Positions 1 to 64,000 of a stretch of 64,000 nucleotides of DNA are shown here, in pieces (within the stretch, counting starts at the first letter, position 1; each line of letters begins with the position of its first letter). Origin of the DNA: an uncultured Poribacteria bacterium (lineage in GTDB: Bacteria > Poribacteria > WGA-4E > WGA-3G); the NCBI GenBank assembly GCA_951812525.1, contig OX638316.1, positions 1 through 64,000 of the forward strand, read 5' to 3'. The notes beneath the pieces were generated by a model. It ran no database searches, was not told where the DNA came from, and worked only from the letters and a program-made list of their open reading frames with translations. The position numbers and the translations under genes were made by a program.

Positions 1-93
1 GTAAATAAGTAAACAGGTTTACCGGGAAATAACGTTAATTTTCTCCGTCAGATAATAAATCCACGGCAAAAGGAAGCAATTGTCAACACTGTA

Positions 94-597
94 TTGGGAG
101 ATGTTTTCAGCTATCCGAAATGGTTAGATGTCCTTGAGGAACTTGGATTAACACCTGCTGAGTCACTAAATCCACAACTGGAACAACCTACAGACCGTGG
201 CGACAGTCCTGCCGAGAGCATAGCACATAAGCGACTCAAAGATTATGTAGCGCAGTATCCGAAATCCGTTGGACTGAAAAAGTCGCTAGCACCTGGTGAC
301 ACAGAGTATGTTCTAAGATCAGGTGACCGAGTTGATGTCTTCTTTCAAAGCACTCAATGCCATATCGTAGTAGAGGTTAAATCTCGTATCTCAGACGAAT
401 CCGATTTGAGACGTGGTTTCTTCCAGTGTGTGAAATACCGAGCGGTTCTCAGAGCTTGCCGAAACCTTGAAGGTGAGACATACGAGGTCGATGCTCTACT
501 TGCCATGGAAGGTTCGCTGCCTGACGAACTCATTCCAGTTAGGAATACACTTGGTGTGAAGGTGATTGAAAACATTCAGGTTAAGGACAACTACTAA
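94..597 (+). CDS. PD-(D/E)XK nuclease-like protein, 5' end uncertain
   Basis: Soluble protein of at least 167 residues. The C-terminal half has the strand pattern of a restriction-endonuclease-like fold: D81 in RVDVFF followed by E94-V-K96 in VVEVKSR, then a helix with RRGFFQCVKYRAVL. The D-x12-ExK spacing fits the PD-(D/E)XK superfamily; the substrate is unknown. The only conventional start is a TTG at 94, with no well-placed ribosome site (a purine-rich AAGGAAG lies about 18 bases upstream). The frame is open back to a stop at 10-12, and the codons from 13 translate to plausible protein (NFLRQIINPRQKEAI...). The gene may therefore start at a rare codon or be the tail of a longer gene broken by a frameshift at the window edge. 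It is followed by another nuclease-like gene and a protease gene on the same strand. Nuclease fold is moderately sure, biological role unknown. Confidence 0.6.
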   Translation: MGDVFSYPKWLDVLEELGLTPAESLNPQLEQPTDRGDSPAESIAHKRLKDYVAQYPKSVGLKKSLAPGDTEYVLRSGDRVDVFFQSTQCHIVVEVKSRISDESDLRRGFFQCVKYRAVLRACRNLEGETYEVDALLAMEGSLPDELIPVRNTLGVKVIENIQVKDNY

Positions 598-654
598 CCG
601 AGCATATTCCGCAAGTTTTACGTTAGCACTATAAAAAAGATTGGCATACTAAAT

Positions 655-1881
655 ATGGAAAGATTATTTTCAAATACTTTATGGTTTGACGTTGAACAGG
701 GCGTACTCAAAGCGATGGAAGCCGAGATCAACACTTGGGATGGAGATCAATTGCTCGATACATCCATAGATGATCTTTGCGAGCATTTTGTTGAGAAATA
801 CCGGATTGACGTTCCAGTTCTCAATAGGAATGAGATAATCATAGACTACGAAGACACACATATTGACCTCAGTGGAGGTATAAGGCACAGTATTGACGAT
901 CGAAATGGTTCTGTTCAGGTTCAGGGGATTAGAATCGAAATCACCGTGCCATACACAGGAAACACAGCCGCATTCTTTTCTCAACCAACCTCTTCTTCAG
1001 TTAATCGACCTCGCGCGCATGTCAACCACAGAAAGAAGCATCTTATCTTGGTAATTCCTGGTGCATATCTTGAACATGACGCGGTACTTCAAACGATTAA
1101 TAGTACGCTTGATAAAATTGATGCTTATCTAGATGCTCTTCGTGAAGATGCTGCCAAACTGAACGGCGATCTTGACTTGATCGCACGTCAATGTATTGAA
1201 GAACGTTGCTCAAGGTTATCGGCGAATCGGGATTTAGTTAAATCACTTCCCTTCAAACTCAAACAGCGTAGTAATTCGCTAAGAACTCACGAAGTTCCCA
1301 AGGTGCGTAGGAAAATCACACCAAAGTCTCCACAGACAAGCACACAACCCTACCAATCCAAATTATACCTTGATGAAAAGAATTACGAATACATACTTAA
1401 GGTTATGGAAAATATGACTCGAGTCATGGAACTTAGTCCTGCTGCCTTCTCAGACATGGGTGAAGAAGTATTACGATGGCATTTCCTGGTTCAATTAAAC
1501 GGACATTACGTAGGTCAAGCTACTGGTGAAACATTCAACTACGAAGGAAAAACCGATATTTTGATTCGATCTGCAGGAAAAAATATTTTCATCGCCGAAT
1601 GCAAATATTGGGGTGGTCCCAAGAAACTAACGGAAACAATCGATCAACTTTTGGGATACAGTTCTTGGCGTGACACCAAAGTGGCAGTGATCATTTTTAA
1701 TAAAAATAAGAATTTCACTAAGGTTTTAGAAAAGATCAAATTAACGACGAAAGAACATCCCAATTGCCAGCGTGAATTAGAACGACGCTCAGAAACATCT
1801 TTCCGTTTTATTTTTTCTCATCGAGATGATCCGAATAGAGAAATGACACTTACCGTAATGGCATTTGATGTTCCGAAATGA
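655..1881 (+). CDS. Restriction-endonuclease-like protein with C-terminal D/ECK nuclease motif
   Basis: A 408-residue soluble protein with no signal peptide or membrane segment. Residues 1-240 are not recognised; they include a helical stretch around 155-200. The C-terminal region has D301 in GKTDILIR and E315-C-K317 in IAECKYW, the spaced D...ExK signature of PD-(D/E)XK nucleases, followed by QLLGYSSWRDTKVAVIIF, a helix-strand pattern common in these folds. The ATG at 655 has no clear ribosome site, although the coding pattern begins there. It lies 57 bases after another nuclease-like gene and 114 bases before a trypsin-like protease gene, all on the + strand, and the block looks AT-richer than the housekeeping genes to the right. 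Defence or mobile-element function is an inference from the nuclease fold and company. Confidence 0.65.
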   Translation: MERLFSNTLWFDVEQGVLKAMEAEINTWDGDQLLDTSIDDLCEHFVEKYRIDVPVLNRNEIIIDYEDTHIDLSGGIRHSIDDRNGSVQVQGIRIEITVPYTGNTAAFFSQPTSSSVNRPRAHVNHRKKHLILVIPGAYLEHDAVLQTINSTLDKIDAYLDALREDAAKLNGDLDLIARQCIEERCSRLSANRDLVKSLPFKLKQRSNSLRTHEVPKVRRKITPKSPQTSTQPYQSKLYLDEKNYEYILKVMENMTRVMELSPAAFSDMGEEVLRWHFLVQLNGHYVGQATGETFNYEGKTDILIRSAGKNIFIAECKYWGGPKKLTETIDQLLGYSSWRDTKVAVIIFNKNKNFTKVLEKIKLTTKEHPNCQRELERRSETSFRFIFSHRDDPNREMTLTVMAFDVPK

Positions 1882-1995
1882 ACTAGAAATAACAGTATAA
1901 CCAATCAATGCATGGAATCCTGCTAACAAGCAGATACTTAATAACGTTTACTATTCATTTTATCTGTTATGATATGCACCCAATGAGGAACCTAA

Positions 1996-2784
1996 ATGAC
2001 AAATACATTTTTTGAACATCAGATAGCTTATATCACTACCAAAATTACTATCGAAACTCCAAGTAAAACTGGTGTCGGAACGGGGTTCTTTTATGAGGCA
2101 CCTCTGAATAACGATACAAATAGATCTCTCACATTGTTAATATCAAATAAACATGTGTTTTTTAATCCGAAAGGAAGATTAATTGTCAGCCTGAATTGTA
2201 AGAAAGAAGATGACACTCCAGAATTTGGAAATGTAATTACATTTGATCAGATAGGATTTGAAAAAGCATATTTTATTCACCCTGATCCAGAGGTCGACTT
2301 AGCATGCATTAATGTTTCCAAAATTTCGCGCACAAATGCCTTTTATAAATGCCTACACAACGACCTCTTGAGGCGGATAGATTACGATAGAATCGCGGTA
2401 GGAAGCGAAGTTATATTTGTAGGTTATCCAGACGGTCGCTATGACACTGTTAACAACTTGCCTTTAATCAGAAAAGGGTGGGTTGCGTCAATGCCTAATA
2501 TTGATTTTAATGGCAGAGGTCAAATTGTTATTGATGCCCAAGTATTTCAAGGATCAAGTGGTAGTCCTGTCTTCGTTAGTTGGGATGGCAAGTATTCATT
2601 ATTCGGTGTTGTTTCGGAGACAATGGTGCGTGATTCAGAACTTCAAATCTTACAAGCAAATACTCCACAACTTGGAGTTGAAGAGGTACTTGGACTTGGT
2701 ATTGTTATAAAGCAGAGACACGTCCAAGAACTTATAGATTACGCTGTTAATGAGCATATACGAAGAACTTCTTCAAGTTCCTAA
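1996..2784 (+). CDS. Cytosolic trypsin-like serine protease
   Basis: A 262-residue chymotrypsin-fold protease. The triad can be read as H53 (SNKHVFF), D101 (EVDLACI) and S188 in GSSGSPVF, the counterpart of the GDSGGP motif. There is no signal peptide or membrane anchor and no PDZ domain, so it is not a DegP/HtrA type and probably acts inside the cell. The start ATG has GAGGAA six to eleven bases upstream. Cytosolic trypsin-like domains are known from bacterial conflict systems, where they are thought to cleave host or partner proteins once triggered. Its position right behind two nuclease-like genes fits that idea, but no sensor domain is visible in the protein. Protease call is strong; role is inferred. 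Confidence 0.8.
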   Translation: MTNTFFEHQIAYITTKITIETPSKTGVGTGFFYEAPLNNDTNRSLTLLISNKHVFFNPKGRLIVSLNCKKEDDTPEFGNVITFDQIGFEKAYFIHPDPEVDLACINVSKISRTNAFYKCLHNDLLRRIDYDRIAVGSEVIFVGYPDGRYDTVNNLPLIRKGWVASMPNIDFNGRGQIVIDAQVFQGSSGSPVFVSWDGKYSLFGVVSETMVRDSELQILQANTPQLGVEEVLGLGIVIKQRHVQELIDYAVNEHIRRTSSSS

Positions 2785-2822
2785 CCAAATGCTTTTCCTG
2801 TGAGATTTCTTCTGCGAGTATT

Positions 2823-2980
2823 TCTATACACATATCGCCCCGCTAGGGCTGCCTTTTTGAGATGAGTATCGGTATTACAAACACCTCCCTCTAAAAATGG
2901 ATATTTATAGACCTAGCACTCCTCTGGAGTGCGGCGGTTGAGTGACTTTTTTCTATAGACATGTTGCTCCTTCGGAGCAA
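2823..2980. repeat. Array of three short hairpins with a shared leader
   Basis: Three stem-loops follow each other, each preceded by a TATA(G/C)AC-like leader: GCCC/GGGC at 2837-2849 after TCTATACACATAT, GCACTCC-TCT-GGAGTGC at 2916-2932 after TTATAGACCTA, and TTGCTCC-TTC-GGAGCAA at 2964-2980 after TCTATAGACATG. Loops are three bases or close to it, while stem sequences differ yet stay paired. They lie behind the protease gene but lack terminator T-tracts, so they look like copies of a dispersed palindromic element, not attenuators. Confidence 0.55.
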
Positions 2981-3162
2981 AAATCCGGATTGGAAAGAAA
3001 TGGGCGATTTTTACGACAGACACCAATCATAAGAACGAAAATCCACCACCCACAGGTAGGTATACGTATAGACAACGGTATCTTCGTGTTTTCCATGCCA
3101 GAGGCGTATATGTCTCGTAAAATTAAGATTGGGAAATTGCACCTATCTGCTTAGGAACACAA

Positions 3163-3300
3163 ATGGAATACATTGTTATTATTGAAGAAGATGAAAACGG
3201 TTGCAGTGCTTATATTCCCGATCTTCCCGGATGCATTGCTGCAGGCGAGGTTGGGAATGCAGATCGCATGAATCAACGGTATTCATGCCGTGTGGCATGA
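3163..3300 (+). pseudogene. Truncated HicB-like antitoxin remnant
   Basis: The ATG at 3163 opens a 45-codon frame whose first 29 residues match the start of HicB-family antitoxins: MEYIVIIEEDENGCSAYIPD then LPGCIAAGE. In full-length HicB this N-terminal RNase-H-like domain continues with a helix and further strands. Here the frame runs into unrelated repeat DNA and stops at 3298-3300. The junction falls just before a CATGCC-GTGT-GGCATG hairpin (3284-3299), which suggests that a repeat insertion or deletion cut the gene. No hicA toxin gene is next to it. Confident as a remnant, unlikely to be functional. Confidence 0.65.
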
Positions 3301-3684
3301 ACCGGGTCGAGTACGCCACAAAACCTTGCCTACCGCTTTAAGGGGACGAGAAAGCGTCGGGGTTACAAACCCCTCCTACAGAGAACAAGGATGAGTAGAA
3401 AGAGTGGTTTGGGTAAGATATTAAGTTAAATCTAATTTATTATTTCGCGTTTCACGGAGAATGCGAATATTGAATCTCAAGAACCCACGTCCTGCCTGCC
3501 TCGAAAAAACGCTCCGTGAAGCCTCCGTGAATTGAGAAAGGAGTCAGGATTACAAATCCCTCCTACAAAAAACGCTTACAATGAGAAAAGAGTCGGGGTT
3601 ACAAATCCCTCCTACAAAAAACGCTTAAAATGGGACAATCCTTCCATAATTTCCACCTCTGAAGATATAGCACTACTCTGATTT
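3301..3684. repeat. Repeat-filled intergenic DNA with 49-bp tandem duplication
   Basis: No gene is visible here. A hairpin GGGGTT-ACA-AACCCC followed by TCCTACA lies at 3357-3382. TTCACGGAG near 3449 is inverted near 3512 as CTCCGTGAA. A 49-bp unit is repeated head to tail twice at 3534-3632; each copy contains GG(A/G)(T/T)T-ACA-AATCC followed by CTCCTACA. The same hairpin with a CCTACA tail returns at 16318-16479 and 34884-34908, so this is a dispersed family. Confidence 0.7.
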
Positions 3685-3718
3685 TTGTGACACCTGTTTC
3701 TGTAAAATATGATATAAT
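3685..3718 (+). promoter_or_regulatory. Possible sigma70 promoter for the carboxypeptidase gene
   Basis: TTGTGA at 3685-3690 is followed after 18 bases by TATGAT (3709-3714), which overlaps a perfect TATAAT at 3713-3718. It lies about 60 bases upstream of the carboxypeptidase ATG. The -10 is good, the -35 is weak. Confidence 0.4.
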
Positions 3719-3776
3719 GCGCTTATGAGGCGATGGGTCTGAGTCTTGCGAAGAAAAAGTAGGGAGAAAATCTGAT

Positions 3777-5258
3777 ATGAGTGAACAGGAAAAGAAAGAT
3801 TCTGAAGAAAGTTCGGCTGAAGAGAAAAATTCACCTACACCTGAAGATAACCTCTCGGTTACACATCATAGCGTCACGATTAATGGTGAAGAGATCCGAT
3901 ACACGGCGACAACAGGAACACTCGTGCTGAAGGAGGAGATCGATAAGGAAGGCGAGAAGGCGAAAGCCTCAGTCTTTTTTATTGCTTATACTCGCGACGA
4001 TGTAGAAGATATGTCCAAACGTCCGGTAACTTTCTCGTTTAACGGGGGTCCTGGATCGTCATCGGTGTGGTTGCATTTAGGTGTGTTGGGACCGCGGTGT
4101 GTGGAACCCGACGCAGATGGTGAATTGCCGCATCCGCCCTATCAACTCAAGAATAATGAATGTTCCATTTTAGACAAAACAGATTTGGTCTTTATTGATC
4201 CGGTGAGTACTGGATTCAGTAGAGCGGTGCCGGGGGAAGAGGCGAAGCAATTCCACGGTTTTAAGAAGGATATTGAGTCCGTAGGGGACTTTATTCTGCT
4301 CTATTTGGGACGCTACAAACGGTGGGGTTCACCTAAGTTTCTGATCGGTGAAAGTTATGGAACGACGCGTGCGGGAGGACTTTCGGGTTACCTTCAGGAA
4401 CGACACGGCACCTACCTTAACGGCATTATGCTCGTCTCGGTTGTGCTGAATTTTCAGACAATTCGGTTTGCACCGGGAAACGATCTTCCTTATATCCTCT
4501 ATTTGCCTACATACGCAGCTACGGCACTTTATCACGATAAATTGGAGACAGATTCCCAATTTGAGTCCTTCGTAGACGAGGTCCGAGAATTCGCTATGGG
4601 CGAATACACGACCGCCTTGATGCAAGGCAGCACACTATCCGATGATCAACGCGCTAACATTACGCAACAACTCGCCAAATATACCGGACTGACCGCCGAA
4701 TATATTGAACAGACGGATTTGCGAATCAACATTATGCGCTTTTGCAAGGAACTCCTCCGGGATGAAGGTCGCACGGTCGGACGTTTCGATAGTCGGTACA
4801 AAGGTATTGATCGTGATGCTGCAGGTGAGATGTTTGAATACGATCCTAGTTCGGCAGTCGTACAAGGCGCGTATACCGCTATGCTGAACTATTACGTGCG
4901 TGATGAACTTGATTTTGCGTCTGATCTTCCGTATGAAATCCTGAGCCGACGTGTGCATCCGTGGGACTACAGTGAGCACCAGAACGCATACGTTAACGTT
5001 GCAGATACACTTAGAAAGGCGATGACTACTAATCCGGCATTAAAGGTCTTTGTCGCTAACGGTTATTACGATCTGGCAACACCATTTTTGGCATCAGAGT
5101 ATACCTTCAGCCACCTTGGACTCGATAAATCCTTGCAGGATAACATCACGATGGCTTACTATCAGGCAGGACACATGATGTACATCGACCAAGGCGAATT
5201 GGCGAAGATGAAAAGAGATCTGGATGCTTACCTTGATAATGTGCTTTCTGGGGAGTAG
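3777..5258 (+). CDS. Serine carboxypeptidase, peptidase family S10
   Basis: A 493-residue alpha/beta-hydrolase peptidase that removes C-terminal residues from peptides. The family marker FNGGPGSSS is present near residue 90, and the triad can be placed at S193 (GESYGT), D432 (NGYYDLATP) and H466 (GHMMY). The first 25 residues are acidic and there is no signal peptide, so unlike the secreted or vacuolar eukaryotic enzymes this one may be cytoplasmic. The ATG at 3777 has GGGAGA upstream. A Gfo/Idh/MocA gene starts two bases after the stop, so the two are probably one transcript, perhaps for peptide and sugar-derivative catabolism. Family assignment is secure; substrate is not known. Confidence 0.9.
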
Positions 5259-5260
5259 GT

Positions 5261-6304
5261 ATGAGTTATCAGAGAGAATTTGAGAAACGGTTAAATGTTG
5301 CAGTTGTCGGCGTGGGTTCACACGGCTATCGGAATGTCCTACCGACATTGAATTTTCTTCCGGTTCGGTTGAAAGCGTTGTGCGATCTTAATATAGAACT
5401 TGCCCGCATTACCGCCAAACAGTACGGTGCCGATGCGTTTTATCCAAGCATGGCAGAGATGTTCGAGAACGAGGAACTAGATGCGATTTTTCTGTGCGCG
5501 CCGCCGCGCCTGCATCCTGAACTGGCGTGCGAAGCCCTAGATGCTGGGATGCATGTATGGATGGAAAAACCGCCTGGGATGTTCGCCGATGAGGTCTCGG
5601 AGATGATCGCTCACCGGAAGGATCGTGTCGTGGTGGTCGGATTCAAAAAGGCATTCATGCCCGCTACGCAGAAGATTATTGAAATTTTCGCAACTGACGA
5701 ATATGGTCCCTTACGAAGCATTTTAGGGGTCTATCCGATGACGATTTCGAGCGATGGGAAGCGTGTGCTACGCGAGAAAGAGCATACCAACTGGCTCCAA
5801 AACGGGTGTCATCCGTTATCCCTGTTTGTAGCGGTCGGTGGAAAAGTTTCAAACGTGACCGTTCACAGGAATCAGTGGGGTGGTGGGGCGTGTATACTGG
5901 AATACGAAAACGGGGCATTCGGAAACTTTCATCTGGCTAATGGTACAGGAGGCGGGCAACCTTCGGAAATCTATCAGTTTTTTGGAAATGGATGTCACGC
6001 CGAAATTCGGAACAGCACTCGTGTTTTACTCCAGCGCGGCATGCCGTTTAACTATAGCGGTAGCACCAGTTATGTGCCTGAAGGCTTTGATAGCGGTGCC
6101 ATTGTCTGGGAGCCACAGAACAGTCTCGGCACACTTGAAAATAAAGGACTCTTTATACAGGGTTTCTATCAAGAGATGCGGTATTTTTGCGATTGCATTC
6201 TGGAAGGCAGGCCGGCAGAGCAAGGGTCGCTTGAGTTCGCTTTAGAAGTGATGAAAGTTTATGAAGCGGGACTTCGTTCCGAAGGTGAGACTGTTGCTGT
6301 TTAG
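5261..6304 (+). CDS. Gfo/Idh/MocA-family oxidoreductase
   Basis: A 347-residue NAD(P)-dependent dehydrogenase. The N-terminal Rossmann fold begins with [13 protein letters not shown], and the family's EKP motif appears as VWMEKPPGM near residue 105, followed by the alpha/beta substrate domain. Such enzymes oxidise or reduce sugars, inositols and related polyols; the specific substrate cannot be told. The start two bases after the carboxypeptidase stop points to translational coupling. Length is usual for the family. Confidence 0.88.
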
Positions 6305-6365
6305 TAAGTGCTGAAGTTGTTTTCATTATCCGTATCAGGCATTCGGAAGTTCAACAGTTTGTGCC

Positions 6366-6468
6366 GTTGGGTTTCGCTACATTTATCTATATCCACGGAT
6401 TATCGAAAACCAACATTAGTTCTATACATGAGACGGGCCCTGGTCATTCACCGCTCAACCCAACCTAC
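6366..6468. repeat. Long-loop inverted repeat with CTAC end
   Basis: GTTGGGTTTCGC at 6366-6377 is inverted at 6451-6468 as CCGCTCAACCCAACCTAC, with about 75 bases between the arms. The same pair with different filling occurs at 12042-12141. It occupies the gap between the oxidoreductase and aldo/keto reductase genes, together with an AT-rich stretch before the next ribosome site. Confidence 0.55.
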
Positions 6469-6521
6469 ATCTATATGTGCTTTTTTTTATCGAACTCACC
6501 ATATAATAATGGAGGGAAAAC

Positions 6522-7535
6522 GTGGAATACAGGAGACTGGGAAAAAGTGGACTTAAGGTATCCGAAATTTGTTTAGGAACGATGACCTTCGGTCACGGTG
6601 CTGATGAGGCAGAATCAAACAAGATGGTGCATCTAGCGTGCGATGCGGGTGTGAACTTTTTTGATACGGCTAACTCCTATGCCGATGGCGAATCTGAAGT
6701 CCTGCTGGGTAAAGCACTCAAGGGTAGGCGGCGTGGCGCGGTTGTCGCGACGAAGTTTTCCAACCCGATGGGTACCGGCCCCAACGACTCTGGGATGTCT
6801 CGCGTCCATATCATGCAGGCGATTGATGATAGCCTCAAACGTCTACAAATGGATTACGTAGACATCTACTATATTCACCACGTTGATATACAAACCCCAT
6901 TAGAGGAGATGCTTCAAGCACTGGAAGATCTCGTCCGACAAGGGAAAGTCCGTTACACGGCGTGCAGTAACTACCAAGCGTGGCGATTATCCGAGGCGTT
7001 ATGGCTCAGTGATACGAACGGTTGGACCCAGTTTTCGTGTTATCAACCGCAATATAGTCTTGTTGTGCGGGATATAGAGCAAGAACTCGTTCCACTCTGT
7101 GAACTCAAAGGTTTGGGCGTAGTCGTATGGAGTCCGTTAGCAGGTGGCTACCTCTCTGGTAAATACAAACCAGGGGAACGTACGCAAGGCGGAACGCGAT
7201 CGGCTGAAGGTTGGGCATATCCAGAACGCTATTTTGCTGACAACGCCGACGAAACGTTACAGACACTCCTTGATGTTTCTGATGAACTCGGACGTAGTCC
7301 GGCGCAAGTCGCACTCCGTTGGGTGCTTGAACAACGAGCGATGACTTCGGTGATTGTCGGTGCGAGGCATGTAGAGCATTTGCGTGATAACGTCGGTGCA
7401 GCTGGGTGGCGGCTTGAAGGTAGCGCGCTTCAAAAACTCAACGATGTTTCACATCTACCAGATCGCTATCCTGAAGCGATGGAAAAAAATATGCATGAAC
7501 GACGGGACAGTGCTGTCAAAATGCCAAGTTTGTAG
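6522..7535 (+). CDS. Aldo/keto reductase
   Basis: A 337-residue NADPH-dependent oxidoreductase of the aldo/keto reductase superfamily, (beta/alpha)8 barrel. The catalytic tetrad can be read as D48, Y53 (FFDTANSYADG), K78 (VATKFS) and H119 (YYIHHVD). The C-terminal part carries the cofactor-binding pattern SVIVGARHVEHL. The start is GTG at 6522, set by GGAGGG just upstream; no ATG fits. It follows the oxidoreductase gene on the same strand after a repeat element. Substrate is unknown; similar proteins reduce sugar-derived aldehydes and ketones. Confidence 0.9.
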   Translation: MEYRRLGKSGLKVSEICLGTMTFGHGADEAESNKMVHLACDAGVNFFDTANSYADGESEVLLGKALKGRRRGAVVATKFSNPMGTGPNDSGMSRVHIMQAIDDSLKRLQMDYVDIYYIHHVDIQTPLEEMLQALEDLVRQGKVRYTACSNYQAWRLSEALWLSDTNGWTQFSCYQPQYSLVVRDIEQELVPLCELKGLGVVVWSPLAGGYLSGKYKPGERTQGGTRSAEGWAYPERYFADNADETLQTLLDVSDELGRSPAQVALRWVLEQRAMTSVIVGARHVEHLRDNVGAAGWRLEGSALQKLNDVSHLPDRYPEAMEKNMHERRDSAVKMPSL

Positions 7536-7678
7536 AAGTCAAGCATAGCAAAATAACGAACCTTTCTCTTTCAGATCTGACTAAACTTAAACAGTGAACA
7601 CCTTTTAGGAAATGCAGAGGGTACGGAAGGACATATTACACCTTTTACACCTTGGAAGATCAGAAGGAGGTCTTCGTG

Positions 7679-9775
7679 ATGGGAATATTAAAAGAAAAAT
7701 GGAAACTATTTGCGATCGCTGGCGCAATTGCCTTAGTTGTAGTGGTTGGGGTTGCCGTGGGACGTATCGTATTTTCGACCAAAGACGATGCCGCTAGTGC
7801 TGACGCAGCAGCAGTAAAAACAGCAACAGTCGAACGCGGTGATATTGCGGTCACGATTGACGCGACAGGTACCATCAAACCTCTGAATATTGTTAAGGTC
7901 AGTTCCAAAGCGAGTGGAAAGATTTTGGAACTCAGGGTGGACGCGGGTGATTACGTCGAAAAGGATGAAATCATTGCGGTCATTGAAACGACTTACGTTC
8001 AGATTAGTTTGGAGCAGGCTCAAGCGGATTTGAGATCTGCTCAAGCGCGCTTGCGACAGGCGGAAATTGACTTACAACTCCAGAAAGAACAGTCAGTGAT
8101 CCAGATTCGGCAAGCAGAAGAATCACTTCTTGAATCAAAGAAACGGTTGGAACAAATTAAAGAGCAGATTCGACTGGAAAAGATAGCGAATCAGCGTGGT
8201 GTAATGGATGCCGAAAACAGCTTAAATATCTCCAAAATTCGGTACAAACTGTTAACCTCGGATGAGGTGCGGGATGAAAATAGACAGCGGGCGCAGTCTT
8301 CCTTGGAACAGGAAAAAGCAAACTTAGATTTAATTAGAGCAGAACATAAAAGGAATGAGACCCTTTTCGAGAAAGAACTGATTTCACAAGCGGCATTAGA
8401 ATCTTCACAGGCGCAACTTAAATCGGCGGAGGCGCGGCACCGATCTGCTGAGGAGAACCTGAAATTGGTAGAGAAGCCCGCCACTGAAGCTGAACTTGAA
8501 TTGGGGCAAGCCGATATTAGGAAGGCGGAATTTAACCTCGCCCTCGCTAAGGAAAGAGTACAATCTGAGCCTTACCGTGACATGGATATTGAACTTCAGC
8601 AGCAACGGATTCTACAAACTGAAGATGCTCTGAAACTGGCGCAGGCTAATCAGAAGCAGATTGAGCGGAAGGAACGCGATCTGGAGACAGCGCGTTCATC
8701 GGTCACACGTAGTGAAACGCAGCTGGAACTTCGACAAATTGAATATAATGATACTGTCATTAAGGCACCGATCTCTGGAACGGTTCTCGAAAAACTGGTC
8801 GAAGAAGGACAGGTGATTACTTCACGCCTCTCCTCACTCGCTTCAGAAGAAGGACAGACGCTTGTCACGATGGCAGATCTTGACACCGTCTACGTTGTGA
8901 CAGAGGTTGATGAAACCGACATCGGTAAGGTAGAGATAGGACAACCCGTAACGATCACAGTTGAAGCCTATCCCGATACACCGTTTCAGGGTGAAGTCTT
9001 GAAGATTGCCCCTCAAGGACAAGCGATTCAGAATGTGACGACCTTTGAAGTAACGTCCGAGTTGAAAAATGTTAAAGCGACCGAATCCGCACAAGGCATG
9101 AGAAGAGGTGCTGGCAGAGGTCAAGGCGGCGGTGCCCGTCCGGACTTCGCAAATATGACTGCGGAGGAACGTGAACGTTTCCGGGCAATGCGCCAACAAC
9201 GCCAAGCAGAAGGCGGTGGTGAAACGTCAAGACCTAGTTCACAAGAAGCCCCGACGCGCGCCCAAGAAACTCCCGCGCAACCCCCGCAGGATCAGCACGT
9301 TGCTGAAGCGGAAGAGGCTGATGGAGACGATTGGGGCGGACTTTTCGGCGGTTTTTTTGAGGAAGCACCTGCTGTAGAAGCACCGACGGAACCCGAACCA
9401 ACAGAGACCGAAGCTACAAATATACCGTTTCTCAAACCCGGCATGAACGCCGGCGTTCAGATCTCGGCTGTCAACAGAACAGATATCCTTACCCTTCCAC
9501 CTGATGCTGTCCTTGATATGCGCGGGAGAAAAATGGTCAGAATCGTTGGAGTAGATGGGCAACCCGGACGGCCACAGCCCGTTGTTACAGGTGTTAGCAG
9601 TTTTGACAAAATTGAAATCATCTCTGGTCTTGCTGAAGGAGACATCGTTGCGATCGGAGGTTTTCAGCCTGGCGGTGGAGCCGGTGGTGAAGATTGGCGA
9701 CGACGCATGATGCAGAATCCAGCTTCCACAATGCGTCGAATGGGTGGAGCCGGTGGTGGTGGTCGTGGACGATAG
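7679..9775 (+). CDS. MacA/HlyD-type periplasmic adaptor with disordered insertion
   Basis: Membrane-fusion protein of a tripartite efflux or secretion pump, 698 residues from ATG 7679 (AAGGAGG at 7664-7670; a GTG lies directly before). One membrane helix near residues 9-31 anchors it. Then come a lipoyl half-motif (VSSKASGKILELRVDAGD), a very long coiled coil of about 280 residues, the second lipoyl half (IKAPISGTVLEKLVEEG) and a beta-barrel. About 110 residues of Gly/Arg-rich, Gln-rich and acidic low-complexity sequence (coding about 9090-9420) interrupt the membrane-proximal region, and the C terminus ends in a Gly/Arg-rich tail. Both are unusual for MacA. A MacB-like permease follows 66 bases downstream, but no ATPase is beside it. 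Confidence 0.85.
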   Translation: MGILKEKWKLFAIAGAIALVVVVGVAVGRIVFSTKDDAASADAAAVKTATVERGDIAVTIDATGTIKPLNIVKVSSKASGKILELRVDAGDYVEKDEIIAVIETTYVQISLEQAQADLRSAQARLRQAEIDLQLQKEQSVIQIRQAEESLLESKKRLEQIKEQIRLEKIANQRGVMDAENSLNISKIRYKLLTSDEVRDENRQRAQSSLEQEKANLDLIRAEHKRNETLFEKELISQAALESSQAQLKSAEARHRSAEENLKLVEKPATEAELELGQADIRKAEFNLALAKERVQSEPYRDMDIELQQQRILQTEDALKLAQANQKQIERKERDLETARSSVTRSETQLELRQIEYNDTVIKAPISGTVLEKLVEEGQVITSRLSSLASEEGQTLVTMADLDTVYVVTEVDETDIGKVEIGQPVTITVEAYPDTPFQGEVLKIAPQGQAIQNVTTFEVTSELKNVKATESAQGMRRGAGRGQGGGARPDFANMTAEERERFRAMRQQRQAEGGGETSRPSSQEAPTRAQETPAQPPQDQHVAEAEEADGDDWGGLFGGFFEEAPAVEAPTEPEPTETEATNIPFLKPGMNAGVQISAVNRTDILTLPPDAVLDMRGRKMVRIVGVDGQPGRPQPVVTGVSSFDKIEIISGLAEGDIVAIGGFQPGGGAGGEDWRRRMMQNPASTMRRMGGAGGGGRGR

Positions 9776-9841
9776 CCATTTAGTATCATTAACGGATTTG
9801 GTTTATAGGCGCGGTTTCTACCGGACACAGGAGCGTATATT

Positions 9842-11053
9842 ATGAGCATTTTAGAAAGCCTTACAAATGCATTAAGTGCCTTATTGGCAAATAAACTCCG
9901 GTCTACATTGACAATGTTAGGGGTAATTATTGGGGTTGGCGCGATTATAACCACGACCTCAATTGGAGAAGGTGCGAAAGCCGATATTACGGAACGGATT
10001 CAGACCTTGGGTGCGAATATTCTTGCAGTTCGACCTGGACAGAGCAGGTCTCGTGGACGTACTTCCGCTGATGCGCGTAAAGTCCTTACCGTCGAAGATA
10101 TGGCGGCATTAGAGGAACGCGGACAGACTTTTGGTTATGTTACCCCTGAGGTTAGCAGCCGCGCACAGGTGAAGTATCTTAATAACAATACAAATACAAC
10201 TATTGTTGGAACATCGCCAGCGTACCTCGTTACGGCGAATTTTACGGTTGAGAATGGTCGTTTTTTTACGGATAGCGAGATCCGATATCGTCAACGTGTA
10301 TGTGTTCTCGGAAAAACGGTTGTTGACAATCTCTTTCAAGCGGTAGACCCCGTCGGCAAAACAGTGAAAATTAAGAATGTGGGTTTTCACGTTGTAGGTG
10401 TTATGAAAGAGAAAGGGGCGAGCGGTTGGCGAAACCCAGACGATCAGGTTTTTATTCCCTACTCAACTGCTATGAAACGCGTTTTTGGAGAGGAGTACTT
10501 ATCGAGCATCAGTATACAGGCGAATGACGATAAACTTCTCACAGCGGCAGAAACTGAGGTAACCGAACTCCTCCGAAAGCAGCACAAAATCGCCCCTAAT
10601 AAGGAACTTGATTTTCACGTGCGGAACCAAGCAGAGTTCATGGAAACACTGGAAGAATCAAGCCAGACTTTTACGAACATGATTTTAGGGATTGCTGTTG
10701 TCTCTCTCATCGTTGGTGGTATTGGTATCATGAATATTATGCTTGTCTCTGTGACGGAACGGACGAAAGAGATTGGACTTAGAAAAGCGGTTGGTGCACA
10801 GCGCACCGATATCCTCGTTCAGTTTCTCGTTGAATCCACAACCCTGGCACTCGTTGGTGGAATTGTTGGCATTGGAGTTGGAATAGCCGGGGCGGAGGCA
10901 GTTCCTGCGCTTTGGGGATGGAAGACCGTTGTCTCCCCAATATATGGAGTCCTCTCATTTGTTGTCAGCGCGTTGGTCGGGGTCTTTTTCGGTGCATATC
11001 CGGCATGGAAAGCAGCAAAACTCCATCCGATTGATGCACTCAGACACGAATAA
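9842..11053 (+). CDS. MacB-like ABC transporter permease (FtsX fold)
   Basis: A 403-residue inner-membrane protein with the MacB topology: one helix at residues 20-43 (LGVIIGVGAIITTTSIGEGA), a large periplasmic domain, then three helices at the C terminus including IVGGIGIMNIMLVSVTERTKEIG, a family signature, and the ending AWKAAKLHPIDALRHE. MacB proteins of Proteobacteria carry the ATPase in the same chain; here only the membrane part is present, as in two-gene systems. It shares an operon with the adaptor upstream; AGGAG lies before its ATG and a strong terminator follows. A compatible ATPase gene is at 22074. Confidence 0.9.
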   Translation: MSILESLTNALSALLANKLRSTLTMLGVIIGVGAIITTTSIGEGAKADITERIQTLGANILAVRPGQSRSRGRTSADARKVLTVEDMAALEERGQTFGYVTPEVSSRAQVKYLNNNTNTTIVGTSPAYLVTANFTVENGRFFTDSEIRYRQRVCVLGKTVVDNLFQAVDPVGKTVKIKNVGFHVVGVMKEKGASGWRNPDDQVFIPYSTAMKRVFGEEYLSSISIQANDDKLLTAAETEVTELLRKQHKIAPNKELDFHVRNQAEFMETLEESSQTFTNMILGIAVVSLIVGGIGIMNIMLVSVTERTKEIGLRKAVGAQRTDILVQFLVESTTLALVGGIVGIGVGIAGAEAVPALWGWKTVVSPIYGVLSFVVSALVGVFFGAYPAWKAAKLHPIDALRHE

Positions 11054-11060
11054 ACTACAG

Positions 11061-11090
11061 AAAAGGTGCGATTTACATCGCACCTTTTTT
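11061..11090 (+). terminator. Rho-independent terminator after the adaptor-permease operon
   Basis: GGTGCGAT-TTAC-ATCGCACC forms an eight-pair stem with a four-base loop, with A residues before it and a T6 run after it, starting eight bases behind the permease stop. Confidence 0.92.
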
Positions 11091-11240
11091 ATTTTGTTAG
11101 AATTTACAATTAAGGATATATTATGGAGTCCTGTGAAGGAAGTACCACGAAGTTAGGAAACCTCACCAGTGAAAGCAGCGTATTTTAAGTATACTGAAAT
11201 GTCTATTTATTTTTACAATTCACGATAAGAAGGAATTACT

Positions 11241-11957
11241 ATGGAAAAAATAGCAGTTATTGCGGGTGTGGGACCCGGCTTAGGGGCTGCCCTCGCCCGT
11301 AAATTTGTAGAGGAAGGGTGCGATGTAGCACTCCTCTCTCGTTCATCCGCTTATATAAAAAACCTTTCCACAAGATTGGCAAAATCTGGACGCAAAGCCA
11401 TACCTATCCCGACAGATATTGCCGAGGCTGAGGAGGTAGCGGAAAGTTTTGCACAGATTCGAGAAGAACTCGGCGATCCCGATATCCTTGTGAATCATGC
11501 GGCGAACGCTGCTTGGGGCAGTTTCGCTGATCTCACGCCGGAAGCGTTTGAAGGTGCGTGGCGGGTTTGCACGCTTGGTGGATTTCTCTGTTCAAAGCAG
11601 GTAGTGCCTGGGATGCTACAGAAAGGTGGCGGGAAGATTTTATTTACAGGTGCAACTTCCGCCGTTCGTGGTAGGGCAGGCGCGTTAGCCTTCAGCAGCG
11701 CGAAGTACGCCACACGCGGTTTGGCATCAGCACTCGCTCGCGAAGTTGGCCCACACGGTATCCATGTTGCGCATGTTATCGTTGATGGTGTTATTGATAC
11801 ACCAGGGGTACGGCAACGCTATAAACTTAGAGAAAACGAACCGCTCCTTGAGCCGGATGCAATTGCGGATACCTATTGGGCTTTGATACAGCAAGAGCGG
11901 AGTGCGTGGACTTTTGAAGTGGATGTCCGGCCGTATAATGAGGAGTTTTTTACGTAA
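11241..11957 (+). CDS. SDR-family protein with Tyr-to-Phe change at the active site
   Basis: A 238-residue Rossmann-fold protein of the short-chain dehydrogenase/reductase family. The N terminus has the glycine-rich turn GVGPGLGAALA in place of the usual TGxxxGIG, and NHAAN stands where NNAG is usual. The catalytic YxxxK motif reads F151-S-S-A-K155, so the general acid tyrosine is replaced by phenylalanine while the lysine is kept. AAGGA precedes the ATG. It stands alone between a terminator and a convergent PhyH gene. It may bind NAD(P) without ordinary SDR chemistry, or use another residue. Confidence 0.85.
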   Translation: MEKIAVIAGVGPGLGAALARKFVEEGCDVALLSRSSAYIKNLSTRLAKSGRKAIPIPTDIAEAEEVAESFAQIREELGDPDILVNHAANAAWGSFADLTPEAFEGAWRVCTLGGFLCSKQVVPGMLQKGGGKILFTGATSAVRGRAGALAFSSAKYATRGLASALAREVGPHGIHVAHVIVDGVIDTPGVRQRYKLRENEPLLEPDAIADTYWALIQQERSAWTFEVDVRPYNEEFFT

Positions 11958-12041
11958 GCCTGTCTGAACCACAGATTACACAGATGGCGCAGATTTCGCG
12001 AATTATAGGATCTCTGTTTATTCAACATCTATAGTACACAT

Positions 12042-12173
12042 GTTGGGTTTCACGGCTATTTTCGCAATGGTGGTTATAGGAGATTAGTACAATCTTTTGG
12101 ATCAGCTAAGGGTTGGTGGCAGTCCGTTCAACCCAACCTACGATACTCGGTGCGGTTTGAAACCGCACCTACC
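12042..12173. repeat. Two CTAC-ended inverted repeats in tandem
   Basis: GTTGGGTTTCAC at 12042 is inverted as CCGTTCAACCCAACCTAC at 12124-12141, the same long-loop element as at 6366-6468. It is followed at 12149-12173 by the compact hairpin GGTGCGGTTT-GA-AACCGCACC plus TACC. The region from 11958 to 12233 holds no gene; near its left end is an ACAGATTACACAGAT-type phrase that resembles other dispersed repeats. Confidence 0.6.
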
Positions 12174-12233
12174 GTATTGGGAAAATCTATCGTAAATTGG
12201 GTAAATCTACTGTAATTGAGAAAATTGGCTCAC

Positions 12234-13607
12234 CTAAAACGTGCTTTCCTTTGAGGTGACGGGACACCAACGCGTCGTTTCAAGGTAGCGGAGCAACGCT
12301 GACTTCGCCGCCGGTGTTCCGATACGGTAAAGGGCGTGCACAGCGTCTCCACGTACATAGCGGTTCGCATCGAACAGCACATTTTGCAACCCTTCAACTG
12401 CATCAGCAGCATTCCTACCAATCCGCGCTAATGCGAAAACTGCATTTCGGCGGACACCATCGTTTTCGTCTTCCAATGCCTTTACGATCGCAGGCACAGC
12501 AATCGAACTCGACTGACTCGTTGTTCCTAACGCCTCTATTGTGTGCGAACGGACTGACCCTGAAGGATCACTAAGGGTCTCAACCAATTCCGGGACTGCG
12601 GGTTCTGCCTTAGTTCCTAAGTCACCGAGTGCTTCCGCTGCTTTATCTCGGACGTATTCGCGGGAATCTTTCAACGTATCGCGGAGCGGTTCAACAGCTG
12701 CGGATCCGACTGCATTGAGGGCATAACAGGCGTTTCGGCGCGTCATTTCTGATTCATCTTGTAAACACTGCACTAAGGCAGGTACTGCCTTCTCGCCAAA
12801 TCGAGGCAATTCATAAGCTGCCTGTAACCCTGTCGATTCTGATGTGCTATTGAGAGAGCTGATTAAACCGGACAACGATTCACCATTTGATATCCCACTG
12901 ACTTCGCTATCTTCAACGCCTCGATGCCAGTTCCAAAGGTGTCGGAACATTTCCTGATGTTCGGCAGGTCCTACGGGCTTACCGTTTGCCCAATCTGTCT
13001 CTTTATTCGCCCAAGAAGGTTCCTGTGGCTCTGACATCCGGGTATAGAGAAATTTCATCATGTAGCGTCTCTTCTCGCTACTGTTAGGCATGGCGCGATG
13101 CCACAGGTCATAGTTAGCGAAGGCGACTGTTCCGGCTTTGCCAACGATAGGCTGTTCTGGTGCAACTCCTGAGCCTTCACGGGTGCTATAATAGTGGCTC
13201 ATCGGTACCACGCCGGTCGGACCGAGTGCTAAAGGCGTATCTTGTGGATAATAAAAAACGAGTAACCTGCGTGTATGATGTGACCAGCGTTTCCCACCGT
13301 CTTGGTGCATGCCTTGTCCCTTGCTACCGGGTGGATTATAGTGCGGATGACGGTGGGGTTGCATATAATAATCTGCGCCAAGGAGACTTGTCAAGGCACC
13401 TTTAACGTTGGGATCGTCAAGCACTTTCTGGATTTCCGGTATCCTCGGTACAAGGTTATTACCGGGATTGCCTTCCTTATCAAAGACGGTCATCGTCTCC
13501 TGATAGACTGCCTCGTGAAATTGTGCGGGTAAAGCGGTTGTGACGGTGACGTAACCGTTGACGACAAAGTGTCGCATCTGCGCATCTGTCAAGAGGTGTA
13601 CTGCCAT
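12234..13607 (-). CDS. Phytanoyl-CoA dioxygenase-family protein fused to HEAT repeats
   Basis: A 457-residue fusion. Residues 1 to about 215 form a PhyH-type Fe(II)/2-oxoglutarate oxygenase with metal ligands H101-x-D103 (GMHQDGG) and H170 (LWHRAMP); R180 or R181 could bind 2-oxoglutarate. Residues about 255-457 are five or more HEAT/PBS-lyase repeats of the type VPALVQCLQDES, each about 31 residues. HEAT solenoids mediate protein contacts, so the oxygenase may be targeted to a partner. An AGGGGAAG site lies upstream of the ATG. The gene converges on the SDR gene and is divergent from the aminotransferase gene. Family assignments are firm; the substrate is unknown. Confidence 0.88.
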   Translation of the reverse strand: MAVHLLTDAQMRHFVVNGYVTVTTALPAQFHEAVYQETMTVFDKEGNPGNNLVPRIPEIQKVLDDPNVKGALTSLLGADYYMQPHRHPHYNPPGSKGQGMHQDGGKRWSHHTRRLLVFYYPQDTPLALGPTGVVPMSHYYSTREGSGVAPEQPIVGKAGTVAFANYDLWHRAMPNSSEKRRYMMKFLYTRMSEPQEPSWANKETDWANGKPVGPAEHQEMFRHLWNWHRGVEDSEVSGISNGESLSGLISSLNSTSESTGLQAAYELPRFGEKAVPALVQCLQDESEMTRRNACYALNAVGSAAVEPLRDTLKDSREYVRDKAAEALGDLGTKAEPAVPELVETLSDPSGSVRSHTIEALGTTSQSSSIAVPAIVKALEDENDGVRRNAVFALARIGRNAADAVEGLQNVLFDANRYVRGDAVHALYRIGTPAAKSALLRYLETTRWCPVTSKESTF

Positions 13608-14111
13608 TTTTTTCTTCCCCTTTTCCGAGAATTGCTATAAATCCTACCTACCAACATTTGAACCTATCCTAATGTGAGTTCGATAAAGTGGTCTGCTAAC
13701 CCAAAATCCACTCGCTGTGAGCGTTTGTGATAACGCGAAGTTCGCTTAGGATGACACAAACTAAATGAAAATTAAAATATTAATTCGGTAATTTCTTAGA
13801 GATACCCGGTGCGGTTAGGAAACCGCACCTACCGGGCTTGGGGAAACATAGAATTACCGAAGTATTTTCTTAAACTTCATACAGTTTGTGCTACAAAATA
13901 ATTACCAGAACCTGATAACCCATAACTAACAGGTCATTTTATGTAGCTTCAGCTAACTTCTATATCCGTAGGTCGAACTGACATTATTCTAATTATTCCA
14001 TAGAATCGCGCAATTTGCAAGAAATTCTCCCACCAAATCCAGAATTATGTTAAAATAGTCAGAATCAAAATCCACCCTTATTGCACATAGCACGAACTTG
14101 GAGGTATCAGG
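13608..14111. other. Divergent intergenic region with a 78-bp palindromic element
   Basis: No gene is seen in these 504 bases. At 13784-13861 an element begins TTCGGTAATTTCT and ends AGAATTACCGAA, and encloses CCCGGTGCGGTT-AGGA-AACCGCACC followed by TACCGGG. At 13882-13897 CAGTTTGTGCTACAAA is the right half of the hairpin family described at 29521. The remainder is AT-rich; no convincing promoter was singled out, although both flanking genes start outward from here. Confidence 0.6.
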
Positions 14112-15317
14112 ATGGGACGAAGTTTTGAAAAATCATTGGTGTGGCAGAAACGAGCGAAAGCGGCACTGGTCGGCGGCGGGCAACCGCATAAACAGAGCCA
14201 ACCACCGAGACCTGTTATGATTGCAGGTGCGAAAGGCGCACATTTTTGGGATGCCGATGGAAACGACTATATCGATTATCTGATGGGATTTGGACCGATG
14301 ATCCTTGGGCACGCTTATCCCACGGTTATTGAGACAGTCACAAAATACCTCGTTGAACGCGGCAACGTTTATAATTTCGGGCATACGCTTGAGGTAGAAC
14401 TCGCCGAGAAGTTGGTTCAGATTATTCCCTCAGCTGATAGAGTTGCCTACTTTGTCGGCGGATCGGATGCAACAACTGGCGCGATTAAGTTTGCTCGCGC
14501 ATACACAGGTAGAGAAAAGGTGATTCGATCGGGTTATCATGGATGGCACGATTGGTGTAGCCATGCACGCGGACACCTATCTGGTTCTGCGGCTGCCACA
14601 CTCAGTGTCGATTTCAATGATCTTGAAGGACTCGCTGACTTGTTTAAAGCACATCCTGACGAGATTGCGTGTCTGATCATGGAACCTTCTGGACAAGACC
14701 TTCCTAAAGATGGCTACCTCGAAGAGGCTAAAAATCTTGTCAACGCGAATGGTGCGTTGATGATTTTCGATGAGGTCAAAACAGGTTTTCGCTACTCACT
14801 GGGTGGTGCTCAGGAATATTTCGGGGTCACTCCTGACATGTCCGTTTTTGGAAAAGCACTCGCTAACGGTTTCGCTACAGCTGTCGTCGTCGGGAAAAAA
14901 GAGATTATGGACGAAGTTGGCGATGTCTGGGTAGCTGCAACTTTCCACGGAGAAGTATCACTCGTCGCTGCTGCAATGGCTACGATAGCAGAGATCGAGG
15001 CGAAAGACGGTGTTGCGTTTATGTGGAAACAGGGACAGAAACTACTGGATGGTTACAGAGAGATGGTAGCCAGACTCGGTATTGAGCATGCCCGGGTTGG
15101 CGGTATCGGTCCGATGCCCTACTTCGGATTGAACACCGATAGCAGCGACGAACGGCAACAACGTTTCCATAAAACCTTCTATGAAGCGACCTTAGATGGC
15201 GGTTTGTACCTACCGGAAGGACATATCTGGTTCATGTCGATGTCGCATACGGATGAAGACATTGCGAAGACGCTTAGCGTCTCTGAAGATGCCCTCAAAC
15301 GTGCCAAATCCGCATAG
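14112..15317 (+). CDS. Class III (GSAM-like) PLP-dependent aminotransferase
   Basis: A 401-residue PLP enzyme of aminotransferase class III, closest in look to glutamate-1-semialdehyde aminomutase. Visible marks are the cofactor-contact region FVGGSDATTGAIKFARAYTG, the aspartate of FDEVKTGFR and the Schiff-base lysine K248 in VFGKALANG. GSAM proper has SGTEA-like sequence and serves haem synthesis; the differing motif and the company of a PhyH gene suggest a catabolic transaminase. GGAGG precedes the ATG. The PhyH gene starts 50 bases downstream, so the two are probably cotranscribed. Substrate unknown. Confidence 0.88.
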   Translation: MGRSFEKSLVWQKRAKAALVGGGQPHKQSQPPRPVMIAGAKGAHFWDADGNDYIDYLMGFGPMILGHAYPTVIETVTKYLVERGNVYNFGHTLEVELAEKLVQIIPSADRVAYFVGGSDATTGAIKFARAYTGREKVIRSGYHGWHDWCSHARGHLSGSAAATLSVDFNDLEGLADLFKAHPDEIACLIMEPSGQDLPKDGYLEEAKNLVNANGALMIFDEVKTGFRYSLGGAQEYFGVTPDMSVFGKALANGFATAVVVGKKEIMDEVGDVWVAATFHGEVSLVAAAMATIAEIEAKDGVAFMWKQGQKLLDGYREMVARLGIEHARVGGIGPMPYFGLNTDSSDERQQRFHKTFYEATLDGGLYLPEGHIWFMSMSHTDEDIAKTLSVSEDALKRAKSA

Positions 15318-15367
15318 TATTTCAGTCAACAACTCGACAGCATCAAGGAATAAGAGGAATTTCTCTC

Positions 15368-16255
15368 ATGGCAGAAGCAACGAACCACAACAAACCCTTT
15401 ATTGTTGATAAAAACCTCGGGTCGGCACTCGACCTTGATAACGCAGAACTCACGGAAACAACTTCCGACGGCAGATCGGTCGTCGCGCCGACGCAGGAAC
15501 AGAAGTATCTTTTTGATATGCGTGGGTGGCTTTTAGTTCCGGGTGTGCTGTCTGGTGATGAACTCTCGGAGATGCAGGAATTCGGCCACCGACTCCGCAA
15601 TGATCCGGAGTCAATCCCAGAGCATGAGCGCTCACCGCTTGGCGGTCCCTTGCAACGCTTGTCGGATCACCCAAACGTTGTAGGTTTTCTGAACGAGTTT
15701 GTCGCACACCCCGCGCTATCGGGTCAGGAATGTTACGGGTTCAGGATGGAATCGTGTAGCCTATTCTACCGTACCGTTGGCGATGGCAATTTTGGACCGC
15801 ACAACGGAAACGGCATGCTCCGTTTTCCAGGCGACTCCCACCTCTATCGGTGCATCCCAGGCAAAGCACACAGCGGGTTAACCCGTATTGTTTGGGAACT
15901 GAATCCTGTCAAATATCGGCAGGGCGGCACGCTATTCATTACAGCGAGCCATAAGGCAGTCTACACAGCACCCGAGACAATCCAAAGCCCTGACTCTCCA
16001 ATTTGGGATACCTACGAGTGTCCGGCGGGTTCACTGCTGTTTTTCACGGAGGCATTGACGCATAGCACGCATCAATGGACGAACGCAGATAACGACCGGC
16101 TTGCTATTTTCAGTTGTTACAACACAGTGAACAGTAAATGGCACGACTGGGATCCGCATCCTAAACTGTTAGCGGAAATGCCTGCGAAACGACAGACGCT
16201 TTTCCGTCCAGTTCGCGCTGCTAATAATTTGATTGGGGAAAGGTATCAGCACTAA
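15368..16255 (+). CDS. Phytanoyl-CoA dioxygenase-family protein, HxG variant
   Basis: A 295-residue double-stranded beta-helix oxygenase. The family core GGTLFITASHKAVY and the late histidine region ALTHSTHQW (H232/H235) with R244 are clear. At the first metal site the sequence is GPH145-N-G147, where canonical enzymes have HxD; the aspartate ligand is therefore glycine. Related Fe/2-oxoglutarate halogenases also lack this aspartate, but a large poribacterial-type subfamily seems to carry HGG or HNG with unknown activity. The gene follows the aminotransferase gene by 50 bases, with AGAGGAA before the ATG. Fold assignment is good; chemistry is open. Confidence 0.8.
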   Translation: MAEATNHNKPFIVDKNLGSALDLDNAELTETTSDGRSVVAPTQEQKYLFDMRGWLLVPGVLSGDELSEMQEFGHRLRNDPESIPEHERSPLGGPLQRLSDHPNVVGFLNEFVAHPALSGQECYGFRMESCSLFYRTVGDGNFGPHNGNGMLRFPGDSHLYRCIPGKAHSGLTRIVWELNPVKYRQGGTLFITASHKAVYTAPETIQSPDSPIWDTYECPAGSLLFFTEALTHSTHQWTNADNDRLAIFSCYNTVNSKWHDWDPHPKLLAEMPAKRQTLFRPVRAANNLIGERYQH

Positions 16256-16317
16256 GTGGGTAGGAATGTCTATGGTAGATATTAGAATTATGTATACATT
16301 AGGCATCTGCGAGAAGA

Positions 16318-16479
16318 TCGGGATTCGGAAATCCCTCCTACAGAAGAACCTGAAATGTATATGCGAAAATACGTCAGGATTCGGAAATCCCTCCTACAGA
16401 TGAGCCTGAAATGTATATGCGAAAATACGTCGGGATTCGGAAATCCCTCCTACAGATGAGTCCTGAAATGTATATGTGT
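16318..16479. repeat. Three head-to-tail copies of a 56-bp unit
   Basis: Units start at 16318, 16374 and 16430, each beginning TC(G/A)GGATTCGGAAATCC followed by CTCCTACAGA and then a shared ATGTATATG-containing spacer; the third is slightly truncated. The hairpin with a CCTACA tail is the same family as at 3357, 3548 and 34884. Spacers are near identical, so this is not CRISPR. At 16505-16525 a separate GGCGAGG/CCTCGCC hairpin follows, without a T-tract. Nothing else is seen from 16256 to 16557. Confidence 0.85.
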
Positions 16480-16557
16480 TTTCATAATTCATCATAGCAT
16501 AAGAGGCGAGGCAGGGGACCTCGCCAAACACCTGTTGTAGGGTCAAGGTCCGTATAT

Positions 16558-18183
16558 CTATGCAGCGGTTTGTTTTGCTCTGCGATACCTGAAATATGTC
16601 CACGCCCCAGATGCAACTAAAACGACCAACACCACAATAAGACCGATATTGAAGAGGTAGCGACCGCGATTGAGCTGCCAGAGGTGTTGGCTTGCCAGCT
16701 TTGCAGCGGGAGTGCCTTTTCGTGCTTTCGTTTTTACCTCTTGCCAATACCTTTTTGCGAGGTCTGGCTGACCGTGCTGCTCTGCGAGTTTCGCTGTAAC
16801 AATCAGGGTGTTAATGTCTTGAACGTCTTGTTTGTCCAAGGCATCGGCAAAAGAGCTGAGAAGTAAAACTGTCAACTCTGGAGACAGTTCTGGAAAATTT
16901 GTGGTACGCTCAATCCCTCTCTGGAAGGCGATGATTGCACCTTGATGGTCATTCTGATCAAATGCTATTTGTGAGATTTCAAACCACGTCCGCTTAATAA
17001 GTTGAATAGATTGCTCTATATTGTTATAGCCCCCGAATGTGAAAGTAGCGGTTCCGTAATTCAGGTCACCCTGTTTTGCATGAAGGGTGTAAGTGTCATC
17101 GATTGTCAGTAAACCCGAATCCTTCCAATTGTCAAAGCGGTAAGCTCTATCTGCTTCCACAACTTGCTGATGTGCCGTTCCGCCGATCCACACCATTGTT
17201 CCAGCGACCGACTCACCGGCTACACCTTCGACAGTCCCGTGAACAGCGATAGGTTGAAGGACCCAACCCATGTGTACCGACTCTCCGAGCGTTAATTGCA
17301 ATTCAGCGGTTTTAGGCAGTGGAACGAGGTAGCCGGCTTTCTTAACAGATACTGTGGAAGTACCTTGCTGCAAGTTCTCTGTGACGAGTTGGGGTGTGCT
17401 TCCGATTTCTACATCATTGATAGAGATTTGCGCACCTTCAGGAAATGTCTCAATCTTAAGCGCGGGGCTGAGTTTGAGTAGTGCTTCCTCAACATCGCCT
17501 GTTGGCGCAAGAATCCCCTCCATAAAATCTGTATCTGCGCGCAATAGTTCGTATGCCTCGATGATACTGAGTTGTCTATTCTCATTTGTATCGGTTGCAT
17601 CTTCAGCGAGGGCGTCGTAGAGTCCTTGGAGGAGTTTCGCAGCATCTGTGTTCTGTGACGATTGAATTACATTCAGTGCAGCACTGCCAAGTGTCTCGCG
17701 GTTGGCATAGTAAGCACTCAGATTTGTATCGTCCGTGTAACCATCAACAATAACAACTGTGCGTCTTCTGTCAGATTCTCTAAACCACTGATTTAGGGTA
17801 ACATCTTGAATCCCCTGCTCGCTTCCGGGCATTAGCAGGTGCATGGTGTTCATCCCTCTCGGTTTGGTAACCATCCCGTGATACAGAAAGACTAGTGTCT
17901 GGTTTGCCTGCGTTTGTCTTCCAACTTCTTGGAGCAGAGCATAGGTCTCTTCGGCAGTAGCGTTTTCACCTTCGAGGCGATAGATTTGCTCACTCGGGAC
18001 CTGCCCACGCGTTGTTAGGAGTTCGGTAAGCGAATTCAGCAGTTCATGTGCGCGAGCGTCTGGCGTTACATCAACAATCAGCCAGTATGTGTCAGAATCA
18101 ACCGAAAAGGCTGGGACTGCCATAAGGATAACGAAGGCAGCAGATATAAACAGAAAAGTGAGAATGGTGTTGTGTTTCGACAT
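16558..18183 (-). CDS. Membrane-anchored PEGA protein with degenerate caspase-like domain
   Basis: A 541-residue exported protein. A signal peptide covers residues 1-28. Residues about 32-180 resemble the caspase/C14 fold: the strand-His element is FLYH102G and the second site is VVIVD147-G-Y, where active enzymes have D-x-C, so the cysteine is absent. A PEGA domain follows at about 241-290 (FPEGAQISINDVEIGSTP), then a second beta region, a TPR-like helical section (about 415-500) and a C-terminal membrane helix (about 512-530) with a basic tail. The start is the ATG at 18183 with AGGTGA upstream; a GTG nine bases earlier is less likely. It probably faces the periplasm. Domain reading is by eye. 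Confidence 0.7.
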   Translation of the reverse strand: MSKHNTILTFLFISAAFVILMAVPAFSVDSDTYWLIVDVTPDARAHELLNSLTELLTTRGQVPSEQIYRLEGENATAEETYALLQEVGRQTQANQTLVFLYHGMVTKPRGMNTMHLLMPGSEQGIQDVTLNQWFRESDRRRTVVIVDGYTDDTNLSAYYANRETLGSAALNVIQSSQNTDAAKLLQGLYDALAEDATDTNENRQLSIIEAYELLRADTDFMEGILAPTGDVEEALLKLSPALKIETFPEGAQISINDVEIGSTPQLVTENLQQGTSTVSVKKAGYLVPLPKTAELQLTLGESVHMGWVLQPIAVHGTVEGVAGESVAGTMVWIGGTAHQQVVEADRAYRFDNWKDSGLLTIDDTYTLHAKQGDLNYGTATFTFGGYNNIEQSIQLIKRTWFEISQIAFDQNDHQGAIIAFQRGIERTTNFPELSPELTVLLLSSFADALDKQDVQDINTLIVTAKLAEQHGQPDLAKRYWQEVKTKARKGTPAAKLASQHLWQLNRGRYLFNIGLIVVLVVLVASGAWTYFRYRRAKQTAA

Positions 18184-18595
18184 ACGTTTCACCTACGACT
18201 TGTGTTTGATGCTCTTTCAATGGGTTAGTTTAACAAAAATCCTAACCGATTTCAAGGAAAAAGAACTATTTTAGATGTTAAAATGTCTAAACTTTTAGTG
18301 AAAAAGTGCGTCAAAAGATTATAAACTGAGGTCTTTTTGGTGCAGCTTATAAGTTTCCAAAATTTCACACTAAAAACTAAGCTTTTGTATAAGGTTGACA
18401 CCTACATTAGAAATCGTGCCTACAAATTAGTGCGGACACCGAGCAAAATTGAAAGGGCTCGCGTTAATATTATAACCTATCATGATATGTTTTGGTGCAA
18501 CTCGCAGGTTCCCAAAACTTGCCATGCCAATAGAAACGGTTAAATCGGCACAAGGAACGTGCTTAGAAAGCACCAATATGGACAAGGAGATGTTA
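18184..18595. other. Divergent intergenic region with paired TTTTGG/CCAAAA repeats
   Basis: No gene is supported here; the reading frame open upstream of the TolC start is not preceded by a ribosome site. TTTTGGTGCAGC at 18335 and TTTTGGTGCAAC at 18490 begin two similar imperfect hairpins that end in CCAAAA (to 18365 and 18520). A related TTTTGGCGAAGC...GCCAAG element occurs at 57518-57544. TTGACA is present at 18395-18400, but no good -10 stands at the right distance. Confidence 0.5.
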
Positions 18596-19963
18596 ATGAT
18601 TCACGGGAAAACTAAGTTATCAAAACTCGCGGGTCCGCGAAATCTATTACTAAAAATCATCTTGATTGCTCAATTGATAGTGGTTCTTTGTGTAGGTGCA
18701 CAAGAACCTGGAGGTGAAGTTGATTTATCGCAACCTTTGACTCTTGAGCAATGTATCCAAATAGGTTTGGAAAAAGCGACAAGCATGCGAAATGCGCGCT
18801 TGAACCTTGCCATACAAGAACTCCGAGTCAAAACAGCGCGTGCTGAATACTTCCCACAAATTTTTGCGACTGGCAGTTACGATTTTTCTGACCAGATAGA
18901 TTTCGGATTTGAACCCGAAAATTACAATTTAGGGTTACGCGGTCAATATACTATCTGGGATAATGGGCAACGCGAAGGAGGTTTCGCGCAAGCCAAAGAA
19001 AATTTGAATGCTACTGTGAGCCGCAATGAGGAAATTAAGCAGGGTTTAATCCTTGATATTACACAGGCTTACTACGATGTTCTCCAATCTCAGGAGCTCG
19101 TCAATGTCAGCGAACAGATCCTGGCAAGGTCTCAAGAGAATACACGGCGTACACGGGATTTCGTAGAGGCAGGTTCATTGATTCCGGCGGATATTGCCAC
19201 TGCCGAGGTGCGCGAAGCAAACGACCAATTGAGTTTGCTAAACAATCAAAATGCGCTTCAAATCTCACAAGCTACACTGCCACGGCTCCTCGGTTTAGAT
19301 CCAGGTGTGCTCCTTACCGTTACGGTTGATGAATCCTATCGATTGTATCAAGACCGTGGTACGATTGAACGAATAGGAATACCGGTGGAAGAAGCGATAC
19401 AGACAGCCCTTGACAATCGCCCAGAGTTCCAAGAACTTCAGGCACAATTAAGGGTACAAGAATGGAGTTTAACATTAGCAAAACTACAACGCTGGCCGCG
19501 GTTGAATGCAGATGTTAGCTACGATGTTAATCTTGATGACTATCTCCGCGAGCGTGAAAATTTTTCTGACTTTCGGAGTTGGAGTGCTGGCGTATCTTTA
19601 AACTTCACCCTTTTTGATGGTGGTATTTTGAGCAATCGCGTTAAAGAACTAAATCTGCAATTAGAGCAGACCCGTGAGAACGCAAGCGACCTAGAACGGA
19701 ACGTAGCACTCGCTGTTAGACAAGCGTACTTAAACCTGAAACGGAGTGAGACCTCTTTGGACATCTCCAAGGCACAGGTTAACAACGCCCAACTGAGTCT
19801 GGACGTAATTCAAGGACGTTTTGATGTTGACAAAGCGATTTTGCTTGAGTTGCTTGATGCTCAAACCAGTTATGCCCAAGCATTGACAAATCAGGTGAAT
19901 GCTTTCTACGATTACAAGATTGCACAAGCTCGCCTGCAAGACGCAATGGGAGTGGTACAATAA
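18596..19963 (+). CDS. TolC-family outer-membrane efflux protein
   Basis: A 455-residue outer-membrane channel component. A signal peptide (about residues 18-38) precedes two homologous helical-beta halves; LTLEQCIQIGLEKATSMRNA and VEEAIQTALDNRPEFQEL mark the starts of the repeats typical of the OEP family. The ATG at 18596 is chosen because AAGGAG lies at 18584-18589, six bases before it; longer versions lack a site and a signal peptide at the N terminus. An adaptor gene begins two bases after its stop, so together with the ATPase gene further on it forms an efflux operon. Transported substrate is unknown. Confidence 0.9.
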   Translation: MIHGKTKLSKLAGPRNLLLKIILIAQLIVVLCVGAQEPGGEVDLSQPLTLEQCIQIGLEKATSMRNARLNLAIQELRVKTARAEYFPQIFATGSYDFSDQIDFGFEPENYNLGLRGQYTIWDNGQREGGFAQAKENLNATVSRNEEIKQGLILDITQAYYDVLQSQELVNVSEQILARSQENTRRTRDFVEAGSLIPADIATAEVREANDQLSLLNNQNALQISQATLPRLLGLDPGVLLTVTVDESYRLYQDRGTIERIGIPVEEAIQTALDNRPEFQELQAQLRVQEWSLTLAKLQRWPRLNADVSYDVNLDDYLRERENFSDFRSWSAGVSLNFTLFDGGILSNRVKELNLQLEQTRENASDLERNVALAVRQAYLNLKRSETSLDISKAQVNNAQLSLDVIQGRFDVDKAILLELLDAQTSYAQALTNQVNAFYDYKIAQARLQDAMGVVQ

Positions 19964-19965
19964 CC

Positions 19966-21933
19966 ATGCGTAACCAGAAGAAATGGATTATCATCGGGGT
20001 AATTGCACTTGTTGTTATCGCTGTTGGTGCAATTGGTGCGACCCGTATGAACTTCAGCTTTGGGAAACAGAAGAACAATGAGGAGGTTAAGCAAGAAGTT
20101 GTCCGGCGTGGGGAATTTCTTGTTAGAGTACGTGAGTCGGGGAATTTACGTTCTTTCCTTGAAGTAGATGTTCGCTCAAACGTTGAAGGCGAAATCGTCG
20201 AAATTTTCGTTGATGAAGGAGAAAAGGTTGAATTAGGAGCCCCACTGCTCCGCATCGATGATGAACAAATTTCAGAACAAAAAAAGCAAGCGGAGGCGAA
20301 TCTTGATGCGCGCGATGCCGAGCTGAAGCGAGCAGAACTCCAGATCCAAATTACTGAAAAACAGAAGGATAGTACTCTTGCCCAAGCACAAAATTCTGTG
20401 CTTAAGGCACGTGCGACTTTAGATTCATTTGTTGCAACGACGCAGCAACGCACAACGGAGGCAGAAACGCTCGTCGCGACGACTCTAAATTCTCTTAATC
20501 AGGATATTATCGGACTGAAACAGGCAGACATTGGATTAGAGCAAGCGAAACTGACGCTTGAACGTGCGCAAACAACAGTCGAATCGGCGAAAATTTCCTT
20601 TGAGACAACAGAATCAGAACACGAGCGAAACAAGGAACTGTTCGCTAAACAACTCATTTCAAAACAGGCGTTAGAAAACTCACAGAGACAACTCATCATC
20701 GCTAAATCGAATTATGATACCTCGCTAAAAGAGGTAGAATCACAACGTGAAACTATAAAATCTCAAGACGAAAACATCAAAGCGATGGCACAAGCGATTG
20801 AAAGCCGGAGATCAACACTCGCACTGAATAAAAAGAACATTGCGACACTCAAAGAATCGTTACAAGCACAGCGCAAACAGTACGAAGCAGAGGTTGAGGA
20901 TGCGCAAACGCGGCTCGAACAAATACAGGATACAATAGAAGACGAAAAAGAATTAGCAATACATGCGAGAGTCGGTGCTGAGGCAAGTCGACTTGAAGCG
21001 GCGAGTCGCCTTAAGTCCCAACAAGAGCGCCACGAATGGACGACTGTCACTGCTCCTATAGGTGGAACGATTACGCGTCTCATCGTAGAAGAAGGTGAAA
21101 TCATCACCTCGGGACGTTCTGCATTTTCACGCGGTGACGCTATCATGCGGATCGCCGACCTTGAGCAGATGATTGTTAGGACTCAGATTAATCAGGTAGA
21201 AATCGGAAAAATAAGAGAGAATCAACGCGCTGAAATCAGTGTCGATAGTTATCCGGGTCGCGTTTTTCCGGGTAGAGTGAGCGAGATCTCACCGAGTGCG
21301 ACGCCGCGAGGTCCACAAAACCAGAGCTCCGTCATTACATTCGAGGTGGATGTAGAGGTTACTGGTTCCCCGCGGGAATTACTGCCTGGGATGTCCGCTG
21401 ATGTGGACATCATTGTCTTTGAAGAATCGAATATTCTGCAACTACCAATACCTTCGGTGCTGAGTCCTGAGGTTTTTACCGTTAAAACGAACGTCAATTC
21501 AGCAGATTTGGGACAATTCCGGCAAGGTCAGGAACTCAAAATTCGGAACCTCGTAGGAAAAGAGTTCAGCGGACAGGTCGGTAAAATTGCTCCAGAGCAG
21601 AACCGGGGTAATCTCGAAATTTTGCTTGAAGGTGACCAGAAAGGCTTACGGACGGGTCCAATAGAGATTAGTATTGTTATTTCCGACCAAAATGTGCTTC
21701 CCGATATAGAAGCCGAAGTGAGTAGTGAGCGTCAATACTTTGTTATGTTGGATACGGGTGAATCTAACAAAGAGGAAAAAGGTGTTAAAACCCACATTAC
21801 GATTGGGGAGCGGAATAATACGCATTTTCAAATCACCGGCGGTCTGAAGGAAGGCGATCGCGTTTTTGTGCCCTCCATGCAAGAATTAACAAAGGGAGAA
21901 AAAAGTTCGGACGATAACGAAGAAGAAAAATAA
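19966..21933 (+). CDS. MacA/HlyD-type periplasmic adaptor
   Basis: A 655-residue membrane-fusion protein with a single membrane helix at about residues 5-24 (WIIIGVIALVVIAVGAIGAT), a lipoyl half-motif (VDVRSNVEGEIVEIFVDEGE), about 250 residues of coiled coil, the second lipoyl half (VTAPIGGTITRLIVEEGE), a beta-barrel and a longer than usual C-terminal domain. It links the inner-membrane transporter to TolC. It starts two bases after the TolC stop and is followed by an ABC ATPase gene 140 bases downstream. It lacks the Gly/Arg-rich insertion of the adaptor at 7679. Confidence 0.88.
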   Translation: MRNQKKWIIIGVIALVVIAVGAIGATRMNFSFGKQKNNEEVKQEVVRRGEFLVRVRESGNLRSFLEVDVRSNVEGEIVEIFVDEGEKVELGAPLLRIDDEQISEQKKQAEANLDARDAELKRAELQIQITEKQKDSTLAQAQNSVLKARATLDSFVATTQQRTTEAETLVATTLNSLNQDIIGLKQADIGLEQAKLTLERAQTTVESAKISFETTESEHERNKELFAKQLISKQALENSQRQLIIAKSNYDTSLKEVESQRETIKSQDENIKAMAQAIESRRSTLALNKKNIATLKESLQAQRKQYEAEVEDAQTRLEQIQDTIEDEKELAIHARVGAEASRLEAASRLKSQQERHEWTTVTAPIGGTITRLIVEEGEIITSGRSAFSRGDAIMRIADLEQMIVRTQINQVEIGKIRENQRAEISVDSYPGRVFPGRVSEISPSATPRGPQNQSSVITFEVDVEVTGSPRELLPGMSADVDIIVFEESNILQLPIPSVLSPEVFTVKTNVNSADLGQFRQGQELKIRNLVGKEFSGQVGKIAPEQNRGNLEILLEGDQKGLRTGPIEISIVISDQNVLPDIEAEVSSERQYFVMLDTGESNKEEKGVKTHITIGERNNTHFQITGGLKEGDRVFVPSMQELTKGEKSSDDNEEEK

Positions 21934-22073
21934 AAAATGCTGGTCGTTAGTATAGATACACTGTATACCTTTTCCTTTTTGATAGTGCGTCAGAAGGGAA
22001 GGGGTTGAAAAAAGCGTTCATAAGTTTAGATATATCTTTAGCTTCATGACAACAATGCTAAGGAGGCAACATT

Positions 22074-22778
22074 GTGTTAATAGATGTGAAAGATCTCACG
22101 AAAGTTTACCAAATGGGTGATGTTCAGGTGCACGCGCTACGCGGCGTATCCTTCAGCATAACACCAGGTGAATTCATTGCGATTATGGGACCATCAGGTT
22201 CTGGAAAATCGACAATGATGGATATTCTGGGATGTCTTGCGACCCCGACATCCGGTGAGTATTTCCTCGAAGGCGAAGAGGTAGGCAAACTTTCGGATAA
22301 CCGTTTGGCGGACATTCGGAACAAGAAGATTGGCTTTGTGTTTCAGTCGTTTAACCTGCTGCCACGTACGAGCGCGCTCAACAACGTTGAATTGCCACTT
22401 ATTTATGCGGGATTAGGTAGAAAAGAGCGGAAACGGCGTGCCTTTGAAGCTTTAGAAGCGGTCGGCTTGGCGGATCGTGTTGATCATAAGTCTACAGAGT
22501 TATCGGGTGGGCAGATTCAACGCGTTGCGATTGCGCGTGCCTTAGTGAATAGGCCGTCAATGATTTTCGCTGATGAACCGACAGGTAACTTAGACACCCG
22601 TTCGGGCGATGAAATCATGGCAATCTTCGATCGACTCAACAACGAAGGAAACACGATTATCATGGTAACACACGAACCTGAAGTGGCAGAACACGCCAAA
22701 CGTGTGTTGCACATCCGAGACGGTCTAATTGAGCGGGATGTCAGGCAAAATGGACATAATGGCGCGGAAGTCGAATAA
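22074..22778 (+). CDS. ABC transporter ATPase, MacB/LolD type
   Basis: A 234-residue nucleotide-binding subunit. Walker [11 protein letters not shown]-loop [10 protein letters not shown], signature [15 protein letters not shown], Walker [13 protein letters not shown] and the switch histidine in MVTHEPEVA are all intact. The family energises MacB-type efflux or lipoprotein release. The start is GTG at 22074, fixed by AGGAGG at 22061-22066. No permease gene follows, so its partner is probably the MacB-like permease encoded at 9842 or one outside the window. Confidence 0.95.
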
Positions 22779-22975
22779 TTAAAGACATCTCGGCAATGAA
22801 AAAAGGCAGCCCGTTTCTGTTTCACCACATATCACAGACAAACACAAATTAGGCGGGATGCAGTGAAGTGCATGCCGTCGCCGAAGTGAGCTTGATAGGC
22901 GCGCTGTTCAAGTACGTCCAACGCCACAAAGACGATGCTTGTCAGTCGCGCCTATACGCGTACCCCAACCCAACT

Positions 22976-23944
22976 ATGCATCACGTCAGAATTACAACGC
23001 CATCCCGCTTACACTTTTCTCTGCTTGACTTAAATGGGGCACTCGGACGCATTGATGGAGGCTTCGGTTTAGCGATTACCGATCCGAATTTTCAAATCGT
23101 CGCTGAGCGTGCGACCGGCATCCATATCGCATCCTCCGTATATCGTGAGCGAGCGTATAGCGTCCTCAAGCAACTCCAAAAAACCTACCCTTTTCCCGGT
23201 ATTAGACTAACATTTGAATCCGAGATTCCGATGCATTGTGGGTTCGGATCTGGGACCCAACTCGCGCTGGGTGTTGCACAATCCGTCAATGTCCTGTATG
23301 AACTGGGTTTGGATGTGCAAGAGCTTGCCAGAATCGCTGGACGCGGTGGTACTTCGGGTATCGGTGTAGGGGCATTCGATACAGGCGGTTTCATCGTAGA
23401 TGGCGGGCATCGTTTCCCGGATCAGAAGACTTCATTCCTACCATCTTCTGCGGTCGGTGATATTCCACCACCACCGATTCTACTGCGTCACCCGTTTCCA
23501 GAATCACCGATGCTGATTGTAATGCCGAACTGTTCCCGGATTTACGGTGATGCGGAGATAGAACTGTTCCAGACGTTATGTCCGCAGCCAGAGTGGGTTG
23601 CCCAGAAACTATCCCATATCCTCCTACTCCAGATACTTCCTGCCCTCATCGAAGGTGATATGCTCAACTTTGGCAGTGCTTTAAATCGGATCCAGACATT
23701 TGGATGGAAAAGGGTGGAAATAGATGCGCAAGGCGATGAACTACAATTAACGCTTGATTTCCTACAGAATAGTGGTGCGTTCGGTGCGGGGATTAGCAGT
23801 TGGGGACCGGCGATCTGTGTGTTAGGTGAGGAAATTGTGGAACTTAAGCGGGAAACGGAAGCGTTCCTGAAAACACTTCCGAATGGCGGTTCATGTTTTA
23901 TCACGCAAGCGAATAATTCAGGTGCGCGTGTGGTATCAGATTAA
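22976..23944 (+). CDS. Beta-RFAP synthase-like GHMP-family protein
   Basis: A protein of about 322 residues of the GHMP kinase superfamily, resembling beta-ribofuranosylaminobenzene 5'-phosphate synthase, the first committed enzyme of methanopterin-type pterin synthesis. Visible signs are ITTPSRLHFSLLDL at the N terminus, the glycine-rich motif MHCGFGSGTQLALGVAQ and GRGGTSGIGVGAFDTGGFIVDGG, a strong family mark (shown here in pieces). The frame is open from 22868, but residues before the ATG at 22976 do not look like the family; neither start has a clean ribosome site. No other methanopterin gene is in the window. A terminator follows directly. Confidence 0.8.
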   Translation: MHHVRITTPSRLHFSLLDLNGALGRIDGGFGLAITDPNFQIVAERATGIHIASSVYRERAYSVLKQLQKTYPFPGIRLTFESEIPMHCGFGSGTQLALGVAQSVNVLYELGLDVQELARIAGRGGTSGIGVGAFDTGGFIVDGGHRFPDQKTSFLPSSAVGDIPPPPILLRHPFPESPMLIVMPNCSRIYGDAEIELFQTLCPQPEWVAQKLSHILLLQILPALIEGDMLNFGSALNRIQTFGWKRVEIDAQGDELQLTLDFLQNSGAFGAGISSWGPAICVLGEEIVELKRETEAFLKTLPNGGSCFITQANNSGARVVSD

Positions 23945-23949
23945 AACAA

Positions 23950-23979
23950 AAACGGGAGGATTCTGAAATCCGCCCGTTT
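23950..23979. terminator. Bidirectional terminator between convergent genes
   Basis: AAACGGG-AGGATT is paired with AAATCC-GCCCGTTT across a three-base loop, giving a long, nearly perfect stem that ends in A- and T-rich flanks on both sides. It separates the GHMP gene from nfuA on the other strand and can serve both. Confidence 0.88.
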
Positions 23980-23997
23980 GTTTTATCTTTTGCTTCT

Positions 23998-24612
23998 TTA
24001 TCCTTTGCTTGGCGAATAGTATGGATCATCCCCTGCAGCATGGTCTGTCGTATCAATCACATGCTTAATTTCCGGGAAAACCTCCTGAATCATTGCTTCG
24101 ATGCCGTGTTTGAGTGTGACATTCGCCATACCACAGCCTTGACAGCCACCCCCCATGTGAATGTAGATGGAGTCTTCCTCAACGTTCAGGAGTTCTATCT
24201 GTCCACCGTGTGCAGCGACGGCGGGGTTAATGCGTTCGTCGATGAGTTCCTGAATCTTCTGCGCCTTCGGATTGTCCCATGCTGGCGTGTTAGGGTTTTC
24301 AATGTTAAACCCACTCGAATTCAGGTCCTCAACATAATCAATAACAGCACCTTTGAGATCAGGTGCGCTTTCTGCATCGACGAGTACTTTAAAATTCCCA
24401 CACTCAATAACAATATCATCGTCTTGAACTTCAGTAGCCAATCCGAGACTGTATTGGAAAGCGGTGGCGGTTCTACCTTGGATACCAATCCGTAGTCCTT
24501 CGACTTCAACCTCTTCGGTCTGTATAACTGCGTGAATTTTCTCTTGTGCTGCTTCTGTAACTTCAAGCAAAGGAGTTTCAGTTCCCGTGAGCTTTTTCAA
24601 GAAATTCTTCAT
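23998..24612 (-). CDS. nfuA: NfuA-type iron-sulfur carrier
   Basis: A 204-residue two-domain Fe-S carrier. Residues about 14-110 match a degenerate A-type (HesB/IscA) domain that has lost its cysteines (GRTATAFQYSLG where IscA has cysteine), and residues about 118-190 form the Nfu domain with the cluster-binding pair C157-x-x-C160 in GGGCQGCG. This architecture is that of NfuA, which delivers 4Fe-4S clusters to targets; complex I and other Fe-S enzymes are encoded nearby. GGAAGG precedes the ATG. The sigma factor gene upstream on the same strand ends 22 bases before it. Confidence 0.92.
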   Translation of the reverse strand: MKNFLKKLTGTETPLLEVTEAAQEKIHAVIQTEEVEVEGLRIGIQGRTATAFQYSLGLATEVQDDDIVIECGNFKVLVDAESAPDLKGAVIDYVEDLNSSGFNIENPNTPAWDNPKAQKIQELIDERINPAVAAHGGQIELLNVEEDSIYIHMGGGCQGCGMANVTLKHGIEAMIQEVFPEIKHVIDTTDHAAGDDPYYSPSKG

Positions 24613-24634
24613 AGTCGCCTTCCGTGTTTAATGT

Positions 24635-25585
24635 TTATGCGGCCCATGACGATTCGGATCGAAATTCACCCATTTCGTTATAGAGGGTGCGCAACTGCTT
24701 GATTGCGTATATTTCTAATTGTCGGATGCGTTCTCTGGTAACATCCAAAGCATCGCCGATTTCTCGGAGTGTTTTCCGTTCACCGTCTTCAAGCCCGAAA
24801 CGCATTTTAAGGACTTTCTGTTCACGTTCGGGTAGTTTTCTGAGAAATTGGGCGATCAGATCCTCGTTAATTAATTCTGCGATGGGTCCGTCTTCTCCGC
24901 CAGTAGTGGGGTCTTCGACTAAATCACCTAATGTTGAAGCAGAACGTTCGTCACTAAGCGGTAAATCCATTGAAATGGTATCAGCGTTAAACGTCAGGAT
25001 CTCCTCAACCTGATTGACGGTGAGATCCAAGGCTTCGGCTATCTCTTCACGTCTCGGTTCACGTTGTAACTCTTGGCACAACGCTGCGTAGATAGCATCG
25101 AATTTATTCATCTTCGCGACGATATAGGAAGGTAATCGAATTGAGCGAGAAAAGTTATCAAGCGTTCGCATGATAGCTTGCTTAATCCACCAGATAGCGT
25201 ATGTGCTGAATTTAAACCCCTTCCGATAATCAAATTTGCTTGCCGCCTTAATGAGTCCGATATTTCCTTCCTGAATCAAATCTTCAAGTGGGACATTGTG
25301 ACCTTGGTATTTAACGGCAATAGAAATAACGAGCCGTAAGTTAGCTTGGACAAGCTCATCTCTTGCTTGTGTATCTCCTTCTTCAATCCGTTTCGCCAAT
25401 TCAACTTCTTCTTCTCGGGATAATAGGCGATGACCTGCTACACTCCGGAGCCAACTTGTTAGTGCTGTCCGCTCGCTGCCTTTATAATTTTCAGAATACT
25501 CTGTTTCGTCTGACAAATATCCGGGATCTATATAAGATTCAACACTTCCGATATTTGTTGCTTCACCGAAATACTCGGCTTCCAT
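24635..25585 (-). CDS. RNA polymerase sigma70-family factor, primary/group 2 type
   Basis: A 316-residue sigma factor. Region 1.2 (LLSREEEVELAKRIEEGD), region 2 (DELVQANLRLVISIAVKY, IQEGNIGLIKAASKFDYRKG, FSTYAIWWIKQAI), region 3 and region 4 (LPEREQKVLKMRFGLEDGE, VTRERIRQLE) are complete, and it lacks region 1.1 and the large non-conserved insert of RpoD. It could be the primary factor or a group 2 stress factor; length fits both in non-model phyla. GGAGAGGAG precedes the ATG and a good promoter lies upstream. nfuA follows. Confidence 0.92.
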   Translation of the reverse strand: MEAEYFGEATNIGSVESYIDPGYLSDETEYSENYKGSERTALTSWLRSVAGHRLLSREEEVELAKRIEEGDTQARDELVQANLRLVISIAVKYQGHNVPLEDLIQEGNIGLIKAASKFDYRKGFKFSTYAIWWIKQAIMRTLDNFSRSIRLPSYIVAKMNKFDAIYAALCQELQREPRREEIAEALDLTVNQVEEILTFNADTISMDLPLSDERSASTLGDLVEDPTTGGEDGPIAELINEDLIAQFLRKLPEREQKVLKMRFGLEDGERKTLREIGDALDVTRERIRQLEIYAIKQLRTLYNEMGEFRSESSWAA

Positions 25586-25631
25586 TGTTCTCCTCTCCTT
25601 TTATCGACTTCTATAATAGAAACAAATATTA

Positions 25632-25661
25632 ATGATACATTCTCTTTAAACGATTTGTCAA
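25632..25661 (-). promoter_or_regulatory. Sigma70-type promoter of the sigma factor gene
   Basis: On the minus strand TTGACA (25661-25656) is followed after 18 bases by TATCAT (25637-25632), about 46 bases before the ATG. The -35 is perfect. The 290-base gap up to 25877 is AT-rich and otherwise shows nothing. Confidence 0.65.
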
Positions 25662-25877
25662 GTAAAATGTTTAAAAAAAAGTGAATTATCCACAAAAAAG
25701 TCATATAATACGTTATTTTTATACAATTTATGAAAAAAACCGCGTAAAAAACCAATTGCGCCGTGATGTCTTGAAGAAACGGAGCGAACGGATTGCCCCT
25801 ACCGAAAACGGATTTCGGAGGTTTCTACGAAATTACCGGTCTTTTACCATACAAAATTGGAATTACAGACGAAGTAG

Positions 25878-26372
25878 CTATATGGCATGTCCGACTAGTA
25901 GTACTGCTGCTGGCAAGGAAGTAGCAGCAGCCTTTTCAAACGCCCTACTGATACACGGCATATCGTCATCAGTTTCGAGCATCTCATAAGGCAAATCCCA
26001 TGCTTTCAATGTCGGCTCAAGAAAGGTTGCTACAGAATCAATCCAATGTCCATTTGCGTCGCGGTTGTGATACCCGCGATAGCCAATGAACACTACCACC
26101 GGGATTTGCATATTAACAACCGTGCCTCGGATAGCATCGCCGGACTCCAACAATCCTGTATTCTGAATGATAATGACAGGTTTTTTACCGCCGACGTACA
26201 ACCCAGACGCAATAGCAAACGCTTCTCCCTCACGAGTCACCGTGATGACTTCGATTCCTGACGCTGCGCGCAAAATTTCATAAATCCGCGCACTCCCGTT
26301 ATCTGGGACGCCTACGGCATGGGTAATGCCCTGTTTCTTTAATTCATCTACAATGTTTTGCGCTGATGCCAA
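25878..26372 (-). CDS. Sulfopyruvate/phosphonopyruvate decarboxylase alpha-like, ThDP-binding domain
   Basis: A 164-residue protein matching the alpha subunit of sulfopyruvate decarboxylase (ComD) and the N-terminal half of phosphonopyruvate decarboxylase: VGVPDNGSARIY, TREGEAFAIASGLYVGGKKP with the ThDP-activating glutamate, and IQNTGLLESGDAIRG. The start is the TTG at 26372 because AAGGAG lies six bases upstream; the longer frame to 26453 would run through repeat-like DNA. These enzymes need a beta subunit with the pyrophosphate-binding domain, and none is encoded next to it. Either the partner is elsewhere or the gene is a remnant. Confidence 0.82.
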   Translation of the reverse strand: MASAQNIVDELKKQGITHAVGVPDNGSARIYEILRAASGIEVITVTREGEAFAIASGLYVGGKKPVIIIQNTGLLESGDAIRGTVVNMQIPVVVFIGYRGYHNRDANGHWIDSVATFLEPTLKAWDLPYEMLETDDDMPCISRAFEKAAATSLPAAVLLVGHAI

Positions 26373-26471
26373 TTTCTGCTCCTTACTCTCAAATCGGGCG
26401 GGCAAAGTAGTCCTTCCTATCGCATAGATAGGAGTGGACAAGCACAGTGCCACGCCCTACGATACTGAAAT

Positions 26472-28415
26472 CTACTGTCTACCTTCTACCAACGCATCAA
26501 CTACTGTCGGATCGGCGAGGGTTGAGGTATCACCGAGTTCAGCGATGTCGCCTTCGGCTATTTTTCGGAGGATGCGCCGCATAATCTTTCCTGACCTCGT
26601 CTTTGGCAATGCAGGGGTGAACTGAATCTTGTCAGGGGTGGCGATGGGTCCGATATGCTGCCTGACTGCTTGCTTGATACCCGTTTCTACCGTATCAGAC
26701 GGATCTTCACCTGTCATCAGCGTGACGTAGGCATAGATACCTTGTCCCTTGATGTCATGGGGGTAGCCGACCACGGCTGCCTCTGCCACCGCTTCATGTT
26801 GCCCGATTGCGCCTTCAACCTCGGCTGTTCCCAACCGATGCCCAGAGACATTGAGGACATCGTCTACACGGCCTGTAATCCAGTAGTACCCATCTTCATC
26901 GCGTAGTACGCCGTCACCGGTCATATAATAGCCTGGGAATCGGCGAAAATAGGTATCCAAAAACCGTTCGTGGTCACCGTAGACGGTCCGCATGATACCG
27001 GGCCATGGTGTTTTAATACAGAGGTAACCGGTTGCGGGGTTGCCTTCGACTTCGTTTCCTTCTTCGTCGAGTATGACGGGTTCAATCGCAAAGAAGGGGA
27101 ACGTCGCTGAGCCGGGTTTTAGTGGTGTCGCTGCGGGCAGCGGTGTCATGAGAATTCCACCGGTTTCGGTCTGCCACCAGGTATCTATGATTGGGCAGCG
27201 TCCGTCGCCGACGACATTATAGTACCACAGCCATTCAGGCTCTTTGATTGGCTCCCCGACTGTACCGAGCAACCTGAGCGTGGATCGGTCATATTTCTCA
27301 ACCCATGTATCGCCTTCCTTCATCAAGGCGCGCAACGCGGTTGGAGCCGTGTAGAAGATATCAATCCGATGTTTTTCGACGACCTGCCAAAATCTGCCAA
27401 AGTCGGGATAGTTCGGTACGCCTTCAAACATAACGGTAATTGCGCGATTGGCAAGGGGACCGTAGATGATGTAAGAGTGTCCAGTAATCCAACCTATGTC
27501 AGCAGTACACCAGTAAACATCGCCTTCGTGATAGTCAAAAACCTGTTGATAGGTGTAAGACGTGTAGACGAGATAACCGCCTGTAGTATGCAAAACACCT
27601 TTGGGTTTCCCGGTTGAACCAGAGGTATAGAGGATAAAAAGCGGATCTTCAGCATTCATAACCGCCGGTTCACACTCGGTGTCGGCATTTGCCATTACAT
27701 CATGCCACCAAATATCGCGCGAGGCATCAAAATCGACGGCGTCGCCCGTGCGTTTGACAACAACGACCTTCTCAATAGACGGACATTCAGCGACTGCGGC
27801 ATCGGCGTTTGCCTTCATGGGTATGTCGCTACGGGGACCACGCATGGCGGTGTCCTGCGTTATGAGCATTTTACACGCCGAGTCGTTAATCCGATCTCGG
27901 AGGGATTCGGCTGAAAATGCGCCAAAGACGATGGAGTGAACAGCACCAATCCTTGCACACGCTAACATTGCGATTGCCAATTCTGGGACCATCTGTAGAT
28001 AGATACAGACGCGATCGCCTTTTTCAACGCCTTGTGCTTTCAGGACATTGGCAAATTTTTTGACCTCAGCGAGGAGTTCACTATAACTGAATGTCTTATC
28101 TTCAGATGGATCATTTCCCTCCCAGATAACGGCGGTGGCATCACCGTGTCCAGCTTCTATATGCCGATCGAGGCAATTATAGCAAGCGTTCAGCGTGCCG
28201 CCCTCAAACCATTTAATTTCAGCATTGACGAAGTCGTAATCTCGAACGGTATGCCACTTCTGATACCACGTCAACCGCTCCGCAATGGTCGCCCAAAATC
28301 CTTCGGGGTCCTGGACGGATTCGGCATATTGCGCCTCGTACGCCTCTAAACTATTGACGTGTGCATTATCTATAGGATAGGCAGTTTCTGCCGGTGGAAA
28401 AACGTTGCTAGCCAT
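26472..28415 (-). CDS. acs: Acetyl-coenzyme A synthetase
   Basis: A 647-residue AMP-forming acetate-CoA ligase. It converts acetate, ATP and CoA to acetyl-CoA in the cytoplasm. Seen: P-loop-like [14 protein letters not shown], the family motif [16 protein letters not shown] in the hinge region, and K610 in [11 protein letters not shown], the lysine that is acetylated in regulated Acs enzymes. Length is full. GAGGAG precedes the ATG. The ThDP gene downstream on the same strand starts 99 bases later. Acetyl-CoA feeds the respiratory metabolism implied by the nuo genes. Confidence 0.96.
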
Positions 28416-28521
28416 TTTATATTTTCATCTCCTCTGTGAATCAATCTGGAGCACGCACTCAAAACGCTCCTACAAGTTGTTATTTTGCATATTTTATAGC
28501 AAAGCTGTGCACGTGTCAACC

Positions 28522-29250
28522 TCAAAAGCGAAGGAAAAGGACAGCCACCACATCCATTGTCATCGCAACAAACCAGTGAATTGCTGCTCCATAAAGAAAT
28601 GTACGCGTTTCTAAAGCGAGTACACCGAGCAACACACCAGCAATGATTGAACCGAGTGCTTCTGGTAATGGCTTTGAATAGTGCATTACCGCAAAAGGGA
28701 TCGTTTGAATCAAAATGGTGTAGTTCCCGAATTTCCGTTCTAATCCGAAGAGCATAAACCCACGGAAGAAGTACTCCCAAGAAAACATGTACACGCCGTA
28801 CGCGAGTTGATAAGGTAAAAATGTCTGCCAACTGCCTGCGACGACTTTGCTGAGTGGATACTTCGCAAGGAAAGGCGGATATACAATGACTGCGAGGATA
28901 ACCACCGGAATCATTAGTACCCATGCTACCCCAGTTATGCTCCATCCGAGTTTCTGATTTCCGAGTTGGAAACCGTAGTGGCTCAAACGTTCTCCGGTTC
29001 CAAATCTGGCAACGATAGCGGGGATGAGTAGCAACGTAATTGCTGTGGTCAAAAACCAGTAATAATAGGGATAGCTTTCTGCCAGTGGTCCACTTCCGAG
29101 GTATTCTGCGAAATGGCGGTTGAAAAAACTCCGTCGGCTATAATATCTGTGCAGCGTTAGTAGGAGTGCTGAGGCAAGTAATATGACTGTCGCCTGTCGT
29201 TCCCAACCACGCAAATACTTCTCTTTTAAGGTTTGAATCTGGGAAATCAT
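28522..29250 (-). CDS. CPBP-family intramembrane protease
   Basis: A 242-residue integral membrane protein with about six to eight hydrophobic segments. The CPBP/Abi motifs are FSWEYFFRGFMLFG (motif 1), FAVMHY (motif 2) and ALETRTFLYGAAIHW (motif 3). Motif 1 is usually EExxxRG; here the first position is W and only the second glutamate remains, a variant also seen in some bacterial subfamilies. It may cleave or modify prenylated or other membrane proteins. It lies between acs and a MITE-bearing gap, on its own. Confidence 0.8.
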   Translation of the reverse strand: MISQIQTLKEKYLRGWERQATVILLASALLLTLHRYYSRRSFFNRHFAEYLGSGPLAESYPYYYWFLTTAITLLLIPAIVARFGTGERLSHYGFQLGNQKLGWSITGVAWVLMIPVVILAVIVYPPFLAKYPLSKVVAGSWQTFLPYQLAYGVYMFSWEYFFRGFMLFGLERKFGNYTILIQTIPFAVMHYSKPLPEALGSIIAGVLLGVLALETRTFLYGAAIHWFVAMTMDVVAVLFLRF

Positions 29251-29325
29251 CTTGACATCTCGTCGGTTTTAGGATATTATACCGTCATTCGCGAAAATTA
29301 GCAATAGACTGATGCCAGGGTATTA

Positions 29326-29464
29326 GGGTCATTTAGTTTTAAGAAATAAGTTTACTTATGTAAAGGATTCCTGTTGATGGACGCCCGAATTTATTCGGGT
29401 TACATGTCCTGTCCCGAACAAGTTCGGGCGTCCGGATATAAATTATTGGAAAACTAAATGCCCC
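29326..29464. mobile_element. MITE-like element, TIR GGGKCATTTAGTTTT, TA duplication
   Basis: GGGTCATTTAGTTTT at 29326-29340 is inverted as AAAACTAAATGCCCC at 29450-29464, and both ends are flanked by TA. The 139 bp inside carry no gene but two hairpins, CCCGAAT/ATTCGGG at 29383-29398 and CCCGAAC/GTTCGGG beyond it, enclosed by GGACGCCCGAA...TTCGGGCGTCC. A third end-like sequence, GGGTCATTCAGAGGG, lies at 29478. A second copy with the same ends is at 34807-34923. Size, ends and TA duplication suggest a non-autonomous IS630/mariner-like derivative. Confidence 0.65.
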
Positions 29465-29520
29465 TAGCCAGGGTATAGGGTCATTCAGAGGGCGATTGAT
29501 GGGGTTGGGATATCGTAAAT

Positions 29521-29548
29521 ACCACAAACTAACAGTTTGTGGTACAAA
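29521..29548. repeat. CTAACAG hairpin, copy 1
   Basis: CCACAAACT-AAC-AGTTTGTGG followed by TACAAA. The same loop and tail with changed but still pairing stems occur at 46093-46120 and 50446-50473, and a half copy is at 13882-13897. Confidence 0.75.
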
Positions 29549-29615
29549 TAGTTTGGAGTGGAGGACGACCGGTGTTGCCTACCGAGACGGTAGAGCATTT
29601 AGCTAAAAGGATAGG

Positions 29616-30632
29616 ATGTTTGCACTTGAGCAAATCAAAAGGATCTTAATCATCAGACTTGCGCCGTTGGGTGAAACGGTTTTGACGACCCCTGTCATTC
29701 GTGCCTTACGCCAACACTTTCGTGACGCTCATATTGCCTACATGGTAGCACCAACGCGAGAGGATTTAGTATCAGCGAATCCACACCTGAACGAGGTCCT
29801 TACATATCAGGCTTCGGTGCCGAAACTCATCTATCAAATTGCGCAAAGAAGATTCCAAATGGCGGTTGTGTTACAGCCCACCTTTCGTTTAGTGCTTCAC
29901 ACGTTTCTTGCTCGAATTCCGTTCCGCGTCGGATTTGAAACGAACGCTGGTGGAAAGAAGTTGTTAAGCCTCGCAGCACCGAACAACACAGCGCAGCATG
30001 AAACACAACGTTATCTCGATGTCGTTCGTGGGATAGGCATCGAAGTAGCAGACAATGAACCGGAAGTATTCGTTGACAGTGCTGGCATAGCATGGGTGAA
30101 TAATTTCGTTGAGAACCAGAAGCTTAACGATAATCGTCCTATCATCGGTCTTAATCCGGGTGCGGCTACTGTCTATCGCCGCTGGAACGTATCGAACTTT
30201 GCTACTCTTGGCGATCGGCTTCACGAAACTTACAATGCACATATTGTCATCACAACTGGACCGCGGGAAGGTGAGTTGGCAGATCAGGTAGTGCAACAGA
30301 TGTCGTATTCACCTATTATTGTTAATCAAACAACGCCAATGCAACTCGCGGCACTCCTGCAGCGGTGCAACCTATATATCAGCAACGATACAGGACCGAT
30401 GCACCTCAGCACCGCCGTCAAAACACCAACCGTTGCTCTGTTCGGTGCGTCAAACCTCATCCAGTGGTCACCACCGTGGGATAAACATGCAGTGGTTGCC
30501 CGTCAAGCGTGTCCGTTTATGAAAACACTGTCAGCCAGGGAGTGGGATACGCATACCGGCCGCGCACGCGAGAACTTTGCGGTAATTACCCCGGACGCTG
30601 TTATGGCAACAGTGGAGAAACTCGCATGGTGA
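29616..30632 (+). CDS. Glycosyltransferase family 9 (heptosyltransferase-like)
   Basis: A 338-residue GT9-family protein of the ADP-heptose:LPS heptosyltransferase type. Seen: ILIIRLAPLGETVLTTPVIRAL at the N terminus (the family's R-x-G-D-x-x-L motif in altered form), GLNPGAATVYRRW for the nucleotide-binding half, and SNDTGPMHLSTAVKTPTVALFG, the conserved acceptor/donor loop. It would transfer a sugar during envelope polysaccharide or LPS core assembly at the inner face of the membrane. AAAGGA precedes the ATG. The next gene overlaps its end by seven bases. Confidence 0.9.
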   Translation: MFALEQIKRILIIRLAPLGETVLTTPVIRALRQHFRDAHIAYMVAPTREDLVSANPHLNEVLTYQASVPKLIYQIAQRRFQMAVVLQPTFRLVLHTFLARIPFRVGFETNAGGKKLLSLAAPNNTAQHETQRYLDVVRGIGIEVADNEPEVFVDSAGIAWVNNFVENQKLNDNRPIIGLNPGAATVYRRWNVSNFATLGDRLHETYNAHIVITTGPREGELADQVVQQMSYSPIIVNQTTPMQLAALLQRCNLYISNDTGPMHLSTAVKTPTVALFGASNLIQWSPPWDKHAVVARQACPFMKTLSAREWDTHTGRARENFAVITPDAVMATVEKLAW

Positions 30633-32119
30633 AATCTGAACGTGACCAGATGGAAGCGTTGGATGTACAACGCATCATAAATTGTCTAACCGATATCCGT
30701 TCAAGAATGTATCGGCAAGCACTCTTGGAAACGGTCGCATTGACATTTTTTTGCGGTCTCATTCTGCTCGCCATTTTATTTTTCCTGAATCGACTGGTTC
30801 CATTACCGATAGGAACGTCAAGTATTAGTTGGATCGTCATGTCCTTGGCTGCGATTGTAGGTGCTTGTTTCAGCATTAAACACCGGAAGGAACTACTATT
30901 TGTTGCGCAGGCTGTTGACGAAAAAATGGAGCTTAGGGAGCGACTCGGTACGGCGTTTGGGTTAATACAGGACACTCCACAAGGCGAGTTTGCGCAATTC
31001 CAAATTCGGGACGCTGCCGAGACTGTAACAACCTTAGACATCGAAAAAATAAGTCCTTATCGCGCCCCAAAGCTATTGCGCCTGTTTCCTATTCCACTCT
31101 TGCTGATAGGGCTTTCTTTCGCCACCCCACCTCTCTACGATACGCCCCAACCACTTACCGAGTCCCAGCAGCAGGCATTAGATAGTGTTATCCAAAATCT
31201 GGAAGGGAAACAGGTTAAAAACCCAATCCTACAGGAGCACATTCGCGGCACAGTGAACCGGTTGAAAGCCGCAACGGATCTTGGGACAGCACAGGAGCAT
31301 CTTGGCAATTTAAATAGAGAAGTCCGTAAACAAAAATCAGAACAAGACGTTATTACCAAAACGACTGAAACAAGCCAACATTTTCGGGGTATGGATGCCG
31401 ACCAACTGGCATCAGAACTGAAGGATCTCACAGAACAGGCTGAGATACCACCTGAGCTTCAAGCAGAACTGCAGAGTCTCTTTGAACGCTTGGCTGACAG
31501 CCTTCCAGATGGCACACTTCGTAACGCATTGAATCAGATTCAAGGTAGGAGCGTCACCCCCGAAAGTTTGCGGGATATTATTGATGCCCTTCAGAAAACC
31601 GAAACATTGACACAGCTGGCGCAGTTGGAAACAGACTTGGTAGCAAATCGGAAAGAGTTAGCAATTGCGGACATCGAAACGACAACTTCGGGTGGTGGCA
31701 TCGCCAATATGGATGGCACACCTGGTCAAAATGCAGGCACTCGCGAGGTGCAAGGCACCCGTGAAGCCTCATCGAATGCTGAATCTGAGTCATTATCAGG
31801 ATCAGTTGATGACGAAAAAAAGCAGAACCCTATAGATGAAGGAAATCGAACAACACCACTGACTGGGGATGAGACCCCGAATTTAAATATTAATGGCGAA
31901 AATCTGACTCTCACAGCTCCTTCTTCTGGTGATTCAGAAAGTTTCTCTGGTGTTTTTACGGGCGAACCTCGTGCGAACGCGCCTGCATACCTTCCGTTCA
32001 GCGATGTAGTTCTCAATGCTGAGCGAGCGTATGCCGAAGCCGTAAACAACAACCGTATTCCCGTAAAATATCGAACACAGATCAAAGCATATTTGGAGGC
32101 AATTTCTGAAAAAAAATGA
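30626..32119 (+). CDS. Membrane-anchored coiled protein of unknown function
   Basis: A 497-residue protein that I do not recognise beyond a loose likeness to DUF4175-type membrane proteins. Two membrane segments lie at about residues 33-51 and 64-80, followed by VAQAVDEKMELRERLGTAF, then a third hydrophobic stretch near 150 and a long, Gln/Glu-rich helical domain (about 165-370). The C-terminal part is Ser/Thr/Asn-rich and probably disordered before a short helical end. The start ATG overlaps the glycosyltransferase stop (ATGGTGA), so the two are translationally coupled; the following gene overlaps its own stop. A role in the envelope is inferred from context. Confidence 0.75.
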   Translation: MVKSERDQMEALDVQRIINCLTDIRSRMYRQALLETVALTFFCGLILLAILFFLNRLVPLPIGTSSISWIVMSLAAIVGACFSIKHRKELLFVAQAVDEKMELRERLGTAFGLIQDTPQGEFAQFQIRDAAETVTTLDIEKISPYRAPKLLRLFPIPLLLIGLSFATPPLYDTPQPLTESQQQALDSVIQNLEGKQVKNPILQEHIRGTVNRLKAATDLGTAQEHLGNLNREVRKQKSEQDVITKTTETSQHFRGMDADQLASELKDLTEQAEIPPELQAELQSLFERLADSLPDGTLRNALNQIQGRSVTPESLRDIIDALQKTETLTQLAQLETDLVANRKELAIADIETTTSGGGIANMDGTPGQNAGTREVQGTREASSNAESESLSGSVDDEKKQNPIDEGNRTTPLTGDETPNLNINGENLTLTAPSSGDSESFSGVFTGEPRANAPAYLPFSDVVLNAERAYAEAVNNNRIPVKYRTQIKAYLEAISEKK

Positions 32120-32796
32120 AAAAAAGCTTAATTAAAATCCTGATGGCTGTCGGCATCTTTATAGTGGTTTATCTTGTGCTGAGATACTATGGCATAACAG
32201 AACATATTCGATTAGAAAACGTCCCGAAAATCAAAACGTGGGTAGAAAGTTTTGGCGTAATAGCACCACTGGTCTATATTGGGCTTTATCTTATATCTAC
32301 TATTTTCTTTCTTCCGGGTTCGCCTGTAACCGTATTAGCAGGTTTTGTTTTCGGACCTTTATGGGGTGTTTTTTACGCATCTATCGCCTCTATTATTTCG
32401 GTCGCTTGTGCTTTCTTGGTAGCTCGCTACGTTGCCCGCGATCTTGTCGAAGGGTGGGTGAGGGACAACGCACAATTCCGCAAGATAGATACGCAGGTTG
32501 AAGAACAGGGATGGCGCATTTTGATGTTTACACGCTTGGTTCCGATTTTCCCGTTTAACCTGCAAAACTACGCTTATGGATTAACCAGCATTAGGTTTTC
32601 CACATTCGTATTTATCTCTGCTATCTTTATGTTACCGGGAACAACGGCGTGGGTTCTGCTTGGTGGTGCATTTGTTAGCGGTGAGGGTAATGTATGGAAG
32701 ACGATGCTCTACCTCGGAATTGCGGGTGTGTTCATGCTTGCGTTATCGTTCGCCCCGAACATCCTTCGGAAATATCAAGCCAAAAACAGCGATTAG
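32116..32796 (+). CDS. TVP38/TMEM64-family membrane protein
   Basis: A 226-residue inner-membrane protein of the DedA/VTT superfamily. It has an N-terminal helix and the family core FLPGSPVTVLAGFVFGPLWG, the amphipathic RLVPIFPFNLQNYAYGLT and a later helical hairpin. VTT proteins act as lipid or substrate transporters or scramblases. Its ATG overlaps the stop of the previous gene (ATGA), giving a three-gene envelope operon with the glycosyltransferase. It ends ten bases from the convergent CCA-transferase gene without a visible terminator. Confidence 0.9.
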   Translation: MKKSLIKILMAVGIFIVVYLVLRYYGITEHIRLENVPKIKTWVESFGVIAPLVYIGLYLISTIFFLPGSPVTVLAGFVFGPLWGVFYASIASIISVACAFLVARYVARDLVEGWVRDNAQFRKIDTQVEEQGWRILMFTRLVPIFPFNLQNYAYGLTSIRFSTFVFISAIFMLPGTTAWVLLGGAFVSGEGNVWKTMLYLGIAGVFMLALSFAPNILRKYQAKNSD

Positions 32797-32806
32797 GCAA
32801 GCAAAT

Positions 32807-34141
32807 TTACTGCGACTGGCGAATTAATACCTCTACAGCAGCAAGGGCTTCTTCACGCGTCCGGATCTCACCATTAAATTGGCGTTCTTCGATCTGTTCC
32901 AGCAAATCCCCGAGTTGTTTTCCTTCTTTTAAGTGGAAAATCTGAATCAGATCGTTACCAGTAATGAGCCTTCCCCGTTTGCGAATTGGTAGGATATGTT
33001 CATGGTAGGTATCAGCGATCTGTTTAATGATTACTGAATCGATGGCACGCGATGCTGCTGCATAGAGAAGCACACCCCACCAATCTGATGGAGCAGTCCT
33101 GAGGAAACAAATTATTCGTTCACGGGTCAGTTGCCGATTCGGATCTTCAAAAAATTGTTGGTACTTAGAGATGACAGCCTCTATAAATTGCGTTGCTTTG
33201 CGGCTCAACTGAAGGCATTCTCCAATATCGGCAAAGTTGCCATCCAAAAGTAGACTGAGTTTAATCAAGGAATATCGGCTAACGCCACCCCCCAATTCCT
33301 CTTGGAGATAGTTATCGATTTCCTTAGCGTAAGCGCGAAGTGGGATCGGAATCGGTGTGTTCTCAAACGTTTCGAGCGTTTGCCATGACATATCTGCTCG
33401 GTTTACAACAGGCAGCACCTGCGCTAGTAGCCCTACCGCATCCATCTGCCGTAAATATGGGTGTGCCTTCTCAACATCAAGAATCTTCATTAATTCGTCG
33501 CGACACCGTTCCGCTGCAACGCTCGGCAACAATTCTTGGTGTTTCTGGACTAAGGCGAATGCATTCTGCGAAATTGCAAATCCCAGTTGCGCTGCAAATC
33601 TGTAAATTCGCAGTAGTCGGATCGGGTCGGCTAAGATCACCTCTTCACTTGGGAACCGAAGTAGTCCTGTTTCCAAGTCATCCATACCGCCACATGGATC
33701 AATCACACGACAGAAATTGGATTTGTGGGTTTGGTGTGTAAGCGTGTCTACATTCTCAAACACAATTGCCATTGCATTGATTGTTAAGTCTCGCAGACGT
33801 AAATCGTCAGCGAGTGATGCGGCTCGAAATTGCACAAAATCCATGCTTAATCGTGATGGATCGGAAAAACCGTCTTGCTTTACAATTACGCGGGCAGTGG
33901 GAGGGTTTTCTTCAAGTGCGATGCAAGTCGCTCTGATACTAGCAGCAAACGCTTTAGCAAAGTGAATTGCATCAGTAGCCAGCGCAAAATCAAAATCTGT
34001 GGTCTGACGCTTGAGGAGCAGATCCCGAACGCAGCCTCCGACGAGATAGAGGCGTACGTTCTGCACCTTAGCAAAAGTGTCAAGAGCCTGCATAGCGCGG
34101 TTACGAAACAATTCTTGGAGGGTTAGTGTGTTAATTTTCAT
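32807..34141 (-). CDS. CCA tRNA nucleotidyltransferase / poly(A) polymerase family
   Basis: A 444-residue class II nucleotidyltransferase. The head domain shows LVGGCVRDLLLKRQTTDFDFAL with the catalytic DxD, then the basic motif RDLTINAMAI, and the RNA-contact part DPIRLLRIYRFAAQLGF. It should add or repair the tRNA 3' CCA end; PcnB-type polyadenylation cannot be excluded by eye. The start ATG overlaps the stop of the upstream gene by four bases (ATGA on the minus strand), so it is coupled to the YdjM-like gene. Confidence 0.9.
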   Translation of the reverse strand: MKINTLTLQELFRNRAMQALDTFAKVQNVRLYLVGGCVRDLLLKRQTTDFDFALATDAIHFAKAFAASIRATCIALEENPPTARVIVKQDGFSDPSRLSMDFVQFRAASLADDLRLRDLTINAMAIVFENVDTLTHQTHKSNFCRVIDPCGGMDDLETGLLRFPSEEVILADPIRLLRIYRFAAQLGFAISQNAFALVQKHQELLPSVAAERCRDELMKILDVEKAHPYLRQMDAVGLLAQVLPVVNRADMSWQTLETFENTPIPIPLRAYAKEIDNYLQEELGGGVSRYSLIKLSLLLDGNFADIGECLQLSRKATQFIEAVISKYQQFFEDPNRQLTRERIICFLRTAPSDWWGVLLYAAASRAIDSVIIKQIADTYHEHILPIRKRGRLITGNDLIQIFHLKEGKQLGDLLEQIEERQFNGEIRTREEALAAVEVLIRQSQ

Positions 34142-34749
34142 TGGCTCGCCCGTACCTTGCGTCGCTGTGCTTTACGGGAGCGAAACAGAATTCCGTCCAG
34201 ATAAAGATGGCTCGCATAACCGATGAAACTCGCCACGTAGAATGGTAAGCCGGTAAGGATAAGACTTGGGAGTTCTTCCGATTCAAGTAATGCATCAAAC
34301 GCGCCTAAGGGTGTGCCGCCACTGTGCCACTCTGGATATGTAGCATAAATCGGCACCAACAGAAACACGCCAGGCAGTAGAATCATCGTAATTCTGGCAT
34401 GCGTCCATCCGCGATGTTTGCTCATAATTGGAAGCATGGCGAATAGACCCAACAACGCCGATTCCAGATACTTTCGCCAAAAAGCAATTAGGGCGACATT
34501 CAGTACAAACAGGATTGTATAAAATATCTTTTGGCTCTTGCTCTTTATATCAACATCTGGCCACAATCCGAACAACACCGCAATCGCAAAACAACCAACA
34601 ACCTTAAGAGGGTTCAAGGAAATAGTTGGATTCCACGCCGCTGGGACTGCGTAAAGGACGGAAACAGCAATAGTTGAGATAAGGGAGACGATGAAGAAGG
34701 TGCTATAAGCCACCAACCCGCCGATCCAGTGTTCACGAAACATGCTCAT
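34138..34749 (-). CDS. YdjM-like membrane-bound metal-dependent hydrolase
   Basis: A protein of about 203 residues with five hydrophobic segments. The signature is PDVDIKS and KHRGWTHARITM, the histidine/aspartate pattern of the YdjM (LexA-binding, membrane-bound hydrolase) family. Its substrate is not known. Start candidates are ATG 34749 and 34743; a TTG further out is not needed. A TATAAT lies only eight bases ahead of 34749 on the minus strand, so the message may be nearly leaderless. It is the first gene of the two-gene operon with the CCA transferase. Confidence 0.78.
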   Translation of the reverse strand: MSMFREHWIGGLVAYSTFFIVSLISTIAVSVLYAVPAAWNPTISLNPLKVVGCFAIAVLFGLWPDVDIKSKSQKIFYTILFVLNVALIAFWRKYLESALLGLFAMLPIMSKHRGWTHARITMILLPGVFLLVPIYATYPEWHSGGTPLGAFDALLESEELPSLILTGLPFYVASFIGYASHLYLDGILFRSRKAQRRKVRASQ

Positions 34750-34757
34750 AAGCAAAT

Positions 34758-34763
34758 ATTATA
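34758..34763 (-). promoter_or_regulatory. -10 box very close to the YdjM-like start
   Basis: A perfect TATAAT on the minus strand ends eight bases before the ATG at 34749. A transcript starting about seven bases after it would begin at the start codon. The -35 region (TTTCGT at 17 bases) is weak. Confidence 0.45.
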
Positions 34764-34806
34764 GCATATCTTATAGAAAAACGAAACTGAATTTCGATCA
34801 GCTCCA

Positions 34807-34923
34807 GGGGTATTCAGTCTCGCGATTGTCGTCAATTTTCCAAGGCAGTCGCGAACTGGAACTCGCTCCTACTGGGAGGTGTCGGAAACCGGAGTTCCCT
34901 CCTACAGAAAAACTGAATGCCCC
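34807..34923. mobile_element. MITE-like element, second copy, with two CTAC hairpins
   Basis: GGGGTATTCAGTCT at 34807 is inverted as ACTGAATGCCCC ending at 34923, with CA on both flanks. The ends match the element at 29326-29464 (consensus GGGGCATTYAGTTTT). Inside are two hairpins with CTAC tails: GCGAACT...ACTCGC then TCCTACT at 34850-34872, and GGAAAC-CGGA-GTTCC then CTCCTACA at 34884-34907. No gene is present between 34750 and 35063. Confidence 0.6.
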
Positions 34924-35063
34924 CATTTTAATTTGACTTTATATCAGAGGTTATGATACAATTATGTAATAATCATTGAGGATCTTATCACTAACTCGTT
35001 AGAAATTCTGGTCTGCGGGCGAAATTTAGAAAGATTATGTCCCACTAATTAAGGAAGGTTAAG

Positions 35064-35486
35064 ATGGCAGTCGGAACAAAGAATTCAGTAATTCAAGGCT
35101 GTGGCGCACATCACATTGCGGTCCAGACCCGCGATTGGGACACCTCCTTAACCTTTTATAAAGATGTTTTGGGTATGGAAGTTATCGCAGAATTCGGTTC
35201 ACCGGAACGAAAAATTGTTTTGTTAGATATGGGTGATGGTAGTCACATGGAATTGTTTCAACCTACAGCGTCATCCCCTGCGGCGGGAACCCCCAGTCCA
35301 AATGATCCGGTAACACACTTTGCCCTCGCGACGACAGACATACGTGCTGCGATAGAACACGTTCGTCAGGCTGGTGCGGAAGTAACATTAGAGCCGAGAG
35401 ATGTATCACTTGGTGCTCTCAAGGCAACTATTGCTTTTTTCAAGGGACCCAGCGGTGAGGTTATCGAATTTTTTGAAACGCATTAA
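35064..35486 (+). CDS. VOC-superfamily (glyoxalase/epimerase-like) protein
   Basis: A 140-residue vicinal-oxygen-chelate protein made of two beta-alpha-beta3 modules. The first metal ligand is in HHIAVQTRDWDTSLTFYKDVLG, later ones are H in DGSHMELFQ, H in VTHFALATTD, and the last glutamate in PSGEVIEFFE, all in family positions. It might be a methylmalonyl-CoA epimerase-like or lactoylglutathione lyase-like enzyme, but the exact reaction cannot be told. AAGGAAGG precedes the ATG. It stands alone before the rimP operon. Confidence 0.88.
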   Translation: MAVGTKNSVIQGCGAHHIAVQTRDWDTSLTFYKDVLGMEVIAEFGSPERKIVLLDMGDGSHMELFQPTASSPAAGTPSPNDPVTHFALATTDIRAAIEHVRQAGAEVTLEPRDVSLGALKATIAFFKGPSGEVIEFFETH

Positions 35487-35523
35487 TTCTCGGTCCAGTA
35501 ATTAGAACGACAAGCAAATTCGC

Positions 35524-35552
35524 TTGATAAAAAAAGGGAAAAAGGCTATTAT
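35524..35552 (+). promoter_or_regulatory. Sigma70-type promoter of the rimP-nusA-infB operon
   Basis: TTGATA at 35524-35529 and TATTAT at 35547-35552 are 17 bases apart. Transcription would start near 35559, giving a leader of about 190 bases before rimP (35560-35751). The leader holds no ORF and no tRNA gene; it contains purine-rich and G/C patches that may fold. rimP itself has no ribosome site just upstream. Confidence 0.7.
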
Positions 35553-35751
35553 GTAACAATAGAGGCAGGTCCGCGAGAGTTAACACACTGCTGCTTAAAG
35601 GTCGGTAGAAGTTGCAACACGCAGTAGTCAGGATTTAGGGCGAGAACTTTATCCATCACGATCCTCCCCTATTATCGGCGTGCAACGAAACCGAAATGAA
35701 CCGCGAAGAACCTCTACTACTGGGACATATCGCGTTTTTTTTTAAATTGAC

Positions 35752-36201
35752 ATGACGGTAACCGAGAAAAACACTATCTTTGAACTGTTAGCACCAATAC
35801 TTGACATTGACGGCTTTGAACTCGTGGACGTTGAAATCCAGTCGCAAACACTACGACTCCTCATTCACCAATCCGGAGGTCTCACAGTATCAGACTGCCA
35901 AGCAGTAAACCGTGTCGTACGCCCGATTTTAGAAGTGCACCAGTATTTGGCAAGTTACACGCAGTTAGAAGTAGCTTCACCGGGGTTAGATAGACCTTTG
36001 CGAACGGCTGCAGACTTTCAGCGAAATTGCGGACGTACTGTCCAAATAGAAGTCGATCTGCCAAACGATAGAAATTATCAGGTGCAAGGTGATGTAATGG
36101 AAGTGTCCGATGAGCAGGTAATCTTGGCACAAGACAACGGAAAGCAGGTTACTATTACTATCTCACAAATCCGCAATGCGCAAATACACCTGAAATGGTA
36201 A
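35752..36201 (+). CDS. rimP: Ribosome maturation factor RimP
   Basis: A 149-residue factor for 30S subunit maturation. Seen are the N-terminal alpha-beta domain with GFELVDVEIQ and LTVSDCQAVNRVV, the core motif LEVASPGLDRPL, and the C-terminal SH3-like barrel. Length is usual. It is the first gene of the rimP-nusA-ylxR-infB cluster, as in many bacteria. There is no Shine-Dalgarno sequence before the ATG, only a T-run. Confidence 0.95.
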   Translation: MTVTEKNTIFELLAPILDIDGFELVDVEIQSQTLRLLIHQSGGLTVSDCQAVNRVVRPILEVHQYLASYTQLEVASPGLDRPLRTAADFQRNCGRTVQIEVDLPNDRNYQVQGDVMEVSDEQVILAQDNGKQVTITISQIRNAQIHLKW

Positions 36202-36265
36202 TCGGCAAAAACTGAAAGCGTAGTTTGCAAGTCCATATTCAGCAGACCTGTGCATAGAAATTCGG

Positions 36266-36292
36266 AAAGGAGTACGCGGGGTGACCCGATAA
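36266..36292 (+). promoter_or_regulatory. Strong ribosome site with three-codon ORF ahead of nusA
   Basis: AAAGGAG at 36266-36272 stands eight bases before GTG-ACC-CGA-TAA (36281-36292). The nusA ATG lies 19 bases past the stop and has no close site of its own. Translation of the mini-ORF could bring ribosomes to nusA by reinitiation. Confidence 0.4.
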
Positions 36293-36311
36293 GGCACCGC
36301 GGATATTACTT

Positions 36312-37622
36312 ATGTTAGAAAGCCTCCAAAACGCCATTCGTCAAAACACAGCGCAAACAGAGCTGCCCGAGCATGTTTTCGTTGAAGCCATAGAAGCTGC
36401 TTTACGTGCCGCTGCGCGCCGAGTTTATGGTTCGGATGCCAATATTTCTGTAGAGATTGATCTCGAAAAAGGGGATATCAGGTGCTACGTCCCGAAAACA
36501 GTCGTTAATATCATGCGCGATTTCTCGACAGAAATTCCGATTGAGGAAGCTAAGAAACTCCAAGCGGATGTTGAAGTTGGACAGGATCTGAATGTGGAAA
36601 TCAATCCAAGTGAGTTTGGTCGCATTCCAGCACAATTGGCGAAGCAGATTCTTTTTCAAAAAATAAAACAGGCAGAACGAGAAAAAATCTATCAGGAATT
36701 CGCCGGTCGTGAAGGTGAAATTGTTACGGGATACGTCCAGCGTTTTGAACGTGGTGGGATTATCTTAGACCTCGAACAGACAGAAGCTTTTTTACCGCCG
36801 CGCGAGATGCCACGCTCGCAAACCTACGAACGCGGCAAACGTTTGCAATGTCTAATTTTATCGGTGAAAAACGAGGCACGCGGTGCTCCAGTTATTGTAT
36901 CTCGTACCCACCGAGATCTTCTCGCAATGCTTTTTGAGCAGGAAGTCCCAGAAATCTACGAAGGTCAAGTCCGGATTATGGCAGTCGCGCGGGATCCGGG
37001 GAATAGGGCAAAGGTCGCTGTCCAAGCAACAGAGGAAGGTATAGACGCTGTCGGCACGTGTGTTGGGGTTAAAGGCATCCGCGTCCAAACGATCGTCAGC
37101 GAACTTGATGACGAAAAAATCGACCTGTTAGAATGGAGTGAAGATACAAGTGTTTTCATCGCCAACGCCTTACGTCCGGCTGCTGTTCGTCGGGTGGAGC
37201 TCGACGAAGTAACGAGAAGTGCCCGCGTTATTGTACCCGATAACCAGCTCTCGTTAGCAATCGGTCAACGCGGACAGAATGCTCGGCTCGCCGCAAAATT
37301 GACCGGCTGGAAAGTTGATATAAAGGGTGAATCCGAAGCAGCCGTTTCGATGGACGAACTCTTTAAACCGGATCCGAGTGAAGAGCCTTCTGAAGAAGTA
37401 TTGGCGGACACCGAAGATACCCCCGATACAACAACCTCCGAACAAGCAGCTGATCTGGAAATGGTTGTTGAAACGGAGATAGAGACCGACAATCCTGAAA
37501 CGGAAGTAGAGACAACAGAAAATGAAGACGCGTCTGCGATAAATTCTGAAGAAGGTGCAGAGACAAACGGATCTCACGAGAGTGTCGAAAATGACGACTT
37601 TGACGCTGAACCTGAAAAATAA
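36312..37622 (+). CDS. nusA: Transcription termination/antitermination factor NusA
   Basis: A 436-residue RNA polymerase-binding factor. Order: N-terminal RNAP-binding domain (FVEAIEAALRAAARRVYG), S1 domain starting near residue 135 (GEIVTGYVQRFERGGIILDL), KH1 and KH2 (VGTCVGVKGIRVQTIVSEL; LAIGQRGQNARLAAKLTGW), then about 85 strongly acidic, probably disordered residues. The acidic repeats of E. coli NusA are replaced by this tail. It follows rimP by 110 bases. The ATG lacks a nearby ribosome site, see the mini-ORF upstream. Confidence 0.96.
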   Translation: MLESLQNAIRQNTAQTELPEHVFVEAIEAALRAAARRVYGSDANISVEIDLEKGDIRCYVPKTVVNIMRDFSTEIPIEEAKKLQADVEVGQDLNVEINPSEFGRIPAQLAKQILFQKIKQAEREKIYQEFAGREGEIVTGYVQRFERGGIILDLEQTEAFLPPREMPRSQTYERGKRLQCLILSVKNEARGAPVIVSRTHRDLLAMLFEQEVPEIYEGQVRIMAVARDPGNRAKVAVQATEEGIDAVGTCVGVKGIRVQTIVSELDDEKIDLLEWSEDTSVFIANALRPAAVRRVELDEVTRSARVIVPDNQLSLAIGQRGQNARLAAKLTGWKVDIKGESEAAVSMDELFKPDPSEEPSEEVLADTEDTPDTTTSEQAADLEMVVETEIETDNPETEVETTENEDASAINSEEGAETNGSHESVENDDFDAEPEK

Positions 37623-37709
37623 CTTTCTAACGTCTTTTTAATGTAGACTGTCAAGACAAGACCGATAGGCACACCAATCCGGTGGATTGAAAGAAAGTTT
37701 AAAAAGTGG

Positions 37710-38024
37710 GTGAGGTTTTTGAGGGATGTTATTCGCACTTGTATCGGGTGTCGTGGTAAATTTCCGCAGAAAACGTTAATCCGATTTGTGTGTCAAGGAG
37801 ACAAAACGCTACAAATGGATGGAACAAAGAAGCTAGGAGGGCGCGGGGCTTACGTTTGTCGCTCCGAATCGTGCATCCATAAAGCATTTAAGGTACCAAA
37901 ACGGATTAATGTTTCATTACGTGCACAACTCACAAGCAGCGTTATCACGCAGCTTGAACGAACTCTGCTTGAAGGTGCAAGAACATCCACGAACTCAACA
38001 GAGAAAAAGGAGGAGCTATCATGA
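37710..38024 (+). CDS. ylxR: YlxR-family (DUF448) RNA-binding protein
   Basis: A 104-residue small basic protein of the YlxR family, found between nusA and infB in many bacteria and thought to bind RNA or regulate transcription. RTCIGCRGKFPQKTLIRFV and GGRGAYVCRSESC are the family marks. The start is GTG at 37710; no ATG fits. Its stop overlaps the infB ATG (ATGA), so translation is coupled. Confidence 0.93.
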   Translation: MRFLRDVIRTCIGCRGKFPQKTLIRFVCQGDKTLQMDGTKKLGGRGAYVCRSESCIHKAFKVPKRINVSLRAQLTSSVITQLERTLLEGARTSTNSTEKKEELS

Positions 38025-40060
38025 ACAAAGCACCACGGCAACGACGAAGGTCCGCCAAAAACAATCGTGAAGCAACTCAAAACTCAGGCACGCCCATTTC
38101 TAAATTGGCAAGGGAACATGGACTCACAAGTAAAGAACTCCGCGCTATATTAGAAAACCAGGGCATTCAGCTTAAAAACGAAAAGAGTTTTTTTGACTCA
38201 GCGACTGTCGCGCTTATCGAATCTGAATTGGCAAAGGATGTCAATGCGGAAAATACATCTACAGTTGCGGCATCCACCGAAAGCAGTCCGAATACAAATT
38301 CTTACACAACGGATAGGTTGCAAATCACAGAAGGCACAACGGTGGCAGAGCTTGCGGCATCGCTCGAATTACAACCCTCAGCCCTGATTATGCGCCTTAT
38401 GAAGTTAAGAGTGATGGCAAACATCAATCAACGTCTCGATTACGATACGTTGATAATGCTTGCGGAACACTTAGATTTTGAGGTAATCAAAGAGCGGACC
38501 CTCGAAGAAGACCTACTCACGGATTCACCGGATCCACCGGAATCTTTAGAACCTCGCGCGCCAGTCGTCACAATCATGGGACACGTTGACCACGGCAAAA
38601 CCTCGCTTTTGGACTCCATTCGTGAATCAAACATTAGTGAATCTGAAGCAGGAAATATTACACAACACATTGGGGCTTACCACGTGAACTTGGAGACAGG
38701 AAGCGTTGTCTTCTTGGATACACCCGGTCACGCTGCCTTTACCGCTATGCGGGCGCGAGGTGCACAAGTAACGGATATTGTTGTCCTGATTGTCGCTGCT
38801 GACGATGGGGTCATGCCTCAGACAATTGAAGCTATCAGTCACGCGAAAGCGGCTAAAGTTCCAATCGTAGTGGCGATTAATAAAATAGATGTCCCGGGGG
38901 CGCGTCCAGATTATATCCGACAACAATTAGCGGAACATGAACTCGTTCCAGAAGAATGGGGTGGCCAAACGATTTGTGTTGAGACCTCTGCTACAGAAGG
39001 AACGGGCATTGACACTTTACTGGAAATGCTCCTTTTGGAAGCTGCCCTCCTTGAACTGAAAGCGAATCGAAACAAATCTGCGCGCGGTGTTGTCATTGAA
39101 GCACAAGTCGACAAAGAACGCGGTGTTGTCGCGACCGTTCTTGTGCAATCTGGCACACTGCGAGTCGGAAATGCTTTTGTTTCAGGTAGATATTCTGGAA
39201 AAGTTAAGGCAATGATAGATGATCACGGTAAACGTATGAAGGAAGTAGGTCCCTCACGTCCGGTTGAAATCCTTGGTTTCACAGGTGTCCCGGAGGCAGG
39301 TGATAAGTTCTATGCGGTCGAATCCGATAGGGATGCCCGAACCATCAGTGAAACTCGACAAGACCAGTATCGGACCGAAAAGCTTGGTGCAAACAGTCAC
39401 GTCAGTTTAGAAAACTTATTCCAACAGATCCAAGAAGGCGAGATTAAGGAACTGAACGTTGTCCTCAAAGGCGATGTGCAAGGTTCAGTGCAAGCTGTTG
39501 CCTCATCCCTACTTGATTTGAGTACGGAGGAGGTTAAAATCAATATCATTCACCAAGCTGTCGGCGGTATTACCGAAACTGATATTCTGCTCGCTTCTGC
39601 ATCGGATGCTATTGTGGTTGGTTTTAATGTACATCCGACAACAGAAGCGGTACAAGCAAAAGAAACTGAAGGGATTGATGTGCGTACGTATAACGTCATC
39701 TACAATCTCATCTCCTATATCCACTCAGCGATGGAAGGCTTGTTAGATCCGGAAGTTCGGGAAGTTGTTATTGGACGTGCAGAGGTTCGCGAATTGTTTA
39801 GAGTGCCGCGTCTCGGCTTAGTTGCAGGTAGTTACGTTAATTGGGGACGCATCTCTTACAATCAACCGCTGCGTGTCCTTCGCGACAATCGCTTAATTCA
39901 CGAAGGGAAGGTAAACTCGCTTCGCCGTTTCAAGGACAGTGTGAACGAAGTGCAAGCGAACTATGAATGCGGAATAGGTATCGAAACCTTTGATGACTTG
40001 AAGATTGGCGATGTTCTGGAATGTTACGTTCACGAACAGGTGGCGCGCTCACTTTCTTAA
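38021..40060 (+). CDS. infB: Translation initiation factor IF-2
   Basis: A 679-residue GTPase that places initiator tRNA on the 30S subunit. The G domain begins with G1 GHVDHGKT at about residues 187-194, then DTPGHAAF (G3) and NKIDVP (G4). The IF2 N-terminal motif KLAREHGLTSKELRAILENQ is present once, but the long N-terminal extension of E. coli IF2 is absent, so the protein is short. AAAGGAGG precedes the ATG, which overlaps the ylxR stop. Confidence 0.97.
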   Translation: MNKAPRQRRRSAKNNREATQNSGTPISKLAREHGLTSKELRAILENQGIQLKNEKSFFDSATVALIESELAKDVNAENTSTVAASTESSPNTNSYTTDRLQITEGTTVAELAASLELQPSALIMRLMKLRVMANINQRLDYDTLIMLAEHLDFEVIKERTLEEDLLTDSPDPPESLEPRAPVVTIMGHVDHGKTSLLDSIRESNISESEAGNITQHIGAYHVNLETGSVVFLDTPGHAAFTAMRARGAQVTDIVVLIVAADDGVMPQTIEAISHAKAAKVPIVVAINKIDVPGARPDYIRQQLAEHELVPEEWGGQTICVETSATEGTGIDTLLEMLLLEAALLELKANRNKSARGVVIEAQVDKERGVVATVLVQSGTLRVGNAFVSGRYSGKVKAMIDDHGKRMKEVGPSRPVEILGFTGVPEAGDKFYAVESDRDARTISETRQDQYRTEKLGANSHVSLENLFQQIQEGEIKELNVVLKGDVQGSVQAVASSLLDLSTEEVKINIIHQAVGGITETDILLASASDAIVVGFNVHPTTEAVQAKETEGIDVRTYNVIYNLISYIHSAMEGLLDPEVREVVIGRAEVRELFRVPRLGLVAGSYVNWGRISYNQPLRVLRDNRLIHEGKVNSLRRFKDSVNEVQANYECGIGIETFDDLKIGDVLECYVHEQVARSLS

Positions 40061-40096
40061 CCGAGTTAAGTTTGCCTAATCATTCACTTTCACAAA

Positions 40097-40120
40097 AGGT
40101 GCGGTTGAAAAATGGCACCT
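40097..40120. repeat. Decayed GGTGCGGTT hairpin between infB and the DUF503 gene
   Basis: AGGTGC...GCACCT followed by GTAG resembles the intact hairpins at 12149, 13808 and 49143, but its inner stem no longer pairs. Confidence 0.4.
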
Positions 40121-40140
40121 GTAGCTGACGAACAGTTTTC

Positions 40141-40425
40141 ATGCACATCGGTGTTTGTAAAATATGGCTTCGAATCCCGCAGAGTCACTCACTGAAGACC
40201 AAACGTCGGGTCATCAAAAGCCTGATCGCGCGGCTTAAGAATCGGTTCAATATTGCTATTGCAGAAGTGGAAGCGTTAGATACGCATGAAACTGCGGTAT
40301 TAGCTGCTGTATCAGTTTCCAACGATGCAGCACATCTGAATAGACTCATCTCACACGTTATCACCTTTATTGAGGCAAATGTAGACGCTGAGTTAGTGGA
40401 TTATAAAACTGAATTTTTCTTTTGA
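40141..40425 (+). CDS. DUF503 / YlxP-like protein
   Basis: A 94-residue ferredoxin-like-fold protein of the DUF503 family, usually encoded between infB and rbfA, as here. HSLKTKRRVIKSLIARLKNRF and NIAIAEVEALDTHETAVLAA are its marks. Function is not established; the position suggests ribosome assembly or translation. The ATG has no clear ribosome site. Confidence 0.9.
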   Translation: MHIGVCKIWLRIPQSHSLKTKRRVIKSLIARLKNRFNIAIAEVEALDTHETAVLAAVSVSNDAAHLNRLISHVITFIEANVDAELVDYKTEFFF

Positions 40426-40452
40426 TGAAAATTCGCCAAAGGCAGGAACATT

Positions 40453-40836
40453 ATGGTAAATAATAGAAGACAAGACCGGGTTGGTGCCCTAATCCAACGA
40501 GAACTGAGTGAGATTATCCAACGTTCTGTTAAGGATCCACGCGTTGCGCTCTGTACCATCACGCAGGCAGAGATTTCACCCGATCTGAAATATGCAGATG
40601 TGAAGGTGAGTGTCATCGGCGATCAAACCCAAAAGGATAATACGCTTGCCGGTCTGAAAAGTGCAGCAGGGTTTCTTAGGCGAGAAATTGGGAACCGTCT
40701 TACACTCCGTTACTCACCAGAACTTCGGTTCGCCATAGATGAATCTGCCGATTACCTCTTCAAAATAGACGGTCTCCTTAAATCTGTTGAATCCGAAGAC
40801 GAAACGCCTGAGAATCATACAGCGGACCTTTCATGA
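40453..40836 (+). CDS. rbfA: Ribosome-binding factor A
   Basis: A 127-residue KH-like cold-shock and 16S rRNA maturation factor. RQDRVGALIQRELSEIIQR, KDPRV and the core LKYADVKVSVIGD, then LRRE-GNRLTLRYSPELRF identify it. AGGAA precedes the ATG and its stop overlaps the start of the DHH gene (ATGA). Confidence 0.95.
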   Translation: MVNNRRQDRVGALIQRELSEIIQRSVKDPRVALCTITQAEISPDLKYADVKVSVIGDQTQKDNTLAGLKSAAGFLRREIGNRLTLRYSPELRFAIDESADYLFKIDGLLKSVESEDETPENHTADLS

Positions 40837-41831
40837 GCACCTTACATAATATGGCTGATATGCATCAATACCGCACACTCCTCGCGCTCCTTGACCAGTA
40901 CGATGATTTCGCACTCTCAACGCACATTAACCCGGATGGCGATGCGATCGGTTCTGAACTAAGCCTCTACCTCTTTTTAACGCAACTCGGAAAATCGGTT
41001 AGAATATTTAACACCGACGCAGTGCCTACTAACTACAGATTCCTACCATTCTGGGACAGCATTGAAGATGTAAGTTCGGTGGGCACGTATCGTCCAGAGG
41101 TGCTGATTGTGTTAGACGCGAGCACACTCGAACGAATCGGTAAAACGCTGTCGGAAATTTTGATGCCTCTACATATACTCGTTAACATTGATCATCATGC
41201 GACAGCGGAAGCGTTCGGAAACATCAATCTCATTGAATCTTCAGCATCTTCGACATCAGAAATCGTATATACACTCATCAAGTACCATCAAACCCCAATA
41301 AGCAAAGCATGTGCCCTCTGTCTGTACACAGGATTGATGTTTGATACGGGCTGCTTCCGCTATAGCAATGCTACAGCCGAGACCCATCGTATTGCGGCAG
41401 AATTGATTGAGATAGGGGAGTTTGCTCCGGATGAGGTGTATCGGTCTGTCTACGAACATATCCCTGTCAGTAAAATTCGCCTGTTAAGTGAGATCCTCCG
41501 CACCTTGAAAGTCACAGATGACGGCAAGATCGCTTCTGTGTACGCTACACAAGCGATGTTTCAGAAGACTAGGACAACCGCGGAAGCTGTAGAGGGTGTT
41601 GTGAACCAGATTCAAGTAATTGCGGGTGTTGAGATGGCACTGTGTGCGTGCGAATTGACAGATGGAAGTACGAAGGTCAGTCTGCGGAGTCAAGGTCAGG
41701 TAGATGTTAGCGAACTGGCATCGGAGTTTGAAGGCGGTGGACACTCACGCGCTGCGGGTTGCCGGGTTGTAATGCCCTATTTATCAGCGATTACAGCAGT
41801 TGTCCAGAGCGCACAACGTTATATTGATTAG
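40833..41831 (+). CDS. nrnA: DHH-family phosphoesterase, NrnA-like
   Basis: A 332-residue DHH/DHHA1 phosphoesterase resembling NrnA, which degrades nano-RNA and pAp. The metal motifs are STHINPDGDAIGSEL, VVLDAST and NIDHHAT, and the DHHA1 domain ends with GGGHSRAAGC. ATG 40833 overlaps the rbfA stop; an internal ATG at 40851 is also possible. In other bacteria truB often follows; here ribF does. Confidence 0.92.
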   Translation: MSTLHNMADMHQYRTLLALLDQYDDFALSTHINPDGDAIGSELSLYLFLTQLGKSVRIFNTDAVPTNYRFLPFWDSIEDVSSVGTYRPEVLIVLDASTLERIGKTLSEILMPLHILVNIDHHATAEAFGNINLIESSASSTSEIVYTLIKYHQTPISKACALCLYTGLMFDTGCFRYSNATAETHRIAAELIEIGEFAPDEVYRSVYEHIPVSKIRLLSEILRTLKVTDDGKIASVYATQAMFQKTRTTAEAVEGVVNQIQVIAGVEMALCACELTDGSTKVSLRSQGQVDVSELASEFEGGGHSRAAGCRVVMPYLSAITAVVQSAQRYID

Positions 41832-41871
41832 CCTCCCACGAGATGTGGTGATTCTCTTAAGGATTGAAAAC

Positions 41872-42840
41872 GTGGAAAACGCTTTCAGTAAGAGCGATTC
41901 CTCAATCGCGACGACATACAACTTAGACGACATCTCCGGATTCGAGAGAGACACTGCAGTTACCTTCGGTGTGTTTGATGGCATCCATATCGGACACCAA
42001 GCGGTTATCAAAACGCTGCTGCAGCGTGCTGTGCAAGACAAATTAATGAGTGTGCTGGTTGGATTCTACCCACATCCGCTGGCATTCCTGTCCCCAGAAC
42101 GATGTCCACCTATTTTGACCTCTCTTTCCAAGCGTGTAGAAATTCTTCACCAATTTGGCATCGATAAAATTGTCATTCTCAACTTTGACGCACAGATTGC
42201 GACCATGTCTCCTGAATCCTTTGTCGAGAGGGTTCTTTTGGAGAAATGTAGAGCCAAACACGTTGTCGTTGGGTATGCCTGTCAATTCGGGAAAAATCGC
42301 GCTGGTAATGCGCAGCGATTATCAGAAATCAGCGAGGATTACCCATTTGATGTCACGATCGTCCCACCAACAGAGATAAACGGTGCGCCTGTTCATAGTA
42401 CTCGCATCCGGCAAGCACTTGCGCGTGGAGACCTGCGGTGGAGTTCACAATTATTGGGACGTCCATACTCGTTGGTTGGAGAGGTAGTCCACGGCGACGG
42501 CAGAGGCAAACACATCGGCTTCCCGACCGCGAATATAGACACACAGAATCAAATCTGTCCGCCTAATGGAGTATATGCAATCCGCGCAAAACTGGAGGGT
42601 AAATGGTTAGATGGTGTCCTAAATATCGGCACACGTCCTACATTCAACGAGTTGAATTTCCAAGTAGAAAGTTACTTTTTCGACTTTAACGAAACTATCT
42701 ATGGTAAATCGGTAGAAATCTTTTTCGTAGAAAAAATTAGAAGCGAACGGAAGTTCCCGAATATTCAATCTCTTGTTCAACAAATACAACGCGATGTCAT
42801 GGCTGCAGCAGAGATCCTCGCCGAATCTGCCCACCCGTAG
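41872..42840 (+). CDS. ribF: Bifunctional riboflavin kinase / FAD synthetase
   Basis: A 322-residue enzyme that makes FMN and FAD from riboflavin. The FAD synthetase half starts with VTFGVFDGIHIGHQAV and includes the VHSTRIRQALARGDL nucleotide motif; the riboflavin kinase half has VHGDGRGKHIGFPTANI and NIGTRPTF. The start is GTG at 41872, eight bases after AAGGA (41859-41863); the frame is open further upstream into the DHH gene but lacks a site. FMN serves the nearby NuoF and PdxH. Confidence 0.94.
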   Translation: MENAFSKSDSSIATTYNLDDISGFERDTAVTFGVFDGIHIGHQAVIKTLLQRAVQDKLMSVLVGFYPHPLAFLSPERCPPILTSLSKRVEILHQFGIDKIVILNFDAQIATMSPESFVERVLLEKCRAKHVVVGYACQFGKNRAGNAQRLSEISEDYPFDVTIVPPTEINGAPVHSTRIRQALARGDLRWSSQLLGRPYSLVGEVVHGDGRGKHIGFPTANIDTQNQICPPNGVYAIRAKLEGKWLDGVLNIGTRPTFNELNFQVESYFFDFNETIYGKSVEIFFVEKIRSERKFPNIQSLVQQIQRDVMAAAEILAESAHP

Positions 42841-42875
42841 GTGGTATCAAAACTACCCAATCACAAGAGTTTAAT

Positions 42876-42904
42876 TTGAATTTCAGGTTGATTTGTGGTA
42901 TTAT
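42876..42904 (+). promoter_or_regulatory. Sigma70-type promoter of rpsO
   Basis: TTGAAT at 42876-42881 and TATTAT at 42899-42904 are 17 bases apart. Transcription would start near 42911, leaving a leader of about 190 bases. Confidence 0.65.
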
Positions 42905-42910
42905 ATATAT

Positions 42911-43100
42911 GCGTATATCAAACACAGACAAAAATCGGAGTAATCGTCTAAAGCAGCTTAGTCTTCATCTCACATAGCGTGGGCAAATCGTTTTTGTTTC
43001 ATATTGTGCGTTTTATGAGATGATTTTTGATAAGTCAAAATTCACAGATTTCTAAAATTTGTTGTTAAATCAGTTGTTCAACCAAAAGGAGGTGGCGCAA
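42911..43100 (+). promoter_or_regulatory. Long rpsO leader, possible S15 autoregulatory RNA
   Basis: The leader contains CATCTCA at 42966-42972 paired with TGAGATG at 43016-43022, enclosing smaller partly paired segments, then an AU-rich stretch and the ribosome site AAAGGAGGTG at 43085-43094. Leaders of rpsO commonly bind S15 and repress translation; which of the known structural classes this could be was not settled. Confidence 0.4.
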
Positions 43101-43391
43101 TTGGCAATTAGTGCAGCAGAGAAGCAAGAACTAATGCAACAGCATCAGCTACACCAACAGGATACCGGCTCTCCGGAGGCTCAAGTGTCGATCATGAATG
43201 CTCGTATTCGACAGTTGACTGAGCATTTTCGGACGCACCGGAAGGATTACCATTCCCGTCACGGACTTTTTCGCCTTGTTGGCAAGCAGCGCCGTTTATT
43301 AAGGTATCTTTACAAAAAGGACGTTACACGCTATTACCGTTTGATTAATGAACTTGGAATTCGTGACACTATCGGATCAAGGAGAAATTAG
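43101..43391 (+). CDS. rpsO: 30S ribosomal protein S15
   Basis: A 96-residue S15 protein. ISAAEKQELMQQH, QDTGSPEAQVSIM, HFRTHRKDYHSRHGLFRLVG and RRLLRYLYKKD are diagnostic. The start is TTG at 43101: AAAGGAGGTG ends six bases before it, and the family N terminus fits. A longer frame from 43059 is not supported. S15 binds 16S rRNA early in 30S assembly. pnp follows with its own promoter. Confidence 0.96.
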   Translation: MAISAAEKQELMQQHQLHQQDTGSPEAQVSIMNARIRQLTEHFRTHRKDYHSRHGLFRLVGKQRRLLRYLYKKDVTRYYRLINELGIRDTIGSRRN

Positions 43392-43500
43392 ATTTCGCGC
43401 TGGTGCCAAGCGGTTATGAAATACGTTTTATATTGCGCCAGATGGTGTTGAAATCATATCAGCGTTGTATATTATTAGGTCTTAAAGACTGTAGCGAATA

Positions 43501-43529
43501 TTGACAATGCCCTTCTTTGAGCATAGATT
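43501..43529 (+). promoter_or_regulatory. Sigma70-type promoter of pnp
   Basis: TTGACA at 43501-43506 and TAGATT at 43524-43529 are 17 bases apart, about 75 bases ahead of the pnp ATG. The gap between rpsO and pnp contains only a small GTCTTAAAGAC palindrome besides. Confidence 0.7.
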
Positions 43530-43605
43530 TCTCTCTAACCGCCTTTTTATAATTCATACTTGGTAACACGACGAAATAATTGGAAATACAGGAGAAGTAT
43601 ATAGA

Positions 43606-45951
43606 ATGAAAGTTGAAATGCAACTTGGGAGCGAGAAGTTATCGATTGAAACTGGAAAAGTTGCGAAACAAGCAGACGGGGCAGTTTGGGTCCAATATGG
43701 TGGAACGGTTGTCTTAGTCACAGTAGTAGCAGATGATAGTGATCATGACTTGGATTTCTTTCCGTTAACAGTAGATTACCGCGAGAGATCTTACGCGACA
43801 GGACGTATTCCTACAGTTTATGGCAGACGTGAGCCACGCCCTGGAACATCAGAACAACTTAATGCTCGTTTAATTGACCATTGTATCCGGCCTCTCTTCC
43901 CTAAGGACTTCAAGGCAGAGGTGCAAGTTTTATGTAACGTATTTTCATCGGATGGTACTCACCCGGCGGATGTTCCTGCACTTATCGGCACGTCCGCTGC
44001 TTTGTCGATTTCCGATATCCCCTTTAACGGTCCAGTTGCCGCAGTCACAGTAGGAAAAATCGAGAACGAATTGATAATCAATCCGACTTACGAGGAATTA
44101 CATGCCTCTGACATGGAAATATTCGTAAGTGGTAAGGCGGATGCTGTGATGTCCGTTGAAGGTGGTGGAAGTGAAATTCCGGAAGATGAAGTTATTGATA
44201 CAATTGTCACTGCCCACGCACAGATAAAAGAAATTATCAAACTTCAAGAGGGATTGGCAGCAGTATGTAGTAACGCAAAACGCGACTATGCATCCAAAAG
44301 CGTCGAATCAGACCTCAGTGATCGTGTTCGTGATCTCGCTACATCCCAGATTCGAGAATCCATCGGAATGGCAGATAAGAAGTTGCGTGAAGATTATCTC
44401 GAACAGGTCCAAGAAGAAGTTCTATCAAAAATTCTTGAAGACACCGCTGTGGAAGTCGATCCGAATGCAGCAAAAGATACGATTTCTATTTTAAGCGAAA
44501 TCGAAAAAGAAGAGATGCGTGAAGCCATTCTGACGCAAGGAAAACGCGTCGATGGACGAGGTGTAACAGATATTCGTACTATCTCCGGTGAAGTTGCATT
44601 GCTGCCCCATACCCATGGATCAGCACTCTTTAGCAGAGGACAAACGCAGGCACTCTGTGTAACGACGCTCGGCACATCAGGCGATGAAGACGTCCAACGC
44701 GGACTCGATGGTGAAACAAGGCAATCCTTCTACTTACACTACAACTTCCCTCCATTTAGTACTGGTGAAGTCAAGCGAATGATGGGTCCCGGTCGCCGAG
44801 AAATCGGTCACGGTGCCTTGGCGCAAAAAGCACTTGAACCTGTTATTCCAGAAAAAGAGGACTTCCACTATACAATCCGCATGGTATCAGAAATCTTGGA
44901 ATCCAATGCCTCATCGTCGATGGCAACCGTCTGCGGAGCAACATTAGCACTCCTAGATGCTGGTGTCCCGCTCAAAAGACCGGTAGCCGGAATTGGCGTT
45001 GGTCTCATTAAGGAAGGCGAACAGGAAGCCATACTTACGGATATGCTCGGCACCGAAGATTTTCTCGGTGATATGGACTTTAAGGTCGCAGGAACCAGCG
45101 AAGGTGTTACTGCTGTACAGATGGATATCAAGATTGAAGGTGTCAGTCCAGAGTTGATGCGCCGTGCGATCCATCAAGCAAAAGAGGCACGCCTTGCAGT
45201 CATTGAGCAAATGAATGCTGTTATAGCAGAACCTCGTGCGGAACTTTCACCTTATGCGCCTCGGATCCATTCGCTCCAAATTGCGCAGCAGAAAATCAAA
45301 GACCTCATCGGACCCCGAGGTAAAACCGTGCAAGGTATCCAAGAAGAGACCAACACAACCATCAACATTGAAGACGATGGAACGGTCGAAATCGCGGCAA
45401 CAAGTGCTGAGGATGTCAAACGCGCTGAGGAGAAAGTCCTTGCGATTACGGCAATGCCTGAAATTGGGAAAGAGTACACCGGAAAAGTGGTTCGTACTGC
45501 GCCCTTTGGTGCGTTCGTGGAGATCCTACCTGGAAAAGATGGACTTGTCCATATTTCGCAAATGGGAGACGGCTATGTCCGTCGCGCTGAGGATGTAATG
45601 CAGGTTGGTGATGAAGTCACCGTCCGTATCCTCACCATCGACGAACAAGATCGTGTAGATTTGACGCTTGTCGCCGTAGGTGAAGTTCCGGTTGAAGAAT
45701 TGAAGATTGAATCCAGCGATGACAACGATTTACCATCCGATCGAAATGGACCGAGAGATTTCCGTGATACCGGACGCTCCGGATATCGTGATAACCGTGA
45801 TAACCGAGATAACCGAGACGGACGCGATAGTAGAGATAGACGTGGTAACGATTCACGCGAGCGCCGCAACAATCGTTATGACCAACGCGATAATTCACGC
45901 GACTTCCGCTCACGTCGCTCACCGCGTATCCCCAAAGGACGGCCTCGTTAG
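43606..45951 (+). CDS. pnp: Polyribonucleotide nucleotidyltransferase
   Basis: A 781-residue phosphorolytic 3'-5' exoribonuclease. Two RNase PH domains (YRERSYATGRIP with the first, GRGVTDIRTISGEVALLPH and FSRGQTQALC with the second), a KH domain (IKDLIGPRGKTVQGIQEET) and an S1 domain (GKVVRTAPFGAFVEILPGKDG) are in order. The last 55 residues are an Arg/Asp/Asn-rich tail with triple DNR repeats, encoded by nine-base near repeats at about 45789-45815, which is unusual and probably binds RNA or partners. AGGAGAAG precedes the ATG. A terminator follows. Confidence 0.97.
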   Translation: MKVEMQLGSEKLSIETGKVAKQADGAVWVQYGGTVVLVTVVADDSDHDLDFFPLTVDYRERSYATGRIPTVYGRREPRPGTSEQLNARLIDHCIRPLFPKDFKAEVQVLCNVFSSDGTHPADVPALIGTSAALSISDIPFNGPVAAVTVGKIENELIINPTYEELHASDMEIFVSGKADAVMSVEGGGSEIPEDEVIDTIVTAHAQIKEIIKLQEGLAAVCSNAKRDYASKSVESDLSDRVRDLATSQIRESIGMADKKLREDYLEQVQEEVLSKILEDTAVEVDPNAAKDTISILSEIEKEEMREAILTQGKRVDGRGVTDIRTISGEVALLPHTHGSALFSRGQTQALCVTTLGTSGDEDVQRGLDGETRQSFYLHYNFPPFSTGEVKRMMGPGRREIGHGALAQKALEPVIPEKEDFHYTIRMVSEILESNASSSMATVCGATLALLDAGVPLKRPVAGIGVGLIKEGEQEAILTDMLGTEDFLGDMDFKVAGTSEGVTAVQMDIKIEGVSPELMRRAIHQAKEARLAVIEQMNAVIAEPRAELSPYAPRIHSLQIAQQKIKDLIGPRGKTVQGIQEETNTTINIEDDGTVEIAATSAEDVKRAEEKVLAITAMPEIGKEYTGKVVRTAPFGAFVEILPGKDGLVHISQMGDGYVRRAEDVMQVGDEVTVRILTIDEQDRVDLTLVAVGEVPVEELKIESSDDNDLPSDRNGPRDFRDTGRSGYRDNRDNRDNRDGRDSRDRRGNDSRERRNNRYDQRDNSRDFRSRRSPRIPKGRPR

Positions 45952-46000
45952 TCAAAACGGTCGACGTTGCAGCTTGCAACTATAATTCTTAGAGACAAGA

Positions 46001-46036
46001 AATAGGGTGAAGGATCAATTCCTTCGCCCTATTTTT
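46001..46036 (+). terminator. Rho-independent terminator after pnp
   Basis: AATAGGGTGAAGGA pairs with TCCTTCGCCCTATT across a short loop (one G-T type mismatch region), followed by T5. It stands 50 bases behind the pnp stop. Confidence 0.9.
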
Positions 46037-46059
46037 ATGCTAAAAACTCTTTATGCAAT

Positions 46060-46195
46060 CCAAGTCGCTATCTAATTAGATCGTGTGTAGCTGCCGCAAA
46101 CTAACAGTTTGCGGTACAAAACCCTCGCGAATAATATGTCTCCTGTTCAAGGTCTCTTCGCTGTGAGATCAATCTCCCTCCCTAATAGCGACTAA
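46060..46195. mobile_element. MITE-like element with CCAAGTCGCTA ends and CTAACAG hairpin
   Basis: CCAAGTCGCTA at 46060-46070 is inverted as TAGCGACT at 46186-46193. Inside, at 46093-46120, lies CCGCAAACT-AAC-AGTTTGCGG followed by TACAAA. The same arrangement, with different bases in ends and stem, occurs at 50340-50486. No gene is present between the terminator and the promoter at 46242. Confidence 0.55.
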
Positions 46196-46241
46196 CTCTT
46201 TCTTGCCGAAAACCGATACCCTAACGCAGCAATTAAAAACT

Positions 46242-46270
46242 TTGCATATCATTTATTTTTTTGCTATAAT
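46242..46270 (+). promoter_or_regulatory. Sigma70-type promoter ahead of the small membrane protein and lptE
   Basis: TTGCAT at 46242-46247 and a perfect TATAAT at 46265-46270 are 17 bases apart, leaving a leader of about 87 bases. Confidence 0.7.
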
Positions 46271-46363
46271 TTGCATACACGATTTTAATCCACATCTCTT
46301 ACAACAATCGCACGGCGATGTGTACTGAAAAAACATACATGCTCACAATAAGAGGTGGCACAC

Positions 46364-46624
46364 ATGAAAACGAGACGCAATACTGCCAAATATACACTCG
46401 ATAAAGCAGATCTGCTTGACCAGAAGTGGGTAACTTACTTTTTAGCTGTTGTTCTCATTCTGCTTGTCCTTGTCTTTGTTGTTTTACTAACGCCTACCTA
46501 TAAACGATACATTGTCGATACCGCTAAATCCGTATTTTATGGTGGGAAACAGAAAGCACCGCGTCCAAAGGCTGCGCCAGTGAACTTTCAAAATCCAGCA
46601 CTGCTAAAGGGTTTGATACTCTGA
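46364..46624 (+). CDS. Small single-pass membrane protein, unknown function
   Basis: An 86-residue protein with a basic, helical N terminus, one membrane helix (about residues 25-46, FLAVVLILLVLVFVVLLTP) and a basic, Pro-rich C-terminal part. AGAGGTGG lies just before the ATG at 46364; a GTG nine bases earlier is possible. It has its own promoter and lies 90 bases ahead of the LptE-like gene, so it may belong to the same envelope operon. I do not recognise a family. Confidence 0.65.
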   Translation: MKTRRNTAKYTLDKADLLDQKWVTYFLAVVLILLVLVFVVLLTPTYKRYIVDTAKSVFYGGKQKAPRPKAAPVNFQNPALLKGLIL

Positions 46625-46714
46625 ATCGAACGCCCAAACACAAAACAACAAAATAGAAAATTGTCTCACAATACGAGTTGGATTGCGCTTTCTGACAAAA
46701 TTTGGGAGAGAAAA

Positions 46715-47233
46715 ATGTATAGGATTCTATTCACCTCAACACTACTGGTATGGTTGCACTTATTGATTTCTGGGTGTGGCTACTATTCTAAATCAGAATA
46801 CTTGGAGCATATCACAACCATCCGCATTTCACCGATCGAAATTTTAGACGCCGATTTTGCTTACGATACCGCCTCCCAGCGCCCGTATGACGAAGTAATT
46901 CATGAGAAACTCACTCAACGCTTCAATAGGAAATGGCGAGACGGAAACGACTCCGAGTTTACGATGCGAATACAGGATTATAATATAGTGGAGCACGGCT
47001 TTGGTCCTCAAGGCGAAATCGAAATGCTGCGCATGACTTTACAGATTGAGTATGAATTCTTAGATCGAGTTCGCAACAATATGATCGCTCAAACTGATAA
47101 CCATATCCAAGTTCACGATTTCTATATCGTTCCAAACCGAGCAGAACCGAGGGAAACCCCCGAACAAGCCAAGGCTCTTATTGTAGAAGAGTTGATAGAG
47201 GATCTTTACAATAACCTGGCTGAACAGTGGTAA
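46715..47233 (+). CDS. LptE-like LPS-assembly lipoprotein
   Basis: A 172-residue lipoprotein: signal peptide with lipobox LISGC (Cys near residue 20), then the LptE pattern GYYSKSEYLEHITTIRISPI, FAYDTASQRPYDEVIHEKLTQ (in pieces) and a C-terminal helix. LptE plugs the LptD outer-membrane channel that inserts LPS. The ATG at 46715 is chosen for GGGAGAG upstream and the signal peptide; the frame is open earlier. The next gene also encodes a lipoprotein and nearly overlaps. LptE call is by pattern only. Confidence 0.7.
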   Translation: MYRILFTSTLLVWLHLLISGCGYYSKSEYLEHITTIRISPIEILDADFAYDTASQRPYDEVIHEKLTQRFNRKWRDGNDSEFTMRIQDYNIVEHGFGPQGEIEMLRMTLQIEYEFLDRVRNNMIAQTDNHIQVHDFYIVPNRAEPRETPEQAKALIVEELIEDLYNNLAEQW

Positions 47234-47262
47234 ACAGGACGCAACACGGGAGCCGAGTGCGA

Positions 47263-48309
47263 ATGAAATGCAAGGCAATACTCATCTTTCATAGAAGCTA
47301 TTGTTTTTCACTTGGTATGTTTCTCTTTTTTAGTTTGATTCTGATTTCATGTAGCAAAGAGGAAGGAAACTGGACAGCTATTCATCAAGAAAGCGAATAT
47401 ATCTATGGGGTCTGGCATAGTACTACATCAAAGAAAGCACAACAGGCAATATTTACGGTCGGAGAAAATATCAAAAAAGTTTCAGCATTGTTAGAACAGT
47501 CTGCAGCGACAAGAAACATTGTACAAACGAGCGTTCCACCAGCAGATCTCTTACCGAGTGACGGAGAATTAGTAGGTTGGGTCCAGTCTCGTGCGCCATC
47601 AACTTACGAAGGTACAACCCTCTATCGTGACAGAGCCTCGTCACCAGACCTGTTCTATGCTTACGGCTTTGAACGACAGGCAGAGGTAGAATATGAAACG
47701 CCCCAATTCGGTTCAAAACCGCTGATTTTACTTGAAATTTTCGATATGGGTACGCCAGAAAATGCCTTCGGAATATATAATTTCCACACCTATCCACAGA
47801 TGAAATTTGAATGGATTGGGAGCAAGGCGATGCTTTCAGGCAACTACCTCCGTTTTTCAAAAGGGAAATACTTCATTCAGATTGAGGGCTACGAATTGGC
47901 GACCGGCATTCGTGAAGGCATGATCACACTTGCTAAAATTATCGCTGCGCAGATTAAAGAACCTGCATTGGAGCCACGAATCCTTGGGCTACTACCGAGT
48001 AGCAACAAGGTAGGTGGAACTGTCAAGTTATTCACCTCAAATTGGGTGCTGCGTCAAATCTACAGTACACTACCTGTTGATATACCCCGATTGACTGATA
48101 CGGCACTCGGTATCTCAGCGCGCTATTGGGAAAACATCAAATCAACAAACTGGATGGATGCTCAGATCGTTTTCATCATCCGTTTCGCCGATACCTCCAC
48201 TGCGGCATCTGCTTATACACTTTATCGAGATTCCGTAGCGAAAGGAACGGTGACTTTTGAAGTCGAAACAAGTGGAGCTCTCCTTATCAACGAAGGTTCT
48301 GCTCCCTAA
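47263..48309 (+). CDS. DUF6599-like lipoprotein
   Basis: A protein of about 348 residues with a signal peptide and lipobox LILISC, so probably anchored in a membrane facing the periplasm. The body has two similar halves around QFGSKPLILLEIFDMGTPEN and AFGIYNFHTYP, and later VFIIRFADTSTAASAYTLY, which I associate with the DUF6599 family of uncultured bacteria. Function is unknown. Start is ATG 47263 (GGGAG upstream); a GTG at 47227 overlapping lptE would give a poor signal peptide. Confidence 0.65.
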   Translation: MKCKAILIFHRSYCFSLGMFLFFSLILISCSKEEGNWTAIHQESEYIYGVWHSTTSKKAQQAIFTVGENIKKVSALLEQSAATRNIVQTSVPPADLLPSDGELVGWVQSRAPSTYEGTTLYRDRASSPDLFYAYGFERQAEVEYETPQFGSKPLILLEIFDMGTPENAFGIYNFHTYPQMKFEWIGSKAMLSGNYLRFSKGKYFIQIEGYELATGIREGMITLAKIIAAQIKEPALEPRILGLLPSSNKVGGTVKLFTSNWVLRQIYSTLPVDIPRLTDTALGISARYWENIKSTNWMDAQIVFIIRFADTSTAASAYTLYRDSVAKGTVTFEVETSGALLINEGSAP

Positions 48310-48332
48310 CAGTGTAAAAAAGGAGCTTGTGC

Positions 48333-49085
48333 ATGCGAGGCGATTTTGAAGCTTATCTCAACGATTCATTTCGTGATGAAAATGGCAAACTCAACTTAGC
48401 AACGTTGTTGGCATTAGAAGACGAAGCCGACATGGACGTTGCTGTTATCATGCCGAATACCCAACCGCTCCCACAAAACGATGAACTTGCCGATGCCATC
48501 GGTGGTAATCCGCGCGCCCTTGGGTGCGCCCTCGTGCATCCAACGGAACCCGACCCGGTTGAACAGGTTAAGCTGGCTGCCGAAAAGTGGGGGATGCGTG
48601 GAATTAAACTGATGCCAGCCGTTCACAACTACAATGTGGACGACCCGATGGTGCGTCCGGTCGTTGAAGCTGCACGTGATTATGGACTGATCGTCTCGAT
48701 CCACTCTGGACCTAATAACTGCCATCCGAATCGAATTGGCACAGTTGCGAGCTGGATACCAGAAACGCCGGTTATTATGGATCACATGGGCTTCCCGGAC
48801 GATTTAGATGCCGGTATCTCTGCAGCAAAAGCTAACAAGAATATTTCACTTGGTACAACTATATTGCGTTTTCATCGCCGTTGGGGAACGGATCCAGACA
48901 AGGTTGTTCCAACGGAGGTAAAAAAAGCGGTTGATGAACTTGGACCTGAGCAGATCGTTTTCGGTTCTAACTTGCCCGAATACCGACCGATTCAGGTTAT
49001 TAACGCCATCAAGCGATTAGAACTTGGTGACGATGCAGAGGCACTCATCTTCGGGGATAATCTTGCCCGTATCTATGGGCTTTAA
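48333..49085 (+). CDS. Amidohydrolase-family protein lacking the N-terminal HxH
   Basis: A 250-residue TIM-barrel protein of the amidohydrolase-2 type. Seen: GIKLMPAVHNYN, IVSIHSGPNNCHP, VIMDHMGFPDDL and QIVFGSNLPEYRP, the later metal and substrate positions. Full-length relatives begin with a D-x-H-x-H strand; here the protein starts MRGDFEAYLND and an in-frame stop lies at 48315-48317, so the first metal site is missing. AAAGGAG stands seven bases before the ATG, so the short form may be translated. It follows the lipoprotein gene by 23 bases. Confidence 0.78.
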   Translation: MRGDFEAYLNDSFRDENGKLNLATLLALEDEADMDVAVIMPNTQPLPQNDELADAIGGNPRALGCALVHPTEPDPVEQVKLAAEKWGMRGIKLMPAVHNYNVDDPMVRPVVEAARDYGLIVSIHSGPNNCHPNRIGTVASWIPETPVIMDHMGFPDDLDAGISAAKANKNISLGTTILRFHRRWGTDPDKVVPTEVKKAVDELGPEQIVFGSNLPEYRPIQVINAIKRLELGDDAEALIFGDNLARIYGL

Positions 49086-49142
49086 ATCTGGGAGATCTCT
49101 TACGTGTGTATCCAGACTTCCTTGCGGCATATAAGCAAGATC

Positions 49143-49167
49143 GGTGCGGTTAAAAACCGCACCTACC
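49143..49167. repeat. GGTGCGGTT hairpin with TACC tail
   Basis: GGTGCGGTT-AA-AAACCGCACC followed by TACC, the same family as 12149-12173 and 13808-13833, between the amidohydrolase and gcvT genes. Confidence 0.7.
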
Positions 49168-49224
49168 AGTGAAGTGGGTAAGTCCTAAGCGATTTGTTAT
49201 AGTATCGTAAGAGCATTTAAAAAC

Positions 49225-50310
49225 ATGAAGCGAACACCCCTCTATCAAGTTCACAAAACTCTCAATGCCAAATTCACAGAATTCGGTGGTTGGGAAATGC
49301 CGCTCCAATACAGTAGCATTGTCAAGGAACACCTTGCTGTTCGCAGCACTATTGGTTTATTCGATTTGTCGCACATGGGAGAAATCGATGTTCGTGGACA
49401 GGGAGCGAACGAGTTGGTGCAAAAACTCAGTACGAACGATGTGGGTCGGTTAACTGATGGTCGTGTGCTATATACACTTCTGTGTAATGAAACGGGTGGA
49501 ATAGTTGATGACATTCTAATTTATAGATACACTGATAATCATTACATGCTGGTCGTCAACGCTTCCAACATTGAGAAAGATTTGGGGTGGGTACAAACCC
49601 ATAATGACCGTGGCACAGAAGTAAGTGATGAGAGTGAAGATAAAACTCTTATCGCACTACAGGGTCCAAAGTCGATTGACATTCTGGAACCGTTGGTTTC
49701 CGATCAGTCCCTCTCTGAAATCGGGTATTTTCGGTTCGTCCTAGGCAAAGTCGCAGGTATTCCTACTATCATCTCACGAACAGGTTATACCGGTGAAGTC
49801 GGATTTGAACTATATGTTTCCGCAAAAAATGCGGAACATTTATGGAATGCGCTCTATCCTGGAGTGATAGCAGCTGATGGAGAACCGGTAGGGCTTGGTG
49901 CACGGGACACATTACGACTCGAAGCTGGTCTCCGTCTCTACGGCATTGACATGGACGATAACACAAATCCGTTTGAAGCTGGACTTGGCAGATTTGTCAA
50001 ATCTAAGAAACGGCAATTTATTGGCAGGGATGCGCTTTTGGCAGAGAAAAAAAGGGGCATCGCGAGGCAAATGGTAGGCTTTCAGATGCTCGATCGAGCT
50101 GTGGCACGTGCCGGTTACGCTGTCTATCAAGCAGATAAACACATAGGTAAAGTGACCAGTGGTGCTCCTTCGCCGATTCTTAAATGCAGTATTGGTTTCG
50201 CCTCTATCATATCGCAAGCGATACCTGATGAAAAAATCGATGTAGAAATCCGTGGTAAGCTGCATCCAGCGAAAATTGTAAAAGTGCCTTTTATTTCAAC
50301 AGGAACTTAG
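49225..50310 (+). CDS. gcvT: Glycine cleavage system T protein (aminomethyltransferase)
   Basis: A 361-residue enzyme that takes the aminomethyl group from lipoylated H protein, releasing ammonia and making methylene-tetrahydrofolate. FGGWEMPLQYSS, DLSHMGEIDVRG, RTGYTGEVGFELYV and LGARDTLRLEAGLRLYG are the folate and catalytic motifs. The gene starts the gcvT-gcvH-gcvP set; its ATG lacks a ribosome site. Length is usual. Confidence 0.96.
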   Translation: MKRTPLYQVHKTLNAKFTEFGGWEMPLQYSSIVKEHLAVRSTIGLFDLSHMGEIDVRGQGANELVQKLSTNDVGRLTDGRVLYTLLCNETGGIVDDILIYRYTDNHYMLVVNASNIEKDLGWVQTHNDRGTEVSDESEDKTLIALQGPKSIDILEPLVSDQSLSEIGYFRFVLGKVAGIPTIISRTGYTGEVGFELYVSAKNAEHLWNALYPGVIAADGEPVGLGARDTLRLEAGLRLYGIDMDDNTNPFEAGLGRFVKSKKRQFIGRDALLAEKKRGIARQMVGFQMLDRAVARAGYAVYQADKHIGKVTSGAPSPILKCSIGFASIISQAIPDEKIDVEIRGKLHPAKIVKVPFISTGT

Positions 50311-50339
50311 TGTTTCATAATTGTTTTCATACATACAAT

Positions 50340-50486
50340 CCAAGTTGCTTCTTACAAGATTTTAGACTTGCAAACACCGTTTTTAATTTAAGGCGGTTCA
50401 TTATCCACATAGGTTTCGTAGGATAAACTGTTAGATGTCCTCACAGGCACAATCTAACAGATTGTGCTACAAAGGTAGCAACTTGG
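50340..50486. mobile_element. MITE-like element with CCAAGTTGCT ends and CTAACAG hairpin
   Basis: CCAAGTTGCT at 50340-50349 is inverted as AGCAACTTGG at 50477-50486. Inside, at 50446-50473, is GCACAATCT-AAC-AGATTGTGC followed by TACAAA. It lies between gcvT and gcvH and splits the operon by 200 bases. It matches the arrangement at 46060-46195. Confidence 0.65.
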
Positions 50487-50510
50487 TGTACCTATAATAA
50501 AGAGATACAA

Positions 50511-50897
50511 ATGATTCCAGAAAATTTAAAATATATGGAAAGCCATGAATGGACAAGACAGGAAGGCGACATCGCCACTATCGGTATTAGTGACTACGCG
50601 CAATCGGAAATTCAAGATATTGTCTATGTTGAATTGCCGGAGGTCGGCACCGAACTCACCCAGAAGACAGAGTTCGGGGTTATAGAGTCGGTTAAAGCGG
50701 CTTTTGATCTCTACGCCCCTGTCAGTGGTGAAGTCATTGCTGTCAACGAATCACTCCTTGATGCCCCGGAACAAGTTAATGAGTCTCCATACGATGATGG
50801 ATGGATGCTAAAGATTAGAATGACCGACTCGGCAGAACTTGATGCGCTTCTTGATGCCGATAGCTATCAAGCACATATTGAGGCAGAGCATGCCTAA
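50511..50897 (+). CDS. gcvH: Glycine cleavage system H protein
   Basis: A 128-residue lipoyl carrier. The lipoylated lysine is K62 in [24 protein letters not shown] and [19 protein letters not shown] (in pieces) are family marks. It shuttles the aminomethyl group from P to T protein. Its last eight bases overlap the gcvP start, so these two are coupled. Confidence 0.97.
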
Positions 50898-53754
50898 AAG
50901 AGACAACAGAAAACCTTTCGCAAATCGACACATCGGTCCTCGCTCGGAAGACGTTGAACTGATGTTGACGACAATCGGCTATTCTTCAATGGCTGATTTC
51001 ATCGAAGATGTTGTGCCAGCGGACATTCGGCTATCATCAGCCTTTAGTTTAAATGGAGATGCAAGCGGTCTTTCAGAATCGGAAGTACTTTCGGTATTAA
51101 AAGAACTTGCGTCCCAAAATGAGGTTTTCCGCTCTTTTATCGGGATGGGATACTACAACTGCTTTGTCCCACCAGTGATTCAACGAAACATTCTGGAGAA
51201 CCCGGGTTGGTACACGCAATATACACCGTATCAAGCCGAGATTTCGCAGGGACGCTTGGAGGCACTGCTCAACTTCCAAACAATGGTTATCGACTTAACT
51301 GGTTTACCTGTTGCAAACGCGTCGCTTTTAGACGAGGCAACAGCCGCTGCAGAAGCAATGGGCATGTGTTTTGCAAATGTACCGGCGAAGATCAGTCGAA
51401 CCTTTTTTGTGTCAGAAACCTGTCATCCACAAACAATCACTGTTCTACAAACACGCGCTGAACCCCTCGGTATCGAATTACAAATCGGTGACCATCGTGA
51501 TGTCAATTTTGACACACCGATTTTAGGTGCCATCGTGCAATATCCCGCCACAGATGGTGCGATTTACGATTACCACCAATTCGCTGAACAGGTGCATGCC
51601 GCTGGTGGATTATTTGTTACCGCCACAGACTTGTTAGCACTCATGCTATTAAAGCCTCCTGGCGAATTCGGTGCAGACATTGCTATCGGTAACTCACAAC
51701 GGTTTGGCGTTCCACTCGGATATGGCGGTCCGCACGCAGCTTTTCTTTCGACCCATGAAGAGCTTAAACGTAGTATCCCGGGACGGATTGCGGGTGTTTC
51801 TCAAGATGCCACGGGCAAATCTGCTATCCGCTTAGCACTTCAAACACGGGAACAACATATCCGACGTGAAAAAGCGACGAGCAATATTTGCACAGCGCAG
51901 GTGCTACTTGCAGTTATGGCAGGGATGTATGCAGTCTACCATGGACCGACAGGGCTTAAGCGCATTGCGGAACGCATACATGCGCTAACCTGTACACTGC
52001 GTGCTGGGGTTGAAGAGATCGGTTATAGAACGGGTGAACACCCTTGTTTTGACACGCTCTCTGTTACTGTCCCTACGGAAACAACGGAGGATATCCTGAC
52101 TGCTGCTCGTGCAAGACAGATAAACCTTCGGGCAATTGACGCAACACATATCGGCATCTCTTTAGACGAAACAACGACAACCGCAGATGTTGAAGAACTC
52201 CTTCAAATATTTGACGGTAAGATGATCTCGCCTACCTCATCTGTGAGCAACATTCCGGTAGATTTACAACGAAAAAGCCCATACCTGACGCATCCGGTTT
52301 TCAATAGCTATCATTCCGAAACTGAGATACTCCGCTACATCCATAGACTTCAAACCAAAGACCTGTCTCTTGTGAATGCGATGATACCGCTCGGTTCTTG
52401 TACGATGAAACTCAACGCTACAGCGGAGATGGTTCCGGTGACATGGCGTGAATTTGGTGAACTCCATCCGTTCGCGCCGAGTGAACAAGCAAAAGGGTAT
52501 CAGCACCTGTTTTCACAATTGGAAATGTGGTTAGCAGAGATAACGGGTTACAGTGGTATCTCATTGCAGCCGAATGCGGGCTCACAGGGTGAATACGCCG
52601 GGCTGTTAGTGATTCGCAAATACCATCAGAGTCGAAACGAGGCACATCGCAATGTGTGCTTAATCCCTACCTCCGCACACGGTACGAACCCAGCAAGTGC
52701 AGTAATGGCGGGCATGCAAGTCGTCGTCGTGGCATGCGATATGGAGGGAAATATTGACCTCGATGACCTCCGAGCGAAGGCAGAAACGCACCGTGATAAC
52801 CTTGCCGCTGCCATGATTACATATCCTTCAACACATGGTGTTTTTGAAGAGAAGATTCGCGAGATTTGTGACCTAGTTCACCAATTTGGAGGACAGGTCT
52901 ACATGGATGGTGCAAACCTGAATGCGCTTGTTGGTATTGGGCGACCCGCAGATATTGGTGCTGATGTTTGCCATCTGAACCTCCACAAAACCTTCTGCAT
53001 CCCGCACGGTGGCGGCGGACCAGGAATGGGACCGATTGGTGTCAAGGCACATCTCACAGACTTTTTACCAACACATGCAATTGTTGCTGTAGGTGGTAAA
53101 TCGGGAATTGGAGCCGTGTCCGCAGCACCGTGGGGAAGTCCCGGCATTCTACCCATCTCTTGGGCTTACATCGCTATGATGGGTGCTGACGGACTTACGT
53201 CAGCAACAGAAGTCGCAATCCTTAATGCCAACTACATCGCAAAACGACTTGCACCGCATTACCCTGTGCTTTATACTGGAAAGTGTGGCTTAGTCGCGCA
53301 CGAATGTATCATTGATTTACGTGCCTTCAAAAAGAGTGCCGACGTAGATGTAACCGATGTTGCCAAGCGTCTGATGGATTACGGATTCCACGCGCCAACC
53401 GTCTCCTGGCCCGTGCCGGGTACGATGATGATCGAACCGACGGAAAGTGAATCGATAGCAGAGTTAGAGCGGTTCTGTGATGCCCTCATTTCCATACGTG
53501 AAGAGATAGCGGAGATTGAAACGGGGATTGCCGATCGCACAGACAATGTTCTGAAAAATGCTCCGCATACAGCAGAAATAGTTATACAATCTGACTGGGA
53601 GCATCCGTATTCGCGTGAAAAGGCAGCGTTCCCGAAGGCGTGGGTACGTGATGCTAAATTTTGGCCACCTGTGGCACGTATCAACGAAGTCTACGGTGAC
53701 AGGAATCTTATGTGCGCTTGTCCACCCCTCGATGCATACGAAACTAATAACTAA
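50890..53754 (+). CDS. gcvP: Glycine dehydrogenase (decarboxylating), P protein
   Basis: A 954-residue full-length P protein with both halves fused (in many bacteria it is split into gcvPA and gcvPB). The N-terminal half has [15 protein letters not shown] and the C-terminal half the PLP lysine K700 in [19 protein letters not shown]. It decarboxylates glycine and loads H protein. The ATG at 50890 lies inside the end of gcvH; an ORF extending to 50839 is not the real start, since the family begins with the ...[12 protein letters not shown] region. Confidence 0.97.
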
Positions 53755-53774
53755 CAACCGATAAGAATGATAAA

Positions 53775-55181
53775 ATGAAAGCCATAATTATAGGGGCGGG
53801 AGAGGTCGGATTCCATATCGCCAAACTCCTTACCTTCCAAGGTAACGATGTTGTTCTGATTGACGAATCCGAAGCCGCTTGCAGTCGGGTTAACGAACAG
53901 TTGGATTTGCAGACGCTACGCGGATCGGGTGCATCACCACGCCTCCTTAAAACCGCTGGCATTGAGGAAGCGAATCTGATTATTGCCGTTACAAACAGCG
54001 ATGAGATTAATATGCTCGCCTGCCAGATAGCCGACAGGTACAAGGTTAGCACGAAAATCGCGCGAGTCTCAAATCCAGATTACTTCTCTACAGAAAGCGG
54101 TTTGACTCCGAATGACTTCGGAATTGATCTCTTGATTAACCCAGAGCAGCTTTGTGTCGATGAATTTGTTCGGTTGTTACAGATACCCGAAGCACGAGAA
54201 ATCGTCGATTTTGAAGATGGGAGAGTCCAGTTGGTCTCTTTTCGGATTAGACAGGCAAACCCACTGATCGGAAAATCGCTCGCTGAGTTAGACGCAAATG
54301 GACTTCTTAACGATATACGATTTGCTGCTATTAGCCGACGCGGTCGTTCTGATAACGGGCATCCGATAAGTAATGGCAACAGGCATATTATCATTCCCAG
54401 AGGTGCGGATGCGTTGCAACAGGGAGACGAAGTATTTGTAATCGGCAGTGCATTAGCCGTCGAACAATTGCTGCGTATTAGTGGTATCGCATTTAACCAG
54501 CAGCTTGACCGTGTGATTATTGTAGGTGCGAGTCCTATCGGTATCGAACTCGCGCGTGCTCTTGAAGAAAGAGACACTAACGTTAAACTGATCGAAGAGG
54601 ATCAAACGAAAGCAGCGTTAGCCTCCCAATCCCTAAAACGTACAACCGTTTTGCAAGGGAACTATCTCCAATTCAGGCTCCTTGAAGAGGCAGGTGTAGA
54701 AGAGGTCAACGGGTTTATCTCGGTTACAGGGGACGATGAAGGCGATATTATGGCGTGTATGACAGCCAAAGAGAACGGTGCTCAGCGTGTGCTGGCACTT
54801 GTTCAGCAGCCACGTTATCTGCCTCTGTTAGCACGCATTCCGAGACTTGATGGGGCAGTAAGTCGCCATCTGACTGTCGTTAGTAATATTCTGCGACTTA
54901 TCCGCCGTGGACAGATCATCTCTGTCGCATCACTTCACGGAATAGATGCCGAAGTCATTGAAATTGTGGCTGGGGTTAACTCGAAAATCGCCCATAAAGA
55001 ACTCGTTACATTTAAAACAAAATTCCCAGAAAATGCTTTTATCGGTGCGATTATTCGGCGAGATAGACTTATTATCCCAACAGGACAGTCTGTTATCCAA
55101 CCCACAGACCGCGTTATTGTCTTTAGCATGCCCGGTGCGATCCCCGTTGTTGAAGATTTATTCGCGGAACGTAGATCCTAA
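53775..55181 (+). CDS. trkA: Trk potassium uptake regulator TrkA
   Basis: A 468-residue cytosolic NAD(H)-binding gating subunit with two RCK_N-RCK_C halves. First Rossmann motif IIGAGEVGFHIAKLL, second VIIVGASPIGIELARALEE; each is followed by a TrkA_C domain (LIGKSLAELDANGLL and AFIGAIIRRDRLIIP). It controls the TrkH channel encoded 32 bases downstream. Length is that of E. coli TrkA. Confidence 0.95.
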   Translation: MKAIIIGAGEVGFHIAKLLTFQGNDVVLIDESEAACSRVNEQLDLQTLRGSGASPRLLKTAGIEEANLIIAVTNSDEINMLACQIADRYKVSTKIARVSNPDYFSTESGLTPNDFGIDLLINPEQLCVDEFVRLLQIPEAREIVDFEDGRVQLVSFRIRQANPLIGKSLAELDANGLLNDIRFAAISRRGRSDNGHPISNGNRHIIIPRGADALQQGDEVFVIGSALAVEQLLRISGIAFNQQLDRVIIVGASPIGIELARALEERDTNVKLIEEDQTKAALASQSLKRTTVLQGNYLQFRLLEEAGVEEVNGFISVTGDDEGDIMACMTAKENGAQRVLALVQQPRYLPLLARIPRLDGAVSRHLTVVSNILRLIRRGQIISVASLHGIDAEVIEIVAGVNSKIAHKELVTFKTKFPENAFIGAIIRRDRLIIPTGQSVIQPTDRVIVFSMPGAIPVVEDLFAERRS

Positions 55182-55213
55182 ACGCATATACCACCCGTCG
55201 TTTCTCTCGTTTT

Positions 55214-56722
55214 ATGAGTTTTAAAATAATCTTTTTTACCCTCGGTAATTTGCTGATTTGCCTCGCGGGGGCGATGTTGTTCCCCTTGGTGGTGGCTATC
55301 TATTATTACACGAGGATAGGTGAAGTCATACGAACCGACTTGGGGGCATTCACCATCTCACTGACAATCACCTTGATTGTGGGTCTGATTCTCCGTTTTA
55401 GCTTTCGCGTACGCCAAGAAGAACTCGGCATACGCGAAGGCTTTGCTGTTGTTGCTTCCGGATGGGTAACGGTTGCCCTCTTTGGTTCGCTTCCGTATCT
55501 GCTGGCAGGTGTGTTTCATATCGAAGGACGCTCACCATGGATCGCGTTTTCTTTCTGCTATTTTGAATCGATGGCGGGATTTTCGACAACTGGTGCAACC
55601 GTGCTAACAGAGATTGAACACCTCTCGCACGCTATGCTTTTTTGGCGTAGTTTCTCACATTGGCTGGGAGGGATGGGAATCGTTGTTCTTGCGGTTGCTA
55701 TTCTTCCGCTGCTCGGTGTTGGCGGCATGCAGCTTTTTCGCGCCGAAGCACCGGGACCGGAAACGGATCGGCTTACGCCGCGCATCGCCCAGACCGCCAA
55801 GTTGCTCTGGGGTGTCTATCTTCTCCTCTCATGCCTCGAAACTGCACTACTGATGTTTGGGGGAATGTCGCTGTTTGACGCGCTCTGCCATACCTTTGGC
55901 ACTATGGCGACCGGTGGTTTCTCAACAAAAAACGCCAGCATTGGTCACTACGATAGCGTCTATATTGACATGACTATCAGCTTCTTTATGTTTCTCGCTG
56001 GTACTAATTTTGCCCTTCACTACCGTGTGCTCCGCGGTGATTTCAAAGCCTATTTTCGAGATACAGAATTCAAGTTCTTCTGCGCAGTTATCGCGGTGAG
56101 CATTACTTTAATCTCGTGGAATACAATTAGGTTTCAGGTAGATGGTGATATACCTTATGATTCAATGTGGACATCACTACGCTATGCGACGTTTCAAGTC
56201 ATGTCTATCATCACAACGACTGGTTACGGAACTGCTGATTTTGAACAGTGGCCGGCGCTTTCTCAGTTTATCTTAGTGACACTCATGTTCTATGGTGGAT
56301 GTGCTGGATCCACAGGCGGTGGCATGAAACAGGTTCGGTTCCTCCTTCTTATCAAACAGAGTGGTGCTGAAATCAAACGCCTCATGTTCCCGCATGCCGT
56401 ACTTCCTATTCGTGTTAATGACCGGGTTGTTCCACCGGAAGTAATGACAAACGTTCTCGGCTTCTTTTTCCTTTTTATTGGAATTTTTGCGATCGTAACC
56501 TGCATTATGACGACTCTAGGACTCGATCTTGTGAGTGCTGCCGGGGCAACAATTGCTACTATGGGCAACATCGGTCCCGGTCTCGGCAGTGTAGGTCCGA
56601 CTGACAACTATGCACATATTCACACAACGGGAAAATATGTCCTGGCTTTTTGCATGCTATTGGGACGCTTGGAACTTTACACTGTGCTCATCCTCTTTTC
56701 ACCGAATTTCTGGAAAAGGTAA
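55214..56722 (+). CDS. trkH: Trk potassium channel TrkH
   Basis: A 502-residue inner-membrane potassium channel with four M1-P-M2 repeats. Selectivity-filter loops can be seen in GFSTTGATVL, TMATGGFSTKN, ITTTGYGTADF and TMGNIGPGLGS, and FYGGCAGSTGGGMKQVRF is the TrkH hallmark. It works with TrkA just upstream in potassium uptake and osmoadaptation. Confidence 0.96.
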   Translation: MSFKIIFFTLGNLLICLAGAMLFPLVVAIYYYTRIGEVIRTDLGAFTISLTITLIVGLILRFSFRVRQEELGIREGFAVVASGWVTVALFGSLPYLLAGVFHIEGRSPWIAFSFCYFESMAGFSTTGATVLTEIEHLSHAMLFWRSFSHWLGGMGIVVLAVAILPLLGVGGMQLFRAEAPGPETDRLTPRIAQTAKLLWGVYLLLSCLETALLMFGGMSLFDALCHTFGTMATGGFSTKNASIGHYDSVYIDMTISFFMFLAGTNFALHYRVLRGDFKAYFRDTEFKFFCAVIAVSITLISWNTIRFQVDGDIPYDSMWTSLRYATFQVMSIITTTGYGTADFEQWPALSQFILVTLMFYGGCAGSTGGGMKQVRFLLLIKQSGAEIKRLMFPHAVLPIRVNDRVVPPEVMTNVLGFFFLFIGIFAIVTCIMTTLGLDLVSAAGATIATMGNIGPGLGSVGPTDNYAHIHTTGKYVLAFCMLLGRLELYTVLILFSPNFWKR

Positions 56723-56738
56723 ATATTAAATCATAACT

Positions 56739-57383
56739 ATGAATACCGACAAACTCCGTAGAGAATACAGCGCACATAACGGACACCTGCTTGAAGAGAA
56801 CGCCTCACCCGATCCGTTTGAACAGTTTGACAAATGGTTCGCAGATGCGGTTGATGCTAAACTCGACCTACCAGATGCGATGACGTTAGCAACTGCAACA
56901 CCTCAAGGCGTTCCTTCTGCCCGAATGGTGGTTCTTAGAGGTTTTGACTCTAAAGGTTTCTGTTTCTACACCGACTATGAGAGTCAAAAGGGTAAGGAGC
57001 TTGCTGAAAATCCAAACGCTGCTTTGGTGTTCTATTGGCGTGAACTCGACAGGCAGGTTCGAAGTACTGGCACCGTTGAAAAAATGACTTCTGAGGAATC
57101 AGATGGCTACTTTGCGAGCCGCCCTGTGAGCAGTCAACTTGCTGTGTGGACTGAACGTCAAAGCCTCATTATTAGCGGGCGAGAACAGCTTACAGAAGGT
57201 TACCAACGTGCAGAACAGACGCATTCACCTGATAGCATTCCGCGTCCTCCGCATTGGGGTGGATACCGGCTTGTGCCCAATATGTTTGAGTTTTGGCAGG
57301 GGTGTCCAAGTCGTCTTCACGATCGCCTCTGTTATACACTGCAGTCTGATGGAACATGGGAGATGACGCGTCTATCGCCGTGA
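56739..57383 (+). CDS. pdxH: Pyridoxamine 5'-phosphate oxidase
   Basis: A 214-residue FMN enzyme making PLP. SARMVVLRGFDSKGFCFYTDY, KGKELAENPNAALVFYW, ELDRQVRSTGTVEKM and ASRPVSSQLAVW are diagnostic (shown shortened), and the C terminus WEMTRLSP matches the conserved xRLSP ending. Its product is needed by GcvP and the class III aminotransferase. It follows trkH by 16 bases. Confidence 0.96.
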   Translation: MNTDKLRREYSAHNGHLLEENASPDPFEQFDKWFADAVDAKLDLPDAMTLATATPQGVPSARMVVLRGFDSKGFCFYTDYESQKGKELAENPNAALVFYWRELDRQVRSTGTVEKMTSEESDGYFASRPVSSQLAVWTERQSLIISGREQLTEGYQRAEQTHSPDSIPRPPHWGGYRLVPNMFEFWQGCPSRLHDRLCYTLQSDGTWEMTRLSP

Positions 57384-57517
57384 GTTTAATGCTCAGTTTT
57401 TGAAAAATTCGTTTTCACCTTAGATTTTTTTCAAAAAAACTTGACAATCTTTTTGAATTATGAGAAACTATTAAGCATATTAGGAAAATCTGTTTGCGAG
57501 TCTGTGTTAACCATTCA

Positions 57518-57561
57518 TTTTGGCGAAGCTTGCGATGCCAAGTTGTGCTATTAGAGCACAA
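57518..57561. repeat. TTTTGGC...GCCAA element with TTGTGCT/AGCACAA hairpin
   Basis: TTTTGGCGAAGC...GCCAAG at 57518-57544 resembles the pair at 18335 and 18490; it runs into TTGTGCT-ATTAG-AGCACAA (57543-57561). The hairpin has no T-tract. A perfect TTGACA lies at 57441 but lacks a good -10, so the nuo promoter is not settled. Confidence 0.45.
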
Positions 57562-57611
57562 TTTGTCTTTGCTTTATGCTTTATGTGTGAGGACAAAATA
57601 GAATAGAAACA

Positions 57612-57980
57612 ATGTTAATAGATTATCTTCCGATCTTGTTGTTAGGACTCTTCGCAGTCCTCTTTGCGGGTTTGAATCTCGCCGTGACCCATATTCTTGG
57701 ACCCAAACGCCCGACCCGCGCCAAACTCTCCGTTTACGAATCTGGTGTCCAACCAGTCGGCGATGCAAGGCAACGGTTTACAATCCGGTTCGACCTCATC
57801 GCGATGCTTTTCATCATTTTCGATATTGAAGTGGTGTTCCTCTACCCATGGGCAGTGGTTTTTAAGAAATTCTCTGAAACAAGTGGTTTGTTTATTTTAA
57901 TTGAAATGCTGGTATTTATCGGCATTCTTCTTCTGGGCTATATCTACGCTTGGAAGAAAGGAGGCTTAACATGGGATTAG
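57612..57980 (+). CDS. nuoA: NADH-quinone oxidoreductase subunit A
   Basis: A 122-residue membrane subunit of complex I with three helices ([60 protein letters not shown]). [19 protein letters not shown] is the conserved loop. It begins the nuo operon; nuoB overlaps its last codons. Confidence 0.96.
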
Positions 57981-58477
57981 ATTTTGGACCAAGTGGTGAG
58001 CAGGACGGTAACATCATCACAACGACCATTGATAAAGTCGTCAACTGGGGTCGCAAGAACTCGTTGTGGCCGATGCCGTTCGGGACGGCTTGTTGTGCGA
58101 TTGAGATGATGGCGACCTTGGCTTCCAAATTCGACCTCTCTCGCTTCGGTTCTGAGGCAATTCGTTTTTCACCGCGCCAATCCGATCTCCTTATCGTCTC
58201 GGGTAGAATTTCGATCAAAATGATGCCGGTCTTAAAACGTATCTACGACCAGATGCCCGATCCAAAGTGGGTGATTTCGATGGGAGCGTGCGCTTCCTGC
58301 GGCGGTGTGTTTGACACCTATACTCTTATCCAAGGGGTTGATCAGTTCATTCCTGTGGATGTCTATATCCCCGGATGCCCACCGCGCCCCGAAGACCTCA
58401 TTGATGCAGTGCTACAGGTGCAAGAAAAAATTTCCAGTGGTGCCTCACCTAAAGGAGTAGAGGTAATCTATGAATGA
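57971..58477 (+). CDS. nuoB: NADH-quinone oxidoreductase subunit B
   Basis: A 168-residue subunit holding the last 4Fe-4S cluster (N2) before quinone. Ligands are C41-C42 ([11 protein letters not shown]), C107 ([10 protein letters not shown]) and C136 (PGCPPRPE). The ATG at 57971 is preceded by GGAGG; it overlaps the nuoA end. Confidence 0.97.
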
Positions 58478-59018
58478 AGAGAAAGAAGTCGAAGAACATT
58501 CAAAACCTCTTGTACTTGAAAAATTAGAGGCAGCTCACGCAGACGCGCTCTTAGCACAGGATGAAAGCCGCGGTACGGTTGTCGTCGTTGTGCGTAAAGA
58601 GCGGGTGTACGCCGTTCTGGAATACCTGAAAACAGATTCCGAACTTGCTTATAACTACCTTGTCGATGTCACGGCAGTGGATAACTCGCGGATGGAATCG
58701 GAGTTAATGCGGTTTGACTATGCGAGATTTATGGTTGTTTATCAACTCTATTCCTATCAAGGACAGTGTCGTGTTCGGGTAAAGGTTCCTGTCCATGAAA
58801 ACGACTTGAGTATCCCATCGGCTACCGGGTTGTGGCGAGGGGCAAATTGGTTGGAACGTGAGACATACGACATGTTTGGTATCCATTTTGAAGGGCACCC
58901 CGATCTACGTCGGATTTTAATGCCAGACGACTTTGAGGGACACCCACTTCGTAAGGACTACCCACTTCAAGGACGCGGCGAACGCGAACGGTTTAATTTC
59001 GATAAACAGAATGCCTAA
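58470..59018 (+). CDS. nuoC: NADH-quinone oxidoreductase subunit C
   Basis: A 182-residue peripheral-arm subunit (30 kDa type). [20 protein letters not shown] and [20 protein letters not shown] are the signature. It overlaps nuoB by eight bases. It is separate from nuoD, unlike the fused NuoCD of E. coli. Confidence 0.96.
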
Positions 59019-59135
59019 AATACCGTGGCACTTAGTTTGCGAATTCCCATTCCAAGGCGCAGCCTGCAGTCTCCCCATATCACAAAGGACACAGAAAATG
59101 CGCCCGTCTATACTAAAAAAGAAAAGGAGTATACT

Positions 59136-60332
59136 ATGCAAGGTGGGTCGGAACGCGCGACTGGCGAGAAGATGGTTCTCAGCTTCGGTCCGCAACATCC
59201 TGCAACGCACGGCACCCTTCGCATCGTCTTAGAACTCGACGGCGAATCCATTCTAAAGGCAACGCCGCACGCCGGCTACCTGCACACAGGATTTGAGAAA
59301 CTCGGTGAACACTTGGATTACAACCAATATATCGTTGTAACGGACAGGATGAATTACCTGTCACCGCTGTCGAACAATTTCGGGTATGTGCTTGCAGTTG
59401 AGCAATTACTCGACATTGAGGTACCGAAAAGGTGTCAATACATCCGCATTTTGATGGCAGAACTCTCAAGACTGGCAGATCACCTGCTCTGGTTGGGGAC
59501 CGCAGCACTTGATTTAGGGGCATTTTCTGTATTCCTCTACAGTTTCCGTGAGCGCGAAAAATTGTACAGCATCTTTGAAAAAACGACCGGTGCGCGATTG
59601 ACAACCAGTTACACGCGTGTAGGCGGTGTCCTCCGAGATCTTTACCAAGGATATGAGGAAGATGTCCGGCAATTCATAACCAACTTCCCGAAGGCGTTGA
59701 AGGAGACGCATACACTGCTGACCCGGAATCGAATCTGGATGGACCGGACAAAAGACGTGGGTCCTATTTCAGGCGATGATGCCATTAACTACGGTTTAAC
59801 AGGTCCCTGTCTCCGAGCCACCGGTGTCGCACATGATCTCCGTAAGGCTGAACCGTATTCCAGTTACGAGGAAATGACATTCGATGTGCCAGTTGGAACC
59901 AACGGCGATGCCTACGACCGCTACCTTGTCCGGATGGAAGAGATGATTCAGAGTTGTGGCATTGTTACTCAAGTCCTCGATAATATGCCTGATGGACCGG
60001 TCAACACCGAAAACAACAAGATCACATTGCCAAATAAGCCCGATGCTTACGGACATATTGAGGGATTAATCCACCACTTCAAAGTTATTATGGATGGACA
60101 CGGTGTGGAAGTTCCAAAAGGTGATCATTACTGTGCAACCGAATCACCGAACGGAGAACTCGGATTCTACATTGTCAGTGACGGGACCGGGACGGGTTAT
60201 CGCATCCGCATCCGTCCGCCGAGTTTCTTGAATTTTCAAGCATTACCGCACATGTTAGAAGGTGGAATGGTCTCTGACACTGTGGCTGTGTTGGGAAGCT
60301 TGAACGTCATCGCGGGAGAATTAGATCGGTAA
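59136..60332 (+). CDS. nuoD: NADH-quinone oxidoreductase subunit D
   Basis: A 398-residue subunit (49 kDa type) of the quinone site. FGPQHPATHGTLRIVLELDG, PHAGYLHTGFEKL, RADHLL-type region SRLADHLLWLG and the end GSLNVIAGELDR are diagnostic. The ATG at 59136 is chosen because AAAGGAG stands before it; the open frame from 59025 is not supported. A VOC gene follows before nuoE. Confidence 0.96.
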   Translation: MQGGSERATGEKMVLSFGPQHPATHGTLRIVLELDGESILKATPHAGYLHTGFEKLGEHLDYNQYIVVTDRMNYLSPLSNNFGYVLAVEQLLDIEVPKRCQYIRILMAELSRLADHLLWLGTAALDLGAFSVFLYSFREREKLYSIFEKTTGARLTTSYTRVGGVLRDLYQGYEEDVRQFITNFPKALKETHTLLTRNRIWMDRTKDVGPISGDDAINYGLTGPCLRATGVAHDLRKAEPYSSYEEMTFDVPVGTNGDAYDRYLVRMEEMIQSCGIVTQVLDNMPDGPVNTENNKITLPNKPDAYGHIEGLIHHFKVIMDGHGVEVPKGDHYCATESPNGELGFYIVSDGTGTGYRIRIRPPSFLNFQALPHMLEGGMVSDTVAVLGSLNVIAGELDR

Positions 60333-60369
60333 TCTTGTCAGGGCGTTCGGTCCGTTTTAGGAGGATTCA

Positions 60370-60711
60370 ATGAAACTAGGAAGCGTTATGCTTTTTGTCA
60401 AAGACATGAAGTCTGTCATTGCATTCTACAGGGATGTTGTCGGATTAGTACCCCAGGAGGACCAACCGTTTCCAGCACACCGTTTTTTCATCTTTAATAC
60501 TGGTGCCTGCAAGTTGTGCCTCCACAGCGCGAGCAAACCGAACGAGGGCAGACAAAAACTTGTCTTTCACGTTGAGAGTGTTAGTGCCGTTCATCAACAC
60601 CTGAAATCGAAAGGGAAGCGATTGCGGAAACTGGAGAACGAGGATGGACTTGCCATTTTCGACATCCGCGACCCAGAAGGCAACCGAATTCAGTTTACGG
60701 GCAACTACTAA
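60370..60711 (+). CDS. VOC-superfamily protein inside the nuo operon
   Basis: A 113-residue glyoxalase-like protein, one VOC unit: MLFVKDMKSVIAFYRDVVGL, HRFFIFNTGACKLCLH, VFHVESVSAVHQHLKSKG and IRDPEGNRIQFTG. Its last glutamate position is Q, so the full metal site may be changed. AGGAGG precedes the ATG. It is on the same strand between nuoD and nuoE, so it is probably cotranscribed with complex I, to which it has no known link. Confidence 0.85.
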   Translation: MKLGSVMLFVKDMKSVIAFYRDVVGLVPQEDQPFPAHRFFIFNTGACKLCLHSASKPNEGRQKLVFHVESVSAVHQHLKSKGKRLRKLENEDGLAIFDIRDPEGNRIQFTGNY

Positions 60712-60834
60712 GATAGCAGTCAGAGAAGAGGTCATCAGTGGTCAGTAAGCCGCTTGTAGCGGTTAGAAACGTTTGCATTACCACAAGTAACAACTAACGG
60801 CTGACAATTGATAATTATTCCAAGGAAATATTAT

Positions 60835-61359
60835 ATGTCAGATGAACTCATTCAAATTGAAACGCCTTTCGCGTTTAACGAGGAAAACCAGCGTGAATTC
60901 GACGAGTTGATAGGGCGGTATCCGGTTAAAGAGGCAGCGATGCTTCCAACGCTCCATATCGCACAAAAACAGGCAGGGTATATCACTCCCGCTGTCATGA
61001 AGTACGTCGCAGAACAACTCGAAGTCTCCGTGATGAAGGTCAAGGATGTTGTTACCTTCTATCCAATGTTCTTTGAAGAACCAGTAGGCGAGTACGTAAT
61101 TCGAGTGTGTCATACATTGCCTTGTGCGCTGCGGGATTGCAAGGTCGTTTTGGATCACCTCAAGGAGAAATTGGGGACAGATGTCGCTTCCGAAACGAAC
61201 CTCGCGAAAGGTACAACTGCTGATGGTAAGTTCACCCTTATGAAGGTGGAATGTCTCGCTTCGTGCGATGTTGCTCCGGTTATTATGGTGAACGATGATT
61301 TATACAAAAATTTGACCCCGGAAAAGGTTGATGAACTTTTAGCGAAGCTTGCGAGTTAA
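60835..61359 (+). CDS. nuoE: NADH-quinone oxidoreductase subunit E
   Basis: A 174-residue thioredoxin-fold subunit with a 2Fe-2S cluster: C92 and C97 in CHTLPC, C140 and C144 in CLASC. It is part of the NADH-input module with NuoF. The ATG at 60835 has AAGGA upstream; the frame is open nine codons earlier. Confidence 0.95.
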   Translation: MSDELIQIETPFAFNEENQREFDELIGRYPVKEAAMLPTLHIAQKQAGYITPAVMKYVAEQLEVSVMKVKDVVTFYPMFFEEPVGEYVIRVCHTLPCALRDCKVVLDHLKEKLGTDVASETNLAKGTTADGKFTLMKVECLASCDVAPVIMVNDDLYKNLTPEKVDELLAKLAS

Positions 61360-61400
61360 ACTTGCTATACTAAAGTTAGACAATCTGTAGAGGAGAAAGT

Positions 61401-62876
61401 ATGGTTGAAGAAAGACGCATTCTCTACGAGCATCTGGATGTGCCTGATATTAACACGTTCGATGTCTTTTGCCAGTACGATGGCTACACGCGTTTTGAAA
61501 AGGCTATTGCAGAATATCAACCAGAAGATATTGCTAAAATGGTGATGGATTCGGGGTTGAAAGGTCGAGGCGGTGCTGGATTTTCAACGGGCCTGAAATG
61601 GAGTTTCGTCCCAAAAGATATAAAGCCGTGTTACCTGTGTTGCAACGCTGATGAAAGCGAGCCAGGAACGTTCAGTAACCGCTATGTTTTGGAGAAGAAT
61701 CCACACCTATTAATCGAAGGTATCTTGATTTGCTGCTACGCCATGGGTATTGAGACGACTTACATCTATATCCGCGGTGAATTTACCCTCGGGAAAAAGA
61801 TGTTGGACGCTGCTATCAAAGAGGCTTATGAAAAGGGATACCTCGGAGAGAATATTCGCGGTACAGGTCTCAATGTTGACATCTATTCACATCCGGGAGC
61901 CGGTGCTTATATCTGTGGTGAAGAGACGGGATTGATTGAATCGCTTGAAGGCAAACGCGGACAACCCCGCAACAAACCTCCATTCCCCGCTGTTGAAGGT
62001 GTATTCGGAAAACCGACAGTTGTACAAAACGTTGAAACGTTGTGTAACCTACCTTTTATTGTTGGTAACGGTGTTGAGTGGTACACCCAAATGGGACCGA
62101 CGTATGCTGATACGCGTGCTAATCCGCCGACCCCCGATCCTAACACAGGCACAAAGCTTTACTGCATCAGTGGTGATGTAAACGAACCAGGCGTTTATGA
62201 ACTTGATCTCGGTTTGACATGCACGGAACTCATTGAGGTCGCTGGCGGTTTGCGCGGCGAAGAGGTGAAAGCGGTAATCCCTGGTGGTAGTTCTGCCCCG
62301 ATTTTAACACACTATGAGTTAGACACGCGGCTTGATTTTACCTCTCTTACACTCGCCAAATCTATGCTGGGTTCCGGTGGTATCATTGTGATGAACGAGA
62401 CTCGGAACATCGTCGATTGCTTACTGAATATCATGAAGTTCTATGCGCACGAATCGTGTGGACAGTGCACGCCGTGCCGCTGGGGCACACCATGGGTACG
62501 CGATATTGTCCAACGTATTGCCGACGGAGAGGGACGCGACAGCACTATTACACGACCCAAATTCGGTATCGCTGAAAACGGAAGATGGGGCGATACAGGC
62601 GAAACAGAAGAGATTTACGAAGATTTGGATCTGCTGGAGAGTGTTGCTAACAACATTGCGAATGTGGATACGATGACATGGAATACTATCTGTGTGTTTG
62701 GCATCGCTGTCTCATGGCCAGCTGTGAGTTACATGCGCAAATTCCGTCCTGAGTTTGAAGCCGCTATTCGAGAAGGCAAACTGGTTACGCTGCCGGTTGC
62801 CGAAGCCACAGTCCCACCGGAGGAAAATTACGCGTATCAACAGCGGTTTGTTCCCCAAGAGTTCGCTGATCTGTAG
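61401..62876 (+). CDS. nuoF: NADH-quinone oxidoreductase subunit F
   Basis: A 491-residue NADH-oxidising subunit. The FMN/NADH part shows GLKGRGGAGFSTGLKW, NADESEPGTFSNR and GAGAYICGEETGLIESLEGKRG (shortened), and the 4Fe-4S site ESCGQCTPCRWGT. Compared with the usual 420-440 residues it carries an insertion of about 30 residues between the cluster helix and the last part, and the last motif reads TICVFGIAVSWPA where TICALGDAAAWP is usual. AGGAG precedes the ATG. Confidence 0.96.
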   Translation: MVEERRILYEHLDVPDINTFDVFCQYDGYTRFEKAIAEYQPEDIAKMVMDSGLKGRGGAGFSTGLKWSFVPKDIKPCYLCCNADESEPGTFSNRYVLEKNPHLLIEGILICCYAMGIETTYIYIRGEFTLGKKMLDAAIKEAYEKGYLGENIRGTGLNVDIYSHPGAGAYICGEETGLIESLEGKRGQPRNKPPFPAVEGVFGKPTVVQNVETLCNLPFIVGNGVEWYTQMGPTYADTRANPPTPDPNTGTKLYCISGDVNEPGVYELDLGLTCTELIEVAGGLRGEEVKAVIPGGSSAPILTHYELDTRLDFTSLTLAKSMLGSGGIIVMNETRNIVDCLLNIMKFYAHESCGQCTPCRWGTPWVRDIVQRIADGEGRDSTITRPKFGIAENGRWGDTGETEEIYEDLDLLESVANNIANVDTMTWNTICVFGIAVSWPAVSYMRKFRPEFEAAIREGKLVTLPVAEATVPPEENYAYQQRFVPQEFADL

Positions 62877-62919
62877 AATCAACCTCGGAACACTGAAGGC
62901 TGAACATTGGAGTAAATTT

Positions 62920-64000
62920 ATGGCATTTATCAAATTAGATGACCTCGAGGTAGAGGTTGAAGATGGAACGAATATAGTTGAGGCGGCAAGGCAACACGGT
63001 ATTGAGGTGCCTCACTACTGTTATCACCCCGGGTTGAGCCGTCCTGCGAATTGCCGAATGTGCCTCGTTGAGCCGCACGTTTTCTTCCCACCTGCTGGTG
63101 CGATTGTGCCTGATCGGCAGCTTGCAACAGCGTGCACAACGGTTGTGCGAACTGCACCACCCGATAGAAAATTGGACGGCAAATACGACTTTATTGTCCG
63201 AACGGATAGCCCGCGCGTTAAAAAAGCACGGGAGGACATCTTGGAATTCCTGCTTGTCCATCACCCACTCGATTGCCCGGTTTGCGATCAAGCAGGTGAA
63301 TGCGACTTGCAAGACTTCTCGCACCGGCATGGTCGCGATAAGAGTCGCTACCTTGAAGTCAAAAATGTTCCGCCGAAGAAGGATCTCGGACCAGACGTTT
63401 TGCTCTATTCAACACGTTGTATTGTTTGCACTCGGTGTATTCGATTCGGTGAAGAGGTTTCTGGCAGTGGCGAATTAGGTTTAGTTCACCGCGGTTCCCA
63501 CGATGAAATTGATATTCCGCGAAGCCACGACGGTACACCTCTGCAGTTGTTAGACAATAAACTTGCAGGAAATGTTGTTGATATCTGTCCAGTTGGTGCG
63601 TTGATTAGCAAAGATTTCTTGTTCAAATCCCGTCCATGGTTCTTGGAACAGGCAGATAGTGTCTGTTCAGGATGCAGCGTCGGTTGTAACATCACAGTAG
63701 AATACAAAGCCGATGGCGTTTATCGGCTGAAACCGCGTTTCCATGGGGATATCAACCAGCATTGGATGTGTGACGATGGTCGCCTCGGTTACCACTACGT
63801 GAACAGCGATGATCGGCTCCAACTCCCACTGAAACGCGTTGACGGAGAACTCACGCCAACCCATTGGGCAGATGCTCTGACGGTAATTATAGAGAAGCTG
63901 TCGGAAGCAGAGGCTGCGGATATTGTTGTTATTGGTTCCGCCCAAGGCACGAACGAAGACAATTACGTTTTACAGCAATTCGCACACGATGTCCTGGAAA
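62920..64000 (+). CDS. nuoG: NADH-quinone oxidoreductase subunit G, partial (3' end beyond window)
   Basis: The first 360 residues of NuoG. The 2Fe-2S domain has C34, C45, C48 and C72 (PHYCYHPG, ANCRMC); the next clusters are in HHPLDCPVCDQAGECDLQ and TRCIVCTRCIRF, with VDICPVGAL, followed by the start of the molybdopterin-type domain with CSGCSVGCN. ATG 62920 lies in an AGTAAATTT context. It completes the NADH module with NuoE and NuoF; later nuo genes are presumably beyond the window. Confidence 0.95.
   Translation, partial: MAFIKLDDLEVEVEDGTNIVEAARQHGIEVPHYCYHPGLSRPANCRMCLVEPHVFFPPAGAIVPDRQLATACTTVVRTAPPDRKLDGKYDFIVRTDSPRVKKAREDILEFLLVHHPLDCPVCDQAGECDLQDFSHRHGRDKSRYLEVKNVPPKKDLGPDVLLYSTRCIVCTRCIRFGEEVSGSGELGLVHRGSHDEIDIPRSHDGTPLQLLDNKLAGNVVDICPVGALISKDFLFKSRPWFLEQADSVCSGCSVGCNITVEYKADGVYRLKPRFHGDINQHWMCDDGRLGYHYVNSDDRLQLPLKRVDGELTPTHWADALTVIIEKLSEAEAADIVVIGSAQGTNEDNYVLQQFAHDVLE

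Follow-up and report, generated by a model that had tools for sequence, protein, structure and literature searches.

Two families catalogued by PADLOC, PDC-S54 and PDC-S45, are the closest described relatives of two of the genes considered here. Both are predictions by the PADLOC authors; a search of the literature found no published functional test of PDC-S54, and PDC-S45 has been reported in Sinorhizobium prophages (PMC12429752). Protease domains of a related kind also occur in Lamassu LmuA and in RT-protease, and a nuclease domain comparable to that of a further gene of the locus is present in NucS/EndoMS and in the CARF nucleases Card1, Can2 and Cdn1. We compare with these a locus of an uncultured Poribacteria bacterium (genome G000), and consider it to be, with a probability of roughly 0.6, a mosaic stack, located in a Poribacteria hotspot, of anti-phage effectors that evolve separately and probably each consist of a single gene. 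What is new is the family of the first gene, the slot in which the genes lie and the small HNH gene at their head, rather than the three genes as a system.

The window, i.e. the whole stretch of DNA that was analysed, comprises the first 64 kb (bases 1-64000) of a single contig of 5,062,467 bp (5.06 Mb), and begins within the first of three genes, here called A, B and C, that all lie on the forward strand with gaps of 57 bp (A-B) and 114 bp (B-C):

1..597, forward strand: gene A, 3' part, with an MGMT-like N-terminal domain and a PD-(D/E)XK nuclease; the full gene has 283 codons
10..12, forward strand: TAA interrupting the frame of gene A at the contig junction, where relatives encode an amino acid
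655..1881, forward strand: gene B, 408 aa, PDC-S54 family (PADLOC profile), with a C-terminal restriction-type nuclease, D301/E315/K317
1996..2784, forward strand: gene C, 262 aa, PDC-S45 family, a signal-less trypsin-like protease, H53/D101/S188 (PADLOC and Trypsin_2 profiles)
3163..3300, forward strand: HicB-like antitoxin remnant, an intact relative of which matches HicB_lk_antitox

The initial annotation had described a same-strand cluster with short gaps, richer in AT than its surroundings and close to a toxin-antitoxin remnant, and each of these descriptions holds: the GC content of 1-2784 is 0.398 compared with a mean of 0.469 (sd 0.014, minimum 0.439) in the other window stretches of equal length, and the remnant is the HicB-like fragment listed above. 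Purifying selection acts on all three genes (dN/dS 0.12-0.29), and inspection of the three protein sequences revealed no hydrophobic N-terminus. A search of window positions 1-4000 for structured RNAs or introns gave no Rfam match. Just 3' of gene C there is a 31-bp stretch (window 2820-2851) of which the genome contains four further copies with 93-94% identity, and which is also present downstream of C in the related genomes G076 and G071.

Since the genes for a Gfo/Idh oxidoreductase and an S10-type peptidase, located near opposite ends of the contig, adjoin in sister genomes, the two contig ends belong together, and the pieces L006 14463-16468 and window base 1 onward read as one locus. The leftward extension that had been recommended could be made through this other contig end, where it yielded 85 more codons of gene A: its start lies beyond the window, at L006 16214 (contig base 5062213), and the first 85 codons form the ORF L006 16214-16468, which continues in the same frame across the junction to window base 1. 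Joined in this way, the 283-codon gene matches intact relatives along its entire length, at 63-69% identity. The catalytic core previously read as D81/E94-V-K96 in a forward-strand ORF of 167 aa stands (D at window 334-336, E at 373-375 and K at 379-381), whereas the 167-aa length, which was counted from a TTG at 94, has to be given up for the 283 codons. As to the TAA at 10-12, it may be either a mutation or an assembly-edge error, and since the contig ends exactly here the two are inseparable. One may also consider that the locus holds nothing but decaying defence remnants without present function, in line with this TAA, the HicB remnant and the broken copies of C seen in G071 and G035; we find this very improbable, as apart from the TAA gene A keeps an open and conserved frame to either side, and B, C and the HNH gene described below are intact and under purifying selection.

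A represents a conserved nuclease family, spread over many phyla, and has in its predicted structure (pLDDT 91.4, pTM 0.88) a NucS/Card1-like domain. In the model the C-terminal domain is a PD-(D/E)XK nuclease whose closest fold is that of NucS/EndoMS (Z 11.6), and it also resembles Cdn1, Can2 and Card1 (Z 8.4-9.2). The likeness to these proteins is one of nuclease-domain fold: unlike them, A shows in these alignments neither a CARF domain nor the N-terminal domain of NucS, and its own N-terminus aligns with MGMT. Specifically, residues 10-127 of the model can be superposed on several MGMT structures with Z 6.3-6.5 over 82-96 residues. In contrast to MGMT and ATL proteins, A lacks the PCHR alkyl-acceptor motif and is fused to a nuclease; among 69 aligned homologues the corresponding columns hold mostly Q/N, then C/A/S/G, with no invariant cysteine. 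A profile comparison of the N-terminus with Poribacteria MGMT proteins was not significant (probability 2%, a short alignment in the helix-turn-helix region). Given the absent motif and this comparison, we rejected the possibility that A is an MGMT/ATL enzyme. The MGMT-like domain would probably recognise particular or modified DNA and direct NucS/Card1-like cutting.

Outside the genus set of this genome, the closest relatives of A come from Candidatus Poribacteria MAGs, and homologues of about 280 aa exist in Pseudomonadota, Planctomycetota, Bacteroidota, Cyanobacteria, Acidobacteriota and candidate phyla. Across the 69 aligned homologues the core D, E and K do not vary, nor do about ten other residues. 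No match above cut-off was obtained in Pfam for A or an intact relative, and no descriptive match in PADLOC-DB 2.0.0, PHROGs or NCBIfam (the latter searched with the 3' part only); comparison with phage records gave no match, and comparison with the sequences of solved structures nothing meaningful. Thus, of the profile searches that the initial annotation had proposed, those for B and C returned families (PDC-S54; PDC-S45 and Trypsin_2), while A, for which the libraries as searched have no entry, is recognisable as a nuclease by fold; its architecture is open to experimental test. A plain tally of the genes around A in other phyla contains DrmD, type III R, Mokosh, BREX and a number of PDC genes, as well as housekeeping genes. 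Relatives of the nuclease domain were also observed at the C-terminus of proteins of 990-1590 aa in many Poribacteria genomes (e.g. L045:1489-3348, reverse strand), and the N-terminal domain is found on its own, as proteins of about 130-160 aa, in several (L102:7760-8161, L103:8263-8691).

Gene B matches PDC-S54 over positions 5-407 of the 410-position profile (E 5.7e-144, 478.6 bits). The core that had been noted in it, D301/E315-C-K317, is in place, its three catalytic residues being invariant in 15 aligned homologues, and the C-terminus has a fold like that of OkrAI and BamHI (Z 9.3 and 8.6, respectively). For the N-terminus the fold search returned weak matches to type III secretion chaperone-like proteins alone (Z 5.1-5.5). 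B may be pictured as a restriction-type nuclease with a sensing region of its own at the N-terminus. A and B would both attack incoming DNA, each by way of a different recognition domain. A classical (type II) restriction-modification system was set aside, since no methyltransferase was recognised when the ORFs from one flanking gene to the other were inspected by eye. Whereas PDC-S54 is catalogued as a single gene, here B follows A and precedes C; elsewhere, with neither A nor C, it occurs on plasmids, next to toxin-antitoxin, NACHT, PIN-domain and restriction-modification genes, and on phage-like contigs.

Gene C matches PDC-S45 over positions 11-285 of 293 (E 1.1e-52, 176.9 bits) and Trypsin_2 with 41.5 bits (cut-off 27.6). 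Its H53/D101/S188 triad is intact and invariant in five homologues and its N-terminus is not hydrophobic, in agreement with its original description as a signal-less trypsin. The trypsin or protease domains of Lamassu LmuA and RT-protease match C more weakly (E 1.6e-11 and 4e-9), and, unlike in those systems, no SMC partner and no reverse transcriptase were recognised when the ORFs of the insertion were inspected by eye. C also differs from the PDC-S45 of Sinorhizobium prophages in being part of a chromosomal stack with nucleases. More distant relatives of C exist on phage-like contigs. C is a cytosolic protease that would probably cleave a protein of phage or host upon infection. Trypsin-like domains are much expanded in the genus, with 1 to 19 matches per genome (e.g. 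G000:C1:4920516-4921028), which makes any one cytosolic trypsin less surprising.

The initial annotation had gone further and suggested that the three genes work as a unit. Such a multi-gene conflict system, in which the nucleases would sense foreign DNA, the protease would serve as effector or activator (for instance by cleaving A or B) and the HNH protein would be a further nuclease, agrees with the shared strand and short gaps, and blocks of these genes do recur: G072 has A-B in its slot, beside a NucC-like gene and an ISP enzyme, and G076 has an HNH-A-C block at another site, its own slot being empty. In two genomes A-C occupies different sites, which may point to a preference of these two genes for each other. 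Yet the combinations seen in relatives also include C alone, Res-C-Mod, A alone and B alone. Out of 77 loci of A outside Poribacteria, B was nearby in none, and a trypsin relative adjoined A in one, a Rhodoferax MAG, where the trypsin is a distant one that can be counted for the unit. B stands alone on its plasmids and phage-like contigs, and C turns up in other company: in G018 and G020 a relative of 66-67% identity lies between Res and Mod of a type III restriction-modification operon (L110:5087-10600; L111:4978-10505), and G052 has the order DUF2806-C-HicB, with HicB following C. Since the partners are not retained outside Poribacteria, an obligate three-gene system was not kept as the leading view, and we consider a dedicated unit quite unlikely. 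Homologues that are scattered and never adjacent had been named as evidence against the unit; scattered they mostly are, but the A-B and A-C pairs recur within Poribacteria. The pattern is better explained by separately mobile effectors than by one machine, that is, A, B and C would be gained, lost and recombined individually.

This stack of independent effectors occupies a defined chromosomal slot, delimited by the following features, the two flanking genes being named from a reading of their sequences:

L006 14463-15548: Gfo/Idh oxidoreductase gene, left flank
L006 15932-16144: HNH gene, 70 aa, 5' of gene A and outside the window
3777..5258, forward strand: S10-type peptidase gene, conserved right flank
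about L006 15567/15568 to window 3679..3680, no strand: DNA inserted in G000, about 4.6 kb, relative to the empty slot G079:C171

The flanking genes are present in 37 (Gfo/Idh) and 36 (S10) of the 38 genomes of the genus. We scored the 25 slots whose two flanks share a contig, G000 being included by reading across its junction: 12 are empty, the flanks lying 162-490 bp apart, and 13 are filled with about 1.4-10 kb. In G079 one contig shows the slot empty and another shows it filled, in a bin listed at 6% contamination. The filled slots contain type ISP restriction-modification, NucC-like DUF6602, FRG-TPR with DUF2806, subtilase, trypsin-TPR and HicB genes, or in a few cases transposase-like or other genes instead. 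The slot is a hotspot of defence-gene turnover in this Poribacteria genus, and one orthologous position, empty in about half of the scored sister slots and holding different defence genes in many others, provides a natural record of that turnover. Since B and C match PADLOC families, both are catalogued single-gene defence candidates; together with the defence genes among the neighbours of A and the hotspot, this gives good support to the link to conflict and defence that had been proposed, while the fixed three-gene unit that went with it is not supported. Our preference for the stack is based on gene content, intact cores, purifying selection, the hotspot and the mosaic distribution; for anti-phage function, shared transcription, substrates and triggers we infer from domains and context.

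A promoter-like site precedes the HNH gene at L006 15853-15882, from which A, B and C would probably be transcribed together; in the window itself, a scan gave no more promoter-like sites than were obtained in shuffled sequences. About seventeen HNH copies of at least 80% protein identity were found in the family, some of them broken or at contig ends, and they are distributed over about five chromosomal contexts: the slot, a region between a HemN-like and a peroxiredoxin-like gene, a position beside a TruA-like gene, and two others (the three "-like" names reflect translations read by eye, not profile matches). Copies within one slot are mutually non-independent, so no probability is attached to this distribution. 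On their 3' side, and on the same strand, the copies are followed by varied cargo, namely A-B-C, A-C, C, subtilase, trypsin-TPR, FRG or DUF2806, with the first recognised cargo match starting 44-418 bp past the HNH stop; in G036 an unclassified gene of 337 aa follows, and G037 has no cargo. Promoter and HNH gene are thus the constant head of cassettes with interchangeable same-strand cargo, and the small HNH gene is a candidate mobility or effector component.

One may also consider that this head is a capture or homing platform, at which the HNH nuclease or recombination spreads or swaps cassettes, A-B-C being one cargo. Besides the number and variety of the copies, the extent of similarity between sites fits this explanation: in most copies outside the slot it sets in about 95 bp ahead of the gene, close to the -35 box of a TTGAAT-TATAAT-like promoter, and it stops at or just past the HNH stop codon, so that leader and gene are what is shared. 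The low median dN/dS of the HNH gene (0.09) also fits. However, no homing target motif or terminal repeat was seen by eye at the left ends and there is no recombinase, several filled slots have no HNH gene (e.g. G072), and the leaders resemble one another less within the slot than they do elsewhere. We therefore regard a platform as unlikely relative to the mosaic stack. A bolder version, which we would put forward as speculation, is that promoter and 70-aa HNH gene form a reusable head which picks up single-gene defence effectors (nucleases, trypsins, subtilases, FRG/DUF2806) or makes them mobile at several chromosomal sites in Poribacteria, with A-B-C as the instance here, and that A is a new and widespread defence nuclease sensing DNA by a repurposed MGMT-like domain.

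In several Poribacteria cassettes the subtilase gene is overlapped at its end by the gene of a 115-116-aa protein for which Pfam gave no match. Copies of this protein are:

L097:6190-6534
L098:460-804, reverse strand
L228:3291-3635
L268:6570-6914, reverse strand
L275:2851-3198

This protein may be a partner or an inhibitor of the protease. In G076, after A-C, and in G073, after trypsin-TPR, it is left with no more than the last 24-26 codons of the subtilase, as if the subtilase had been replaced.
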